Assembly: GCF_947494025.1 (NCBI RefSeq)
Contig: NZ_CANLTQ010000001.1
Location: forward strand, 248,001-312,000
DNA length: 64,000 nt
From: an uncultured Jannaschia sp.
GTDB lineage: Bacteria; Pseudomonadota; Alphaproteobacteria; Rhodobacterales; Rhodobacteraceae
Reading direction: 5' to 3'
Under the pieces are notes generated by a model that had not been told where the DNA came from, ran no database searches, and saw only the letters and a program-made list of their open reading frames with translations. The position numbers and the translations under genes were made by a program. Positions 1-64,000 of the stretch are shown here, one piece after another (the first letter of the stretch is position 1; the number at the start of each line of letters is the position of its first letter).

Positions 1-1
1 G

Positions 2-610
2 CTGTTCCTGACGGAGCGGTCGGGGCTCAAGACGGACGTGATCATCGGCATCATCTTCACGTCGTTCTTCGGGCTGGGGCTGTTCATGGTGTCGCTCGAC
101 CCGATCGCGGTCTCGGTGCAGCAGATCACGATGGGCAACATCCTCGCCATCACGCCGGAAGACACGCTGCAACTCGCCGTCATCGGCGTGGTCTCCCTCG
201 TCGTGCTGCTGGCGAAGTGGAAGGATCTGATGGTCACGTTCTTCGACGAGAGCCACGCCCGCTCGGTCGGTCTGCGGCCCGGCCTCCTGAAGCTCGTCTT
301 CTTCACGCTCCTTTCCGCGAGCGTCGTGGCGGCCATGCAGACCGTGGGTGCGTTCCTCGTGATCGCGATGGTCGTGACGCCCGGGGCGACGGCCTATCTC
401 CTGTGCGACCGGTTTTCGCGTCTGCTTCTCCTCGCCGTTGCCATCGGCACCGTGACGAGCGCGCTCGGTGCCTACCTTTCCTTCTTCCTCAACGGCGCGA
501 CCGGCGGCGTGATCGTGACGTTGCAGACGCTGGTCTTCCTCGCGGCCTTCGTGGCCGCCCCGCGGCACGGGCTGATCGCCACGCGTCGCCGGGTCCGGGC
601 CGCGGCATGA
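2..610 (+). CDS. Metal ABC transporter permease (SitC/MntC-type), 5'-truncated by the window
   Basis: Inner-membrane permease of a manganese/zinc/iron ABC importer (ABC-3 family). The reading frame is open from base 2, so the true start lies upstream; about 202 residues are visible. They form several hydrophobic segments and a family-typical glycine/proline-rich stretch around VVTPGATAYLL near the C-terminus. The stop overlaps the start of the next permease by ATGA, so the two are translationally coupled and probably form a heterodimeric channel. The ATPase and solute-binding protein would be expected upstream, outside the window. Mn versus Zn/Fe cannot be decided from the permease alone; in Rhodobacterales such sets are usually Sit/Mnt-type manganese importers (family knowledge, not visible here). 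Confidence 0.85.
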   Translation: MFLTERSGLKTDVIIGIIFTSFFGLGLFMVSLDPIAVSVQQITMGNILAITPEDTLQLAVIGVVSLVVLLAKWKDLMVTFFDESHARSVGLRPGLLKLVFFTLLSASVVAAMQTVGAFLVIAMVVTPGATAYLLCDRFSRLLLLAVAIGTVTSALGAYLSFFLNGATGGVIVTLQTLVFLAAFVAAPRHGLIATRRRVRAAA

Positions 611-1443
611 TCGAGACGGCCCTCCTGCCCTTCGGGTTTCCGTTCATGACGAACGCGTTCCTGATCGCGCTCCTGGTGGCGCCCCCGGCGGCGCTCCTGT
701 CGTGCTTTCTCGTGCTGAAGGGCTGGGCCCTGATGGGCGACGCGGTGAGCCACGCGATCCTGCCCGGCGTCGTGCTGGCCTACCTGCTCGGCCTGCCCCT
801 CATCGCGGGGGCCTTCGCTGCGGGCATGTCCTGCGCGCTCCTGACCGGCTACCTGTCGGAGAACAGCCGGGTGAAGCGCGACACGGCAATGGGCGTCGTC
901 TTCTCGGGCATGTTCGCGGTCGGGCTGATCCTGTTCGTGGCCTTTCCGTCGGACGCGCATCTCGACCACATCCTCTTCGGCAACATGCTGGGCATCGGCG
1001 CGGGCGACCTCTGGACCGCGCTCGCGCTGTCCGGTCCGATCTGCGCCGTCCTGCTCTTGAAGTGGCGGGATTTCCTGCTGCACGCCTTCGACCCGGCACA
1101 AGCGCAGGCGTCGGGGCTTCGGACGGGGTGGCTGCATTACGGGCTGCTGACCGTGCTGTCGCTGACGGTCGTGTCGACCCTGTCGGCGGTGGGGCTGATC
1201 CTCGCCGTCGCGCTGCTGGTCACGCCAGGGGCGATCGCGTTCCTGATGACGCGCAGCTTCGGACGGATGCTCGCGGTTTCGGTCCTCGCCTGCACCCTGG
1301 CGATGGTGGGCGGCGTTTACGCGAGCTTCTGGCTCGACAGCGCGTCGGCGCCGACGATCGTGCTCGTCCTGACGGCGATGTTCCTTCTGGCGTTCGGGCG
1401 GCGGCGGCTCGAGATCGCAGCGGCCGCGCGACGCGCCGCCTGA
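607..1443 (+). CDS. Metal ABC transporter permease (SitD/MntD-type)
   Basis: Second permease subunit (278 aa) of the same Mn/Zn-type ABC importer. The ATG at 607 overlaps the upstream stop by four bases, which fixes the start. The protein has 7-8 hydrophobic helices, the ABC-3 motif region GDAVSHAILPGVVLAYLL near residues 38-55 and a C-terminal LVTPGAIAFLMTRSF segment that mirrors the one in the upstream permease, showing the two are paralogues. It ends in an Arg/Ala-rich cytoplasmic tail. It is the last gene of the transport operon: an imperfect hairpin (1464-1489) follows and then a gene-free stretch. Confidence 0.87.
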   Translation: MIETALLPFGFPFMTNAFLIALLVAPPAALLSCFLVLKGWALMGDAVSHAILPGVVLAYLLGLPLIAGAFAAGMSCALLTGYLSENSRVKRDTAMGVVFSGMFAVGLILFVAFPSDAHLDHILFGNMLGIGAGDLWTALALSGPICAVLLLKWRDFLLHAFDPAQAQASGLRTGWLHYGLLTVLSLTVVSTLSAVGLILAVALLVTPGAIAFLMTRSFGRMLAVSVLACTLAMVGGVYASFWLDSASAPTIVLVLTAMFLLAFGRRRLEIAAAARRAA

Positions 1444-1794
1444 CCCGTCCGCGAAAAGACAGACGCCCCGGCCCTTTCGGACCGAGGCGCCGCTCAAACG
1501 GTCACTCCCCGCACCGCACAACCACCGGGAAGCGTCCGGAGCCTCTGTGGGTCGAGTCCATGTCGAGCTGACCGTATCGCGGCAGCGTCGAGGCTGGATC
1601 GACCAATCTGGGTCGGTTCGGCGCATGGTCCGTAGGGACGTCCGCGCCTGCGGCGGTCGTGTTAAGAACATGGCGACCGCCCCGAATGTTCCCACGAAAT
1701 CCGTGTTCGTCCGGAATCGCGCCGAGCGGTCGCCATGCCCTGCGGACACGGGAAAACCTTTGCGAAACGCCGTCGAGGCCCTACAGGCGGGGTC
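1444..1794. other. Gene-free stretch between the ABC permease and the antiporter
   Basis: These 351 bases hold no supported gene. A short imperfect inverted repeat at 1464-1489 (CGCC/GGCG and CGG/CCG arms with two mismatches) may act as a weak terminator for the permease operon, although no T-run follows. The rest presumably carries the promoter of the antiporter gene; I see no clear -35/-10 pair. Confidence 0.4.
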
Positions 1795-3750
1795 ATGGAA
1801 TCCTTTCTGTTTCAGGCCGTGATCTATCTGGGCGCCGCGACGGTCTGCGTCCCGGTCGCCGTGCGCCTGGGGCTGGGTTCCGTGCTGGGCTATCTGGTGG
1901 CCGGCATCCTCATCGGTCCGGTCACGGGCCTTGTCGGGTCCGAAACGGAATCGCTGCAGCATTTCGCGGAGTTCGGCGTCGTGATGATGCTGTTCCTGAT
2001 CGGGCTGGAACTCGAGCCACGCGCGCTGTGGGACATGCGGCAACGGCTCCTCGGCCTCGGGCTCGGGCAGGTCGGGCTGACGGTCGCGCTCTTTGCCGGT
2101 GCGGCGATCCTGCTGGGGCAGCCCTGGCCCGTCGCGCTCGCCATCGGCATGATCCTCGCCCCGAGCTCGACCGCCATCGTGATGCAGACGCTCGAGGAGA
2201 AGACGCTGACCGGGACGCGGGGCGGCCGCTCGGCCTTCTCGGTGCTGCTCACGCAGGATATCCTCGTGCTGCCGATGCTGGCATTGATGCCGCTTCTGAC
2301 GGGGGGGATCGTCTCGCGGCCCGCGGCCGGCGCGACCGAGGAGGAACCCGTCATCGGCAACGGCGAGAGCGCGCGCATCGCCGAAGACGTCAGCACCTGG
2401 ATCGAGCAGCTTCCGAACTGGGGCGCCGCGCTCGCCACGCTCGGGGCGGTCGCGCTTGTCATCCTCGGCGGGCAGTTCCTGACCCGCCCGGTCTTCACCT
2501 TCGCCGCGCGGGCGCGGCTCCACGAAATGCGCACCATCGTCTCGCTGCTCTTCGTGATCGGCGTCGCGGTGCTGATGTCGCTTGTCGGCCTGTCGCCCGC
2601 GCTCGGCACCTTTCTCGCCGGCGTGGTCCTGGCGGGGTCCGAGTTCCGCCACGAGCTGAAGGCGGATATCGAGCCGTTCAAGGGCATCCTGCTAGGCCTC
2701 TTCTTCATCACCGTCGGCGCGGGCATCGATTTCGCCGTGCTCGCCGCCGCGCCGACCATGGTCATCGTGATCGTGAGCGGGCTGATCCTGGCGAAGGGCG
2801 CCATCCTCTACATGCTCGCCCTGGTCGCCCGGCTGCACGGCCGGGACCGCATCCTCTTCACGCTGAGCCTCGCGCAGGCGGGGGAATTCGGTTTCGTGCT
2901 GATTTCCGTCGCCGCGCAATCCGGCGTCGTGGCGGGCGATCTGCAGGCGCGGCTGCTTCTGTCCATCGCGCTGTCGATGCTGCTGACCCCGCTTCTCTTC
3001 ATCGCCTACGAGCGCCTGTCGCAACACAGCGGCGCGGCGGACGCGGAACCCGACGACGCCATCGACACGCATGCGGAGGTCATCATCGCCGGGGTCGGAC
3101 GGTTCGGTCAGGTCGTCCACCGCCTCCTGCAGGGTGCCGGCCTCAACGCGGTGGTGCTCGACCGCGACATCGAGACGATCCGGCTTCTACGCACCTTCGG
3201 CATCAAGACCTATCTGGGCGACCCGACACGACCCGAGGTTCTGGAGGCCGCCGGCATCGCGCGGGCCAGGATCGTGGTCGTGGCGCTCGACTCCAAAGGC
3301 GACGCGGTGCGGCTCACGCGCCTCGTCAAGCAGACGAACCCGGATGTCCATGTGATCGCCCGTGCCTACGATCGCGTCCACACCTACGAACTCTACCGTG
3401 CCGGGGCCGACCAGATCGTGCGGGAGATGTTCGACTCGAGCCTTCGGGCGGGACGCTACGTCCTGGAGCGGATGGGCTGGTCGGAGAGCGAAGCCTACCA
3501 CGCGCGGGACGCCTTCTTCCGGCACGACCGCGAGGCCATGCTCGAACTGGCAAAGCTGTGGCGGCCGGGCGTTCCGGTCGCGCAGAACGCCGAATACGCC
3601 GAACGGGCGCGGGCGCTGAACAAGGAGCTGGAGAACGCGCTCCTGAACCGGTTCGGGGAGGATGCCGAGGCGATCGCCGCCGAACGCGAGAGCGGACAGG
3701 CAAAGACGGACGGGCCGCCGGACGGCACGCCGGCCCGGGGCGGCGCGTGA
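1795..3750 (+). CDS. CPA2 monovalent cation:proton antiporter with RCK/TrkA-N domain (KefB/KefC-like)
   Basis: Probable K+/H+ (or K+ efflux) antiporter of the cation:proton antiporter-2 family, 651 aa, inner membrane. Residues 1-410 form the Na+/H+ exchanger domain with about 12 helices, starting with the family-typical YLVAGILIGP segment near residue 40. A cytoplasmic Rossmann RCK_N domain begins near residue 425 with the dinucleotide loop GVGRFG and continues to about 550, followed by a charged C-terminal tail. The ATG at 1795 matches the usual N-terminus; an in-frame start 60 bases upstream would add an unsupported basic leader. Glutathione-gated Kef function is known for E. coli relatives only; gating here is not shown. 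The stop codon sits in the loop of a long perfect hairpin. Confidence 0.86.
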   Translation: MESFLFQAVIYLGAATVCVPVAVRLGLGSVLGYLVAGILIGPVTGLVGSETESLQHFAEFGVVMMLFLIGLELEPRALWDMRQRLLGLGLGQVGLTVALFAGAAILLGQPWPVALAIGMILAPSSTAIVMQTLEEKTLTGTRGGRSAFSVLLTQDILVLPMLALMPLLTGGIVSRPAAGATEEEPVIGNGESARIAEDVSTWIEQLPNWGAALATLGAVALVILGGQFLTRPVFTFAARARLHEMRTIVSLLFVIGVAVLMSLVGLSPALGTFLAGVVLAGSEFRHELKADIEPFKGILLGLFFITVGAGIDFAVLAAAPTMVIVIVSGLILAKGAILYMLALVARLHGRDRILFTLSLAQAGEFGFVLISVAAQSGVVAGDLQARLLLSIALSMLLTPLLFIAYERLSQHSGAADAEPDDAIDTHAEVIIAGVGRFGQVVHRLLQGAGLNAVVLDRDIETIRLLRTFGIKTYLGDPTRPEVLEAAGIARARIVVVALDSKGDAVRLTRLVKQTNPDVHVIARAYDRVHTYELYRAGADQIVREMFDSSLRAGRYVLERMGWSESEAYHARDAFFRHDREAMLELAKLWRPGVPVAQNAEYAERARALNKELENALLNRFGEDAEAIAAERESGQAKTDGPPDGTPARGGA

Positions 3751-3765
3751 GCGCGCCGCCCCGGG
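3734..3765. terminator. Perfect 14-bp hairpin between convergent genes, stop codon in its loop
   Basis: The arms 3734-3747 and 3752-3765 are perfectly complementary and enclose the four-base loop TGAG, whose first three bases are the antiporter stop codon. The antiporter and the glutamate dehydrogenase converge here, so the stem can act as a bidirectional transcription barrier. There is no U-run on either side. Confidence 0.6.
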
Positions 3766-3774
3766 GGCATCGCG

Positions 3775-5202
3775 TCAGAGGCCCTTGGCCTGGTAGCTCG
3801 CCGCGACGCGGCTGATCGAGACGATGTAGGCCGCCGTGCGTAGATCGGGGACGTCGTTGCGCTGGCGCCAGACCTCGCGCATCGCGCCGTAGGCCGTGCG
3901 CATCGTGTCGTCGAGGCCGGAGCGGACGAGCTCCAGCTCCCCCGCGCCGCGCAGGTAGCGGTCCTTGAAGTCCTTCGACAGCGTCCAGGCGACCTCCTTG
4001 TTGGTCGACAGCCGTTCGAGCTCGTCCACCAGCGTCTGGTGCCGTGCCTCCTCGGCCCGACGCTCCATCCGGCCGAAGCGGATATGCGACAGGTTCTTGA
4101 CCCATTCGAAGTAGCTGACCGTCACGCCCCCGGCATTGGCATAGAGGTCCGGAATAATGATGACGCCCTTTCCGGAAAGGTAGTCGTTGGCCTCCGAGGT
4201 GATCGGCCCGTTCGCCGCCTCGATGATGAGCGGGGCCTTGATCCCCGCCATGTTGCCAGAATGGATCGTTCCTTCGAGCGCGGCGGGAACGAGGATGTCG
4301 CACTCCGCCTCCAGAAGCTTCGCGCCCTCGGGCTCGTATTGCGCGCCGGGGAACCCCTTCACGCCACCATTCTGCTGCATGTGGATGTGGAGCTCGTCGA
4401 TGTCGATGCCCTCGTCGGAATAGACCGCGCCGTCGCGCTCGATCACCGCGGTGATCTTGGCGCCGTCCTCGCGGCTGAGGAAGCTCGCCGCGTGGAAGCC
4501 CACGTTGCCGAGGCCCTGAACGATCACGCGCTTGCCCTCGAGCGTGCCGTCGAGCCTCGCATCCTTCACATCGTCGGGATGGCGGAAGAACTCCTGCAGC
4601 GCGTATTGCACGCCGCGCCCCGTCGCCTCCGTGCGCCCGGCGATCCCGCCCGCGTTGAGCGGCTTGCCGGTGACGCAGGCGCGGCCGTTGATGTCGGTCG
4701 TGTTCATGCGCTGGTACTGGTCGGAGATCCAGGCCATCTCGCGCTCGCCCGTGCCCATGTCCGGCGCGGGCACGTTCTGCGCGGGATTGATGAGGTCGCG
4801 CTTGATGAGCTCGTAGGCGAAGCGGCGGGTGATCTGCTCCATCTCGTGCGGCTCCCAGGCGCGCGGGTCGATGCAGAGCCCGCCCTTGGAGCCACCGAAC
4901 GGCGTTTCCACGAGGGCGCATTTGTAGGTCATCAGCGCGGCCAGCGCCTCGACCTCGTCCTGATGGACCGAGAGCGCGTAGCGGATGCCGCCCTTGACCG
5001 GCTCCATGTGTTCGGAATGGACGGAGCGGTAGCCGGTGAAGGTGTGGATGCGGCCGCGCAGGCGGACGCCGAAGCGCACCGTATACGTCGCGTTGCAAAC
5101 GCGGATCTTCTCGACCAATCCGGGCGACAGTTCCATCAGGGACACCGCTCGGTCGTACATCGCGTTGACCGAGTCCCTGAACCCGCCATGTTGCACACTC
5201 AT
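3775..5202 (-). CDS. gdhA: Glu/Leu/Phe/Val-family dehydrogenase, probably glutamate dehydrogenase
   Basis: Interconverts glutamate with 2-oxoglutarate and ammonia using NAD(P); cytosolic. Length 475 aa, somewhat longer than the hexameric 420-450 aa class. The substrate-domain lysines are visible at K94 and in PFGGSKGGL (K106), the catalytic aspartate in PAPDMGTGE (D148), and the nucleotide-binding loop in QGLGNVG (229-235). The residue at the end of the second beta strand appears to be acidic (VIERDG), which favours NAD(H); this is inference. It stands alone on the minus strand, converging with the antiporter and diverging from dnaG across a 548-base gap. A leucine dehydrogenase is less likely because of the length and the glutamate-dehydrogenase-like N-terminus. 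Confidence 0.88.
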   Translation of the reverse strand: MSVQHGGFRDSVNAMYDRAVSLMELSPGLVEKIRVCNATYTVRFGVRLRGRIHTFTGYRSVHSEHMEPVKGGIRYALSVHQDEVEALAALMTYKCALVETPFGGSKGGLCIDPRAWEPHEMEQITRRFAYELIKRDLINPAQNVPAPDMGTGEREMAWISDQYQRMNTTDINGRACVTGKPLNAGGIAGRTEATGRGVQYALQEFFRHPDDVKDARLDGTLEGKRVIVQGLGNVGFHAASFLSREDGAKITAVIERDGAVYSDEGIDIDELHIHMQQNGGVKGFPGAQYEPEGAKLLEAECDILVPAALEGTIHSGNMAGIKAPLIIEAANGPITSEANDYLSGKGVIIIPDLYANAGGVTVSYFEWVKNLSHIRFGRMERRAEEARHQTLVDELERLSTNKEVAWTLSKDFKDRYLRGAGELELVRSGLDDTMRTAYGAMREVWRQRNDVPDLRTAAYIVSISRVAASYQAKGL

Positions 5203-5750
5203 CTCCGTCTCCTCCGGTTTGGATGCCTGCGCGGCACCATCGACCTCGACACTAGCGCCCGGAACGCGGATGCCTACCCGTCACGGCACGGCTGCCCCCC
5301 GCCGGCTTAACCCTGTCACCGAACCACCATGCCGGTGTCCGAAGAAAGCCGCGCTCGGGGGGCAACGTGGCGGCGCGGTTCCGGGTAGCTGGGCCGCGTC
5401 GACTGTCCAAGCCTGTATGAACGAGTTGCCGTCTTGCTCCGCCCCCCGAACCCGTCCGCGCCCTGTTCCGGGCCGGCGCGGCGTTCGGGCGGCGCGCGGA
5501 GGGAAGCCTCAAACTCTTCGGCTTGGCGATATTCTGCATCATGCCGCGTTCCGCCGGCGTGGCGCTCGACATGATGCGCTCCGGAGCGGACCGGACCGAA
5601 CCGCGATACAGGATCGACCGCGCCGTGTTGGCCGCGGACGCGGATACCAGCGCGAAATCGGAGACCGATGGCGGCGGTCTGGGGAATTGATCGCGTCGGT
5701 TCCGCCGAAGGCCCCTCGACTCTGCGCATGCGGCACCCGATATTTCCCCG
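5203..5750. other. Gap between divergent gdhA and dnaG
   Basis: No supported gene. A 90-codon open frame on the plus strand (5421-5690) lacks an early start codon and matches nothing I recognise. The gap must carry the promoters for gdhA (minus) and dnaG (plus). In many relatives a GatB/YqeY-like gene precedes dnaG; I do not see one here. Confidence 0.4.
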
Positions 5751-7703
5751 ATGCGCCTGTCCGACAGCTTTCTCGACGATCTCCGCAACCGGCTGAGCCT
5801 GTCCCAGGTCGTCGGACGCAAGGTGAGCTGGGACATGCGCAAGACGAATCAGGCAAAGGGCGACTGGTGGGCCCCCTGCCCGTTCCACCAGGAGAAGTCG
5901 GCAAGCTTCCACGTCGACGACCGCAAGGGGTTCTATTACTGCTTCGGGTGCCAGGCGAAGGGCAACCTCTTCGGCTTCGTGCAGGAGACCGAGAACGTGG
6001 GCTTCCTCGAGGCGGTGGAGATCCTCGCCGCCGAGGCCGGGATGGAGATGCCCGCGCGCGACCCGAAGGCCGCCGAGCGGTCCGACCTGCGCACCCGGCT
6101 TGCCGAGGTGACGGAGGAGGCCGTCCGCTGGTTCCGGCTACAGCTCCAGACCGGTCCGGCGGCCGAGGCGCGCGCCTATCTCGAACGGCGCGGGCTCACG
6201 CGCGAGACGCTGGAACGCTTCGAGATCGGCTTCGCGCCCGACGCCTCCGACGCGCTGCTGCGCGCGTTCGAGGGCAAGGGGATCAAGCTCGACCTGCTCG
6301 ACGGCGCCGGCCTCGCCGTGCCGCCCGAGGACGGACGGCCCGCCCGCGACCGCTTCATCCACCGCATCGTCTTTCCGATCCGGGATCCGCGCGGGCGCTG
6401 CATCGGGTTCGGCGGCCGGGCGATGAATCCGAACGCCAAGGCCAAGTATCTCAATTCGCCGGAAACGCCGCTCTTCGACAAGGGCGCCAACCTCTACAAT
6501 CTCGGCCCCGCCCGGACCGCCGCCGGCAAGGGACAGCCGCTGATCGTGGCCGAGGGCTACATGGACGTGATCGCGCTCCATCAGGCGGGGTTCGAGGCCG
6601 CGGTCGCCCCGCTAGGGACGGCTGTGACCGAACGGCAGCTCCAGATGCTCTGGCGCGTGGCGCCGGAGCCGCTCGTCGCGCTCGACGGCGATGCGGCGGG
6701 GCAGCGCGCGGGCCTGCGCGTGATCGACCTCGCGCTGCCGATGATGGAGGCGGGACAGGCGCTGCGCTTCGCGATCCTGCCCGACGGCCGCGACCCGGAC
6801 GATCTGATCCGCGCAAAGGGACGCGCGGGCATGCAGGCGATGCTCGACGCGGCGAAACCGGCCATCGCCCTCTTGTGGCAGCGGGAGACCGAGGGCCGTG
6901 CCTTCGACAGTCCCGAGCGCCGCGCCGCGCTGGACCGCGACCTGCGCGGCATCCTGCAACGGATCGCGGACCGTTCGCTCCGCCGCCATTACGGCGAGGA
7001 ATTCGCTCGCCTGCGGGGGGAACTCTTCGGAACGGCGCCTGAGCCCGTCCGTCGCGCCCCGGACGCGACGCGCGCACGGTCCGGCCCGCGCCGTGCGGGC
7101 AAGTGGCCGCCGCCTGCGCAGCCCTCCCCCTCCGTCCGGGCTTCCGCTCTGGTCTCCGGGGCGCTCAGGCCCGATGCGATCCTCGAGCAGGTGATCCTGG
7201 CCGGGCTGATCCGGCATCCGGGCCTGATCGCCACATTCGGCGACCGGTTGGAGGCGGCGGAATGGTCGGCCGAGGTCAACGCCGCGCTCGGCGCGACGCT
7301 TCTGTCGCAGGACCCGCGCGACCCGACAGAGATCGTGCAAGCCGCGGTCGCGGAGAAACTGGGCACGGAGGTTCTTGAAACACTGATGTCGCGTGGCCAT
7401 GTCCGCAACTCACCGGCAGGCCGCGGCGATGCCGAGGATACGCGTGCCTGCATATCCGAAGCGCTCGGGCGTCTGGAGGCGCGGCACGGCGCGGAGCGGG
7501 AATACCGCGAAGCGATGGAGGATTTCGAGACGAATGCGGACGAGGCGATGACCTGGCGGCTGGCCCAAGCCGGACGTCGCCGCGACGACTCGTACCGGGT
7601 CGGCGATCTGCAATCGAATGCCCGCCATGCGGAACGGTCCCATGCGGACTACTACGACAGCCTGCTGACCACGGACGGCGGCAAAACACACGAGCGGAAG
7701 TGA
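5751..7703 (+). CDS. dnaG: DNA primase
   Basis: Synthesises RNA primers on the lagging strand at the replication fork with DnaB helicase. Length 650 aa. The N-terminal CHC2 zinc finger is intact (C43, H46, C64, C67). The TOPRIM catalytic core follows, with the glutamate of EGYMD at residue 268 and the metal-binding DGDAAG at about 312. A Pro/Arg-rich linker (about residues 430-465) leads to the C-terminal DnaB-interaction region. The gene stands 83 bases before rpoD in the classical macromolecular-synthesis order; rpsU is not adjacent, as usual in this order of bacteria. Confidence 0.96.
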   Translation: MRLSDSFLDDLRNRLSLSQVVGRKVSWDMRKTNQAKGDWWAPCPFHQEKSASFHVDDRKGFYYCFGCQAKGNLFGFVQETENVGFLEAVEILAAEAGMEMPARDPKAAERSDLRTRLAEVTEEAVRWFRLQLQTGPAAEARAYLERRGLTRETLERFEIGFAPDASDALLRAFEGKGIKLDLLDGAGLAVPPEDGRPARDRFIHRIVFPIRDPRGRCIGFGGRAMNPNAKAKYLNSPETPLFDKGANLYNLGPARTAAGKGQPLIVAEGYMDVIALHQAGFEAAVAPLGTAVTERQLQMLWRVAPEPLVALDGDAAGQRAGLRVIDLALPMMEAGQALRFAILPDGRDPDDLIRAKGRAGMQAMLDAAKPAIALLWQRETEGRAFDSPERRAALDRDLRGILQRIADRSLRRHYGEEFARLRGELFGTAPEPVRRAPDATRARSGPRRAGKWPPPAQPSPSVRASALVSGALRPDAILEQVILAGLIRHPGLIATFGDRLEAAEWSAEVNAALGATLLSQDPRDPTEIVQAAVAEKLGTEVLETLMSRGHVRNSPAGRGDAEDTRACISEALGRLEARHGAEREYREAMEDFETNADEAMTWRLAQAGRRRDDSYRVGDLQSNARHAERSHADYYDSLLTTDGGKTHERK

Positions 7704-7719
7704 TTCGGGGTGCGGGCTG

Positions 7720-7745
7720 CGACGAATCACGTTACTGATTCGTCG
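7720..7745. repeat. 10-bp perfect inverted repeat with clustered GANTC sites before rpoD
   Basis: The arms 7720-7729 and 7736-7745 are perfect inverted copies separated by six bases. Each arm contains a GANTC site (7724, 7737), and a third lies at 7702. GANTC is the target of the CcrM methyltransferase in alphaproteobacteria. The repeat lies in the 83-base dnaG-rpoD spacer and has no T-run, so an operator or methylation-sensitive promoter element is more likely than a terminator. Confidence 0.5.
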
Positions 7746-7786
7746 GATCGACGACGACGGATCCCTCCCTTCCTAGACGGAGCGCG

Positions 7787-9787
<2,001 letters not shown>

Positions 9788-9813
9788 GTCCGAAACGCGT
9801 TATCGGTTACGGC

Positions 9814-9845
9814 GGCCCCGGCAAAAACCGGGGCCTTCCGCGTTT
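9814..9845 (+). terminator. rpoD rho-independent terminator
   Basis: A perfect 8-bp GC stem (9814-9821 with 9828-9835) with an A-rich six-base loop is followed by CTTCCGCGTTTT. It lies 27 bases after the rpoD stop and abuts the end of a convergent small gene, so it may serve both. Confidence 0.75.
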
Positions 9846-10036
9846 TAGTCGTCGTCGGACTCCGTCTCACCGCGCGGCGGGAACCGGTCCTCCGGCTCCA
9901 TATCCGTATCGGTCGTCACCGAGTTCGGGTCGTGCGTGGTGCCCCGCGCGACGGACTCCGGCACGTCCGCTCTGGTCTTGTGCTTCGCGTCACGGTCCGT
10001 CGTGGGGGTGCCACCGGGTTTGTCGCGTTCGGTCAT
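9845..10036 (-). CDS. Small hydrophilic conserved-type protein of unknown function
   Basis: 63 aa, very hydrophilic, rich in Asp, Glu, Thr, Arg and Pro, with no predicted helix or membrane segment and an acidic end (ETESDDD). It is probably intrinsically disordered. A GGAG lies 8 bases before the ATG at 10036, which favours this start over in-frame ATGs at 10042 and 10057. The convergent terminator of rpoD overlaps its stop. Function unknown. Confidence 0.55.
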   Translation of the reverse strand: MTERDKPGGTPTTDRDAKHKTRADVPESVARGTTHDPNSVTTDTDMEPEDRFPPRGETESDDD

Positions 10037-10182
10037 GCTCATCGCTCCGTTCTTCACGCCCGAGGGGCTTTCCGGGAGGAAACGCCGCGAAGCCGGGGGC
10101 CGGTTCCCGTACGGGCCTGCGGCATGTTTTCCATCCCTGCGCGATCGACTAACCCGGACGCGGCACCAAGGAGGGGCGCGCG

Positions 10183-10599
10183 ATGCATACGACGTTCACC
10201 ATCCGGACGGAGGGGCCGGGCCTTGTCGAGTTCACCGACAAGGTCGCGTCCTGGCTACCCGAGCGAACGGGCTTGTTGACCCTGATGGTCCGCCACACCT
10301 CCGCCAGCCTCCTGATCCAGGAAAACGCCGATCCGGAGGTGCAGACGGACCTGCGCGCCTTCCTTGCCCGCCTCGCCCCGCCCACGACCGACCCGGCGAT
10401 GTCCTATCTGACGCATACCTACGAGGGGCCGGACGACATGCCGGGGCACATCAAGGCGATGCTCCTGCCCACCTCGCTCTCGATCCCCGTGGTCGACGGA
10501 CGCCTGGCGCTCGGCACGTGGCAGGGCGTCTACCTCGTCGAGCATCGCGACCGCCCCCACCGGAGGGAGGTGGCGGCAATGCTGATCCCGGTCGAATGA
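10183..10599 (+). CDS. yjbQ: YjbQ family protein (UPF0047)
   Basis: 138 aa, full length for the family. It carries the family signature GTWQGVYLVEHRD near the C-terminus and the conserved HTSASLLIQENADP block near residues 45-58. The family folds as a trimeric beta barrel; some members show weak thiamine-phosphate synthase activity and it is often annotated as a secondary thiamine-phosphate synthase, but the physiological role is not settled. It is a single gene with GAGG just upstream of the ATG. Confidence 0.87.
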   Translation: MHTTFTIRTEGPGLVEFTDKVASWLPERTGLLTLMVRHTSASLLIQENADPEVQTDLRAFLARLAPPTTDPAMSYLTHTYEGPDDMPGHIKAMLLPTSLSIPVVDGRLALGTWQGVYLVEHRDRPHRREVAAMLIPVE

Positions 10600-10704
10600 C
10601 GGCCTGCTCTTGTCACACCACCCGTTGCCCGGCACAGTGGCGCGGCATCTAGGATTGGACCCGTCGACAAGATATGGCGATCCCCTACCCTACGGAGATT
10701 GCCA

Positions 10705-11169
10705 ATGCGCTGCCCCTTCTGCGGAAACGTCGACACGCAGGTAAAGGATTCCCGGCCCGCCGAGGATCACGTCGCGATCCGCCGGCGCCGGTTCTGCCCC
10801 TCCTGCGGGGGTCGGTTCACAACCTACGAGCGGGTGCAGCTTCGTGATCTCGTCGTCATCAAGACCTCCGGCAAACGGGAGGAGTTCGACCGCGGCAAGC
10901 TCGAGCGCTCCATCCGCATCTCCATGCAGAAGCGCCCGATCGAGCCGGAACGGATCGATCAGATGATCTCCGGCATCGTGCGCCGGCTCGAGAGCATGGG
11001 CGAGACCGACATCAAGTCGACCACGATCGGCGAGATCGCGATGGAAAGCCTCGCCCGGATCGACACCGTGGCCTATGTGCGCTTCGCGAGCGTCTACAAG
11101 AACTTCCAGGCGCCCGACGATTTCGAGGATTTCGTGGACAAGCTGCGGCCCCCCGCCCCCGATCCGTGA
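10705..11169 (+). CDS. nrdR: Transcriptional repressor NrdR
   Basis: Zinc-ribbon and ATP-cone repressor of ribonucleotide reductase genes, 154 aa. The zinc ligands are C3, C6, C31 and C34; the ATP-cone domain runs from about residue 46 to 136 ([17 protein letters not shown]). The ATG at 10705 has ACGGAG upstream at a good distance; an in-frame TTG two codons earlier is not needed. Its stop overlaps the ribD start (GTGA), the common alphaproteobacterial nrdR-ribD arrangement. No NrdR box is evident nearby. Confidence 0.96.
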
Positions 11170-12263
11170 TCGACCCCCGGTTCATGGACCACGCGCTCGC
11201 GCTGGCCGCGCGAGGGCTGGGCCGGGTCTGGCCGAACCCCGCCGTCGGTTGCGTGATCGAGCGGGACGGCCGCGTCCTTGGTCGGGCGCGCACCGCCGAT
11301 GGCGGCCGACCCCATGCGGAGCCGCTCGCTCTGGCGCAGGCCGGCCCGGCCGCGCGGGGCGCGACGGCCTATGTCACGCTGGAGCCTTGCGCCCATCACG
11401 GCCGGACCCCGCCCTGCGCCAACGCGTTTGTCGCCGCCGGCGTGGCGCGCGTCGTGGTGGCGCTGCGCGACCCCGATCCGAGGGTCGACGGCGGCGGCAT
11501 CGAACGGATGCGGCGGGCCGGGATCGAGGTGGTGGAGGGCATCCGCGAGGGCGAGGCCCGGACATTGCAGGCGGGCTTCGTCAGCCGCATCACGCAGGGG
11601 CGGCCGATGGTGACGCTGAAGCTCGCCATTACGCTCGACGGCCGGATCGCCACCGCGAGCGGGGAAAGCCGGTGGATCACCGGCCCCGAGGCGCGCGCCC
11701 ATGTCCACGCCGAACGCGCACGCCACGACGCGATCATCGTCGGCGCCGGCACTGCCCGGGCCGACGATCCGCGCCTGACCGTCCGGGGCCTCGGCGCGGC
11801 GCAGGCCGCCGGGCCGCAGCCGGTGCGGATCGTCCTGTCGCGCCGCCTCGACGTGCCGGCGGCATCCGCGCTGACGCGGGGCGGTCCGCCGGTCTGGATG
11901 CTCCACGGGCCCGGCGTCCCGGCCCCGACGCGGGCCGCGTTCTCGGACAAGGGCGTGACGCTCATCCCCTGCGCGACCGGGGCGGAGGGACAGATCGACC
12001 TCGAGGACGCGCTATCGGCGCTCGGCGGTCGCGGGCTGACCCGGCTTTATTGCGAGGGGGGCGGGACGCTGGCGGCCGCGCTGCTTTCGGCGGGTCTGGT
12101 GGACCGGCTCGACTGCTACAGCGCCGGGTCCCTGATCGGGGCGGAGGGCATTCCGGCGCTCGGCGCGATGGGCCTCGACACGCTTGCCGACGCCCCGCGC
12201 CTGCGATTCGCCGGCGCCGAGCGGCTTGGCCCCGACCTGCTCCATCGCTGGCGGCGCGACTGA
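11166..12263 (+). CDS. ribD: Bifunctional riboflavin biosynthesis deaminase/reductase RibD
   Basis: Carries out the second and third steps of riboflavin synthesis: deamination and then NADPH reduction of the pyrimidine intermediate. Length 365 aa. The deaminase domain has the zinc site H50-A-E52 with C75 and C84 (PHAEP and [12 protein letters not shown]). The reductase domain starts near residue 145 ([15 protein letters not shown]). The GTG start at 11166 overlaps the nrdR stop, so translation is coupled. No FMN riboswitch precedes it. The rest of the rib pathway is not in the window. Confidence 0.94.
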
Positions 12264-12313
12264 CCCATCGGACGGACGAGGGCGGCACATGCGCGCCGCC
12301 GCGACGGGCGATC

Positions 12314-12331
12314 CCCGGCCGGATGGCCGGG
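12314..12331 (-). terminator. Hairpin between convergent ribD and metK
   Basis: Perfect 7-bp stem (12314-12320 with 12325-12331) with a GGAT loop lies 41 bases past the metK stop. No T-run follows, so termination is only inferred from its position between convergent genes. Confidence 0.4.
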
Positions 12332-12371
12332 CGAACGCTTCAGGCGCTGTGTCTCGCGATCGCGACGGTCT

Positions 12372-13556
12372 CTAGAGTCGCGACGTGATCGCTTCGGCCA
12401 GATCGGTCCGCTCCCACGAGAAGCCCCCGTCCGCGTCCGGCGCACGGCCGAAATGGCCGTAGGCCGCCGTGCGCTGATAGATCGGTTTGTTGAGGCCCAG
12501 ATGCGTGCGGATGCCCCGCGGCGTGAGGTCCATTGCCCCCGCTACCGCCCGCTCGATCGCGGCGTTGTCAGTCTCTCCGGTCCCGTGCGTATCCACGTAG
12601 ATTGAAAGCGGCTTCGCCACTCCGATCGCGTAGGAGAGCTGCAGCGTCGCCCGCTCGGCCAGTCCCGCCGCGACGATGTTCTTCGCAAGGTAGCGCGCGG
12701 CATAGGCGGCGGAGCGGTCCACCTTGGTCGGATCCTTGCCCGAAAAGGCCCCGCCCCCGTGCGGCGCCGCGCCGCCATAGGTGTCGACGATGATCTTGCG
12801 CCCGGTCAGGCCGGCATCCCCGTCGGGCCCGCCGATCACGAACTTGCCCGTCGGGTTGACCCACCATTCCGTCGAGGCGTCGAGCCAGCCCTCGGGCAGC
12901 ACCTCGCGGATATAGGGCTCGACGATGGCGCGCACGTCGGCGGAGGTCAGCCCCTCGTCGATATGCTGCGTCGACAGGACGAGCGACGACACGCCCACGG
13001 GGCGGCCGTCCCGGTAGCGCACCGTCAGCTGCGATTTGGCGTCCGGGCCGAGCATCGGCTCACGGCCCGATTTCCGCGCCTCGGCCAGCTTGCGCAGGAT
13101 CGCATGGGCGTAGTGGATCGGAGCGGGCATCAGTTCCGGCGTCTCCGAACAGGCATAGCCGAACATGATCCCCTGATCGCCGGCGCCCTCCTCCTTCTCG
13201 TTCGTGCCCACCACACCAGCCGCGATATGCGCCGACTGCTCGTGGAGGAGGTTCGTCACCTCCACCGTCTCGTGGTGGAACTTCTCCTGCGCGTAGCCGA
13301 TGTCGCGGATGCAGTCCCGCGCGATGCCCTCGATCCGGCCCATCATGTCCGCGAGTCGCGACGGGTCCGACAGGCCGATCTCGCCACCGATCACCACGCG
13401 GTCGGTGGTCGCGAAGGTCTCGGCGGCCACCCGCGCCTCCGGTTCCTCCGCGATCAGGGCGTCGAGGACGGCGTCGGAAATGCGATCGCAGACCTTGTCC
13501 GGATGCCCTTCGGAGACGGATTCCGAAGTGAAGGAGTAATTCTTGCGGCTGCTCAT
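12372..13556 (-). CDS. metK: S-adenosylmethionine synthetase
   Basis: Makes S-adenosylmethionine from methionine and ATP; cytosolic tetramer. Length 394 aa, typical. Signatures present: [10 protein letters not shown] near residue 17, DQGIMFGYA near 120 and the glycine-rich P-loop-like [16 protein letters not shown] near 265. The ATG at 13556 is fixed by the conserved N-terminus and by the GGAG eight bases upstream, which belongs to a SAM/SAH-type riboswitch. It is the distal gene of the phoH-lnt cluster and lies 59 bases from the lnt stop. Confidence 0.97.
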
Positions 13557-13560
13557 GGGG

Positions 13561-13603
13561 TGCTCCGATTGATGGTCCCGCCCCGTCAGGAAGCCGTTGG
13601 GGC
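13561..13603 (-). promoter_or_regulatory. SAM/SAH riboswitch controlling metK translation
   Basis: In RNA sense, the stem GCCCC (13603-13599) pairs with GGGGC (13584-13580). Its loop holds AACGGCUUCCUGAC, the hallmark of the Rhodobacterales SAM/SAH riboswitch. The downstream AUCGGAGCA (13569-13561) can form a pseudoknot in which GGAGC pairs with GCUUC of the loop. That GGAG is the metK ribosome-binding site, so ligand binding would hide it and lower translation when SAM is abundant. The motif, the gene (metK) and the distance to the start (4 bases from the motif end) all match the known class. Confidence 0.9.
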
Positions 13604-13615
13604 AGCAGCTTCCGA

Positions 13616-15088
13616 CTAGGGACGAACCGGCAGACGCACAACTCCGATTCGTCGGGAGACGAGGAGACAGCATGCCGCAAGCAAGGAAAGCAGGAGCAGC
13701 GCCGCCCAATCCCCGGTCGCGAGATAGGGCGTGGGCGGAAGCGCCAGCGGGACGGCCGCGTCCAGATGCCCCGAAACCTGCAGCGGCAGGCTCGCCCGAA
13801 CCGTCCCGCGCGCGTCGATCGACGCGGAGATGCCCGTGTTCGCGGCCCGCAGCACCGGCAGGCCGGATTCCGCGGCGCGCAGCCGTGCGAGGGCCAGATG
13901 CTGCTGCGGCCCGAACCGCCGTCCGAACCACGCGTCGTTGGTCAGGTGCAGGATCGCGCGCGGACGGGCGACGCGGGCGATGTCCTGCGGAAAGATCGCC
14001 TCGTAACAGATGAGCGGGAGAACGGGCCCGACCCCCGGCACGTCGAGGAGCGCCGGCCCGTCCCCCGGCGCGAACGTCCCGGCGAGGCGGGTGGCGAGCG
14101 GACCGATCCCTGCGAGGTCGAAGAGGCCCTGCGCCGGGAGGAACTCGCCGAAGGGCACGAGCCGGTGCTTGTCGTGGACCGCCGCGATCTCGCCCGAGGC
14201 GCTCTCGAGGAGCGCGACGGAGTTACGCGGATGCCCCTGCGGCCCGTAGCGCTGCACACCGATCAGGAACGGCACGCCCCCCGCCGCGTCCGCGAGGATC
14301 GGACGAAGGTCGTCGGCGTAGTCGAGCACCTCCGGCAGCGCCGTCTCCGGCCAGACCACCGCCACCGGCGGCGCCCCCTCGGGCGCGGCGGCCGTCTCCT
14401 CCAATCCGCGCCGGAAGAAGACGCCCCGCCAGTCCGGATCCCATTTGAGATGTTGCGGCGCGTTCGGCTGCACGAGGCGCAGGACGGGGCCCGCGCCCTC
14501 GGGCGCCGGCGGCAGCGACGCGCCGACCGCGAAGGGCAGAGCCCAGAGCGCCGCCCCGGCGCCCACGCCCGCGATCCGCCCCGTCGCGATGAGCCCCGCC
14601 CCGAGCAGCACCGCGATCCCGAGCCCGTGCGCGCCCACGAGCGAGGCCGCCGGCAGCGCGCCCGTGTCGATCAGCACGTGCCCCGGCAGGGCCCAGGGAA
14701 ACCCGGACAGGACGTAGGAACGCAGGAGTTCTACGAGGCCCAGCGCGACCGCCACCCCGACGGCCCCGTCGAGCCAACGCACGCCGACCCATCCCGCCAC
14801 CGCCCAGAACAGGCCGAACCCGACCGAAACGCCGACCAGGGCGACGGGCGCGAGCCAGGCCGTTGCTTCCGGGTCGATCAGGAAGGGCTCGACGATCCAG
14901 ACCAGCGCCAGCGCGAAATGCGCCATTCCGAAAAGGAGACCCGCCCGGAACGGGTGGCCGCTGCGCGCGATGTAGCCGATGCCGACGAGGTAGCCCGCGA
15001 AGGCGAGCCACCACAGACCCCAGGGCGCCTGTCCCGACGCGGCGGCGAGCCCCGCCAGGACGGGCCACAGGGCAGCAAGGACGGGCAA
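13616..15088 (-). CDS. lnt: Apolipoprotein N-acyltransferase
   Basis: Inner-membrane enzyme that adds the third acyl chain to lipoproteins. Length 490 aa from a TTG start at 15088 chosen because it directly follows the corC stop; no ATG is available before residue 50. The N-terminal half has about 6-7 membrane helices; the periplasmic nitrilase-like domain follows, with the catalytic triad visible as E248 (VWPETALPE), K307 ([12 protein letters not shown]) and C361 (ICYEAIFP). A last hydrophobic helix lies at about 465-485. It sits between corC and metK in the phoH-ybeY-corC-lnt order typical of proteobacteria. Confidence 0.93.
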
Positions 15089-15089
15089 G

Positions 15090-16016
15090 TCAGGCGGCCT
15101 GCGGCATCCGAAGGCGCAGGCGCTTGATCCGCCGCGGGTCGGCATCCACGACCTCGATCTCCGCGCCCGAGGGATGCGGGATCACCTCGCCCCGCGCGGG
15201 CACCCGGCCGGCGAGCATGAAGACCAGACCGCCCAGCGTGTCGATCTCCTCCTCGTCCTCCTCCTCGACGAGACGCATGCCGATCTCGTCCTGGAAGTCG
15301 TCGATCGGCGTGCGGGCCAGGGCGAGGTAGCAGCCGGATTTTTCCTGCCGCCAGAACTTGCCCTCCTCCTGGTCGTGCTCGTCCTCGATCTCGCCGATGA
15401 CCTGCTCGATCAGATCCTCCAGCGTCACGAGCCCGTCCACGCCGCCGTATTCGTCGATCACGAGCGCCATGTGAATGCGCTGCGTCTGCATCTTGGTGAG
15501 CAGCACGCCGATGGGCATGGAGGGGGGCGCGTAGATCAGCTGCCGCAGAAGCGGCCTGATCTCGAACGGCTTCTCGCGGTCGCCGTTGAAGCCGTGATTG
15601 AGCGCCAGATCCTTCAGGTGGATCATCCCCAGCGGCACGTCGAGCGTTCCCTCGAAGACCGGAAGGCGCGTCATTCCGCTTTCGCGGAACTTCGCGACCA
15701 GATCGGGCAACGAAATGTCCACCGGCAGCGCCACCACCTCCGCGCGGGGGATCAGCACGTCGTCCAGCCGTTTCAGCCGCAGATTCAGGAGCCCCGGCGT
15801 GGTGCGCGGGGCCGGTCCATCCTCGGATGCGGTCTGGGTGGCGGGAGTTTCGGTGCCGAATCCCGCCAACATGCGCGAGATGAAACCGGGGCGCGATCCC
15901 GCGGGATCGGCGTTCGCGTTGTCGACGATCGTACTGTCCACACTCGTACTGTCGTCGTTGGTCTTGTCTTCGTCCTGCGCGCCGTGCGCGGCGCTAGACG
16001 ATCCGTCCTTGTCCAT
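15090..16016 (-). CDS. corC: CBS-domain hemolysin-family protein (CorC/TlyC-like)
   Basis: 308 aa cytoplasmic CorC-type protein without the DUF21 membrane domain. It has an acidic, low-complexity N-terminus (about residues 1-60), then two CBS domains (around DVLIPRAEVVALP to FVIDEYGG-like LVIDEYGGVDGLVTLEDL) and a C-terminal CorC/HlyC transporter-associated domain. In E. coli CorC is linked to Mg2+/Co2+ efflux; actual hemolysis is not implied. The ATG at 16016 overlaps the end of ybeY by 23 bases; an upstream in-frame start would add an unsupported leader. Its stop (15090) lies one base before the lnt start codon. Confidence 0.87.
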   Translation of the reverse strand: MDKDGSSSAAHGAQDEDKTNDDSTSVDSTIVDNANADPAGSRPGFISRMLAGFGTETPATQTASEDGPAPRTTPGLLNLRLKRLDDVLIPRAEVVALPVDISLPDLVAKFRESGMTRLPVFEGTLDVPLGMIHLKDLALNHGFNGDREKPFEIRPLLRQLIYAPPSMPIGVLLTKMQTQRIHMALVIDEYGGVDGLVTLEDLIEQVIGEIEDEHDQEEGKFWRQEKSGCYLALARTPIDDFQDEIGMRLVEEEDEEEIDTLGGLVFMLAGRVPARGEVIPHPSGAEIEVVDADPRRIKRLRLRMPQAA

Positions 16017-16530
16017 CGGACCTTGGGGCCTCCGTTCCTGAACCGGCTCGGTTGCCGGCGCCTGCGTCCATATCAGATGCGTAGGGGTCGGCATATCCCA
16101 AACCGCCCAGAATACGAACCTCCTCGGCCTCCATCCGTTTCGCGTCCGATGCCGTACCGTGATCGTGCCCGAGGAGGTGCAGCGTGGCGTGGACGAGAAG
16201 GTGGATCACATGCGCCTCGAACGACTTGTCCTGCTCGGCGGCCTCCCGCGCACAGGTCTCGTAGGCGATGGCGATGTCGCCCAGTTCCGGCTCCAGCGGA
16301 GCGACGTCCGGGCGACGGGTCTCGGACGGCCAGCTCAGCACGTTGGTCGGGCGCGCCTTGCCGCGGAAGCTCCCGTTGAGCTCCGCGATCCGCGCATCGT
16401 CGCAGCCCATCACAGCCACCTCGCAATCCTCCAGCCCGGCGAGCGCGGCGGGCACGGCGATCCCCGCCAGCCGCTCCAGCGCCTCCTGCCAGCGGTCGTC
16501 CTCCACGATGACGTCGACGACGTGGCTCAT
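15994..16530 (-). CDS. ybeY: Endoribonuclease YbeY (16S rRNA maturation)
   Basis: Zinc-dependent RNase involved in 16S rRNA 3'-end maturation and ribosome quality control. Length 178 aa, slightly long because of a C-terminal Gly/Arg/Asp tail that overlaps the corC start. The metal site is complete: H114, H118 and H124 in HATLHLLGHDH. The ATG at 16530 overlaps the stop of the upstream RraB-like gene (ATGA). The neighbour phoH is a usual partner. Confidence 0.93.
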   Translation of the reverse strand: MSHVVDVIVEDDRWQEALERLAGIAVPAALAGLEDCEVAVMGCDDARIAELNGSFRGKARPTNVLSWPSETRRPDVAPLEPELGDIAIAYETCAREAAEQDKSFEAHVIHLLVHATLHLLGHDHGTASDAKRMEAEEVRILGGLGYADPYASDMDAGAGNRAGSGTEAPRSDGQGRIV

Positions 16531-16859
16531 ACCCCCATGAACCCCCAGCCCGTGGGTCGGAACCCGTGGCGCAGGGCGGCTTCGGTCGTGCGGCGCTCCT
16601 CGGCGTGGATCGTCCCGGGCGACAGCGGCATCTCCGCGCTCTGCGCCTCGATCGTCTCGGGTTCGTCGTCCTCGGCGGGGTAATGCTCGACGTCGAAACC
16701 CTCGTCCTCGAGCCAGCCCATGAACTCGGTCGCGTCCGAACCCTCCCCGCCCTCGAAATGCAGGTCGAGCAAGCCCGTCGCCGGCAGGTCGTGTTCCGCC
16801 GCCATTTCCGCCCAGAGCCGTTCGGTCTCGGCGCGCTGCGCGTCGAAATCGAAGCTCAT
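16527..16859 (-). CDS. RraB-like protein (putative regulator of RNase E)
   Basis: 110 aa, acidic, soluble. The layout resembles RraB-family proteins annotated in Rhodobacterales as ribonuclease E inhibitors: an N-terminal helix (FDAQRAETERLWAEM), an acidic middle, and a conserved end HGFRPTGWGF. The assignment rests on recalled family resemblance, not on a catalytic motif. Start and stop both overlap neighbours by ATGA (phoH upstream, ybeY downstream), so it is translated as part of this block. If correct, an RNase E modulator is made together with two RNA-processing proteins. Confidence 0.6.
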   Translation of the reverse strand: MSFDFDAQRAETERLWAEMAAEHDLPATGLLDLHFEGGEGSDATEFMGWLEDEGFDVEHYPAEDDEPETIEAQSAEMPLSPGTIHAEERRTTEAALRHGFRPTGWGFMGV

Positions 16860-17875
16860 CGCCGCTCCAGCCGTGCCGCCTCCCGCCGCACGTCGTCCTT
16901 CTCGTAGGCGGTGATGATCTTGGCGACGAGAGGGTGGCGAACGACGTCGGTGGCGGTGAAGTAGTTGAAGCTGATCCCCTCCACCCCGCGCAGGATCTCC
17001 TCCGCGTCGCGCAGGCCGGATTGCACCCCGCGCGGAAGGTCCACCTGGGAGCGGTCGCCGGTGATCGCCATCCGGCTCCCCTGCCCCAGACGGGTCAGGA
17101 ACATCTTCATCTGCATGGTGGTCGCGTTCTGCGCCTCGTCGAGGATGACAAAGGCGTTCGACAGCGTGCGCCCCCGCATGAACGCGAGCGGCGCGATCTC
17201 CACCCGCTTTTCCTCGCGCAGCTTCTGGAGCTGCTTGCCCGGCAGAAAGTCGTTCAGCGCGTCGTAGAGCGGCTGCATGTAGGGATCGACCTTCTCGTCC
17301 TGCGTGCCGGGCAGGAAGCCCAGCTTTTCGCCGGCCTCCACGGCGGGGCGCGTGAGGATGATCCGGTCCACCTCGCCCGTGATGAACTTCGAGACGGCGA
17401 CCGCGACCGCGATATAGGTCTTGCCGGTGCCCGCCGGGCCAATCCCGAAGGTCAGCTCGTGCTCGAGCAGCGCCTGCGTATAGGCTTTCTGCGCCTCGGT
17501 CCGCGGCTCCATCGTCTTCTTGCGCGTGCGGATTTCCAGCGCGGGGCCGGGGAACATCTCTTCCTGGTCGCCCTGCTGCGCGCCGTCCGACGCCTCGTCG
17601 AAGCGCAGGCGGATAAGGCCGTCGATCGCGCCCATGTCGACCTGCTTGCCCGCTTCGAGCCGGGCATAGAGCGCGTTCAGCACCCGCTCGGCCTCCGCCG
17701 CGGCCTCGCCGTGAATCGTGAGCGCGTTGCCCCGATGGACGATCTGCACGCCGACGAGCTGCTCCACCTGCGCGAGATGGGCGCCGTGCGGACCGACAAG
17801 GTCGATCATCAGGCGGTTGTCGGGAAACTCCAGCTGGAGCGCGATGCTGTCGTCGGGTGCGAGGATCGAGGCCAA
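16856..17875 (-). CDS. phoH: PhoH-family ATPase (PhoH-like / YbeZ)
   Basis: 339 aa. An N-terminal KH-like segment (residues about 15-80) precedes the P-loop ATPase domain with Walker A GPAGTGKT at residues 146-153 and Walker B VILDEAQN. YbeZ/PhoH works with YbeY in RNA metabolism. The start is TTG at 17875 with GGAG six bases upstream; a nearby GTG is out of frame. It heads the block phoH-rraB-like-ybeY-corC-lnt-metK. Confidence 0.93.
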   Translation of the reverse strand: MASILAPDDSIALQLEFPDNRLMIDLVGPHGAHLAQVEQLVGVQIVHRGNALTIHGEAAAEAERVLNALYARLEAGKQVDMGAIDGLIRLRFDEASDGAQQGDQEEMFPGPALEIRTRKKTMEPRTEAQKAYTQALLEHELTFGIGPAGTGKTYIAVAVAVSKFITGEVDRIILTRPAVEAGEKLGFLPGTQDEKVDPYMQPLYDALNDFLPGKQLQKLREEKRVEIAPLAFMRGRTLSNAFVILDEAQNATTMQMKMFLTRLGQGSRMAITGDRSQVDLPRGVQSGLRDAEEILRGVEGISFNYFTATDVVRHPLVAKIITAYEKDDVRREAARLERR

Positions 17876-18075
17876 TCACGGCTCCTTCAGGGCGAAATCT
17901 GCTGTAGCGTGCCCCGCCTCGGGCAGGACGCGCAAGACAGGTAGGATCGAACCGGAGAAATTTCACGGGCGCGTCGCAGATGCCGCGGCTCGGACGGACG
18001 TCCGTGGCCATCCGGCAACCTTCCGTTAACCATTCGCGGTAAAGAAGGCGTTGACGTTAAGGATGGAGTCACAAC

Positions 18076-18357
18076 TTGCGAAATTCGGTAATATTCGCCG
18101 CCTGCCTCGCCGCGACCGGTGCCCATGCGCAGGAGCCGGCACAGATCCGCGTCGGCTGCCACCGCTACATCTCCAGCGAGATCATCTGGGACAAGCCGCG
18201 CGACAACTTCGTCACGGATCTGCGCGCCATCGGCTACAACCCGGTGGACGCGCTCGCCGTAGCGACGACGCTTTGCCGCGATCCGCGCTATCTCGGAGGG
18301 GGCGACGAGATGATTTCCGGTCTGCGCGAGCTGCTGCGGAGCAATCCGCCCCGCTAG
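18076..18357 (+). CDS. Small secreted protein of unknown function
   Basis: 93 aa with a signal peptide (residues about 1-18, ending AHA-QE) and a mature part of about 75 residues with two cysteines (near 28 and 67) that could form a disulfide in the periplasm. Start is TTG at 18076 with GGAG seven bases upstream. It lies alone on the plus strand between the oppositely directed phoH block and miaB. I do not recognise a family. Confidence 0.6.
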   Translation: MRNSVIFAACLAATGAHAQEPAQIRVGCHRYISSEIIWDKPRDNFVTDLRAIGYNPVDALAVATTLCRDPRYLGGGDEMISGLRELLRSNPPR

Positions 18358-18366
18358 GCCCGGCCA

Positions 18367-19689
18367 TCAGACCAGTTCCGCGGCCAGCGAGTTCGCCTTG
18401 GCCGCCACCACGCGCACGCGCGCGACCCGGCCCACAAGGGCCTCGGGCGCGTCGGCATGGACGGCCTGCAGGTAATCCGACTTGCCCACGAGCTGTCCCG
18501 GCAGCCGCCCCGCCTTCTCGAACAGCACGTTCGTCTCCCGCCCGACCATCGCCGCCTGCGCCGCCTGCTGCTGCTCCGTCAGGAGCGCCTGCAGCCGGTG
18601 CAGACGTTCGACCGCGACCTCCTGGGGCACCTCCGCCCGTTCCGCCGCGGGCGTGCCGGGCCGGGGCGAGTAGCGGAACGAATAGGCCGCGGCGTAGCGC
18701 ACCCGCCGCACCAGATCGAGCGTCGCCTCGAAATCCGCCTCCGTTTCGCCCGGAAAGCCGACGATGAAATCGCCCGACAGCGCGAGATCGGGCCGCGCAA
18801 TCCGCAACCTGTCGATCAATTCGACGTAGTCCGCCGCCCCGTGCTTGCGGTTCATCGCCCTCAGGATGCGGTCGCTGCCCGACTGCACGGGCAGGTGCAG
18901 ATACGGCATCAGCTTGGCGCACGCCCCGTGCGCCGCGATCAGGTCGTCCGACATGTCGTTCGGGTGCGACGTCGTGAACCGGATGCGCTCCAGCCCCTCG
19001 ATCCCGTCGAGCGCCCAGATCAGATCCGCGAGCGACCATGTCCGTCCGTCCGGGCCCGCGCCATGATAGGCGTTCACGTTCTGCCCGAGCAGCGTGATCT
19101 CCCGCACGCCCCGGTCCACCAGTGCCTGCGCCTCGGAGATGAGACGCGCGGCCGGCCGACTGACCTCGGCGCCGCGGGTATAGGGGACGACGCAGAAGGC
19201 GCAGAACTTGTCGCACCCCTCCTGCACCGTCAGAAAGGCGGAAGGCTTCGCGGCGGGCGTGCGAAGTTTCGGAAGGTGGTCGAACTTGTCCTCCTCCGGC
19301 ATCTCGGTGTCCAGCGCCTTCTCGCCCGCCGCGACGCGGGCCAGCATGGCGGGCAAACGATGATAGGTCTGCGGCCCCACCACGAGGTCGACCAGCGGCT
19401 GACGCGCCATGATCTCGCCGCCCTCGGCCTGCGCGACGCAGCCCGCGACGCCGATCCGGAGATCGGGCTTCGCATCCTTCAGCGGACGGAGGCGGCCCAG
19501 GTCGGAATAGACCTTTTCCGCCGCCTTTTCCCGAATGTGGCAGGTGTTGAGGAGGATCAGGTCCGCCTCGCCCGCATCCGCCGTCGTCTCGTAGCCCTCG
19601 GCCGCCATCGCCTCGGCCATGCGTTCGCTGTCGTAGACGTTCATCTGGCACCCGTAGGTCTTGATGTGCAGCTTTTTCGTCGCGGTCAT
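18367..19689 (-). CDS. miaB: tRNA-2-methylthio-N6-dimethylallyladenosine synthase
   Basis: Radical-SAM methylthiotransferase that modifies A37 of tRNAs reading UNN codons. Length 440 aa. The UPF0004 domain holds cluster cysteines C14 (TYGCQMN), the NTC of LLNTCHIRE and GVAGC; the radical-SAM cluster is CDKFCAFC near residues 157-164; a TRAM domain ends the protein. The ATG at 19689 is chosen because it matches the family N-terminus; an in-frame start 33 bases upstream is possible. It is transcribed toward phoH, the usual miaB-phoH order, with the small secreted gene lying between in the opposite sense. Confidence 0.94.
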
Positions 19690-19814
19690 GGCATGCGCCC
19701 CTGTCTCGTCGCGTTGCGCCAATACCGCAGGCCCGCCCCTGCCGCAACGCGGCCCCGTTGCGACCGGGGCGACGTTGCGGAAGGGTGCGCCGGACGCGAC
19801 CGGGACGGATTTCC

Positions 19815-20675
19815 ATGCACTTCACCTCGCCGGAGGATCTGACCGCCCGCGCCGCACGCCTCGGGGCGGGTCCCGCGCTGATGGTGATCTGCGAGGACGA
19901 ATGCGAGATCCGCGGCACGATCCGCCACCATCTCGACGCGGGGTTCGGCGCGATCCTCCTCGCCGTGCCGCCGGGCGTGCGCGTGCCCGACCCCTTGCCC
20001 GAACGTGTGCATCGCCTTTCGCTCGGGACGCGACCGGAGGATGTGACGCTCGCCTGCGTCAACGCGCTCATTGCGGGCCGCCCGGCCGGGTCATGGACGG
20101 GCTACCTCTACAACGCCGAATACCTGTTCCACCCGTTCGCGGAGAGCCGGCGCATCGGCGAGGCGCTCGCCTTCTGCACCGAGGAGCGGCGCGACAGCGT
20201 GGTCGCCTTTGTCGCCGATCTTTATCCCGGCACGCTCGACCGGAGCGCCAACGGCGTGGATCCGGACGATGCCTGGCTCGACGCGACGGGCTACTTCGCG
20301 CTGGCGCGGATGGACGGGCAGGTGCCGAAGGACCGGCAGCTCGACTTCCACGGCGGCCTGCGCTGGCGGTTCGAGGAACACGTGCCGCCCTCGCGCCGCC
20401 GGATGGACCGCGTCGCACTGTTTCGCGCCAAGCGGGATTTGCGACTGCTGCCCGGACACCTCCTCAACGACGAGGAGATGAACACCTATGCCTGTCCGTG
20501 GCACCATTCGCTGACGGCGTCGATCGCGTCGTTCCGGGCGGCGAAGGCGCTCGCCACCAATCCCGGCTCGCGCGCGGCGATCCGCGGCTTTCGCTGGGGC
20601 GGGTCGGTGCGCTTCGAATGGCGCGCGCAGCAACTGCTCGATCTGGGGCTGATGGAGCCCGGGCAATGGTTCTGA
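19815..20675 (+). CDS. Conserved protein, possibly a GT-A-type glycosyltransferase
   Basis: 286 aa, no signal peptide. The N-terminus ([20 protein letters not shown]) has the alternating beta/alpha pattern of a GT-A nucleotide-sugar fold, and a later block [14 protein letters not shown] and [10 protein letters not shown] resembles conserved parts of Rhodobacterales glycosyltransferase-family-2-like proteins. The canonical DXD metal motif is not certain (a DLY follows a hydrophobic strand near residue 135). ATG at 19815 chosen over in-frame upstream GTG. A single gene divergent from miaB. Substrate unknown. Confidence 0.5.
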
Positions 20676-20764
20676 GACGGCAACATTCCCGCAGGACGGA
20701 GCAAAGGTCCGGGTCGGTCGGCCATGCACCCGCCGGGCGATACTGCGTCCGTGAAACGAAAGAC

Positions 20765-20786
20765 GCGCCCCCCTTTCGGGGCGCGC
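20765..20786 (-). terminator. hsp20 rho-independent terminator
   Basis: Perfect 8-bp stem (20765-20772 with 20779-20786), followed in minus-strand sense by TCTTTCGTTT. It lies 40 bases past the hsp20 stop and may also stop transcription from the convergent gene. Confidence 0.7.
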
Positions 20787-20825
20787 GCCGCTCCTTCAAC
20801 CGAAGGCACAGTCCTGGGGTTCAGC

Positions 20826-21293
20826 TCATGCCTCGACGGTCTCGGAGGTCCCTTCCAGCGCCGGGGCGCTCGCGCCCTTCGCGATCTCGATGCGACGGGG
20901 CTTCAGCGCCTCGGGCACCTGACGCTCGAGCTCGATGTGGAGCATGCCGTCGGCGTGGCGGGCACCGGTCACCTGCACATGGTCGGCCAGCTGGAAGCTC
21001 TTCTCGAAGGCACGCGTCGCGATGCCGCGGTGCAGGTAGGTCCGCCTCTCGTCGGTCTCTTCCTTGCGGGCCGTGACGACGACGGCGTTCTCGCGGGATT
21101 CGATCGACAGCTCATCGTCGGTGAACCCGGCCACGGCGATCGAAATGCGGTACTCGTTCTCGCCGAGCTTTTCGATGTTGTAGGGCGGGTACGTCGTCGC
21201 CGTATCGGCGGTCATCGCACGGTCGAGCAGGCTCGCCATCCGGTCGAAGCCAACGGAGGCACGGTAGAGCGGGGTGAAGTCGTAAGTGCGCAT
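20826..21293 (-). CDS. Small heat-shock protein, Hsp20/IbpA family
   Basis: 155 aa holdase chaperone of the alpha-crystallin family. N-terminus MRTYDFTPLYRASVGFDRM matches the IbpA-like class; the crystallin domain covers about residues 30-125 (YRISIAVAGFTDDELS ... TYLHRGIATRAFEKSFQL). The ATG at 21293 is fixed by this N-terminus and by AAGGA seven bases upstream. Expression is likely controlled twice: a sigma-32-type promoter (21398-21426) and a ROSE-like thermometer hairpin over the ribosome-binding site. Confidence 0.93.
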   Translation of the reverse strand: MRTYDFTPLYRASVGFDRMASLLDRAMTADTATTYPPYNIEKLGENEYRISIAVAGFTDDELSIESRENAVVVTARKEETDERRTYLHRGIATRAFEKSFQLADHVQVTGARHADGMLHIELERQVPEALKPRRIEIAKGASAPALEGTSETVEA

Positions 21294-21353
21294 GTCTGCA
21301 TCCTTTGCATGAAGCGATACATCGTCGGACCTTCTCCACGCGGGACGAAGGCC
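21294..21353 (-). promoter_or_regulatory. ROSE-like RNA thermometer in the hsp20 leader
   Basis: In RNA sense, GUAUC-[G]-CUU (21320-21312) pairs with AAGGAUGC (21305-21298) around a six-base loop. This buries the ribosome-binding AAGGA, with one bulged G (21315) opposite the two G of the ribosome-binding site. UCGCU matches the UYGCU signature of alphaproteobacterial ROSE elements. A second hairpin upstream pairs GGCCUUC (21353-21347) with GAAGGUC (21334-21328). The position, just before an ibpA-like start, is the classical one. Confidence 0.8.
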
Positions 21354-21397
21354 TCTGGTCTGTCGCCGGACCCTGCTTCGGCATCCGACACGCATGG

Positions 21398-21426
21398 ATT
21401 TGGGGAGCGCTGTCAGGGGCTTCAAG
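21398..21426 (-). promoter_or_regulatory. Sigma-32 (RpoH)-type promoter of hsp20
   Basis: CTTGAA (21426-21421) is separated by 15 bases from CCCCAAAT (21405-21398), a near match to the heat-shock consensus CTTGAA / CCCCATNT. Transcription would start around 21391, giving a leader of about 97 bases that contains the thermometer. Confidence 0.75.
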
Positions 21427-21437
21427 GACCCGCACGC

Positions 21438-21464
21438 AAAAAAAACCGGCGCCCGGAGGCGCCG
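21438..21464 (-). terminator. Rho-independent terminator of the DUF3072 gene
   Basis: Perfect 7-bp GC stem (21447-21453 with 21458-21464) with a UCCG-type tetraloop followed by eight U in minus-strand sense. It separates the DUF3072 gene from the hsp20 promoter. Confidence 0.85.
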
Positions 21465-21492
21465 ATCCGTCAGGTCGCCGATACGGGTACGG

Positions 21493-21714
21493 TCAAGCGC
21501 CGCGGCCGGTCTTCTCCTGCAGGGCGTCGATCCGCTTAGAGGCGTCGGCCTTGCTCATCTCGGCGTCGAACTCCTCCCCCGCTTCCTCGCTGAGCGTCTT
21601 CAGATAGCTCGCCTGCGCTCCGGTCATCGGCTCGGCGCCGGTGGTCCAGTTGTCGGGATCCTTCGCGGCGTTGCCGGGGGCGTCCTGCTTCGGGGTGTCG
21701 GTCATGTCGGCCAT
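21493..21714 (-). CDS. DUF3072 domain protein
   Basis: 73 aa, soluble and acidic. It matches the DUF3072 family along most of its length (GAEPMTGAQASYLKTLSEEA followed by KADASKRIDALQ). AGGAGG lies five bases before the ATG at 21714. Family function is unknown. It has its own strong terminator and lies just upstream of the hsp20 promoter region. Confidence 0.85.
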   Translation of the reverse strand: MADMTDTPKQDAPGNAAKDPDNWTTGAEPMTGAQASYLKTLSEEAGEEFDAEMSKADASKRIDALQEKTGRGA

Positions 21715-21786
21715 CGAAGCCTCCTATGGGTTGTGTTCCATCAATGTTCCATAGGGGGATCGGGTTCCCGGCTGCGGCGCCGCGCC

Positions 21787-23496
21787 TCAGCCCCGCGCGC
21801 CGGCGAACCGCGCGGCCCAATCCGCGCGCCGCTCGTCGGTGATCTTCGCGAACATCACCTCGGGCACCTCGAAGCCATGGCCAGCCGGCAGGGCCCCGAG
21901 CGCTTCCGCGACGTCCGTAGGCCAGTCCGCCCCCTCGACCCGCATCGATCGCAGCATCGTCGCGGCGGCGTCCGGCACGAAGGGCGCGGAGAGCACGGCG
22001 TAGAGGCGGACAAGGTTCAGGCCCAGCCGTATCTGCATCGCGGCTTTGTCCGGGTCGGTCTTGAAGGTGGCCCAGGGCGCGGCCTCCTGCAGGTATTCGT
22101 TGCCCGCGACCCAGATCGCGCGGAGCTCGGCCGCCGACTTACGGATCTCGATGGCGTCCATGTGCCGCTCGTAGGCCGCGAGCCGTGCCGCGAGCGTCTT
22201 CGCCAGCGCCTCCTCGCCAAGCCCCCATTCGCCGCCCGCCGGCACCGCCTCCCCGAACTTCGAACGGCAGAACTTGGTCACACGGCTCACGAAGTTGCCC
22301 AGCACATCGGCCAGGTCCTTGTTCACGTCGGTCTGGAACGCCTCCCAGGTGAATTCCGTGTCCGAACTCTCGGGGACGTGCGACAGGAGCCACCAGCGCC
22401 AGTAATCGGAGGGCAGGACCTCGAGCGCCTGATCCATGAACACGCCCCGCCCCTGGGAGGTGGAGAACTGGCCGCCGTCGTAGTTCAGATAATTGAACGA
22501 CTTGAGGTAATCCACCGTCTTCCACGGCTCGCCCGAGCCGAGGATGGTCGCCGGGAAGCTCAGCGTGTGGAACGGCACGTTATCCTTGCCCATGAACTGC
22601 ACGTAGCGCACGTCGTCGGCGCCCCTGTCGGTGCGCCACCACCGCTCCCAGTCGCCCCCGTTCGCGTCGGCCCATTCGTTCGTCGCCGCGATGTACTCGA
22701 TCGGGGCGTCGAACCAGACGTAGAAGACCTTGCCCTCCATCCCGGGCCAGGGCGCGTCGCCCTTCTGCACCGGCACGCCCCAGTCGAGGTCGCGGGTGAT
22801 GCCCCGGTCCTGCAACCCGTCACCGTCGTGGAGCCACTTCTTCGCGATGGAGGTCGTCAGCACCGGCCAGCCACGCTGCGCGTCGATCCACGCGTCGAGC
22901 TCGTCGCGGAGCCGCGACTGGAGCAGGAACAGATGCTTGGTCTCGCGCACCTCCAGATCGGTGGAGCCGGAGATGGCCGAGCGCGGCGCGATCAGGTCGG
23001 TCGGGTCGAGTTGCTTGGTGCAGTTCTCGCACTGGTCCCCCCGGGCCCGCTCGTAACCGCAATTCGGGCAGGTCCCCTCGACGTAGCGGTCGGGCAGGAA
23101 GCGGCCGTCCGCGTTGGAATAGACCTGCCGCGAGGCGCGCTCCTCGACGAGCCCCGCCGTGTCGAGCCGCCCGGCGAAATGCTGCGTCAGGCGGCGGTTC
23201 TGCGGCGAGGAGGAGCGGCCGAAATGGTCGAAGGACAGGCGGAACCCGTCGGCAAGGTCCTTCTGCACCTGCCACATGGCGGCGCAATATTCGGCGACCG
23301 GCTGCCCGGCCTTCTTGGCGGCGATCTCGGCCGGGGTGCCGTGCTCGTCGGTGGCACAGATGAACATGACCTCGTGGCCCCGCGCCCGGAGGTAGCGCGC
23401 GTAAAGGTCGGCCGGCAGCTGCGAGCCGACCATGTTCCCGAGATGCTTGATCCCGTTGATGTAGGGCAGGGCCGAGGTGATGAGCGTGCGGGGCAT
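21787..23496 (-). CDS. metG: Methionyl-tRNA synthetase
   Basis: Charges tRNA-Met; class Ia synthetase, 569 aa, without the C-terminal tRNA-binding domain of longer forms. The HIGH-type motif appears as the HLGN of [11 protein letters not shown] zinc knuckle with four cysteines is present ([17 protein letters not shown]). The second signature is FSTSQ at residues 344-348, preceded by Q rather than K, a departure from KMSKS. The ATG at 23496 matches the family N-terminus; the longer in-frame reading upstream is basic and unsupported. nadK lies upstream on the same strand. Confidence 0.95.
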
Positions 23497-23625
23497 GTGC
23501 GGTCTCCGGGTGTCGCGCGCTTCTATCCCCGCCCCGCCCCGCCCCGCAACCGGGGCCCCGAAGGCCCGGCGCGTCTTCTTCATGGCGTGAAGACTCGACC
23601 GTTCGGCAGCCGCGGGCGGGGTCCG

Positions 23626-24393
23626 TCAGGTGAACTGCTCCCTGAGCAGCCGCTCCTCGAGCCCGTGGCCCGGATCGAACAGAAGGCGGTGGCAGACCGA
23701 CGGCTCGCTCGCCACCTCGACGGAAACGACGTCGCGCACCGACTGGCCGTCGGCCTCCGCCATCATCGGCCGTTTCCCGGGGTCGAGCACGTCGAAGCGG
23801 ACCTTCGCGACCTTGGGCAGAAGCGCGCCGCGCCAGCGCCGGGGCCGGAACGCCGCCATCGCCGTGAGCGCCAGCACCTCCGAGCCGATGGGCAGGATCG
23901 GACCGTGCGCGGAATAGTTGTAGGCCGTCGATCCCGCCGGCGTGCAGACGAGCGCCCCGTCGCAGACGAGCTCCTCCATCCTGACCCGCCCGTCGACCGA
24001 GATGCTGAGCCGCGAGGCCTGCGGGCCGGCCCGCAGGAGCGAGACCTCGTTGATCGCCAACGCCTCCACGATCTCGCCGCTCTGGCGCGTCGCTACCATG
24101 CGGAGCGGGTTGATCCGCGCCTCCTCCGCCTCCGCGAGCCGGCCCGTGAGCCCCGTCTCCCGGTAGGTATTCATCAGGAACCCGACCGTGCCGCGGTTCA
24201 TCCCGTAGACCGGCGCATCGACATGCATCGTGCCGTGCAGCGTCTCCAGCATGAAGCCGTCGCCGCCCAGCGCCACGATGATCGCCGCCGACTCCACCGG
24301 CGCCTGCCCGTAGCGCGCGACCAGCCGCTCCCGTGCGGACTGCGCCTCGGGGGTGGTCGAGGCGAGAAAGGCGATGTTCTTGACGCGCGGCAT
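23626..24393 (-). CDS. nadK: NAD kinase
   Basis: Phosphorylates NAD to NADP. Length 255 aa. The catalytic GGDG is at residues 43-46 and NRGTVGFLMN follows near 76-85; PAGSTAYNYSAHGPI carries the conserved substrate-binding region. ATG at 24393 chosen by the family N-terminus (MPRVKNIAFLAS). Lies 129 bases upstream of metG; divergent from glyA. Confidence 0.94.
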   Translation of the reverse strand: MPRVKNIAFLASTTPEAQSARERLVARYGQAPVESAAIIVALGGDGFMLETLHGTMHVDAPVYGMNRGTVGFLMNTYRETGLTGRLAEAEEARINPLRMVATRQSGEIVEALAINEVSLLRAGPQASRLSISVDGRVRMEELVCDGALVCTPAGSTAYNYSAHGPILPIGSEVLALTAMAAFRPRRWRGALLPKVAKVRFDVLDPGKRPMMAEADGQSVRDVVSVEVASEPSVCHRLLFDPGHGLEERLLREQFT

Positions 24394-24545
24394 GTCCGGT
24401 CCCGGTCGAGGTCCGGAAGGGTTGTCGCCTGCCCCCCCGAAAGGCAAGCGCGGGTCGTTCGCATGCTGCGATGCGACGCTTGCCCGCTTTAATCCGGGGC
24501 CGGCAGCGCGTATGAGACCGCCAACATCCGTCAGGAGTCTGTGCC

Positions 24546-25841
24546 ATGAACGCCCCGCATCGCGACCCGAACTTCTTTTCCGCCGCCCTTGCCGAGAGCG
24601 ACCCCGAGATCGCCGAGGCGATGCGCCGGGAACTCGGCCGCCAGCGCGACGAAATCGAGCTGATCGCGTCGGAGAACATCGTCAGCCGCGCCGTGATGGA
24701 GGCGCAGGGCGGCGTGATGACGAACAAGTACGCGGAAGGCTATCCGGGCAAGCGCTATTACGGCGGCTGCCAGTTCGTCGACGTGGCCGAGGATCTGGCG
24801 ATGGCCCGCGCGAAGCAGCTTTTCGGCTGCGCCTACGCGAACGTGCAGCCGAACTCGGGCAGCCAGGCGAACCAGGGCGTGTTCACCGCGCTGATCCAGC
24901 CCGGCGACACGATCCTCGGCATGTCGCTCGACGCGGGCGGCCACCTGACCCACGGCGCGCGGCCGAACCAGTCGGGCAAGTGGTTCAACGCGATCCATTA
25001 CGGCGTCCGCCGGCAGGACATGGAGCTCGACTACGATCAGGTCCGAAAGCTCGCGCTCGAGCACAAACCCAAGCTCGTTATCGCCGGCGGCTCGGCCATT
25101 CCGCGGATCATCGACTTCGCGAAGATGCGCGCGGTCGCCGACGAGGTGGGCGCCTATCTTCTCGTGGACATGGCGCATATCGCGGGGCTCGTGGCGTCCG
25201 GCCATTACCCCTCCCCCTTCCCCCACGCGCATGTCGCCACGACCACGACGCACAAGACGCTCCGCGGCCCGCGCGGCGGCATGATCCTGACCGACGACGA
25301 AGCGATCGCTAAGAAGGTGAACTCGGCCATCTTCCCGGGCATCCAGGGCGGGCCGCTGATGCACGTGATCGCCGGCAAGGCGGTGGCCTTCGGCGAGGCG
25401 CTGCGGCCCGGGTTCCGGGACTATCAGGCGCAGGTGATCGCCAACGCGAAGGCCATGGCCGACCAGCTCATGCGCGGCGGGCTCGACATCGTCACCGGCG
25501 GCACCGACACGCACCTGATGCTGGTCGATCTGCGGCCGAAGGGCGTGAAGGGCAACGAGACCGAGAAGGCGCTCGGCCGGGCGCACATCACGTGCAACAA
25601 GAACGGCATTCCCTTTGATGATGAAAAGCCCACGGTGACGAGCGGCATCCGCCTCGGCACCCCCGCCGGCACGACGCGCGGCTTCGGCGAGGCGGAGTTC
25701 CGGCAGGTCGGCGACCTGATCGTCGAAGTGGTGGACGGGCTCGCCAGGAACGGGCCCGACGGCAACGGCGAGATCGAGGCCGGCGTAAAGGCGAAGGTGC
25801 AGGCGCTCTGCGACCGCTTCCCCGTCTATCCGGAGCTTTGA
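24546..25841 (+). CDS. glyA: Serine hydroxymethyltransferase
   Basis: PLP enzyme that converts serine and tetrahydrofolate to glycine and methylene-tetrahydrofolate. Length 431 aa. The PLP lysine is K237 in [14 protein letters not shown]; the N-terminal [11 protein letters not shown] is typical. CAGGAG lies upstream of the ATG. The next gene starts four bases after its stop, so the two form an operon. Confidence 0.97.
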
Positions 25842-25845
25842 GGGG

Positions 25846-26982
25846 ATGGCGACCGGCTTCTTCCACGACGAACGCTGCCTCTGGCACGGCGGCGGCAACT
25901 ACGCGCACATGGCCCCGGTCGGCGGGCTGGTGCAGCCCATCGCCGGCGGGGGCGGCCTGCCCGAGGATCCCGAGACGAAGCGGCGGCTGGTGAACCTGAT
26001 GCGGGTCACGGGCCTCATGGACGCGCTCGACGTGCGGACGGCCGCGCCGCTCGACCGGGAAGACCTGCTGCGCGTGCACCCGGCACATTACCTCGACGCC
26101 TTTGCGGATGCCTCGGCGGCGGGCGGCGGCGAGATCGGCCTGCGCGCGCCGTTCGGGCCGGGCGGCTACGACATCGCGCGGCTTTCCGCCGGGCTTGTGA
26201 CGGAGGCTCTGGACGCGGTGCTTGCCGGGGAGCTCGACAACGCCTACGCGCTCAGCCGGCCGCCGGGACACCATTGCCTGCCGGACTGGGCGAACGGCTT
26301 CTGCCTTCTGGCCAACGTCGCGCTCGCGATCCGACGGTCGCAGGCGCGCGGCCAATGCCGCCGGATCGCCGTACTCGACTGGGACGTACATCACGGCAAC
26401 GGGACGGAGGCGATCTTCGGGGACAATCCGGACGTGCTGACGATCTCGATCCACCAGGAGCGGAACTATCCGCTCGACACCGGCGGGTTCGACACCGATG
26501 CGACCGCCAACCTGAACGTCCCGCTGCCCGCCGGCGCCGGCCACGCGACCTATCTCGAGGCGATGGAACGACTGATCCTCCCCGCGATCCGCGCGCACGA
26601 ACCCGAGGCGATCGTCGTCGCCTGCGGCTTCGACGCCGCCGCGCTCGACCCGCTCAGCCGGATGCTCGCTACGGCGGAGACCTTCGACGCGATGACGGCG
26701 CAGATCATGGCGCTCGCGGACGACATCTGCGGCGGACGCGTGGTCATGGCGCATGAGGGCGGCTACTCGGAGGTCTACGTGCCGTTCTGCGGCCACGCCG
26801 TGCTCGCGCGCCTTGCCGGCAGCGAGATCGTCGCGCCCGACCCCTTCGCCGCGACCTTCGCCGCCCGCCAGCCCGGCCCCGCTTTCAAGGCCTTCGCCAG
26901 CGGCCTGATCGACGGGATGGCCGAGGCGCGGCCCGATCGAAAGCCGGTAGCCCCTTCGAGAGGCGCACCTGGACAAACATGA
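25846..26982 (+). CDS. Histone deacetylase-family amidohydrolase (class II type)
   Basis: 378 aa zinc-dependent deacetylase of the arginase/deacetylase fold. The active site is intact: PPGHH near residue 143, the metal loop DWDVHHGNG at 178-186 and the later aspartate in ACGFDAAALDP. Bacterial members act on acetylpolyamines or other small amides; histones are not implied. The start lies four bases after the glyA stop with GAGGGG upstream, so it is co-transcribed with glyA. Which acetylated compound it uses cannot be read from sequence; homospermidine synthase elsewhere in the window shows polyamine metabolism is present. Confidence 0.88.
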   Translation: MATGFFHDERCLWHGGGNYAHMAPVGGLVQPIAGGGGLPEDPETKRRLVNLMRVTGLMDALDVRTAAPLDREDLLRVHPAHYLDAFADASAAGGGEIGLRAPFGPGGYDIARLSAGLVTEALDAVLAGELDNAYALSRPPGHHCLPDWANGFCLLANVALAIRRSQARGQCRRIAVLDWDVHHGNGTEAIFGDNPDVLTISIHQERNYPLDTGGFDTDATANLNVPLPAGAGHATYLEAMERLILPAIRAHEPEAIVVACGFDAAALDPLSRMLATAETFDAMTAQIMALADDICGGRVVMAHEGGYSEVYVPFCGHAVLARLAGSEIVAPDPFAATFAARQPGPAFKAFASGLIDGMAEARPDRKPVAPSRGAPGQT

Positions 26983-27065
26983 GGAACGCGCCAAGGGGCG
27001 ATATCTTGAGTCGACAACAGAGACGTCTGACAGATTGCCGTTAGATGCGATGTCGACCGTAGCGG

Positions 27066-27929
27066 TCAGGACCGGATCTCCGTGGCCAGACCGACTGCGC
27101 GCAGATGAGCGTCAAGCTCGTTTTCGTTCACGACGCGCAGCGTGCCGGACTTGCCGCCGGTACGCCTCATCCGCGCTTTGACAGGTTGTGTCGGCAACCT
27201 CAGAACGTCACAGAGCCGGTCGATAAGTGCTTGGTGGCGATCCGGATCCTGAAGATCCTTCTCGTATTGGACGACGTGATGCGGCACGCCCGACATCAGC
27301 ATGTCTTCGTAGTCCAACATCGCAGCGCTGCGACGGATTTGAGCCTCGAAGGCAACCGGATCGACCTGTAATTCACGCGGAGCACCTGCCGAGAGCGTTC
27401 CGTCCTGATCAAAATAGATTCCTGAAACACGCGCTTTGCAGAGCGACAAGGCTTGCGGGTAGGTCTCCCGGCGCAGGTGCACGATTTCGTATCCGAGGTC
27501 GACCAAGCGCTCGAAAAACTGGAGCGGATCGCGGATCGCTTGTACCTCGAGCAACTGGTAGGTCAGAAGCTTTGCTATGAAGGCCCGAGCGCCGCAGGTA
27601 CGGGCAGACTTTTCGAGAATACCGATGGGCGAGAAAACGCCGTTATGGAGTCGCTCGCCAGCATCATGTACGCCGTCGATCTGACCCAGCAGCGAGCCCA
27701 GCACGGTCGTACCCGACCTTGGTCGACCGTAGACGATCATTCTCGCAGGATTGCCACCATTTCGAAAGGCACGCACGAACTTGATCGCTTCGGTGCGATA
27801 TCCGGCCAGTGCAAAGCGGTCCCGATGCCAGCGGTCGAACATGAAGGCTCCCGGCACGCGCGGCAGATCGTGGATCGGGTGCGCGGCCAGGCGGCTTCGC
27901 AAATCGGCGTTTGGCAGAAAGTCGGTCAT
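27066..27929 (-). CDS. Sulfotransferase-family protein
   Basis: 287 aa, soluble. The 5'-phosphosulfate-binding loop is YGRPRSGTT at residues 68-76, typical of PAPS-dependent sulfotransferases. A 3'-phosphate-binding helix is less clear. ATG at 27929 preferred over an in-frame TTG two codons upstream. It is flanked by non-coding spacers, and the DNA is visibly less GC-rich than its neighbours, with unusual codons, which suggests recent acquisition. Target (glycan, lipid or small molecule) unknown. Confidence 0.75.
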   Translation of the reverse strand: MTDFLPNADLRSRLAAHPIHDLPRVPGAFMFDRWHRDRFALAGYRTEAIKFVRAFRNGGNPARMIVYGRPRSGTTVLGSLLGQIDGVHDAGERLHNGVFSPIGILEKSARTCGARAFIAKLLTYQLLEVQAIRDPLQFFERLVDLGYEIVHLRRETYPQALSLCKARVSGIYFDQDGTLSAGAPRELQVDPVAFEAQIRRSAAMLDYEDMLMSGVPHHVVQYEKDLQDPDRHQALIDRLCDVLRLPTQPVKARMRRTGGKSGTLRVVNENELDAHLRAVGLATEIRS

Positions 27930-28056
27930 GAGCAAGCGTTAGCGACAATTCAGACTGGCGTCAGGCCTAGACCGTTCCTGCTGGCCGATGTTTGCCATTT
28001 GACACCCAATGACAATATCGCCTTACTCGATCGCGTTCGGGACGCTGGGGATACGC

Positions 28057-28761
28057 ATGAAGAAGATCTACGACGACGCGGCCTCCGCACTGGACGGTCT
28101 GCTGCATGACGGGATGTTCATCGCGGCGGGGGGGTTCGGGCTGTGCGGCATTCCGGAACTGCTGCTCGAGGCGATCCGGCGGGCGGGGACGAAGGACCTG
28201 ACCTTCGCGTCCAACAATGCGGGCGTCGACGATTTCGGCATCGGCATCCTGCTGCAGACGCGGCAGGTCAGGAAGATGATTTCCTCCTATGTCGGGGAGA
28301 ACAAGGAGTTCATGCGCCAGTATCTCGGCGGCGAGCTCGATCTGGAGTTCAACCCTCAGGGCACGCTGGCCGAGCGGATGCGCGCGGGCGGCTGCGGCAT
28401 CCCGGGCTTCTACACCAAGACCGGCGTCGGCACGATCGTGGCCGAAGGCAAGGAGCACAAGGATTTCGACGGCGAAACCTACATCCTCGAGCGGGCCCTC
28501 GTCGCGGACCTCTCGATCGTGAAGGCCTGGCGTGCCGACGACACCGGCAACCTCGTGTTCCGCAAGACGGCGCGGAACTTCAATCCACCCGCGGCGATGT
28601 GCGGCAAGGTCTGCGTGGCCGAGGTGGAAGAGATCGTGCCACGTGGCTCGCTCGATCCCGACGCGATCCACCTGCCCGGCATCTACGTGCACCGTCTGAT
28701 CCAGGGCGCGCACGAGAAGCGCATCGAACAGCGGACCGTCCGCCAGAAGGAGGCTGTGTGA
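28057..28761 (+). CDS. scoA: 3-oxoacid CoA-transferase subunit A
   Basis: 234 aa. Alpha subunit of a succinyl-CoA:3-ketoacid (or related) CoA-transferase with the family signature [10 protein letters not shown] near residues 27-36. It activates acetoacetate using succinyl-CoA, usually in ketone-body or PHB turnover. ATG at 28057 chosen from the conserved N-terminus; the stop overlaps the subunit B start by one base. Confidence 0.93.
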
Positions 28762-29390
28762 TGCCCTGGACCCGCGATCAGATGGCCGCCCGCGCCGCGC
28801 AGGAGCTCGAGGACGGCATGTATGTCAATCTGGGTATCGGCATTCCGACCATGGTGTCGAATCATGTGCCCGAGGGGATCGAGGTGACGCTGCAATCCGA
28901 GAACGGGATGCTGGGCATGGGCCCCTTCCCCATCGAGGGCGAGGAGGACGCGGACCTCATCAATGCCGGCAAGCAGACCATCACCGAACTTCCCAAGACT
29001 GCCTATTTCGACAGCGCGACGAGCTTCGGCATGATCCGGGGCGGCAAGATCGCGATGGCGATCCTGGGCGCGATGGAGGTGGCCGAGAACGGCGACCTCG
29101 CGAACTGGATGATCCCCGGCAAGCTGGTGAAGGGAATGGGCGGCGCGATGGACCTCGTCGCGGGGGTGGGCCGCGTCGTGGTGGTAATGGACCACGCCAA
29201 CAAGGCCGGCGAGTCGAAGGTGCTGCGCGCGTGCACCCTGCCGCTGACGGGCGCGGGCGTGGTGGACCGCATCATCACCAATCTCGGCGTGCTCGACGTG
29301 GTCGACGGCGGCCTGCGCATCGTCGAACTCGCCCCCGGCGTCTCCGAACAGGAGCTCCGCGACCTCACCGAGGCGACGCTGGTCGCCTAG
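28761..29390 (+). CDS. scoB: 3-oxoacid CoA-transferase subunit B
   Basis: 209 aa. Beta subunit that carries the catalytic glutamate in the [10 protein letters not shown] signature (around residue 46), which forms the CoA thioester intermediate. AAGGAGG lies just upstream of the ATG. Its stop codon overlaps the stop of a minus-strand pseudogene in a shared CTAG. Substrate range (acetoacetate versus other 3-oxoacids) cannot be told from sequence. Confidence 0.94.
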
Positions 29391-29790
29391 CTGTCGGCCC
29401 GCGACAGGTCGAAGTCGCAGCCGCCGCCCGGCATCTCGGGCGGCGGGCAGCACGAAAGCCTGGCCACGTTCCATGCGGCAAGCACCGTCGATACGTAGAA
29501 CCGCGTTTCCGAACAGGGCGACGCGCCCATGCCGCTGCACCGTACCCCCCGGCATTGTAGCTTGGGCACGCGGGGATCGGGTCGCCGCCGAAAGCGCCCA
29601 CGAGCCAGTCGAGACAGGCCACGCCGTCCCGGATGTTCTGAACGGGATCGCGTGCATCGGCGACGCCGAACCGGGCGGCGATGGGAACGAGCTGCATGAG
29701 CCCGGGCTTGAGACGGCGCCGGTGCGGCTTGCAGAGCCCATGGCGATAAGCGTGATGAGGAGAGCGCAGCCACGCCGCTCGCCGCCGCCG
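29387..29790 (-). pseudogene. Lytic transglycosylase (SLT domain), multiply frameshifted
   Basis: Pieces of an SLT-type lytic transglycosylase lie in order but in different frames. They are LITLIAMGSASRTGAVSS (the catalytic region, with Gly where the catalytic Glu of ...ESA... should be), then PGLMQLVPIAARFGV through DPVQNIRDGVACLDWL to CPSYNAGG, then VQRHGRVALF, then ETRFYVSTVLAAWNVA up to the stop TAG at 29387. At least three frame changes and loss of the active-site acid show the gene is dead. The upper boundary is approximate. Confidence 0.75.
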
Positions 29791-30520
29791 GCCTTCCGGC
29801 GAACGCAGACACCATCTGGAAGCGCCCGAGAAGCGGCGTCGAGGCGGGCGAGACAGCGGACAAGAACCGGTCTCCGGTCTCCGCCAAGCGCGGCGGCGCC
29901 GATTCGATCCGGAAGGGAGATATTCGATGCCCCGCATCTTCCGCCTCTCGGGGTCAGCCACCGCTTGGGACGCGGGCGCTTCCCTGTGACATGTTCGCCA
30001 TGCCGCCGCCAAACCGCGCATCCGGAACGCAGGCGCCGCGGTTGGAGGCCGGATAAAACCTCCGACAATTGAATGCCTTGTACGGCACCGCAAATTTATG
30101 CCGAATTGGACACGATCCTGCCGCATTTACCGCCCAGACATGAAGGCATCCCGGGCACGGGACGATGGCAGACCGCCCCGAGGCCGAGGATCAACAAGCA
30201 CCGGATCATCCGGGCATCACATGTGGCAATCGAGCAGTTCACGCGGCGCCAGCTGGCGAAGCGGACCGAACGGGAAACGTAACCGCATCCACGGTCCATG
30301 GACCGAGGGACAGGGGGCCGCGCTGGCAGGCGCGGTCCCTACTCCGTTCCGGCCCGGAACCGCCCGGTGACAGGCGTCGATCCCGACAATTCGCGATGAA
30401 CAGCCGGCACGGGCCATCCGGCCGTCCGGCCCCCATCCAGATTGCGCCGCATTCCCCTGTCAGACCGGTCGCATCGAGCGGGCTATTGCCCGACGGACAA
30501 TGAACCGAGGACCATTTGAC
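29791..30520. other. Long gap between the pseudogene and the first pilin-like gene
   Basis: About 730 bases without a supported gene. The part next to the pseudogene may include its vanished 5' end. Short open frames in all six frames have no start signal or recognisable product. The last 100 bases presumably hold the promoter of the pilin-like gene. Confidence 0.4.
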
Positions 30521-30736
30521 ATGCCGAATTCGATCAAGACCTTCCTGCACGCCGAGGACGGGGCCGTGTCCATCGACTGGGTCGTCCTGACCGCCGCCCT
30601 TGTCGGGCTCGGACTCGCCGTGATGGGCGTCGTTTCGACCGACGTCGGAAATCTGACCATTGAGCTGAAGACAGAGCTGGAAACGGATCGGGTTGCCGCA
30701 GGCGACAAGGACTTCACCAAGGGTCCCGGCAACTGA
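30521..30736 (+). CDS. Small Flp/TadE-like pilin-related protein, copy 1
   Basis: 71 aa. A short charged N-terminus (IKTFLHAEDGAVSIDW) runs into one hydrophobic helix (VVLTAALVGLGLAVMGVVS, about residues 24-43) and a hydrophilic tail. This is the plan of Flp-type IVb pilins and related small Rhodobacterales proteins, with cleavage expected near the Gly-Ala before the helix. It lies 208 bases before a close paralogue and near a prepilin peptidase. Pilin function is inferred. Confidence 0.6.
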   Translation: MPNSIKTFLHAEDGAVSIDWVVLTAALVGLGLAVMGVVSTDVGNLTIELKTELETDRVAAGDKDFTKGPGN

Positions 30737-30944
30737 ACTGAAGAAATGGGCGTCATCGGAGTCGGCGCTTCAGCCCCTCGAAGCCTCAGCCACTGGGCGT
30801 TTCCGCGTCCGGTTGTGGCCATCCTGCCGCAGGCGCTTCGCATTCGCCTAAACTTGACGCATTCCTGCCGCCTTTCCCCGCCAAGCTTTTCGGAGCCGTT
30901 CGCGACTCGCGCCGGCGCGCCAGCTTCAGCAGGGGAACCGAGCC

Positions 30945-31169
30945 ATGACCAACGCCATCCGTGCCTTTCTGACCGCCGAGCGCGGCGCCGTGACGATCGA
31001 CTGGGTGATCCTCTCGGCCGCCCTCGTGGGCCTGGGTCTTGCGGTGACGGGCGTGATCTCGAAGGGGCTCGACGAGAACTTCAAGGCCCGCATGGAGGCG
31101 CGTCCAAGTCAGGAACGCGTCGTCGCGACCGAGACCGGACCGGCGGTTCCGCGTCCTCTCACTCCGTAA
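30945..31169 (+). CDS. Small Flp/TadE-like pilin-related protein, copy 2
   Basis: 74 aa paralogue of the preceding gene: AERGAVTIDW followed by VILSAALVGLGLAVTGVIS. AGGGGAACCGAGCC before the ATG gives a plausible ribosome-binding site. The tails of the two copies differ, while the helix region is nearly the same, which suggests tandem duplication and divergence. Confidence 0.62.
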   Translation: MTNAIRAFLTAERGAVTIDWVILSAALVGLGLAVTGVISKGLDENFKARMEARPSQERVVATETGPAVPRPLTP

Positions 31170-31393
31170 CGCGCCACGACACTCCCGTCGAAATCGAGGC
31201 AGTCGGCACGTCACACCCCGAACCATCCTCCCGCCACATTCAGGCACGAGGACCGGACCGCGCCGCATTCGCGCGGCACGGTCACGACAGGGATCGGATA
31301 CGCGCATCGTCGGCGGACATCTCATTCCGTGCGATCACGGGCGCGCGGGTTTCGCCGTCACGGCCGAAAAGGGCCGCTTCGAGCCATGTTGCC

Positions 31394-31639
31394 ATGCGCT
31401 CGAACGCTCCCCGGATCGCCGACATCGCGACTCTGTCGGCACGCATCGTCTCCGTACCGGGCAAGCAGCCCGGGCGGACGACGGTGACGCGGCCCGGCCT
31501 CGATGGGCGGCCGATCGCGAATGTCGAGGTGCAGGTCACCCCGGACCTCGCCGAGCTCAAGGAGCGTCTGCGCGAACTGCGGCCCGACGAGCCGATCGTT
31601 CGAGCTCGTTCTTCTGCCGGAGGCGCGCTTTGCCGGTGA
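31394..31639 (+). pseudogene. Fragment resembling the N-terminus of a CpaC/RcpA pilus secretin
   Basis: About 80 codons read like the N0/BON-type region of CpaC secretins: SARIVSVPGKQPGRTTVT, then GRPIANVEVQVTPDLAELKE, with the usual Lys-Glu-Pro-Gly-to-strand pattern. No secretin beta-domain follows; the frame stops at 31637-31639 and the next 150 bases change frame. I read it as a decayed piece of a tad/cpa pilus locus. Recalled family resemblance only. Confidence 0.5.
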
Positions 31640-31793
31640 TAGGCTCGTACGGGTCGTCTACGATTTGCGGCAGGAAGACGCCGTCAGCCTCTCGCTGCGG
31701 CGCGAAGGAACCTATGTTCCGTTCCTGCCCGGCGGAGCTCGCACGAAACGAAGGGAGCCGGGTGGAAAGGACGCGACCATACGTTGCCGTGTC

Positions 31794-32168
31794 ATGCCGA
31801 TCCTCCTCAAAGGCGCGCTCGCGCTTGCTGTCTGCGGCCGACCGGGGGAGCCCGGCATGTCCCACGCCGTGGCGAGCGCGCAGGCCGCGGAGGCCGAGCA
31901 CCTTTCCACCAACGCGATCAACCACGACCCGTCGCTTTTCACCACGAACGACGACCTCATCCCCGCCCGTGCCGTTCGCCGCGGCTTCGCGCTCTGCGTG
32001 GTCTCGATGAGGCAGGAAGCGCGGGCGCAGCCACTCCACACCGCCGCGCTGACCGCGACCCGACAAGGCGACTTCGATGCCGGGTGTGTTCTCCGCGCCG
32101 ATGCGATCGGCACGCATCCGCGCCAGTTCGAGGCGACCGCCCGCGCGCTTCGGGCGCTGGACGTCTGA
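31794..32168 (+). CDS. Small hypothetical protein upstream of prepilin peptidase
   Basis: 124 aa with a weakly hydrophobic N-terminus (LLKGALALAVCG, possibly a lipobox-like start) and a helical remainder (HTAALTATRQGDFDAGC ...). Its stop lies four bases before the peptidase GTG, which supports it being translated, but the DNA just upstream is broken, so it could be a remnant. No family recognised. Confidence 0.4.
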   Translation: MPILLKGALALAVCGRPGEPGMSHAVASAQAAEAEHLSTNAINHDPSLFTTNDDLIPARAVRRGFALCVVSMRQEARAQPLHTAALTATRQGDFDAGCVLRADAIGTHPRQFEATARALRALDV

Positions 32169-32172
32169 CACC

Positions 32173-32685
32173 GTGGACCCGCTCGTCGCGACCCTCGAGA
32201 CCACGCCGCTGCAGGGCGCGGTGTTCGGCCTTCTGTCGATGCCGATCTGCCTCTGGGTCGCCTATACCGACCTGAGCGCGATGAAGATCCGCAACGAGGC
32301 GGTGCTGGCGCTGCTCGCTGTCTTCGTGGTGGCGGGGCTCTTTCTGCTGCCCGTGGGCGAATACTTCTGGCGCTGCGCGCATTTCGTCGTCGTCCTCATT
32401 ACCGGGTTCCTGCTTTCGACCCTGCGCGCCTTCGGGGCCGGCGACGCGAAGTTCGCGGCGGCGATGGCCCCCTTCGTCGCGTGGCCCGATCTGGGGGAGG
32501 TTCTTATCCTCTTCGCCGCGCTCCTTCCGGTCACCTGGCTCCTGCATCGCCTCGTTCGCCGCGTCCCGGCGATCCGCGACCGCGTTCCGCACTGGAAGAG
32601 CTGGTCGGAGCCAAAGGACTTCCCGATGGGGATCGCGCTCGCCGCGACGCAGCTCGTCTATCTGGGCCTCGCGGCGACCGGCTGA
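32173..32685 (+). CDS. Prepilin peptidase (A24 family, CpaA/TadV type)
   Basis: 170 aa inner-membrane aspartic peptidase that cleaves prepilin leaders. Both catalytic aspartates are present: YTDLSAMKIRNE near residue 27 and the GxGD motif in AFGAGDAKFAAA near 82. About five hydrophobic helices. It starts at GTG 32173 directly after the small hypothetical gene. With two pilin-like genes and a secretin fragment upstream it marks the remains of a tad/flp pilus system. Confidence 0.82.
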   Translation: MDPLVATLETTPLQGAVFGLLSMPICLWVAYTDLSAMKIRNEAVLALLAVFVVAGLFLLPVGEYFWRCAHFVVVLITGFLLSTLRAFGAGDAKFAAAMAPFVAWPDLGEVLILFAALLPVTWLLHRLVRRVPAIRDRVPHWKSWSEPKDFPMGIALAATQLVYLGLAATG

Positions 32686-32911
32686 GACCTCAGGGAATCT
32701 GAACGCCCCGGCGGCTACCGAGGGGGGGAGTCGTCCGGAGCGCCGCCGGATGATCCTGCGTCTCGCTCCCGCCGACGTCGGCCTGTCCGCCCCCGCACCG
32801 CCGCGCAGCCTCGAAGCGCTGACCCTCGCGCGCCTTGCCGACGTCCTCCGCGCCGAACGGACCCGTCGCCGAGGCCTTCCCCCACCCGGCGGCGGCGCTA
32901 GGCTAGACCCG

Positions 32912-35335
32912 ATGGACGCTCCCGCCCCCCCGGACCTGCCTGCCCCGCTCGCCGATTTCTTCGCGCGCCGCCATTGGGTGCTGCACCCCCACCAGCGGGA
33001 GATGCTGGCGCGCGCCGACGCGCCCTCGCTCCTGCTCATCGCGCCCACGGGCGGCGGCAAGACGCTGGCCGGGTTCCTGCCGACCCTGACGGAGCTCGCC
33101 GAGAGCGGACACGAGGGCCTGCACACGCTTTATGTCAGCCCGCTCAAGGCACTCGCCAACGACATCAAACGCAACCTCCGCACCCCAATCGAGGAGGCGA
33201 ACCTGCCCATCCGGGTCGAGGACCGGACCGGCGACACCTCGCAGACCGTCCGCAAGCGGCAACGCGCCGACCCGCCGCACATCCTGCTGACGACGCCGGA
33301 ATCGCTGGCGCTGATGATCAGCTATCCGGACGCGCACCGCACCTTCGCCGGGTTGAAGCGCATCGTCGTGGACGAGATCCACGCGCTCGCCGAGAACAAG
33401 CGCGGCGACCAGCTGATGCTCGCGCTGTCGCGCCTCCAGACGATCGCGCCCGGCCTGCGGCGCGTGGGCCTCTCGGCCACGGTGGACGACCCGGGCGTGA
33501 TCGCGCATTACCTTGCGCGTCATCCCGATCCCTGCCCGATCCTGCATGCCGATCCGGGCCCCGCCCCCGACATCGACATTCTGCCCACGACGGAGGCGCC
33601 GCCCTGGGCCGGATCCGGGGGCCGCTACGCCATCCCGGACGTGCTCCGCGAGATCGCGCGCCACACCACCACGCTCGTCTTCCACAATACCCGCGCGCAG
33701 GCGGAAATCTTCTTTCACAACCTTTGGCTCGCCAACGAGGACGACCTGCCCATCGGCATCCATCACGGGGCGCTTTCCAAGGAGGCGCGGCAGCGGGTGG
33801 AGGCGGCGATGGTCCGGGGCGAGCTGAAGGCCATCGTCGCGACCGGCAGCCTCGACCTGGGGATCGACTGGGGCGACGTCGACCTCGTGATTCAGATCGG
33901 TGCGCCGAAGAAGGTCAAGAACCTCGTTCAGCGGATCGGCCGCGCCAACCACCGTTACAACGCGCCATCCAAGGCCCGCCTCGTCCCCGCCAACCGCTTC
34001 GAGGTGGTGGAATGCGTGGCCGCGCTCCAGGCGGTGCGCGAGGGCGACCTCGACGGCGACCTGCGGCTCGACGGGCCGCGCGACGTGCTCTGCCAGCACA
34101 TCGCCATCGTCGCCTGCGCCGGAGATTTCGAGGCCGACACGCTTTTCGCGGAGGTGCGGTCCGTCGGGCCTTTCGCCGCGCTGTCCCGCGCGGCCTTCGA
34201 AGAATGCCTCGATTTCGTCGCCACGGGCGGCTACGCGCTGCGCGCCTACGACCGTTACCAGCGGCTGAAGGAACGCGCGCCCGGCCTGTGGGGCCTGCGC
34301 GACCCGCGCGCGGCGCGCCAGATCCGCATGAACATCGGCACGATCATCGACACCGACAACCTGAAGGTCCGCATGAAGGGCCGGGGCGGCATGCCCCTGG
34401 GCGAGATCGAGGAGGGGTTCGCGAACACGCTCTCCGCCGGCGACACGTTCCTGATGGGCGGCCAGGTCGTACGCTTCGAGACCATGCGCGAGATGATCGT
34501 CGAGGTCTCCCCCCGGCCCGAGAAGGAGCCGCGGATCGCCACCTATATCGGCTACAAGTGGACGACCTCGGTGCAGCTGGCCGAGCGCATTCAACGCATC
34601 CTGCACGAGGGCGACTATTCCGCCTTTCCCGCCCATACCCGCGACTGGCTCGACCTGCAGCGCCGCGACTCGCGCATGCCCGAGCCCGGCCGCCTTTTGA
34701 TCGAGACCTTCCCGCGCGACGGCCGCCACCATGTCTGCCTCTACGGCTTCGCGGGGCGAAACGCGCACCAGACGCTCGCATTGCTCATCACCAAGGGAAT
34801 GGAGGAGGCGGGGCTGGAGCCGCTCTCCTTCGTCTGCTCGGACTACGCCGCCCTGATCTCCGGGTTGCGGCCGGTTCCCGACGTGGCCCGCTTCATGCAT
34901 CACGAGGGGGTGCGGGACGCGCTCGAATCCTGGCTCCGGGGCAACGCGGTGATGAAGCGCACCTTCCGCAACGCCGCCATCGTCGCCGGGCTGATCGACC
35001 GGAACTTCCCGGGCAAGCGATCCTCGGGCAAGCAGGCGACCTTCTCCTCGGACATCCTTTACGACACGCTCCACCGCTACGACCCGGAGCATCTGATGCT
35101 GAAGATCACCGAGGAGGAGGCGATGCGCGGCCACATCGACTTCGGGCGGGTGGAGCTTCTGCTCGAGACGGTGGGCGACCGCATCGACCAGATCGACCTC
35201 GACCGCGTCACCCCCCTCGCCGCGCCGCTCTTCCTCGAGCGCGGCATCGTCCCGATCAAGGGCCGCGCCGAGTCCCGCCTGATCGAGGAGGAGGCCGCCA
35301 GGTTGCTCGCGGAGGCGGGGCTCGCGCCGGACTGA
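32912..35335 (+). CDS. Lhr-type DEXH-box helicase (ligase-associated DNA-damage-response family)
   Basis: 807 aa SF2 helicase. Motif I is APTGGGKT near residue 48, motif II DEIHA near 155, motif III SAT, motif VI QRIGRANHR near 345. A Lhr-specific winged-helix and C-terminal domain follows. The length fits the ligase-associated group of Lhr-core helicases. ATG at 32912 selected; a longer in-frame start would add a basic 54-residue leader absent from relatives. The metallophosphoesterase PdeM follows 49 bases later, the usual partner. Confidence 0.9.
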   Translation: MDAPAPPDLPAPLADFFARRHWVLHPHQREMLARADAPSLLLIAPTGGGKTLAGFLPTLTELAESGHEGLHTLYVSPLKALANDIKRNLRTPIEEANLPIRVEDRTGDTSQTVRKRQRADPPHILLTTPESLALMISYPDAHRTFAGLKRIVVDEIHALAENKRGDQLMLALSRLQTIAPGLRRVGLSATVDDPGVIAHYLARHPDPCPILHADPGPAPDIDILPTTEAPPWAGSGGRYAIPDVLREIARHTTTLVFHNTRAQAEIFFHNLWLANEDDLPIGIHHGALSKEARQRVEAAMVRGELKAIVATGSLDLGIDWGDVDLVIQIGAPKKVKNLVQRIGRANHRYNAPSKARLVPANRFEVVECVAALQAVREGDLDGDLRLDGPRDVLCQHIAIVACAGDFEADTLFAEVRSVGPFAALSRAAFEECLDFVATGGYALRAYDRYQRLKERAPGLWGLRDPRAARQIRMNIGTIIDTDNLKVRMKGRGGMPLGEIEEGFANTLSAGDTFLMGGQVVRFETMREMIVEVSPRPEKEPRIATYIGYKWTTSVQLAERIQRILHEGDYSAFPAHTRDWLDLQRRDSRMPEPGRLLIETFPRDGRHHVCLYGFAGRNAHQTLALLITKGMEEAGLEPLSFVCSDYAALISGLRPVPDVARFMHHEGVRDALESWLRGNAVMKRTFRNAAIVAGLIDRNFPGKRSSGKQATFSSDILYDTLHRYDPEHLMLKITEEEAMRGHIDFGRVELLLETVGDRIDQIDLDRVTPLAAPLFLERGIVPIKGRAESRLIEEEAARLLAEAGLAPD

Positions 35336-35384
35336 GCGTCCGGCCTCTTGCGCCCGACCGGCCCTCGTGATCCACCCCGAACAC

Positions 35385-36050
35385 ATGGGGAACGGCCATA
35401 CCTTCACCTTCGCCGGCGAACGGCTGATCGCACGCCCCTCCGGCGCGCTGCACTGGCCGGCCGCGCGTCTTCTGGTGGTGAGCGACCTGCATCTGGGCAA
35501 GTCCGAGCGGATCGCGCGCCACGGTGGCGCGCTCCTGCCGCCCTACGAGGTGGTGGATACGCTGACCCGGCTCGAGGCGGACATCCACGAAACCGACCCC
35601 GCCGCCGTGATCTCGCTCGGCGACAGCTTCGACGACATGGCCGCGGCCGATGGGCTGGCCCCCGCCTTCCGCGACTGGCTCGACCGCCTCGTCGCCGGGC
35701 GCGACTGGACCTGGGTCACGGGCAACCATGACCCGGGACCTACGGGGCTGGGCGGCCATGCGGCGGAGGGGGTGGCTTGCGGGCCGATGACCTTCCGGCA
35801 CATCGCGACCGACGACGGCACTTTCGAGGTCTCGGGCCACTATCACCCGAAGGCGTCGCTCCGCATCCGCGGCCGGGCGATCTCGCGGCCCTGCTTCCTG
35901 CGCGACGACCGGCGGCTGATCCTGCCCGCCTACGGCACCTATACCGGCGGGCTGCGCTCGCGCGACCGCGCGCTGGCCGCTCTGATGGACAAGGGCGCCC
36001 GCGCCATCCTTGCCGGTCTGCCGATGGTCGAGATCCCGATGCCGCGCTGA
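35385..36050 (+). CDS. pdeM: Ligase-associated metallophosphoesterase, PdeM-type endonuclease
   Basis: 221 aa metallophosphoesterase. Metal-binding motifs are SDLHLGK near residue 34, GDSFDD near 78, GNHD near 109 and GHYHPK near 147. Family members are grouped with the Lhr-type helicase, a DNA ligase and an exonuclease in a DNA-repair module; here only the helicase neighbour is present. ATG at 35385 gives the family-like N-terminus; a GTG at 35367 is an alternative. Confidence 0.88.
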   Translation: MGNGHTFTFAGERLIARPSGALHWPAARLLVVSDLHLGKSERIARHGGALLPPYEVVDTLTRLEADIHETDPAAVISLGDSFDDMAAADGLAPAFRDWLDRLVAGRDWTWVTGNHDPGPTGLGGHAAEGVACGPMTFRHIATDDGTFEVSGHYHPKASLRIRGRAISRPCFLRDDRRLILPAYGTYTGGLRSRDRALAALMDKGARAILAGLPMVEIPMPR

Positions 36051-36052
36051 GC

Positions 36053-36556
36053 ATGCGCGCCCTCGTTCTTCTGGTCGCGCTGACCGCCTGCACCCCGTCA
36101 ACGCCGGTGCAGACGTTCCGCGATCCCGCCGTCACCATCGCTTCCAAAGCGGATTTCGACGCTGCCCGCTTCGCCGGACGCTGGCACGAGATCGCGCGGC
36201 TCGAAGGCGCCGTCGCCTGCCCCCTGCTGGACGCGGGCATGGCCGGCCATCGCCTCCGTCTCGCCGAAACCTGCGTCGACGGTCGCCGGCGCCGGGTCGC
36301 GCGGCTTGTCGGGCCGGGCCGCCTCGCTTTGTCGGACGGAACGGAACTCTGGGTGCTTTGGATCGACGCCGACGGCCGCACCGCGATCCTGGCGAGCCCC
36401 GACGGCGGAATCGCGCGCATTCTCGACCGACAACCTTACGTTGCGGAAGACCGTTGGCGGGCCGCGCTCGCCGTCCTCGAATTCAACGGGTTCCGGACCG
36501 ACGCGCTCGCCGTCACGTCCGCGGCAGCCGGTCGCATCGGGGATTACCCGAAGTAA
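36053..36556 (+). CDS. Lipocalin-like lipoprotein (Blc type)
   Basis: 167 aa. A lipoprotein signal with lipobox LTAC (Cys at residue 13) is followed by the lipocalin first block FAGRWHEIARLEG near residues 37-49 and a beta-rich middle. The C-terminal sequence FNGFRTDALAVT resembles Blc-like proteins. Probably an outer-membrane lipoprotein that binds lipids. The ATG lies two bases after the pdeM stop, but no functional link is obvious. Confidence 0.75.
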   Translation: MRALVLLVALTACTPSTPVQTFRDPAVTIASKADFDAARFAGRWHEIARLEGAVACPLLDAGMAGHRLRLAETCVDGRRRRVARLVGPGRLALSDGTELWVLWIDADGRTAILASPDGGIARILDRQPYVAEDRWRAALAVLEFNGFRTDALAVTSAAAGRIGDYPK

Positions 36557-36917
36557 CGACGAATCACTATTTGACGCATGAATCGGCGATGGGCTATCAA
36601 ATCTCAACGGTCGGGCAGTGACCGGAAATACGAAATAATAACAGACGGTAACCCAGAGGCAGGGGTGCCTTCGGCATGCGGGTCATGGCGTCGTTGCATC
36701 ATCTATCTACAGGCCCGGGCGGACGGCTTCGACCTGTCCGCCCGTCGGCCCGCGTTGCATCCTGCTGTCCGGTTGACAGCATCCGATCCGCCGCATAATG
36801 GGCGGCTTCCATTGGTGTTGGTGGCCCCCGCGAGGGGATGCCTGTCGGACATGTTCGCATGTCAGAGGACAACGCCCTTCCCGCCCCGCGAGGGGTTCCG
36901 ACGAAGGAGATCAGACG
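36557..36917. promoter_or_regulatory. Long rpsD leader with two candidate promoters and a tetraloop hairpin
   Basis: The 361-base gap holds TTGACG (36571-36576) with TATCAA 18 bases on, and a perfect TTGACA (36773-36778) with CATAAT after 15 bases. Downstream a 6-bp stem closed by UUCG (36848-36863) and two copies of CCCGCGAGGGG (about 36827 and 36886) lie in the transcribed leader. Two GANTC sites are at 36561 and 36580. S4 is an autoregulator in other bacteria, so a structured leader is plausible. Confidence 0.45.
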
Positions 36918-37538
36918 GTGACCAAACGCACCTCTGCCAAGTACAAGCTCGACCGCCGCATGGGCGAAAATATCTGGGGCCGCGCGAAGAGCCCGGTCAA
37001 CCGCCGCGAATACGGCCCCGGCCAGCACGGCCAGCGCCGCAAGGGCAAGATGTCCGACTTCGGCCTTCAACTTCGCGCCAAGCAGAAGCTGAAGGGCCAT
37101 TACGGCGACCTGACCGAAAAGCAGTTCCGCCGCATCTTCGCCGAGGCCGAGCGTCAGCGCGGCGATACGGGCGAGCAGCTCATCGGCCTGCTGGAGCGGC
37201 GCCTCGATGCGGTGGTCTATCGCGCCAAGTTCGTGGCGACCATCTTCGCCGCCCGCCAGTTCGTGAACCACGGCCACGTCACCGTGAACGGTCAGCGCGT
37301 GAACATTCCCTCCTACAGCGTCAAGGAGGGCGACGTGATCGCCGTCCGCGACAAGTCCAAGCAGCTCGCGGTCGTGCTCGAATCCGTTGGCCTGGCGGAG
37401 CGCGACGTGCCGGACTACCTTGAGGCGGACCATTCCAAGATGACCGCCACCTTCGTGCGGACGCCCGGTCTTTCGGACGTGCCCTATGCGGTGGTGATGG
37501 AGCCGAACCTCGTCATCGAATATTACGCGCAGAACTGA
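36918..37538 (+). CDS. rpsD: 30S ribosomal protein S4
   Basis: 206 aa, standard length. Binds 16S rRNA early in small-subunit assembly. Start is GTG at 36918 with AAGGAG upstream, matching the family N-terminus [20 protein letters not shown]. The S4 RNA-binding domain is at about residues 95-160. It is a stand-alone gene here, not in the alpha operon, as usual in alphaproteobacteria. A strong terminator follows. Confidence 0.97.
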
Positions 37539-37562
37539 TCCGCGCGATCTCGTGACAGCGGA

Positions 37563-37590
37563 GGGCCGTCCCGCCGGGGCGGCCCTTCTT
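37563..37590 (+). terminator. rpsD rho-independent terminator
   Basis: A 10-bp stem (37563-37572 with 37576-37585, one G-U pair) and three-base loop are followed by TTCTT, 24 bases after the rpsD stop. Confidence 0.75.
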
Positions 37591-37601
37591 GCATGCGGCG
37601 C

Positions 37602-38819
37602 CTATTGCAGGCGGTCGCGCAGTATCCGGGAGATCCGGTCGACGAGCTCGGGCAGTTGCGGCGCCCGGCCCGACGGCTGCGCGGTGCGGCGTCCGCCGCG
37701 CGTCCCCCGCCCCTCCATCCAGATCTCGACGATTCGGTCCTGCGGAGTCGGCCGGTAGCTCGTGAAGTCCCGCGCCCGAATGTCGAGAAGTCCGGCGATC
37801 GCCTGCGCCGCGGCGCGATCCTCTTCGTGATAGAAGCGAAGATGAGTCTCGCTGATCGTGAGGTTCACCGTGATCGGATCGGCGACCGGAAGGTCCGCGG
37901 ATTGCAGCGCATCCGAGACGGCGTTCCGGCCCTCGGTCCCGACGCTGGGCGGGGCGTGCACGACCAGCCTCAGGCCCGACCGCGCCGCCTCCTCCAAGGC
38001 GTCGATTCCGGCGTCCATCGCGGCGACATCCGCCCCGGGCGCAACCTCCTCCGCAACGATCGTCGCGGTCCCGTCCGTCGCCCTCTGCGCTTCCGGCCCG
38101 GCCTCCGGCTCGACGACGATCTCGATGCCCGCTGCGTCCTCGTCCGCCGAATCCGGAGACGGTGCGGTCGCGTCCTCGACCACGTCCGCCTGCAACTCGG
38201 ACGACGCCGCCGGATCGGCGTCCGCCGGTTCGGGCGCGGAGGCCACCCCCTCCTCCGGTTCGGGCTCGGCGGGCCGGGCAAGAGCCGCCTCGGCCAACGG
38301 GTCCGCGACGCTCGGCGACGGGGGCTCGACCGAAGCTGCGGCGACGGGATCGGCAGAGGGTACAGGCCCCGTCTCCACCGTGATCGTCCGAGTCGCAGGC
38401 GCCTCCGCCACCGGTTCGAGCCGGCCCGCCATGATCGCGCCGATGGCGATGCCGATGCAAAGAAGCGCGAGCCCGAGGCAACCGAAGGCGATGACCTTCC
38501 AGCGCCGCTCGGTCGCGCGCACCGGACGCTCGGCCGGATCGACGACGGGCGGCGGCGGTGCCGGCACCGGCCGCGTCCCCGTCGGCGCACGCAGGACGCG
38601 CGCGACGGGATCGGGCCGTTCGGCTTCGGGCGCGGGTTCGCCCGGGGCGGGCGCTTCCTCGTCTCCCGCCTCCTTCCGGCGGCGACGAAGCACCTCGGCG
38701 CGTTCGGCCCGCGCCTTCTCGAGACGCTGCTCCCAATGCCCCGGATCGTAGGGCAGATCGGAGGAGGTCGAGGGCACGCCGCCGCCTCCCCGAATCCGAT
38801 CTCCGACCGCCTTGCCCAT
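37602..38819 (-). CDS. Membrane-anchored conserved protein with LytR_C-like C-terminus
   Basis: 405 aa. A charged cytoplasmic N-terminal part (about 110 residues) is followed by one membrane helix (VIAFGCLGLALLCIGIAIG), a long Ala/Pro/Glu-rich linker of about 150 residues and a folded C-terminal domain (GLRLVVHAPPSVGTEGRN ... LRFYHEEDRAAAQAIAG). That last part resembles the LytR C-terminal domain, which is a guess. ATG at 38819 preferred. It converges with rpsD. The linker suggests a periplasmic protein that reaches toward the wall. Confidence 0.6.
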   Translation of the reverse strand: MGKAVGDRIRGGGGVPSTSSDLPYDPGHWEQRLEKARAERAEVLRRRRKEAGDEEAPAPGEPAPEAERPDPVARVLRAPTGTRPVPAPPPPVVDPAERPVRATERRWKVIAFGCLGLALLCIGIAIGAIMAGRLEPVAEAPATRTITVETGPVPSADPVAAASVEPPSPSVADPLAEAALARPAEPEPEEGVASAPEPADADPAASSELQADVVEDATAPSPDSADEDAAGIEIVVEPEAGPEAQRATDGTATIVAEEVAPGADVAAMDAGIDALEEAARSGLRLVVHAPPSVGTEGRNAVSDALQSADLPVADPITVNLTISETHLRFYHEEDRAAAQAIAGLLDIRARDFTSYRPTPQDRIVEIWMEGRGTRGGRRTAQPSGRAPQLPELVDRISRILRDRLQ

Positions 38820-39034
38820 CCGTCTCCCCCGACCCTCGACACCGCCGCGATTGTTCACGGAGCCCGCGATGCCCTAAGGGTGGCTGCGCGCGCCGCGCCG
38901 TCAATCCCCCCGCAGAGCGGCCGACCCGGACAAACACCCGGCGATTGCGGCGGGCCCCGCCCGTTCCGGTCGGAACGATACTGGAGACACGACGCCCACG
39001 CCACTACAAGGCGCCGAAACGAAAGGACTTGCCG

Positions 39035-40450
39035 ATGACCCACCCCATCCACGCCCGGATCGACGGCGCCATCGTCATGATCGGGTTCGGCTCGATCGGC
39101 CGTGGCACGTTGCCGCTCATCGAGCGGCATTTCCACTACGACCCGGCGCAACTCACCGTGATCGACCCCTCCGACCGCGCTTCCGCCCATCTCGACGACC
39201 GCGGCATCGCCCACCGGCAGGTCGCGCTGACGCCCGACAATTACCGCGAGGTTCTGGGCGAGCTTCTGACCCCCGGACGGGGCTTCTGCGTCAACCTCTC
39301 GGTCGACACGTCCTCGCTCGACCTGATGCGGTACTGCCGCGAACTCCGCGTGCCTTATATCGACACCGTGATCGAACCCTGGGCGGGGTTCTATTTCGAC
39401 ACCGACGACAACGCCGCCCGCACGAACTACGCGCTGCGTCAGGCCGTGCGCGACGAGAAGGCCTGGAACCCGGGCGGCACCACCGCCGTCTCCTGCTGCG
39501 GTGCCAATCCCGGCATGGTGTCGTGGTTCGTGAAGGCCGCGCTTCTGCGGCTGGCGGAGGATACCGGCGCCGACGCGACCGCGCCCGCCTCCCGCGAGGG
39601 CTGGGCCCGGCTCATGCAGTCGCTCGACGTCAAGGGCGTCCACATCGCCGAGCGCGACACGCAGGCGCGCCGCCTTCCGCGTCCCCGCGACGTCTTCGTC
39701 AACACCTGGTCGGTCGAGGGCTTCATCGCCGAGGGGTTCCAGCCCGCCGAGCTCGGCTGGGGCACGCACGAGACCTGGTTCCCGGAGAACGCCCGCCGCC
39801 ACGGCTCCGGCTGCCAGTCGGCGATCTGGCTGAACCGGCCCGGCGCGATCACCCGCGTCCATAGCTGGTGTCCGACGCCGGGGCCGCAATTCGGCTATCT
39901 CGTGACCCACAACGAGGCGATCTCCATCGCCGATTACTACACGGTCGGGGAAGGTCCGGGACCGGAGTTCCGCCCGACCTGCCACTACGCCTACCACCCC
40001 TGCGACGATGCCGTCCTGTCGCTGCACGAGATGTTCGGCGCCGGCGTGACGCAGGCCGACCACCACATCCTGACCGAGGACGAGATCGTGGAGGGCGTGG
40101 ACGAGCTGGGCGTGCTTCTCTTCGGTCACGCGAAGAACGCCCTCTGGTACGGCTCGCGCCTGTCGAACGAGGAAACGAAGCGCCTTGCCCCCGACCAGAA
40201 CGCGACCGGGCTTCAGGTCACCTCCGCCGTGCTGGCGGGCATGGTCTGGGCGCTCGAGAACCCGGAGGCGGGCATCGTCGAGACCGACGAAATGAACCAC
40301 GCGCGCTGCCTCGAAATCCAGACCCCCTATCTCGGGCCCGTCGAGGCGCATTACACCGACTGGACCCCGCTCCAGGACCGCTGGCAGCACTTCCCCGAGG
40401 ATATCGACGAAAGCGATCCCTGGCAGTTCCGCAACGTGCTGGCGAGTTGA
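39035..40450 (+). CDS. hss: Homospermidine synthase
   Basis: NAD-dependent enzyme that makes homospermidine from putrescine. Length 471 aa, typical. The Rossmann loop is [11 protein letters not shown] near residues 18-28; a conserved block [14 protein letters not shown] near 367-380 and the saccharopine-dehydrogenase-like core are present. The ATG at 39035 is the first Met matching the family. Monocistronic; the divergent neighbour is the anchored protein. Confidence 0.93.
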
Positions 40451-40568
40451 GCCGTCCGGGCGGGCGACCCGGCGCAATCGAAGCCGCCCGGCCCCGCACG
40501 GGCCGTCCCGTGCCCCCTGTAAGACGCGCCGCCGGAACCTATATTCAGGGCCGACAAGGAGAGAGCCG

Positions 40569-41219
40569 ATGTTCAACCTGCTGCGCAAGAAATCCGAGAT
40601 GGTCGCCCGCGACGACGCCCTGCCCGGCCGCGACGCCCCGCTCCCGACCGCAAAGACCCACCATGTCTACGGCACGCCGCTTTCGAACGACGTGCCGGAC
40701 GGTATGGCCGAGGCGATGTTCGGCATGGGCTGCTTCTGGGGCGTGGAGCGCATGTTCTGGAAGCTGCCCGGCGTGCATATGACTCTCGTGGGCTATGCCG
40801 GCGGCTACACGCCGAACGCCACCTACGACGAGGTCTGCTCAGGCCGGACCGGCCACAACGAGGTCGTGCGCGTGATCTACGATCCCGAGCGGATCAGCTA
40901 CGAGGATCTGCTGCGCACCTTCTGGGAAGGCCACGACCCGACGCAGGGCATGCGCCAGGGCAACGACATGGGCACGCAGTACCGCTCCGGCATCTATACC
41001 TACACAGCCGGGCAGAAGACCGCCGCGGAAGCCAGCCGCGACGCGTTCCAGACGCGCCTGAAGGGGGCTGGCTACGGCGAGATCACCACCGAGATCGTCG
41101 ACGCCCCGGCCTTCTACCACGCCGAGGACTACCACCAGCAATACCTGTCGAAGAATCCGGCGGGCTATTGCGGGGTCGGCGGTACCGGCGTCACCTGCCC
41201 GATCGGCGTCGGCGCCTGA
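40569..41219 (+). CDS. msrA: Peptide methionine sulfoxide reductase MsrA
   Basis: 216 aa. Reduces S-methionine sulfoxide in oxidised proteins. The catalytic Cys is C55 in GCFWGVE; resolving cysteines lie near the C-terminus ([12 protein letters not shown]). AAGGAGAG precedes the ATG. No msrB fusion. A GC-rich hairpin follows. Confidence 0.95.
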
Positions 41220-41225
41220 ACGGAT

Positions 41226-41250
41226 GCGGGCCGGCGATCCGCCGGCCCGC
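41226..41250. terminator. Hairpin between convergent msrA and copper-chaperone genes
   Basis: Perfect 10-bp stem (41226-41235 with 41241-41250) with a five-base loop, in the 36-base space between two converging genes. No U-run on either side. Confidence 0.55.
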
Positions 41251-41255
41251 ACCGC

Positions 41256-41720
41256 CTAGTGGTCGGAGCGGCCGCCGGCGCCGCCCCGCGGCTCGACCTC
41301 GAAGACGATCTCCACGGGCCCGGCTCCCTCGAAGACCAGGGTGGCGGGGATCTCCGTTCCCGCCCTGAGCCCGACTTCGAGTTGCGTGAACATGACGTGC
41401 ATCCCCCCGGGCGCCAGCGTCACCGTTTCGCCGGCCGGAATCGGTATGCCGCCCTCCAGCGGACCCATCCGCATCACGCCGTCCTCCATCGCCATCTCGT
41501 GCAGTTGCGCGTCGCCGGCCACGTCCGGCGCGACGATGACCGCGAGCAGCCGGTCGTCGCGCGGGCCGGTATTCCTGATCGTCATGTACCCGCCGCCGAC
41601 GGGCGCGTTGCCCACAGTCTCGATGGCGAAGGGATGCGCTATGGCAACGGAACTGGTCGCGTCGTCCTGCGCATACGCGGGTGCGCCCAGAAGGGCGGCA
41701 AGGAATAGGATGCGTTTCAT
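41256..41720 (-). CDS. PCu(A)C-family periplasmic copper chaperone
   Basis: 154 aa with a signal peptide ending at about residue 17 (AYA-QD). The copper motif is present: LHEMAMEDGVMRM near 74-86 and GGMHVMF near 105-111, giving the His/Met ligands of PCu(A)C. It delivers Cu(I) to cytochrome oxidase Cu-A in related bacteria. The gene upstream on the same strand encodes another periplasmic-type protein often found with it. Confidence 0.88.
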   Translation of the reverse strand: MKRILFLAALLGAPAYAQDDATSSVAIAHPFAIETVGNAPVGGGYMTIRNTGPRDDRLLAVIVAPDVAGDAQLHEMAMEDGVMRMGPLEGGIPIPAGETVTLAPGGMHVMFTQLEVGLRAGTEIPATLVFEGAGPVEIVFEVEPRGGAGGRSDH

Positions 41721-41771
41721 GGTCTTGTCCTGATCTGTCGTGAAAGCGGCCCGGGCTTCGCCCGGCGGGGA

Positions 41772-42140
41772 TCAGACGGGGCGGGGCGGCCCCCGCTTCG
41801 GCGGCGGGCCGTGCCAGCGGGCGGCGCGCGGCGTGGCGCCCGCCCGCATGGCCGGGCGTTCGGCCGGAACGAGGCGATGCCAGACAGGCGCGACGGCCGC
41901 CCTGCCGCGCACGAGGTCGGGCACGGCGCAGGGTCCGTGATCGGAAAGCTCCGTTTCCACGGGCACGCCGTCCGACCCGACATGAAGGATCGCGATGCTG
42001 TCGCCCCGGCAGATCACGGCCGCACGGAACCCCGCCGCATCCGCGAGGGCGGCGCCCATGCGCGGCAGGAGAAGCCCCGCCACCACGCAGAGCACGAGGA
42101 GCCGCGCGGCGAAGCGGGCCGTATCGGATCGCGGTCTCAT
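41772..42140 (-). CDS. Secreted or membrane-anchored hypothetical protein upstream of the copper chaperone
   Basis: 122 aa. An N-terminal hydrophobic segment (LLVLCVVAGLLLPRMG) acts as signal or anchor. The rest holds two cysteines (AVICRGDS and HGPCAVPD) and a Pro/Arg-rich tail. Genes of this kind lie next to PCu(A)C genes in Rhodobacterales and are sometimes called DUF2946-like. Probable role in periplasmic copper handling, by context only. Confidence 0.6.
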   Translation of the reverse strand: MRPRSDTARFAARLLVLCVVAGLLLPRMGAALADAAGFRAAVICRGDSIAILHVGSDGVPVETELSDHGPCAVPDLVRGRAAVAPVWHRLVPAERPAMRAGATPRAARWHGPPPKRGPPRPV

Positions 42141-42199
42141 GCCGTCCTCCTGTCGCGACGTGCCCCGCCGCGCAACGGCGATCGCCCCGGACCCGGCGG

Positions 42200-43198
42200 C
42201 TATTCCCACCCCGCCCGGATCAGCGCCGCCGCCTCGGGCGCGAAATAGGTCAGCACCCCGTCGCAGCCCGCCCGGCGGAACGCCATCAGGCTTTCCATCA
42301 TCGCCCGCTCGCCGTCGATCCAGCCATTGCCGGCCGCCGCGCGGATCATCGCGTATTCGCCGGACACCTGATAGGCATAGGTCGGCACGGCGAAAGCGTC
42401 CTTCACCCGGCGGCAAAGGTCGAGATACGGCATCCCGGGCTTGACCATCACCATGTCCGCCCCCTCCCCGAGGTCGCGCGCGACGCAGCGCAGCCCCTCG
42501 TCGGAATTCGCGAAGTCGAGCTGGTAGGTCTTCTTGTCGCCCCGGAGCGCGCCGGACGCGCCGACCGCGTCGCGGAACGGCCCGTAGAAGGCCGAGGCGT
42601 ATTTGGCGGCGTAGGACATGATCGTCACGTCGGTCCGCCCCGCCGCCTCCAGCGCGCCGCGGATCGCGGCGATGCGTCCGTCCATCATGTCCGACGGCCC
42701 GAGGATGTCTGCCCCCGCCTCGGCCTGCGCCATCGCCATGCGGACCAGCGCCTCGACGCTCTCGTCGTTGACGATCGCGCCGTCGCGCACGATCCCGTCG
42801 TGACCCAGCGCGTTGTAGGGGTCGAGCGCGATGTCGGTCATCACCGCGATCTCCGGCACCGCCCGCTTGATCGCCCGCGTCGCGCGGTTCGACAGGTTCT
42901 CGGGGTTCCACGCCTCCGCGCAATCGTCGGTCTTCAGCGACGGATCGGTATAGGGGAACAGGCAGATCGCCCGGATCCCCATGCCATGCGCCTCGGCGGC
43001 CGCCTCCGCCGTCAGGTCGACCGAGCGGCGGATCACGCCCGGCATCGACGGCACCTCCTGGCGGACGCCCTCCCCGTCGCAGACGAAGACCGGCCAGATC
43101 AGGTCGTCGGTCGAAAGGCGATGCTCGCGCGTCAGGGCGCGCAGCGCGGGCGTTCGGCGCAGGCGGCGCGGACGATAGGCGGGAAAGGCGGCGGACAT
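42200..43198 (-). CDS. hemB: Delta-aminolevulinic acid dehydratase (porphobilinogen synthase)
   Basis: 332 aa. Condenses two 5-aminolevulinate molecules into porphobilinogen for haem and bacteriochlorophyll. The Schiff-base lysine is in MVKPGMPYLD; a second conserved lysine lies in MSYAAKYASAFYGP. ATG at 43198 matches the family N-terminus. Confidence 0.96.
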   Translation of the reverse strand: MSAAFPAYRPRRLRRTPALRALTREHRLSTDDLIWPVFVCDGEGVRQEVPSMPGVIRRSVDLTAEAAAEAHGMGIRAICLFPYTDPSLKTDDCAEAWNPENLSNRATRAIKRAVPEIAVMTDIALDPYNALGHDGIVRDGAIVNDESVEALVRMAMAQAEAGADILGPSDMMDGRIAAIRGALEAAGRTDVTIMSYAAKYASAFYGPFRDAVGASGALRGDKKTYQLDFANSDEGLRCVARDLGEGADMVMVKPGMPYLDLCRRVKDAFAVPTYAYQVSGEYAMIRAAAGNGWIDGERAMMESLMAFRRAGCDGVLTYFAPEAAALIRAGWE

Positions 43199-43303
43199 GA
43201 TGCACGTTTGCGACAGATGCCCGCCCCCCGCAAGCGGCGCATGCTTGCCAATCCGCCTTCGCGCGGGCGACATGCACGGAGCAATCGGGAGGGGCGGAGG
43301 GCG

Positions 43304-43831
43304 TTGGATTTCCGATTTCTGGAACTGGCCTTCGAGGCCATCGACCTGCGGTCCTTCTCGAACCTGTGGTTCTGGATCGCGCTGGCGGTGCTGTGGTCGA
43401 CCGCCTCGCACTGGATCGTGGGCGTTCCCTTCGACCTCGTACGCCGCGCCGCGTCCGGCGACACGGAAGCGCTCGCCGACATGAAGACGCTTGCCCGCGT
43501 CCATGCCCGCCGCCTCGCCTTCATCGCCGACAGTGCCGGCATCGTCATCGTGGCGCTCCTGTGCTTCGCGATAACCTCGCTGGCGCTGGCGGGGTTTCTT
43601 TACGGGCTGGAATTCGCGCAGGCCGTGCTTCTCCTCCTGATCCCAATGACGCTGGTGGGCGGGATCACGCTGCGCGCGGCGCGGCGCGTGCCCGGTCTGG
43701 ACGTGAACGATCTGGGCAACCTTCTGTGGCGCACGCGGCGCACGATCCAGCTGATCGGCATCCTGTCGATCTTCGTGACCTCCATGTGGGGGATGTGGGT
43801 GAACCTGAACGTGAGCGTCCTCGGATACTGA
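43304..43831 (+). CDS. Conserved four-helix membrane protein (often labelled SufBCD component)
   Basis: 175 aa with four hydrophobic helices (about residues 20-40, 65-95, 103-125, 145-165). Relatives in Rhodobacterales are commonly annotated as a component of the SufBCD complex, but I see no iron-sulfur motif and the label may be historical. Start is TTG at 43304 after GGAGG; no suitable ATG lies before it. Confidence 0.6.
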   Translation: MDFRFLELAFEAIDLRSFSNLWFWIALAVLWSTASHWIVGVPFDLVRRAASGDTEALADMKTLARVHARRLAFIADSAGIVIVALLCFAITSLALAGFLYGLEFAQAVLLLLIPMTLVGGITLRAARRVPGLDVNDLGNLLWRTRRTIQLIGILSIFVTSMWGMWVNLNVSVLGY

Positions 43832-43885
43832 GGGCCGCGACCCGCGCCATTGACACCGCGACCTTGGTCGTTACCTGCATCCCCC

Positions 43886-46800
43886 ATGCTGGACGCCACT
43901 TCCCCCTTGCCGCAGGGCCACATCCGCGTCGGCGGCGCGCCCGAGGGCTACGACGCGCATGTCGTCCTGAAGGAACTCGAAAAGGGCCAGCCGGTCGTCC
44001 ATGTCGCGCGCGACGACAAGCGGGCGGAGGCGATGGCCGCCGCGCTTCGCGCGCACCAGGCCGGCGTCACCGTGCTGCGCGTGCCCGCCTGGGACTGCCT
44101 GCCCTACGACCGTCTTTCGCCCGCGCCCGAGATCGCCGCGACCCGGATGGCGACGCTGACCGCGCTGGCCCACGGGCTCGACGGCGCCTTCGTGATCCTG
44201 ACGACGCTCGCCTCCGTCACGCAGCGCATCCCCTCGCGCGCCACGCTCAGGGGCACGGGCTTCGCCGCCCGGCTGAATCAGCGCATCGACGAGGAGGCGC
44301 TTCGCGACTTCCTCGTCCGCATGGGCTTCACCCAGACGCCCACCGTGACGGAGCCCGGCGACTGGTCGCCCCGCGGCGGCATCATCGACATCTGGCCGCC
44401 GGGCCAGCCGCAGCCGATCCGCCTCGACCTTTTCGGCGACACGCTCGACGGCCTGCGGCGGTTCGATCCCGCCACGCAGCGGACGACGGATCATCTCAAG
44501 CTGATCGAGCTTGCCCCCGTCTCCGAGGTCATCCTCGACGGCCCGGCCATCACACGCTTCCGGCAGACCTACCGCATCGAGTTCGGCGCGGCGGGCACCG
44601 ACGACCCGCTCTACGAGGCGGTCTCGGCCGGCCGGAAGGCGCAGGGCATGGAGCACTGGCTGCCCTTCTTCCACGAGACGCTGGAAACGCTGCCCGATTA
44701 CCTGCCCCGCGCCTCTTTCCTCTTCGACGAGGCCTCGCTCGCGCATTACGCCGAGCGGTGGACGCAGATCACCGACATGTACGACAACCGGCGCGAGGCG
44801 ATGGTGGCCAAGGGTCGCGTCGACAGCGTCTACAAGCCCGCCCGCCCTGAAACGCTCTACCTCGACCCGCCGTCGTTCGAGACCGCGCTCGCGGGGCGCC
44901 GCGTCCTGCACCTGTCGCCCCTGCCCACCGCCCCCGGCCCGGGCGTCATCGATGCCGGCGGGCGGATCGGCCGCAGCTTCGCGCCCGAGCGGCAGCTCGA
45001 GGACGTCAACCTGTTCGAGACGCTGGCCGCCCATATCGCCGACAAGCGCGGCGACGGCGGCGTGGTGATCGCCAGCTATTCCGGCGGCGCGCGCGAGCGG
45101 CTCGAGGGCCTGCTCGAGGATCAGGGCGTCACCGGCCTGAAGGCCGTCCGCCGCCTCGACGAGATCGCGAAGGGCGAGGTCGGGCTCGCCGTCTGGGCGC
45201 TGGACCGCGGCTGGGAGGGGCCGGTCGGCAAGACACGGCTCACCGTCATCTCCGAGCAGGACGTGCTGGGCGAGCGGCTGATCCGCGGCAAGAAGAAGAA
45301 GCGCCGCGCCGAAAACTTCCTGACCGAGGCGCAGGCGCTGTCGGTGGGCGACCTCGTGGTTCATGTCGATCACGGCGTCGGCCGCTTCACCGGGTTCGAG
45401 ACGGTCACGGCCGCCGGCGCGCCGCACGAATGCCTGGCGCTCGAATATGCCGGCGGCGACCGGCTGTTCCTGCCGGTCGAGAACGTCGAGCTGCTGTCGC
45501 GCTACGGGCAGGAGGAGGGACTGCTCGACAAGCTCGGCGGCGGCGCGTGGCAGGCCCGCAAGGCCCGCCTGAAGGAGCGCATCCGCCAGGTCGCCGAGCG
45601 CCTGATGCGGATCGCGGCCGAGCGCGCGCTGCGCCGCGCCCCCATCCTCGAGCCGCCCCGCGACATGTGGGAGACCTTCGCCGCCCGCTTCCCCTACGAG
45701 GAGACGGACGATCAGATGCAGGCGATCGAGGACGTCGCGACCGACCTCGCCTCCGGCAATCCGATGGATCGGCTGGTCGTCGGCGACGTCGGCTTCGGCA
45801 AGACCGAGGTGGCGATGCGCGCCGCCTTCATCGCCGCCACGTCGGGCAAGCAGGTGGCGGTCGTCGCGCCCACCACCCTTCTTGCCCGCCAGCACGCCAA
45901 GTCCTTCGCCGACCGGTTCCGCGGCCTGCCCATCGTGGTCCGTCAGTTGTCGCGCTTCGTGCCCGCCAAGCAGGCCGCCGAGACCCGCGCGGGCATCGCC
46001 GACGGCACCGTGGACATCGCCATCGGCACCCACGCCCTTCTCGCCAAGGGCGTGCGCTTCGCCGAGCTCGGCCTGCTGGTCATCGACGAGGAGCAGCATT
46101 TCGGCGTGAGCCACAAGGAGCGCCTGAAGGAGATGCGCTCCGACGTGCACGTCCTGACGCTCTCGGCGACGCCGATCCCCCGCACGTTGCAGATGTCGCT
46201 CACCGGCGTGCGCGACCTGTCGATCATCGGCACCCCGCCCGTCGACCGCCTGGCGATCCGCACCTACGTCTCCGAGTTCGACACCGTGCAGGTGCGCGAG
46301 GCGCTGCTCCGCGAGCATTACCGGGGCGGGCAGTCCTTCGTCGTGGTGCCCCGCATCACCGACCTGCCCGACATGGAGGCCTTCCTGCGCGAGCAGCTGC
46401 CGGAGCTTTCCTACGTCATCGCCCACGGGCAGCTCGCCGCCGGCGATCTGGATAGCCGGATGAACGCCTTCTACGACGGCAAGTACGACGTGCTCCTGTC
46501 CACGACGATCATCGAGTCTGGGATCGACATCCCGACCGCGAACACGATGGTCATCTGGCGCGCCGACATGTTCGGCCTGAGCCAGCTCTACCAGATCCGA
46601 GGCCGCGTCGGCCGCTCCAAGACACGCGCCTACGCGTTCCTGACGACAAAGCCCCGCACCAAGCTGACCACCAGCGCCGAGCGGCGGTTGAAGGCGCTCG
46701 GGTCCATCGACGCGCTCGGGGCGGGGTTCAACATCGCCAGCCAGGATCTCGACCTGCGCGGCGGCGGCAACATCATCGGCGAGGAGCAATCCGGCCAGAT

Positions 46801-47371
46801 GCGCGAGGTCGGGCCGGAACTCTACCAGTCGATGCTGGAGGAGACGATCGGCAAGCTGAAGGCCGGCACGGCAGACCTGCCCGACGCGCTCGGCGACGAC
46901 TGGTCGCCGCAGATCAACCTCGGCGTACCGGTCCTGATCCCCGAGGATTACGTCACCGACCTCGACCTCCGGCTCGGCCTCTACCGCCGCCTGGCGGGGC
47001 TCGAGAAGAAGGTGGAACTCGAGGGCTTCGCCGCCGAGCTCATCGACCGCTTCGGCCCCCTCCCCCGCGAGGTCAATGTCCTGCTGCGGATCGTCCGCAT
47101 CAAGGCGATGTGCAAGGCCGCGGGCATCGAGCGGCTGAACGTGGGCGAGAAGGGCGCGACGGTGGAGTTCCACGGCAACCGCTTCGCCAGGCCCGAGGGG
47201 CTGGTGGATTTCATCAAGTCCGAGCGCGGCGCGGCCTCCATCAAGGGCGACAAGCTTGTCCTGAAGCGCGATTTCCCGGCCGAGGCCGACCGCATCAAGG
47301 GTGCCTTCTCGCTCGCCCGCGATCTCGCCGTCCATGCCGGCGCGGCCAAGCGCGGGGGCGGCGAGAACTGA
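43886..47371 (+). CDS. mfd: Transcription-repair coupling factor
   Basis: 1161 aa DNA translocase that removes stalled RNA polymerase and recruits UvrA. The UvrB-like N-terminal module is at 1-350. The RNAP-interaction domain starts with VGDLVVHVDHGVGRF near 489. Walker A GDVGFGKT is at about 633-640 and the DEEQ box at about 734; the C-terminal TRCF autoinhibition domain follows. ATG at 43886 matches the family N-terminus. Confidence 0.96.
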   Translation: MLDATSPLPQGHIRVGGAPEGYDAHVVLKELEKGQPVVHVARDDKRAEAMAAALRAHQAGVTVLRVPAWDCLPYDRLSPAPEIAATRMATLTALAHGLDGAFVILTTLASVTQRIPSRATLRGTGFAARLNQRIDEEALRDFLVRMGFTQTPTVTEPGDWSPRGGIIDIWPPGQPQPIRLDLFGDTLDGLRRFDPATQRTTDHLKLIELAPVSEVILDGPAITRFRQTYRIEFGAAGTDDPLYEAVSAGRKAQGMEHWLPFFHETLETLPDYLPRASFLFDEASLAHYAERWTQITDMYDNRREAMVAKGRVDSVYKPARPETLYLDPPSFETALAGRRVLHLSPLPTAPGPGVIDAGGRIGRSFAPERQLEDVNLFETLAAHIADKRGDGGVVIASYSGGARERLEGLLEDQGVTGLKAVRRLDEIAKGEVGLAVWALDRGWEGPVGKTRLTVISEQDVLGERLIRGKKKKRRAENFLTEAQALSVGDLVVHVDHGVGRFTGFETVTAAGAPHECLALEYAGGDRLFLPVENVELLSRYGQEEGLLDKLGGGAWQARKARLKERIRQVAERLMRIAAERALRRAPILEPPRDMWETFAARFPYEETDDQMQAIEDVATDLASGNPMDRLVVGDVGFGKTEVAMRAAFIAATSGKQVAVVAPTTLLARQHAKSFADRFRGLPIVVRQLSRFVPAKQAAETRAGIADGTVDIAIGTHALLAKGVRFAELGLLVIDEEQHFGVSHKERLKEMRSDVHVLTLSATPIPRTLQMSLTGVRDLSIIGTPPVDRLAIRTYVSEFDTVQVREALLREHYRGGQSFVVVPRITDLPDMEAFLREQLPELSYVIAHGQLAAGDLDSRMNAFYDGKYDVLLSTTIIESGIDIPTANTMVIWRADMFGLSQLYQIRGRVGRSKTRAYAFLTTKPRTKLTTSAERRLKALGSIDALGAGFNIASQDLDLRGGGNIIGEEQSGQMREVGPELYQSMLEETIGKLKAGTADLPDALGDDWSPQINLGVPVLIPEDYVTDLDLRLGLYRRLAGLEKKVELEGFAAELIDRFGPLPREVNVLLRIVRIKAMCKAAGIERLNVGEKGATVEFHGNRFARPEGLVDFIKSERGAASIKGDKLVLKRDFPAEADRIKGAFSLARDLAVHAGAAKRGGGEN

Positions 47372-48059
47372 CGGGCGGTCTCGCGCGACGCGCCGCGCGG
47401 AGGTGCCGGGTTCGGCAAACACCCGAGACCATCGAAGGCCACGACGTCGTCCGCATCGTCATCGCGCTCGCCCCGTTCGGCCTATCATTGCAGCCCGCGC
47501 TGCAGCGACACCGCGTCTTCAACCTTCCGTTCTTCTACGTTCGAGCCGGCGCGCTTCCGGCCGGGCTTGGGATGCGGATCGTCCACCCGCTCACCGGAGG
47601 CTTGCCGGCGGCTGTCAGGCGGACGTGATCGAGCACGCCTCCGAGCTCATCGTCCTCACCTCCCACGCCGTGGCTGGCCGCGCCCTTGTCACGAGAGCCG
47701 GCTGGCGGAACTGGACCCCGGCCTGACGGCCGCGCGCCATCTGGAGGCCGGTCACGCTGATCGCGGTGGACCCCATGCCATCCCAACCAGGAGGGCTACG
47801 GGAAATACGTCCACCACGACGCCGGGTCGCCTGAGGGGATCCTGCTCGCCATCCTGCTTCTCCGGCTCGGCACCTTCATCGACGCCGGCACAGGCGAGCA
47901 GGTAACGTGTTGCAACGTCGGCTTCGCGCTTGTCCCGTTTACGTCCTGCGACCGCCGGTCTGGGCTGCCCGGCCTAACGGCGATCCAGGCGGAAATGGCG
48001 CTGCCTCGCGTGTGCAGACCGTGACGGCTCCGGACCCGGATGCGTTCGTCACGCAGACC
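47372..48059. other. Gene-free stretch after mfd
   Basis: 688 bases without a supported gene. Short open pieces on the plus strand (for example around 47441-47628 and 47785-48024) read like protein but are cut by stops in every frame and match no family I recognise. It may be a decayed gene, or simply GC-rich spacer. Confidence 0.35.
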
Positions 48060-49334
48060 TCAGTGCGGGGCCCGGCCCTCGGAGGGCGAATCCATCGGCT
48101 CCTCCTGCAACCGGCGGGAGAGCAGGAGCGCCAGCGCGATGCAGATCACCGCCCCGGTCGCGAGCGGGACCGGCGTGCCGTCGAAGGACAGCCCGATCGC
48201 GGCGGCGACCACGACAGCGAGCACCGTGCTCACCGCGGCGATCACCGAGGACGCCATGCCCGCGATATGGCCCATCGGCTGCATCGCGACGGCATTCAGG
48301 TTGCCGATCGTCAGACCCGCCATGGCGAAGGTGCCGATCTGCCAGAGCAGGAAGACCGCGAACAGTGCATCCGCCGGCAGGACGTCCAGCATCCAGACCG
48401 CCAGCAGCCCGACCGACAGGACCAGATGCACCGTCAACGCGCGCCGCAGGAGCCACAACATCCCGAGCCGCATCACCAGACGCGCGTTCACGAAGGACGC
48501 GGCCCCGGAGATCAGCGCGACGATGCAGAACCACACCGGAAAGCTTTCCGCGCGGTGGAAGGAGATGTCGTAGACCTGCTGCACCGAGGTGATCGTCCCG
48601 AAAAGGACGCCGAAGATCAGCGTCTGCATCAGGATCGAGCGCCGCACGTTCGGATGCGCCAGCACCTCGCGGCAGGACAGGCGCAGCGGCGTCAGCCGCA
48701 TCGGGCGGCGCATCGCGCGGGGCAGCGTCTCCGGCTGGCGCAGCGCGAGCCAGGCCGAGGTCACAGCCGAAAACAGCACGAACGCCGCGAAAAGTCCGCG
48801 CCAGCCGGCCACGTCGATGACGAGCGACCCGATCAGGGGCGCGAAGGCCGGGACGAGCGTGAAGGTCATCATCACGAAGCTCGAGATCCGCGCCATCCCG
48901 CGCCCGGCATAAAGGTCGCGGATCATCGCCTGCGCGGCCACTCGCGGTCCGCTGGCGCCAAGCCCCTGCACGACGCGGGCGAGCAGCAGCGTCTCGAGGC
49001 TCGGCGCGACGGAGGCGGCGAGCGCGCCCACGCAGTAGAGGATCGCCCCGCCCAGCATCACGTTCTTGCGCCCGAGCGCGTCGGACATCGGCCCCACGAA
49101 CAGCGTACCGAGCCCCATGCCGAACACAAAGGCCACGATCACGAGCTGCGCCGCATTGGCGCTTCCGGGCGACAATTGCCGCCCGATCTCCGGCAGGGCG
49201 GGCAGCATGGAATCGATGGAAAAGGCGATGGTCGCCACCAGCATCGCCATCAGGGCGATGAACTCGACCTCCGAGAGCGCGCGCGCCCGCTCCGGCGCCA
49301 CCGCCCGCACGGGCGCGTCGGGGGGCGCGCTCAT
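48060..49334 (-). CDS. Multidrug-efflux MFS transporter (Bcr/CflA type)
   Basis: 424 aa with 12 membrane helices. MFS signature GPMSDALGRKNVMLGG lies between helices 2 and 3 (about residues 75-90) and ARVVQGLGASGPRVAAQAMIRD near 113 fits the Bcr/CflA drug-efflux group. ATG overlaps the stop of the upstream DsbA-family gene, so the two are co-translated. Substrate unknown; chloramphenicol or bicyclomycin resistance is only a family guess. Confidence 0.87.
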   Translation of the reverse strand: MSAPPDAPVRAVAPERARALSEVEFIALMAMLVATIAFSIDSMLPALPEIGRQLSPGSANAAQLVIVAFVFGMGLGTLFVGPMSDALGRKNVMLGGAILYCVGALAASVAPSLETLLLARVVQGLGASGPRVAAQAMIRDLYAGRGMARISSFVMMTFTLVPAFAPLIGSLVIDVAGWRGLFAAFVLFSAVTSAWLALRQPETLPRAMRRPMRLTPLRLSCREVLAHPNVRRSILMQTLIFGVLFGTITSVQQVYDISFHRAESFPVWFCIVALISGAASFVNARLVMRLGMLWLLRRALTVHLVLSVGLLAVWMLDVLPADALFAVFLLWQIGTFAMAGLTIGNLNAVAMQPMGHIAGMASSVIAAVSTVLAVVVAAAIGLSFDGTPVPLATGAVICIALALLLSRRLQEEPMDSPSEGRAPH

Positions 49335-49978
49335 CGCCCCTCCCCTCCGGAGGCCGCCAGCAGCTCGTCGATCACCTGCGCCCACAGCTCCGGCGGCTGC
49401 GCGCCGGGCACGACATGCTGCTCCCCGATCACGAAGGTCGGCACGCCGGTCACGCCCCGCTCGCGCGCATGGGTGTCCCGCGTCCGGATATCCTCCCGGT
49501 CCGCGTCGGAGGCAAACAGGCGGGCCGTCATGTCCGCGTCCAGCCCGCACCCGGCGCCGATCCCGGTAAGAACCGCCGTGTCGCCGATGTCGCGACCCTG
49601 CTCGAAATACGCCTCGAACAGGGCCTGCACGACCGGCGTCTGCTTGTTCTCAAGCCCCGCCCAATGGATCAGGCGATGGGCGTCGAGCGTGTTCGGCACC
49701 CGCTCGATGGCTGCGAAGTCGATGGAGAGCCCCGCCGCCTCCGCCGCTTCCAGTACCGGCGCGTAGGCCCTGGCGGCCCCCTCGCGCCCGCCGAACTTCG
49801 CCTCCAGATAGGCGCGGCGGTCCATGCCGCCCTTCGGCATGTCGAAGTTCAGCTGGTAGGGATGCCATTCGAGCGCGAACGGATGGTCCGGCCGCCGCGC
49901 GAGCGTTTTGAACAGGTGCGCCTTGCCGATATAGCACCAGGGGCAGATCGGGTCGGACAGGATATCGAGCTTTATCAT
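49331..49978 (-). CDS. DsbA-family oxidoreductase (FrnE-like)
   Basis: 215 aa thioredoxin-fold protein without signal peptide, so cytosolic. Active site CPWC near residues 12-15 and cis-Pro in VTGVPTFVIGE near 176-180. FrnE-like members act as cytosolic dithiol oxidoreductases or glutathione-linked isomerases. Its stop overlaps the start of the MFS gene. Confidence 0.88.
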   Translation of the reverse strand: MIKLDILSDPICPWCYIGKAHLFKTLARRPDHPFALEWHPYQLNFDMPKGGMDRRAYLEAKFGGREGAARAYAPVLEAAEAAGLSIDFAAIERVPNTLDAHRLIHWAGLENKQTPVVQALFEAYFEQGRDIGDTAVLTGIGAGCGLDADMTARLFASDADREDIRTRDTHARERGVTGVPTFVIGEQHVVPGAQPPELWAQVIDELLAASGGEGR

Positions 49979-50089
49979 CGGAGGTCCCGCATTGCCGGGA
50001 TCCCCTACGCCTCACCGACGGCAGGGGAAAGGCCGCGCCCTGCGACGGGCCTGCGCGGACGCGCACCGTCCGGGCGCGACCGCCGCGCG

Positions 50090-51112
50090 TCAGGAGAACA
50101 GGTCCGGCGCCCGCGGCGGCGCCGCCAGCCCCAGATGCGTCCAGCCCTTGTGGCCGAGCGCGCGGCCCCGGGGCGTGCGCGCGATCAAGCCCTGCTGCAG
50201 CAGGAAGGGCTCGATCACCTCCTCCACCGCGTCGCGGCTTTCCGACAGGGCGGCGGAGATGGTCTCGACCCCGACCGGCCCGCCGCCGTAATTTTCCGCG
50301 ATGAGCCGCAGGTAGCGCCGGTCCGCCCCGTCGAGGCCCAGACGGTCCACGCCGAGCCGGGTGAGCGAGCTGTCCGCGATCTCCCGCGTGACGGTCCCGT
50401 CCCCCTCGACCACCGCGAAATCTACCACCCGGCGCAGGAGGCGCCCGGCGATCCGCGGCGTACCCCGCGCGCGCTCTGCGATCTCCTGCGCGCCGTCCTC
50501 CGTGGCGGGCGCGCCGAGCAGGCGGGCGCCCCGCGTGACGATCTGATGCAGCTCCGGCACCGTGTAGAACTCGAGCCGGGTGGGAATGCCGAACCGGTCG
50601 CGCAACGGCGTCGTGAGCAGCCCGAGCCGCGTGGTCGCCCCCACCAGCGTGAACGGCTGCAGGTCGATCCGCACCGTTCGCGCCGACGGCCCCTCCCCGA
50701 TCACGAGGTCAAGCGCGAAATCCTCGAGCGCGGGATAGAGCACTTCCTCCACCACGGGGTTCAGGCGGTGAATCTCGTCGATGAAGAGCACGTCGCGCGG
50801 CTCGAGATTGGTCAGGATCGCGGCGAGGTCGCCGGCCTTCGCGAGCACCGGCCCGGAGGTCATGCGGAACCCCACGCCCAGCTCGCGCGCCATGATTTGC
50901 GCCAGCGTCGTCTTGCCCAGTCCGGGGGGCCCGTGGAACAGGACGTGATCCATCGCCTCGCCCCGCCGCCGCGCGCTCTCGATGAACACCCCCAGATTCG
51001 CACGCGCCTCCGCCTGCCCGATGAACTCGTCGAGCCGCTGCGGCCGCAGCGCCCGGTCGTCGGAGATCTCGTCGGGCGCGTCGGCATCGAGCATCGGATC
51101 GCGGTCCATCAT
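50090..51112 (-). CDS. ruvB: Holliday-junction branch-migration motor RuvB
   Basis: 340 aa AAA+ ATPase that drives branch migration with RuvA. Walker A is GPPGLGKT at residues 61-68, Walker B LFIDEIHR near 115; a winged-helix C-terminus follows. Two adjacent ATG codons (51112, 51109) overlap the stop of the GIY-YIG gene upstream. No separate ribosome-binding site is visible, so ruvB translation probably depends on that gene. Confidence 0.95.
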
Positions 51113-52005
51113 GAGTTCAATCCATGCGTGCGCGTATGGAGGCGCTGCATCCAGCCGTGCTCCAGCTTCGTGATCGCTTCCACCGGCATGTCGGGCGAAA
51201 CACGTTCGAGGATCGAGAACTCGAAGGTCGCGGGATCGCGCGCCGCCAGCTTCGCCGTCACGCCCACATTCCGCGCGACATGCGCCCGCCACCGTCCGAG
51301 GAGGTTCGCTTCCCCGTAGGCCGAGCCGACATAGCGTGCGCCGTCGTCACGGCAGGTGATCAGGTAGATGCCGCGCCATTCCCGAAGCCTCGAAGCCCAG
51401 CCGGGCGGAATGGCGCGCAGTTGCGCCGTGGGCAGAACCCATTCGCGCCAGTGCGGCGGATCGGCATCGAAGACCGAGCTTTCGTGAATGGCACGGATCG
51501 CCGCTTCCAGGTTCTCCGCCCGACGCACGTCGTTCGGCGTCAAACGTACCGACACGACGAGGCGTCCCCGAAGCTCAGCCAACCTGTCGTCCAGAGGCAG
51601 GTCGAACCAGACGCGCTTCTGAAGCTCGGCGGAGGTCTCGAGCTCATTCAGGTAGCCGAACGTTTCTCGCAGAAAGACGATCTCGGGATCCGCGAGGATC
51701 TCTTCCTTCGGACGATGCCGGAAGCCCTGAGTCCGGTAGGCGCCGACGGAAAGCATCCGACTGTGGGACGAAGGGATGTCCTGCCCGATCTTGACGAAGG
51801 ACAGGACCCATGGCCTTCCGCGTTTCAGAGCGGATTCCGCACCCAGGCTGTGCAGGGACTGAAAGACCTCCATGGCCCGGCGCCGCGTCTTCACGAGGGA
51901 CGGCAGAACCTGCTCGAGATTGCCGTGGTTCGGCGAATGCAGCATGACATTCGCATCCATTTGCGCGATCCCGACCCGGTCGAGCACGTCATGTAGCGTG
52001 AACAT
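51109..52005 (-). CDS. GIY-YIG nuclease-domain protein inserted between ruvA and ruvB
   Basis: 298 aa. The C-terminal third is a GIY-YIG domain: GIYLI at 212-216, YVGSAYGE with the partner tyrosine near 226, the arginine in LLGRWRAHV and a late glutamate in [17 protein letters not shown]. The N-terminal 200 residues have no recognised domain but include [16 protein letters not shown] and [15 protein letters not shown] blocks. AAGGAG, formed by the last ruvA codons, lies seven bases before the ATG, and the stop overlaps the ruvB ATG. It is therefore built into the ruv operon. Family relatives elsewhere are often found with mobile or defence genes; a role in junction or DNA-end processing is inference. 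Confidence 0.75.
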
Positions 52006-52009
52006 CGCC

Positions 52010-52648
52010 CTACTCCTTCGGGGCCAGAAGCTTCAGCGCGGCGCGGATGACGCCGGCCGTGTCGGTCGCGCTGTCGGCGGCCTGCGCCACGGCGCGGGCG
52101 GCGTCGACGGGCGCGTAGCCAAGATTCGTCAGGGCCGACATGGCCTCCGCCTGCGCGCCGGATTGCCCCGGGGGGGCGAGCTCGCCCGACGACGCGGGGG
52201 CGGGCACCTCGACCAGCGGGTCGGCGCCCGCCTCCTTGAGCATCATCGCCGGCGCCTTGCCGCGCAGCTCGTTGACCACGCGGAGCGCGATCTTCGGACC
52301 GACCCCGGGCGCGGCCTTGACCGCGTTGGCGTCGCCCAGCGCGATCGCCCGCGCCACGCCCTCCGCCCCCAGCACACCGAGAATCGCGAGCGAGCCCTTG
52401 GCGCCGATCCCCTGCACCGAGGTGAGGAGGCGGTGCCATTCCCGCTCCCCCTGGGTCAGGAACCCGAAGAGCTGCAGCAGATCCTCACGCACCAGAAGCT
52501 CGGTCCAGAGCGCGACCGGCGACTTCACCGGCGGCAGGGCGGCGATGGTGCGGTCCGAGCAATGGACGACATAGCCCACGCCATTCACATCCAGAAGGAC
52601 GTGGTCCTCCCCCTTGTGGTCCAGCCGTCCGGTCAGGCGTCCGATCAC
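52010..52648 (-). CDS. ruvA: Holliday-junction DNA-binding subunit RuvA
   Basis: 212 aa. N-terminal OB fold starting [19 protein letters not shown], helix-hairpin-helix motifs around [14 protein letters not shown] and [13 protein letters not shown], and a C-terminal RuvB-contact domain after an acidic/Pro linker. Start is GTG at 52648, four bases after the ruvC stop. Its stop lies four bases before the GIY-YIG gene. Confidence 0.95.
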
Positions 52649-52652
52649 CCGC

Positions 52653-53150
52653 TCAGGCCCGCATCGCGGCCGCAAGGCGGCCGGAGGATTGCAGGTGGAA
52701 TGCGTGGCACATCGCAATGGCGAGCGCGTCGGTCGCGTCGGCCGAATCCGGGTCGCAATCGGGGAGCTGCAGGCGAACCATGTGCAGGACCTGCGCCTTG
52801 TCGGCATGGCCCACGCCGACGACCGCCTTCTTGACGGCATTGGGCGCGTATTCCCCGACGCGGAGCCCGGCCTGAGCGGGGACGAGCATCGCGACACCCC
52901 GGGCCTGGCCGAGCTTCAGCGTGCCCTGTCCGTTCTTGTTCACGAAGGTCTGCTCGATCGCCGCGGCCTCCGGCGCCTGCGCCACGAGGACTGCGCGCAG
53001 AAGCGTGTAGAGCGACAGGAGCCGGTCGCCCAGCGCCACGCCCTCGGGCCGGCAGGTGCCGCTCGCCACATGGCGGATACGCGCGCCCTCGGTCTCGATG
53101 ACGCCCCAGCCACAGGCGCGAAGCCCCGGATCAATCCCCATCACACGCAT
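52653..53150 (-). CDS. ruvC: Holliday-junction resolvase RuvC
   Basis: 165 aa nuclease that cleaves Holliday junctions. Catalytic acids are visible as D7 (MGIDPG), the E of [10 protein letters not shown] near 66 and the aspartates of [11 protein letters not shown] near 137-143. It heads the ruvC-ruvA-GIY-YIG-ruvB cluster. Confidence 0.95.
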
Positions 53151-53403
53151 TCGACTTGCCCGATGTTCTTGATTTGATCATGGCGTAGCATAGCCGCCTC
53201 CGACAGGCCACCCGCCGGACGGAGGCGCGGTCGGCGGCCATCCCGCGATGTCTTTACGTTTCGCTTACCGGTCATGCGACGGACGCATATCGGCCATGCC
53301 TGCATGATATTTGTGCGGTTTGCTGACCCGCCCTAGATGCACAGCAGAGGCGGTCGGCAGGACCGCCACTTTCCGTTCCGTACAATCTGACAGGATTACC
53401 GCC

Positions 53404-53598
53404 GTGGCCACCTTCGATACCTTCCGCACCGCCCGTTCCGCGCCGGCGACCAACGTTCTCTCCGCCGTGCTCGGCCGCATCATCGCGTGGAACGACCGCC
53501 GCGTGACGGTGAACATGCTCGAGCGCCTGACCGATCGCGAGCTCTACGACATCGGACTCGAGCGCGGCGACATTGCACACTGGTCGCGCGGGGCCTGA
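53404..53598 (+). CDS. DUF1127 small protein
   Basis: 64 aa, basic. The C-terminal DUF1127 motif is clear (LERLTDRELYDIGLERGDI). GTG at 53404 follows a plausible AT-richer upstream stretch. Members of this family in alphaproteobacteria affect phosphate, RNA turnover or oxidative stress; some bind RNA. A strong terminator follows 74 bases later. Confidence 0.85.
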   Translation: MATFDTFRTARSAPATNVLSAVLGRIIAWNDRRVTVNMLERLTDRELYDIGLERGDIAHWSRGA

Positions 53599-53672
53599 AC
53601 CCGTCCGGACGTCACCTACGAACCCGATCGCGAAGGGCTGTTCCCCGGGGCAGCGCCTGACGGCGAATGTTG

Positions 53673-53702
53673 AAGACCCGCCGCTGACACGGCGGGTCTT
53701 TC
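53673..53702 (+). terminator. Rho-independent terminator after the DUF1127 gene
   Basis: Perfect 11-bp stem (53673-53683 with 53690-53700) whose 3' arm runs into TTTCG; six-base loop. Confidence 0.75.
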
Positions 53703-53791
53703 GATGCGTATCCTGACGACGTTACAATACATCTCGCTCATGGATCCGCCCGTGAGCCGGTCCGATCCGCATTGCGGGCGTTTCCTCGAAC

Positions 53792-54181
53792 ATGACCCGC
53801 CCGCGCGGCCGGAGCGCTGCTGGCGAACGGCTGTTCGGCACCGCGCCGGTCGGACGCGGGAAGCCGCGGACCGCCATTGCCGGGCTCGCCCCGGCTCGGT
53901 CGCCCGGCACCGTCGCGATCCCCGACAACCTCTCCACCCGCGAGGGCTCGAAAGCGGCCGGGATCCGGGACGGACAGGGAGGCCGGAGGCCAGTCCGGCC
54001 CGCTCGCGCGCCAGACCCGACCCCGGTCGAAACGGCCTTGTTCAGGCCGAAGGCTCGCCTCCGCCGCATCAGCGCACGCGCCTGCGATCCCCTTCTCCGG
54101 GCCCTCGGCGACATCCGCGGCCTGTTCGATCCCGGGGAGGGCCGGACCGCCTTCAGCGCTGCGGGATACGCGCCCGATTGA
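53792..54181 (+). pseudogene. IS630-family transposase remnant with internal deletion
   Basis: A 129-codon open frame ends with a clear IS630 C-terminus: an NPxE-like PTPVETALFRPKARLRRI, then RALGDIRGLFDPGEGR and the usual end FSAAGYAPD. Upstream, VAIPDNLSTREGSKAAGI corresponds to the conserved DNL(S)SHKG block. The stretch that normally separates the ERLF...K region from DNL is missing. Catalytic motif context is partly lost. No terminal inverted repeats were found. Recalled family resemblance. Confidence 0.6.
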
Positions 54182-54232
54182 ACGCGAACCACTTTGGCGT
54201 CAGGGGCTGGTCCGCGGGGCGGCCTTTTCGCG

Positions 54233-55117
54233 TCAACTCCGCCGGAGCGTCAGCGTCGTCCAGTCGCCGAGCGTCAGCCTGTCGGCAAGCGCGAAGCCGG
54301 CGGCCGTGTAGGCGGCGATGACGTCCTCGGCCTGCGGGTTGAGGATGCCCGACAGGATCGCGTGCCCGCCCGGCGCGGCATGCGCGGCGAGGTCGGGGGC
54401 GAGGTCGATCAACGGTCCCTTCAGGATGTTGGCGAAGATCAGCGCGAAAGGCGCCGCCTCGGTCAGGACGGGATGACCGAACCCTGCCGCCTCGACGCAT
54501 TCGATCCGCCCCGCAAGACCGTTCTCGGCCACGTTGGCCGCCGCCACCTCGACCGCCACGGCGTCGATGTCGGAGGCGATGACCGGCACGTCCTCCCAGA
54601 CCATCGCCGCGGCCATGGCCAGCACCGCCGTCCCCGCACCTATATCGGCGACGGGTCCCGGCATGCGCTCCGCTTGCAGCAGCGCCTCGAAGGCTTGCAG
54701 GCACCCCTGCGTGGTGCCGTGATGGCCGGTCCCGAAGGCCATCGCCGCCTCGATCAGCAGCGCCACGCGGTCTGCGGGAACGCTTTCGGCATCGTGGCTG
54801 CCGTAGACGAAGAAACGACCGGCCTCGACGGGGCGCAGCTCGCGCCGGACATGCGCGACCCAATCCGTCGGCGGGACCTCGGAGATCGTGAAGGGCCGCG
54901 CGCCGTAGGCGGCGGCGAGGAGGGCCAGCGCGGTCTCGTCGGGAGCCTCGGCGAAATAGACCCCGACCTCCCACAGGCCCGAGCCGTCCTCCATCTCGAA
55001 GACGCCGACCCCGTCGGGCTCGAGCTGCAGCTCGAGCGCGTCGCCCAGCCCCTCCGCCCCCGCGCGGTCCTCGAGCGTGGTCAGCGCGGTCCAGCTTGCG
55101 GGGGTGATCTCGGACAT
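54233..55117 (-). CDS. prmA: Ribosomal protein L11 methyltransferase
   Basis: 294 aa SAM-dependent methyltransferase acting on L11. Motifs: GTGHHGTT near residue 128, the SAM loop DIGAGTAVLAMAAA near 156 and FANILKGPL near 222. ATG at 55117 chosen from the family start MSEI; an upstream in-frame ATG is four codons earlier. Confidence 0.93.
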   Translation of the reverse strand: MSEITPASWTALTTLEDRAGAEGLGDALELQLEPDGVGVFEMEDGSGLWEVGVYFAEAPDETALALLAAAYGARPFTISEVPPTDWVAHVRRELRPVEAGRFFVYGSHDAESVPADRVALLIEAAMAFGTGHHGTTQGCLQAFEALLQAERMPGPVADIGAGTAVLAMAAAMVWEDVPVIASDIDAVAVEVAAANVAENGLAGRIECVEAAGFGHPVLTEAAPFALIFANILKGPLIDLAPDLAAHAAPGGHAILSGILNPQAEDVIAAYTAAGFALADRLTLGDWTTLTLRRS

Positions 55118-55211
55118 GGGCGCCTCCATTCGACAGGCCTTGCCCTAAGCAACCGCGTTCCTGCCGTCCAGACGGGTGGATCCCCGCGGACGGACATGGC
55201 ACCCCTGCCGC

Positions 55212-55844
55212 ATGAACGCGATCGATCCCGAAGACGTCGAAGCCCTGTTCACCCGCGCGGACGGCACGTTCCTCTTCGCGCGTTGGGGCCGGCCGGTCGT
55301 GCCGGTGGTGTTCGGCGTGACGGAGGAGACGATCTCGGTCCTCAAGGGCGCGATCGAGGCGCTTTGTGTCCTCACCGACCACCGGATGGCCGAAACGGAC
55401 CCGGAACTCGGGGCGAACCTGATGGTGTTCTTCGTCTCCGGGTGGTCGGACCTCGCGGGCGTGCCCGATCTCGACCGGCTGGTGCCCGACCTCGCGCCGC
55501 TGCTGGGTCGGCTCGAAGCGGCGGAGGCGAACCAGTACCGGCTGTTCCGGTTCGATGCGGACGGCGCGATCCGGGCCTGCTTCGCCTTCGTTCGAATGGA
55601 CGCGCACCTGTCCGACGTGCCGGCGGAGACGCTGGCGCTCAACCAGATGGTGCAGGCGATGCTGCTCTGGTCCGACCGGGCCTTCGCCGAGACTTCGCCG
55701 CTCGCCCTCCACGAGGGACGGACGGTCCTGCGACCGGAGATCGCCGAGGTGCTGCGCGCGGCCTACGACCCGGTCCTGCCCGCGATGTCGCAGCATGCGA
55801 GCCACGCGCTCCGCCTCGCCGCGCGGACAGGACAGCGGCAGTGA
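55212..55844 (+). CDS. Conserved hypothetical protein
   Basis: 210 aa, soluble, acidic. No signal or membrane segments. Beta-alpha pattern with FLFARWGRPVVPVVFG and LMVFFVSGWSDL blocks. I recognise no domain. ATG at 55212 has a modest upstream purine run. Divergent from prmA and upstream of the tol cluster. Confidence 0.65.
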   Translation: MNAIDPEDVEALFTRADGTFLFARWGRPVVPVVFGVTEETISVLKGAIEALCVLTDHRMAETDPELGANLMVFFVSGWSDLAGVPDLDRLVPDLAPLLGRLEAAEANQYRLFRFDADGAIRACFAFVRMDAHLSDVPAETLALNQMVQAMLLWSDRAFAETSPLALHEGRTVLRPEIAEVLRAAYDPVLPAMSQHASHALRLAARTGQRQ

Positions 55845-55913
55845 CCGGCCGGGTCAACCCGTGGGTAATCGTTTGCGAGGGATGAGCAAAATCGCACAGC
55901 GTACGGTCACGCG

Positions 55914-56294
55914 ATGACGCATCTCTGGCCGGTCCGGGTCTATTACGAGGATGTCGATCTCGCCGGGATCGTCTATTACGCCAACTACCTGCGGTACATC
56001 GAACGGGCGCGGTCCGAGATGATCCGCGCCGCCGGGATCGACCAGTCCGCGTTGCGCGCCGCGGGGCTGGTCTTCGCCGTCGCGCGGCTGGAGGCGGATT
56101 ACCTGCGGCCCGCCCGCTACGACGACATGCTGGAGATCGAGACGCGGAGCGCGGATCGGTCGCGGGCGCGCTTCGCGCTGGATCAGGCGGTGCGACGCGA
56201 GGGAGTCGAGCTGTTCCGCGCACGGGTGACGATTGTCTGCATGGACACGGAGGGCCGGCCGCGGCGGCTGCCCGAGGGGATGGCCGGACTCTAA
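55914..56294 (+). CDS. ybgC: Tol-Pal-associated acyl-CoA thioesterase
   Basis: 126 aa hot-dog fold thioesterase. The active-site block VYYEDVDLAGIVYYANYL with its aspartate is intact near residues 9-26. It heads the tol-pal cluster, as in most proteobacteria, though the 228-base gap before tolQ suggests a separate promoter for the latter. Confidence 0.93.
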   Translation: MTHLWPVRVYYEDVDLAGIVYYANYLRYIERARSEMIRAAGIDQSALRAAGLVFAVARLEADYLRPARYDDMLEIETRSADRSRARFALDQAVRREGVELFRARVTIVCMDTEGRPRRLPEGMAGL

Positions 56295-56522
56295 CTCGCC
56301 CCCATCAAGTTGGATACCGGTGCATCCATCAGCACGACGGAACGGCCCGACCGACCGACGGGGACCGGCGAACCGGATCGCCCTCCGCGCTGGGCGCCTT
56401 AACGAAGCTCACATTTGCGTAGAACGAGCGGCGCGTCTCGCCAAGGCCACCGGCATCTGCTAGCGTGCAACCTCGAAACAAGGGACCGAGCAACGGTCCG
56501 ACGACAAGGGACGGGCAGTCCG

Positions 56523-57221
56523 ATGGAAACCGAAGTACTGGCGCGAGCCGGCGAGATCGACTTCTCGATCTGGGCGCTGTTCCTGCGCGCGACGTTCATC
56601 GTCAAGATCGTGATGATCCTGCTGTTCGCGGCCTCGATCTGGGTCTGGGCGATCCTGATCCAGAAGGTGATGCAGTTCCGCCGGGCGCGCTCCCGCGCCG
56701 CGGCCTTCGACCGGGCGTTCTGGTCGGGCGACCCGCTCGACGAGCTCTACGACAAGATCGGCGACCGGCCGAAATCGGCCTCCGAGCGCATCTTCGCCGC
56801 CGCGATGCAGGAATGGTCGCGCAGTCATCGCGACGATGGCGGCCTGATCGCGGGCACGCAGTCGCGGATCGACCGGACCATGGACGTGGCCATCGCCAAG
56901 GAGCGCGACCGGCTGAGCTCCGGGCTGACCTTTCTTGCGACCGTCGGCTCCACCGGGCCGTTCGTCGGCCTTTTCGGGACGGTCTGGGGCATCAAGCACG
57001 CCTTCGAGCAGATCGCGATCAGCCAGAACACCAACCTCGCCGTGGTGGCGCCGGGCATCGCCGAAGCGTTGCTGGCGACCGGGCTGGGCCTGCTGGCGGC
57101 CATCCCGGCGGTCGTGTTCTACAACAAGCTGTCCCGCGACGCCGACCGGATCACCGGCAATTACGAAGCCTTCGCCGACGAGTTCGCCACCATCCTGTCG
57201 CGTCAGCTGGACGCCGCCTGA
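56523..57221 (+). CDS. tolQ: Tol-Pal system proton-channel subunit TolQ
   Basis: 232 aa inner-membrane protein, MotA/TolQ/ExbB family, three helices (about 20-45, 140-160, 170-195). TVGSTGPFVGLFGTVWGI marks the channel region. With TolR it uses the proton gradient to energise TolA and pull the envelope together in division. ATG at 56523 after a purine-rich stretch; tolR begins directly at the stop. Confidence 0.95.
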   Translation: METEVLARAGEIDFSIWALFLRATFIVKIVMILLFAASIWVWAILIQKVMQFRRARSRAAAFDRAFWSGDPLDELYDKIGDRPKSASERIFAAAMQEWSRSHRDDGGLIAGTQSRIDRTMDVAIAKERDRLSSGLTFLATVGSTGPFVGLFGTVWGIKHAFEQIAISQNTNLAVVAPGIAEALLATGLGLLAAIPAVVFYNKLSRDADRITGNYEAFADEFATILSRQLDAA

Positions 57222-57707
57222 ATGGCGGCCGGCACGATCCAGCCGGGCGGCGGGGGTAATACCGGCCGCCGACGGCGGCGCGGCGCGAGCGGTGCCCGGC
57301 CGATGTCGGAGATCAACGTCACGCCTTTCGTGGACGTGATGCTGGTGTTGCTCATCATCTTCATGGTGGCCGCCCCCCTCCTGACCGCGGGCGTGCCGAT
57401 CGAGCTGCCGGAGACGGCCGCCGCGCCGCTTCCGCAGGAGCAGGAGGAGCCGCTGGCGCTGACCGTCGCAGCCGATGGGAGGGTTCTCATCGGCTCCCAG
57501 GAGGTGCCGCGGGACGAGCTTCTGCCGCGACTGCGCGCCATCGCGGGCGAGCGGCAGGGCGACAAGGTGTTCCTGCGCGCCGACGGGACGGTGCCCTATT
57601 CCGACGTGATGGTCGTGATGGGAGCGCTCAACGCCGGCGGCTTCCGCAATATCGGCCTCGTCACCGATGCCGGGGGTCCGACGCTCGACGGCACGGCGGA
57701 GGAGTAG
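57222..57707 (+). CDS. tolR: Tol-Pal system subunit TolR
   Basis: 161 aa, ExbD/TolR family. Basic N-terminus, then the SEINVTPFVDVMLVLLIIF helix with the proton-carrying aspartate (about residue 38), and a periplasmic domain. Its ATG follows the tolQ stop without a gap. Confidence 0.94.
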   Translation: MAAGTIQPGGGGNTGRRRRRGASGARPMSEINVTPFVDVMLVLLIIFMVAAPLLTAGVPIELPETAAAPLPQEQEEPLALTVAADGRVLIGSQEVPRDELLPRLRAIAGERQGDKVFLRADGTVPYSDVMVVMGALNAGGFRNIGLVTDAGGPTLDGTAEE

Positions 57708-57708
57708 C

Positions 57709-58920
57709 GTGGAGATCCGCAGGGCAGTGGCGCTTTCGGCCACGGCGCATGGCGGGGTGCTGCTCTGGGCGCTGTTCGCGGGGTTGTTCCCCGCGGCGCC
57801 CGACGCGGACAGCCTGAGCGTGGCGGCAGTGTCGGTCGTGTCCTCGGCGGAGTTCGACGCGCTGGTCTCCGACGCGCCCGCCGTCGCGGAGGTGCCCGCT
57901 CCCGCGGCCCCGGTCGAACCCGGAGGCGACGCGGCCCCGTCCCCCGCCGCGCCCGCGGCGGAGACGCCGCCTCCGGTCGCGCCGCCGCCCGAGGCGCCCG
58001 CGGAAGCTGCCCGCGACGCGGTCCCGGACACGAGCCAGCTCGCGCCGATCCCCGAGGCGGAGGTCGCGCCGGACGTGCCCGATGCCCCGGCCTCGCCCGC
58101 CGACGCGCCGGACGCGGCGATTTCCGACTCCCCCGCGCCGCGCGAGGCCGACATCGTGACGGCCGTGCCCACGCCCGCGCCGCCGCCGCTGACGGAGACC
58201 GCGCCGGTCGCGGAAGCGCCCGCCACGCCCGCGCCGGCCGAGCCCGAGACCCCGCCGGAGGCGGCCCCGACGCCCGCCGCGCCCGAGGCGACCGCGCCGG
58301 TGATCGTGACCGAGGACATGACGCCCGCCCGCGCGCCCGACCGCTCGCTGCGCCCGAACCGCAGGCCCGCGCGGCCCGTGCCGGTTGTGGCAGAGACCGA
58401 GCCGTCGAAGCCGGAGCCCGCGCCTGAGCCGACACCCGAACCCGGGCCGGAGCCCGAGCCCGAGCCCGAGCCCGAGGTCGCGGAAGCCGAGCCGGAGCCG
58501 GCCGAGCCCGAAACCGACCCGCTGGCCGACGCCATCGCCGGCGCGCTGGCCGAGGCGGCGGACGCGCCCGCGTCGGCCCCGCCCGCGCCCTCCGGGCCGC
58601 CGCTGACGCAGGGCGAGCGCGACGGGCTCCGCGTGGCCGTCAGCCGATGCTGGAACCTCGGCAGCCTGTCCACGGAGGCGATGGGAACGACGGTGACGAT
58701 CTCGATGGCGATGACCCGGGACGGGCTGCCACAGACCGACAGCCTCCGCCTTGCCGGATTCTCGGGGGGCTCCGAGGCCGCCGCGCAGCAGGCCTACGAG
58801 GCGGGGCGGCGGGCGATCCTGCAATGCGGACGCATGGGCTTCGACCTGCCGGCGGAGAAGTACGAGCAGTGGCGCGAGATCGAGATGACCTTCAACCCCG
58901 AACAGATGCGGATGCGATGA
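57709..58920 (+). CDS. tolA: Tol-Pal system envelope-spanning protein TolA
   Basis: 403 aa. One N-terminal membrane helix, a periplasmic linker of about 270 residues dominated by Ala/Pro/Glu (including EPEPEPEPE runs), and a C-terminal domain of about 100 residues with two cysteines (SRCWNLG and ILQCGRMG). GTG start at 57709, one base after the tolR stop. The linker replaces the Ala/Lys helix of the E. coli protein. Confidence 0.88.
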
Positions 58921-58990
58921 TCCCGCACACGGCCCATTGAGAAAGCCCGCCGCTTTGGCGATACGGGACAGCGATACCGAAAGGGAGACC

Positions 58991-60328
58991 ATGACGCCTC
59001 GGTTGACGACATTCCTCCGGGCCCTCGCCGCCCTGCTGGCCCTCGCCGGCCCGGCCGTGGCGCAGGACAGCCCCGGCCCGCTGCGGATCGAGATCACCGA
59101 CGGCGTGATCGAGCCCCTGCCCTTCGCCGTGCCCACCTTCGTGGCGAGGAACGAGGGGGCCGGCGGACTGGCGCAGGACATCACCCGCGTCATCGCCGCC
59201 GACCTCGCCAATACCGGCCTGTTCCGCGAGATCCCGCAGGACGCCCATATCGCCCGGATCGGCAGCTTCGACGCGCCGATCCAGTTCTCGGACTGGAAGG
59301 CGATCGGCGCGCAGGCGCTGATCACCGGCTCCGTCCTCGCCGAGGGCGACGGGCGGATCGTGGTGCAGTTCCGCCTTTACGACGTGTTCAGCGAGGCGCC
59401 GCTGGGCGACGGGCTGCAATTCGCGGGCACGGCGGAAGGCTGGCGGCGGATGGCGCACAAGGTGGCCGATGCCGCCTATTCGCGCATCACCGGCGAGGAT
59501 CCCTATTTCGACAGCCGCGTCACCTTCGTCTCCGAGCAGGGTCCGAAGGACGCGCGGCAGAAGCGCATCGGGGTGATGGATTACGACGGCGCCAATGTCA
59601 CCTACCTCACCTCGTCGGACGCGATCGTGCTGGCGCCGCGCTTCTCGCCCGACGGCAGCCGGATCATCTACACGGGCTACGAATCGGGCTTCCCGCGCGT
59701 GACCGTGATCGACGTGGCCACGCTCCAGAAGACGACCGTGGGCGGCGTGGACCAGAACATGAGCTTCGCGCCGCGATTCTCGCCCGACGGCTCCCGCGTG
59801 GTCTATTCGGCGGAGGTGTCGGGCAATACCGACCTCTACGCGCTCGACCTGAACGCCGGCGGAACGACGCGGCTCACCACCGCCCCCTCGATCGAGACCG
59901 CGCCGAGCTTCTCGCCCGACGGAAGCCGCGTCGTCTTCGAAAGCGACCGCTCCGGCGCGCCGCAGCTCTACATCATGCCGGCCGGAGGCGGCGACGCGCA
60001 GCGGGTCAGCTTCGGCGAGGGCCGCTACGGCACGCCGGTCTGGTCGCCCAAGGGCGACTACATCGCCTTCACCAAGCAGAACGCGGGCCGCTTCCATATC
60101 GGCGTGATGCGCACCGACGGGACGGAGGAGCGGCTTCTGACCGGGGCCTTCCTCGACGAGGGGCCGACCTGGGCGCCCAACGGCCGCGTCGTCATGTTCA
60201 CCCGCGAGACGGCCGGCGCGACCGGCGCGCCCGCGCTCTACACGGTCGACATCACCGGCCGGAACCTGCAACGCGCCGCGACGCCCGCGGCGGCCTCGGA
60301 CCCGTCCTGGGGTCCGCTACTGCGATAG
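58991..60328 (+). CDS. tolB: Tol-Pal system periplasmic protein TolB
   Basis: 445 aa. Signal peptide ends near residue 25 (AVA-QD). N-terminal domain, then a six-bladed beta propeller with repeated FSPDGSR motifs. Binds Pal and TolA. GGGAGACC precedes the ATG at 58991. Confidence 0.96.
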
Positions 60329-60338
60329 AGGATTTCAC

Positions 60339-60857
60339 ATGAAGACGACGGCGATCATCTTGATGGCGGCGCTCGCGCTCGGCGGCTGCGGCAACCGGCT
60401 CGGCGGCGGTGCCGGCGGCGCGGGGGCGGGCGGCTACGACCCCTACGGCACCGGCGCGGGCTACGTGCCGGGGGGGCCGAGCGACCCGACCTCGGTCGCG
60501 TACTTTCAACAGAGCATCGGCGACCGCGTGCTTTTCGCCGTGGACCAGTCCACCGTTTCGCCCGAGGCGCGGGATGTTCTTGCCGGACAGGCGCAGTGGC
60601 TCAACGCCAATCCGGGCTATACCGCGCTGATCGAGGGTCATGCCGACGAACAGGGCACGCGGGAATACAACCTCGCCCTCGGCGGGCGGCGGGCCAACGC
60701 GGCGCGCGACTACCTGATCAGCCAGGGCGTCGCGGCCACCCGTCTGCGCACGATCAGCTACGGCAAGGAACGACCGCTGCAGATCTGCTCCACCGAGGCT
60801 TGCTACAGCCAGAACCGCCGTGCGGTGACGGTGCTCGCGGCCGGGGCGGGCGTGTGA
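60339..60857 (+). CDS. pal: Peptidoglycan-associated lipoprotein Pal
   Basis: 172 aa. Lipoprotein signal with cysteine at residue 17 (LALGGCGN), a Gly-rich linker, and an OmpA-like domain with LIEGHADEQGTREYN that binds peptidoglycan. Outer-membrane anchor of the Tol system. Start 10 bases after tolB. Confidence 0.96.
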   Translation: MKTTAIILMAALALGGCGNRLGGGAGGAGAGGYDPYGTGAGYVPGGPSDPTSVAYFQQSIGDRVLFAVDQSTVSPEARDVLAGQAQWLNANPGYTALIEGHADEQGTREYNLALGGRRANAARDYLISQGVAATRLRTISYGKERPLQICSTEACYSQNRRAVTVLAAGAGV

Positions 60858-61684
60858 TGCTGCGCGCCGCCCTCCTCGCCTCCGTGCTCGCGCTGCCGGC
60901 CGCGGCGCAGCAGGAGGAGACGCTCGCCGACATCCGCCAGCAGCTCGCCGTGCTCCGGGTCGAGATGCAGGGGCTGATGCGCGAGCTGAACACGACCGGC
61001 GGGCCCGACGTCTCGGTCGGCGGCTCCACGGTGCTCGACCGGGTGAACGCGATGGAATCGGAGCTGCAGCGGCTGACGCAGGCGACCGAGCGAATGTCGT
61101 TCCGCATCGAGCGTGTCGCGCAGGACGGCAGCACCCGGATCGAGGATCTGCGCTTCCAGCTCTGCGAGCTGACGACGGAATGCGACATCGCCAGCCTGCC
61201 GAATCCCGGACCGCTGGGCGGCGCGACGGAGCGCGCGGACGCCGGGACCGGCGCTCCCCCTGCCCCGGCCGACGACGCGCCGGCGGGCGGGGCGTCGCTG
61301 GCCACGGGCGAGCAGGCGGAGTTCGACGCCGCGAAGGCCGCCTTCGACGCGGGCGACGATGCGAAAGCGGCGACGGCGTTCGAGACCTTCCTCGCCGCCT
61401 ACCCCACCGGACCGCTGTCGGAGGACGCCCGCTTCTACCGGGCGCAGGCTTACGCCAATGCCGGACAGGACGCGGAGGCCGCGCGCGCGTATCTCGAGAC
61501 GTTCTCGGCCACGCCGGAAGGTCCGCGCGCGCCCGAGGCGCTGGTCGGCCTCGGCACCGCGCTGGGCGCGCTCGGGCAGACGGACGAGGCCTGCCTCACC
61601 CTGTCGGAGGTCGCGGTCCGGTTCCCCGATTCGCCACAGGTCGCACAGGCGCAATCCGCGCGGGCGGGCCTCGGCTGCGCGTGA
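60857..61684 (+). CDS. cpoB: Tol-Pal accessory protein CpoB (YbgF)
   Basis: 275 aa. Signal peptide (cut near AAA-QQ), N-terminal coiled coil (about 20-100), Pro/Ala linker and three TPR units (about 155-275). Co-ordinates Tol with peptidoglycan synthesis in E. coli. ATG overlaps the pal stop by one base. Confidence 0.9.
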   Translation: MLRAALLASVLALPAAAQQEETLADIRQQLAVLRVEMQGLMRELNTTGGPDVSVGGSTVLDRVNAMESELQRLTQATERMSFRIERVAQDGSTRIEDLRFQLCELTTECDIASLPNPGPLGGATERADAGTGAPPAPADDAPAGGASLATGEQAEFDAAKAAFDAGDDAKAATAFETFLAAYPTGPLSEDARFYRAQAYANAGQDAEAARAYLETFSATPEGPRAPEALVGLGTALGALGQTDEACLTLSEVAVRFPDSPQVAQAQSARAGLGCA

Positions 61685-62922
61685 GCGCGGCGGTCGCGGG
61701 CCGGCTGCGAGCGGCCCTCGACGACTTCTTCGCGGACGGCCCGCCCGGCCCGGCCGCCGTGGCCGTCTCGGGCGGCGGCGATTCGACGGCCCTGCTGCTC
61801 GCGGCGCTCGACTGGGGGCGCCTGCGGGGCGTGGCCGTCCGCGCCGTGACGGTCGATCACGGATTGCGCACCGGATCGACGGAGGAGGCTCGGCGGGTCG
61901 CGACGCTCTGCGCTTCGCTCGGCTGCCTGCACGAAACACTGACCCTGTCCGATCTCGAACCCGGCCCGGACCTTCAGGCGCGGGCGCGGGGGGCGCGCTA
62001 CGACGCGCTGGGCGTCTGGGGGCATCGGCACGGAGTGGACACCATCCTGCTCGGGCACACGGCCGACGACGTGGCGGAAACGCTGCTGATGCGGCTGCGC
62101 CGCGGCGCGGGGATCGACGGGCTCGCGCGGATGGCCGCCCGCTTCGGCGCGGCGCCGGTCTTCGGGCGTCCCTTTCTCCACCTCACGCGGGACATGCTGC
62201 GCCGGCACCTTGCGGAGTGCGGGGTCACGCCGATCGAGGATCCGGCCAACGCGGACACGGCCTTCGAGCGCGTCCGGGTGCGTCAGGCAATCGCCGCGCT
62301 CGAGCTCGACGCGGACACGCTCGCCCGGACGGCCGGTTTTCTCGACGACGCGCGCCGAAGCCTCGCCCGACGCACGGCTGACCTGGCCGGCGGGATCGTC
62401 GCGGAGGATCGCGGGGATCTGCTTTTCGACCGCCCCGCCCTGCTCGGCCTGATCGCGGAGGAGCGGGAGCAGGCCCGGCGCCTCCTCCTCGCCGCGCTGC
62501 GCTGGATCGGCGGGAGCGGGTACCCGCCGCGCACGGGGGAGATCGATCGCCTTCTCGACGGGCTGGGCAAGGGCGGGACGCGGACGCTCGCCGGATGCGT
62601 GATCGGGGCGGAGGCGGAGGATCGCCTGCGCGTCGCCCGGGAGGCCGCCGCCGCCGGGCCGCCCGTGACGGTCGGAGAGGTCTGGGACGGTCGCTGGCGC
62701 CTCGACGGGCCGGCCGGGCGCGGATCGACAATCGGAGCGCTCGGGGACGAGGTGGCGGCGACGCCCTGGCGCACGAGCGGCCTTCCGCGCCGGTCCCTCC
62801 TGGCCTCGCCCGCGATCCGCGACGCGGACGGCGCGCTCGTGGCCGCGCCGCTGACCGGCTTGACGGAGGGCTGGACCGCGACGCCGCGTCGCCCCTTTGC
62901 CGCGACCCTGATCAGCCGTTGA
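61681..62922 (+). CDS. tilS: tRNA(Ile)-lysidine synthase
   Basis: 413 aa. Converts C34 of the minor tRNA-Ile to lysidine so it reads AUA. PP-loop SGGGDST near residues 28-34 and a family-typical RRGAGIDGL region. GTG start at 61681 overlaps the cpoB stop (GTGA). The end of the coding region lies 74 bases before ftsH, the usual order. Confidence 0.93.
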   Translation: MSAAVAGRLRAALDDFFADGPPGPAAVAVSGGGDSTALLLAALDWGRLRGVAVRAVTVDHGLRTGSTEEARRVATLCASLGCLHETLTLSDLEPGPDLQARARGARYDALGVWGHRHGVDTILLGHTADDVAETLLMRLRRGAGIDGLARMAARFGAAPVFGRPFLHLTRDMLRRHLAECGVTPIEDPANADTAFERVRVRQAIAALELDADTLARTAGFLDDARRSLARRTADLAGGIVAEDRGDLLFDRPALLGLIAEEREQARRLLLAALRWIGGSGYPPRTGEIDRLLDGLGKGGTRTLAGCVIGAEAEDRLRVAREAAAAGPPVTVGEVWDGRWRLDGPAGRGSTIGALGDEVAATPWRTSGLPRRSLLASPAIRDADGALVAAPLTGLTEGWTATPRRPFAATLISR

Positions 62923-62996
62923 ACGTGACCGCGAAGTGACTATCTTGCCCAAAGACCCAAACGCGGGCCCGACCCGTGCCGTTCGGAGGATTTTTC

Positions 62997-64000
<1,004 letters not shown>

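Follow-up and report, generated by a model that had tools for sequence, protein, structure and literature searches.

The ruvCAB operon of an uncultured Jannaschia sp. carries, between ruvA and ruvB, the gene of a UzuA-type and probably anti-phage nuclease, which on balance we take to have entered this junction once, to have been exchanged horizontally there among hosts, and to have left the translation of ruvB coupled to its own. The window analysed is the whole stretch of 64,000 nt, within which ruvC, ruvA, a 298-codon gene and ruvB follow one another in that order, all on the minus strand. UzuA-type proteins are already known; the part that appears to be new is a clade of them lodged beside ruv genes at a fixed site in a core operon. 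A literature search at title level found no report of a GIY-YIG or UzuA-like gene at ruv, and gene insertions into ruvCAB are mentioned for Vibrio (PMC3323433). The features of the locus are as follows.

53165-53179, minus strand: LexA-like box GATC-N7-GAAC, its 5' end 29 nt before ruvC
52653-53150, minus strand: ruvC, the first gene of the operon (Pfam RuvC, 1.4e-42)
52010-52648, minus strand: ruvA, with a GTG start (TIGR00084, 1.8e-50)
52013-52019, minus strand: Shine-Dalgarno sequence GAAGGAG in the final codons of ruvA, 5' of the UzuA-like gene
51109-52005, minus strand: UzuA-like GIY-YIG nuclease gene, 298 aa, 897 nt including the stop (PADLOC UzuA, 2.9e-45; Pfam GIY-YIG, 2.6e-6)
51412-52005, minus strand: fast-evolving N-terminal region of the nuclease, residues 1-198
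51142-51372, minus strand: GIY-YIG domain, residues 212-288 by Pfam
51109-51112, minus strand: ATGA overlap of the nuclease-gene stop and the ruvB start
50090-51112, minus strand: ruvB (NF000868, 1.5e-149)

An earlier note, made from the sequence alone, had described an 897-nt gene inserted between ruvA and ruvB with a C-terminal GIY-YIG domain, a ribosome-binding site formed by the last codons of ruvA, and a stop that overlaps the start of a ruvB without a visible site of its own, and this anatomy is confirmed in every part. The Pfam match to the GIY-YIG domain scores 28.1 bits against a curated cut-off of 22.6, and the nuclease gene starts 4 nt past the ruvA stop. Pairing of the 20 nt upstream with the 16S tail amounts to -7.6 kcal/mol for the nuclease gene and to -3.1 kcal/mol for ruvB, the latter close to the median for random positions (-3.4). 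Among 35 gene-bearing loci (counting separately L039 and L077, whose proteins are identical) the median is again -3.1 before ruvB and -7.4 before the nuclease gene itself, whereas the value before ruvB is -5.2 where ruvA and ruvB are ≤29 nt apart (83 genomes; Mann-Whitney p 0.0007) and -4.6 where the gap is 30-200 nt (33 genomes). A Shine-Dalgarno core like GAAGGAG precedes ruvB in 60 of the 73 gene-less genomes with a short gap. The tight coupling of the gene with ruvB proposed in the same note is both real and recurrent, with the ATGA overlap found in 32 of the 37 relatives in which ruvB is present and a distance of -4 to 6 nt from the ruvA stop in 32 of the 34 in which ruvA is present. Even in L078, where htpX lies between ruvA and the nuclease gene, the latter still overlaps ruvB. 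Translation of ruvB is apparently coupled to the nuclease gene upstream.

The whole protein matches the PADLOC profile UzuA (Uzume, PDLC03973) at E 2.9e-45, with residues 1-297 aligned to positions 2-276 of the 278 in the profile, and each half does so alone (E 1.3e-9 for the N-terminal 200 residues, E 2.2e-32 for the last 99). The former result overturns the previous statement that the N-terminal 200 residues resemble nothing. At 153 bits, the window protein scores below its prophage kin (238 for L109 and 235 for L116), and it also matches PHROG 26160, a family of unknown function, at E 7.3e-10. A PADLOC family name alone is no functional test, and the anti-phage role is to be read as predicted. 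All 33 ruv-linked copies have Y214, Y225, R238 and N297, the last sitting outside the Pfam match (residues 212-288), and all but one have E282, and the nuclease therefore looks complete; these are the two tyrosines, arginine, glutamate and C-terminal asparagine expected to be catalytic by comparison with I-TevI. Membership of the UvrC or Slx1 families, in which GIY-YIG is N-terminal and accompanied by other family-specific domains, was considered and rejected, as the domain is C-terminal here and no UvrC or Slx1 model matched at E up to 1.

For the N-terminal part, Pfam returned no family for the window protein at E up to 1 and sequence profiles found no solved structure. A model of residues 1-200 built from 51 sequences has a mean pLDDT of 92 and a pTM of 0.88, and its four best PDB matches are all chains of the Zymomonas mobilis ASCH domain (ZmASCH), at weak E values of 0.029-0.093. 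Apart from GIY-YIG folds, these weak ASCH matches were the only ones to stand out in the structure searches, and the likeness is best regarded as a weak hint short of a family assignment. Residues 199-298 are on average 63% identical across the 33 ruv-linked copies (528 pairs), and residues 1-198 33% identical. Such a combination of a conserved cutter with a diverse reader would fit a nuclease with changing targets better than a finder of one fixed ruv junction. Whole-gene dN/dS ranges from 0.10 to 0.25 in five pairs, ratios that are rough since dS is 0.80 to 2.9, and the G+C content of the nuclease gene is lower than the average of its two neighbours, ruvA and ruvB, at all 34 loci compared, by a mean of 7.7 points.

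The gene is rare at the level of whole genomes. A match was found in 22 of 394 family genomes, beside ruv in 12 (that of the window included) and, in the other 10, with no ruv gene in the flanking sequence retrieved (at most 1.5 kb to either side); among class genomes 15 of 385 have a match, and within the same limits only that of the window has ruv genes alongside. Linkage to ruv among relatives, which the earlier note had named as the way to check its idea, proved strong on named genome contigs, where 38 of 70 relatives adjoin ruv genes, all in the same orientation and all in Rhodobacterales records or Neomegalonema; this is no unbiased rate, because the query alignment consisted of 13 ruv-linked and two other rows. 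The remaining 32 have no ruv gene in view within up to 6 kb, some of them on short contigs. Relatives also occur in 363 plasmid records, of which 15 cover at least 80% of the query, all at <60% identity, and two phage records hold relatives covering over half of it. One plasmid copy has transposase, group II intron and recombinase genes in its vicinity, and another has umuDC and ardC. Ten loci with relatives were found on viral contigs, three of which, judging by their length, appear to be identical to the contigs of L117, L118 and L119.

Most junctions in the family are free of the gene. RuvB is present in 146 family genomes, and 129 junctions beyond that of the window were examined, the 16 unfetched ones comprising six known carriers, one at a contig end (G098) and nine low-ranking. 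The 126 assessable junctions include one with the gene (G049), 83 with a gap of ≤29 nt (3-4 nt in 46 of them), 33 with a gap of 30-200 nt and nine with other inserts. A scan of the gaps >25 nt in these junctions recognised no decayed copies (domain E <0.05). The M48 protease gene htpX lies between ruvA and ruvB in L201, L214, L218, L219, L221, L237 and L249, as well as alongside the nuclease gene in L078. Within the genus, 20 genomes comprise four with an intact gene, three with a recognisable decayed copy (G396, G404 and G397), 12 with none and one that could not be judged; the genus tree is mostly unresolved, and L040 is scored on it as having none although its locus is without the ruvA side. 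In another genus member, L044, the ruvA-ruvB gap of 813 nt holds an unrelated 258-codon open frame.

When 72 relatives are placed in one tree, a single branch (SH-aLRT 95, obtained by a quick method) separates the 36 ruv-linked rows, which include two identical pairs, from all the others. The sister lineages are accessory genes, a number of which reside in prophages. In the alphaproteobacterial sister group, genera of different name can have almost the same copy, and records named Tabrizicola and Rhodobacter, for instance, hold identical ones. Thirteen sister-group loci were read, and phage-like neighbours are common to ten of them and to none of L111, L115 and L121; in five of the ten these neighbours belong to tape measure, minor tail, tail terminator, head protease and portal families. 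The UzuA-like genes of L109, L110, L112, L114, L116-L120 and L123 stand amid Rhodobacterales prophage tail genes and, where neighbours were identified, on the strand opposite to them, which would suit expression in a lysogen.

The nuclease tree is in conflict with host markers. Over the 33 ruv-linked loci, the ruvCAB data reject three of the four GIY clades tested (p 0.003, 0.019 and 0.0001; L081 with L092 is kept, p 0.10), and the GIY data reject four of the five ruvCAB clades tested (the four Jannaschia are kept, p 0.16). RpoB, a marker distant from the locus that bears out the conflict, was compared for 12 of 14 requested genomes, leaving out G133 (no hit) and G207 (split) and including G118 with a partial nuclease. 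The nuclease tree places G131 with Jannaschia and G049 with G037, both of which RpoB rejects (p 1.9e-49 and 0.0007), and the GIY data in turn reject G049 with Jannaschia (p 2.8e-5). The groups given to the AU test were chosen after viewing the trees, and all these p values therefore flatter the case for conflict. Two Neomegalonema MAGs have RuvB proteins 92% identical and nucleases 35% identical. Given the conflict of the nuclease tree with ruvCAB and rpoB, these comparisons can be taken to show that alleles moved between genera into the same ruvA-ruvB junction. A recent replacement of the allele in the window itself was considered, as dS against the sister species is 0.80 for the nuclease gene and 0.30-0.40 for ruvC, ruvA and ruvB, yet it is not claimed because identity is likewise no more than about 77-90% in adjacent stretches outside ruv.

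These observations bear on three other accounts of the gene, of which the junction-processing partner of RuvAB proposed in the earlier note, cutting branched DNA, now seems very unlikely. It would agree with the overlap and coupling with ruvB, with a dN/dS of 0.10 relative to the sister species, indicative of purifying selection, and with the 38 of 70 relatives beside ruv. A physical partner should, however, track RuvAB, and the partnership is not supported: only 12 of the 394 genomes of the family have the gene at ruv, most relatives lack it, it decays within the genus, and its tree is in conflict with RuvCAB and RpoB, as is also seen in the divergent nucleases of the two Neomegalonema MAGs. 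The alternative offered in the same note, a selfish nuclease settled in the operon, came nearer the truth in its mobile part; its closest kin, however, are not typical homing endonucleases but UzuA-type proteins, of which several are encoded in prophages. More specifically, a free-standing GIY-YIG homing endonuclease would target the gene-less ruvA-ruvB junction, cut it, be copied in by repair, spread, decay and be lost, and this, the chief competing account, we regard as possible though rather doubtful. Such a cycle explains exchange at one site most simply, since it accounts for a single site and orientation, for a tree in conflict with host markers, and for the fact that spread from host to host at the same site is seen together with empty sites (73 of 126 genomes have a gene-less junction of ≤9 nt) and with decayed copies (relics in three of 20 genus members). 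The fold of the nuclease is in keeping with it: a structure search with the whole-protein model (mean pLDDT 81.5) led to the catalytic domain of I-TevI (E 9.6e-4), and in a viral structure library the domain is nearest to phage intron-type endonucleases. The TIGR01453 group I intron endonuclease model matches the window protein at E 3.3e-4, under the cut-off of that model, and homing-endonuclease models match some relatives (L130, 8.9e-8; L126, 0.0072; L137, 2.5e-5). Nevertheless, the full-length match of the window protein is to UzuA, and at E up to 1 none of the homing-endonuclease models in PADLOC and PHROGs matched it. A fixed target would be expected to conserve the recognition part, whereas residues 1-198 share on average a third of their positions at the same site, which argues against homing and is no disproof of it. 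The nuclease domain comes last, the reverse of the I-TevI order as given in PMC10448857, the prophage kin are encoded on the other strand from the tail genes, and in L078 the gene comes after htpX and not after ruvA.

An unlikely third account is that the gene, an accessory one that is either of defence type or neutral, has no affinity for this site and was spread by ordinary homologous recombination of the ruv flanks, through transformation or gene transfer agents, so that only the original insertion would be unusual. It overlaps with the explanation we prefer in its mode of spread, and would be consistent with the single clade, with ruvB as a well conserved flank (mean identity 80%) and with the sharing of the junction by other genes, htpX occupying it in seven of the 126 genomes. 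On the other hand, RuvA proteins average 64% identity between the genera among which the nuclease was transferred, and such recombination should be inefficient there.

Returning to the UzuA-type nuclease that entered once and was exchanged at the junction, the decayed copies suggest how it might persist. The relic in G397 retains about 22 N-terminal and 37 C-terminal residues in a single frame, that in G396 has lost its middle in frame together with the GIY and YIG tyrosines, and in G404 no more than a middle portion can be recognised, at a weak E of about 1e-5. In all three no stop interrupts the frame of the gene between ruvA and ruvB (0 stops, 9.3 expected from position-specific composition), and the other two sense frames carry 2 to 9 stops each. 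One caution is that the copies were stop-free to begin with. Stop-free antisense frames occur as well, one of three in G404 and two of three in G397, and the case is therefore strongest for G396. The tail of the gene keeps the ATGA overlap with ruvB in G396 and G397, and in G404 the frame, as read from the junction sequence, extends 11 nt into ruvB. A copy in Palleronia (L125, 5685-6285) has lost residues about 107-198 in frame and kept the nuclease motifs; its gap is nearly the same stretch as that missing from the G396 relic, and the middle may be a separable domain. From the stop-free relics we infer that selection may act on translation through the insert and not on the nuclease. A tentative extension, which we hold as a possibility and not as the expected outcome, is that a mobile anti-phage nuclease has become hard to delete, having taken over the ribosome-binding site provided by ruvA and left ruvB dependent on coupling, and that it persists as a stop-free leader after the nuclease has died. 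If true, this would be addiction via translation and not via a toxin.

A LexA-like box, GATCAAATCAAGAAC, lies at 53165-53179 just before ruvC. The GATC-N7-GAAC pattern alone is no rarer than chance (four in the window against 3.6 expected), and similar boxes precede recA (L288) and lexA (L290) in the same genome. The box is found at the same position in six of the ten assessable genus members with no gene or a decayed one, in two of the 33 ruv-linked loci (both Jannaschia) and in none of 121 other family loci. Being confined to the genus in this way it is best read as a genus trait, and an SOS link as the reason for the choice of site was rejected on its scarcity at ruv-linked loci and absence from the rest of the family.

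We posit that the fast-evolving N-terminal part would recognise a feature of foreign DNA, a modified base being one possibility, and that the GIY-YIG domain would then cut the invading phage DNA. The N-terminal part may diversify as a consequence of a role in recognising phage DNA, and the gene may persist partly because translation of ruvB came to depend on it. The recognition and cutting step is inferred from kinship and from the pattern of conservation. The genomes would provide a natural series, from no insert through intact and decayed copies to one pared down to a leader, of an accessory nuclease entering a core operon, and thus a case of persistence through translational coupling in which such a nuclease may become costly to lose. 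Moreover, a clade of the Uzume family at one fixed locus with a diversifying recognition part could help to find what that part reads.

Among the known systems closest to the window protein is Uzume, reportedly first described by Millman et al. in 2022. The protein shares with UzuA (PDLC03973, PDLC03974) the same full-length profile match, made by each half alone, and differs in belonging to a divergent clade with a fixed site in a core operon and an overlap with ruvB. The mechanism of Uzume is called unknown or poorly understood in PMC10482375, PMC12926258 and PMC10740426. GIY-YIG defence proteins also include PD-T4-3 and PD-lambda-1, as listed in PMC10952713. CMoRE is a type IV restriction enzyme made of a single GIY-YIG protein (PMC12923530). 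It is described there as likewise uniting a nuclease with a separate sensing domain, but it begins with the nuclease and ends with the sensor, the opposite order to that of the window protein, and has a GIYxY-YIG motif. I-TevI and the Seg-type homing endonucleases have in common with the window protein the GIY-YIG fold and lodging between conserved genes, while the window protein has a reversed domain order and a recognition part that is unconserved despite the fixed site. The UzuA-like genes of Rhodobacterales prophages (among L109-L123) form the sister group and encode proteins of the same length with 35-37% identity to the window protein, yet unlike the ruv-lodged copies they lie away from ruv, on the strand opposite their neighbours and, at 10 of the 13 loci, in phage-like surroundings.
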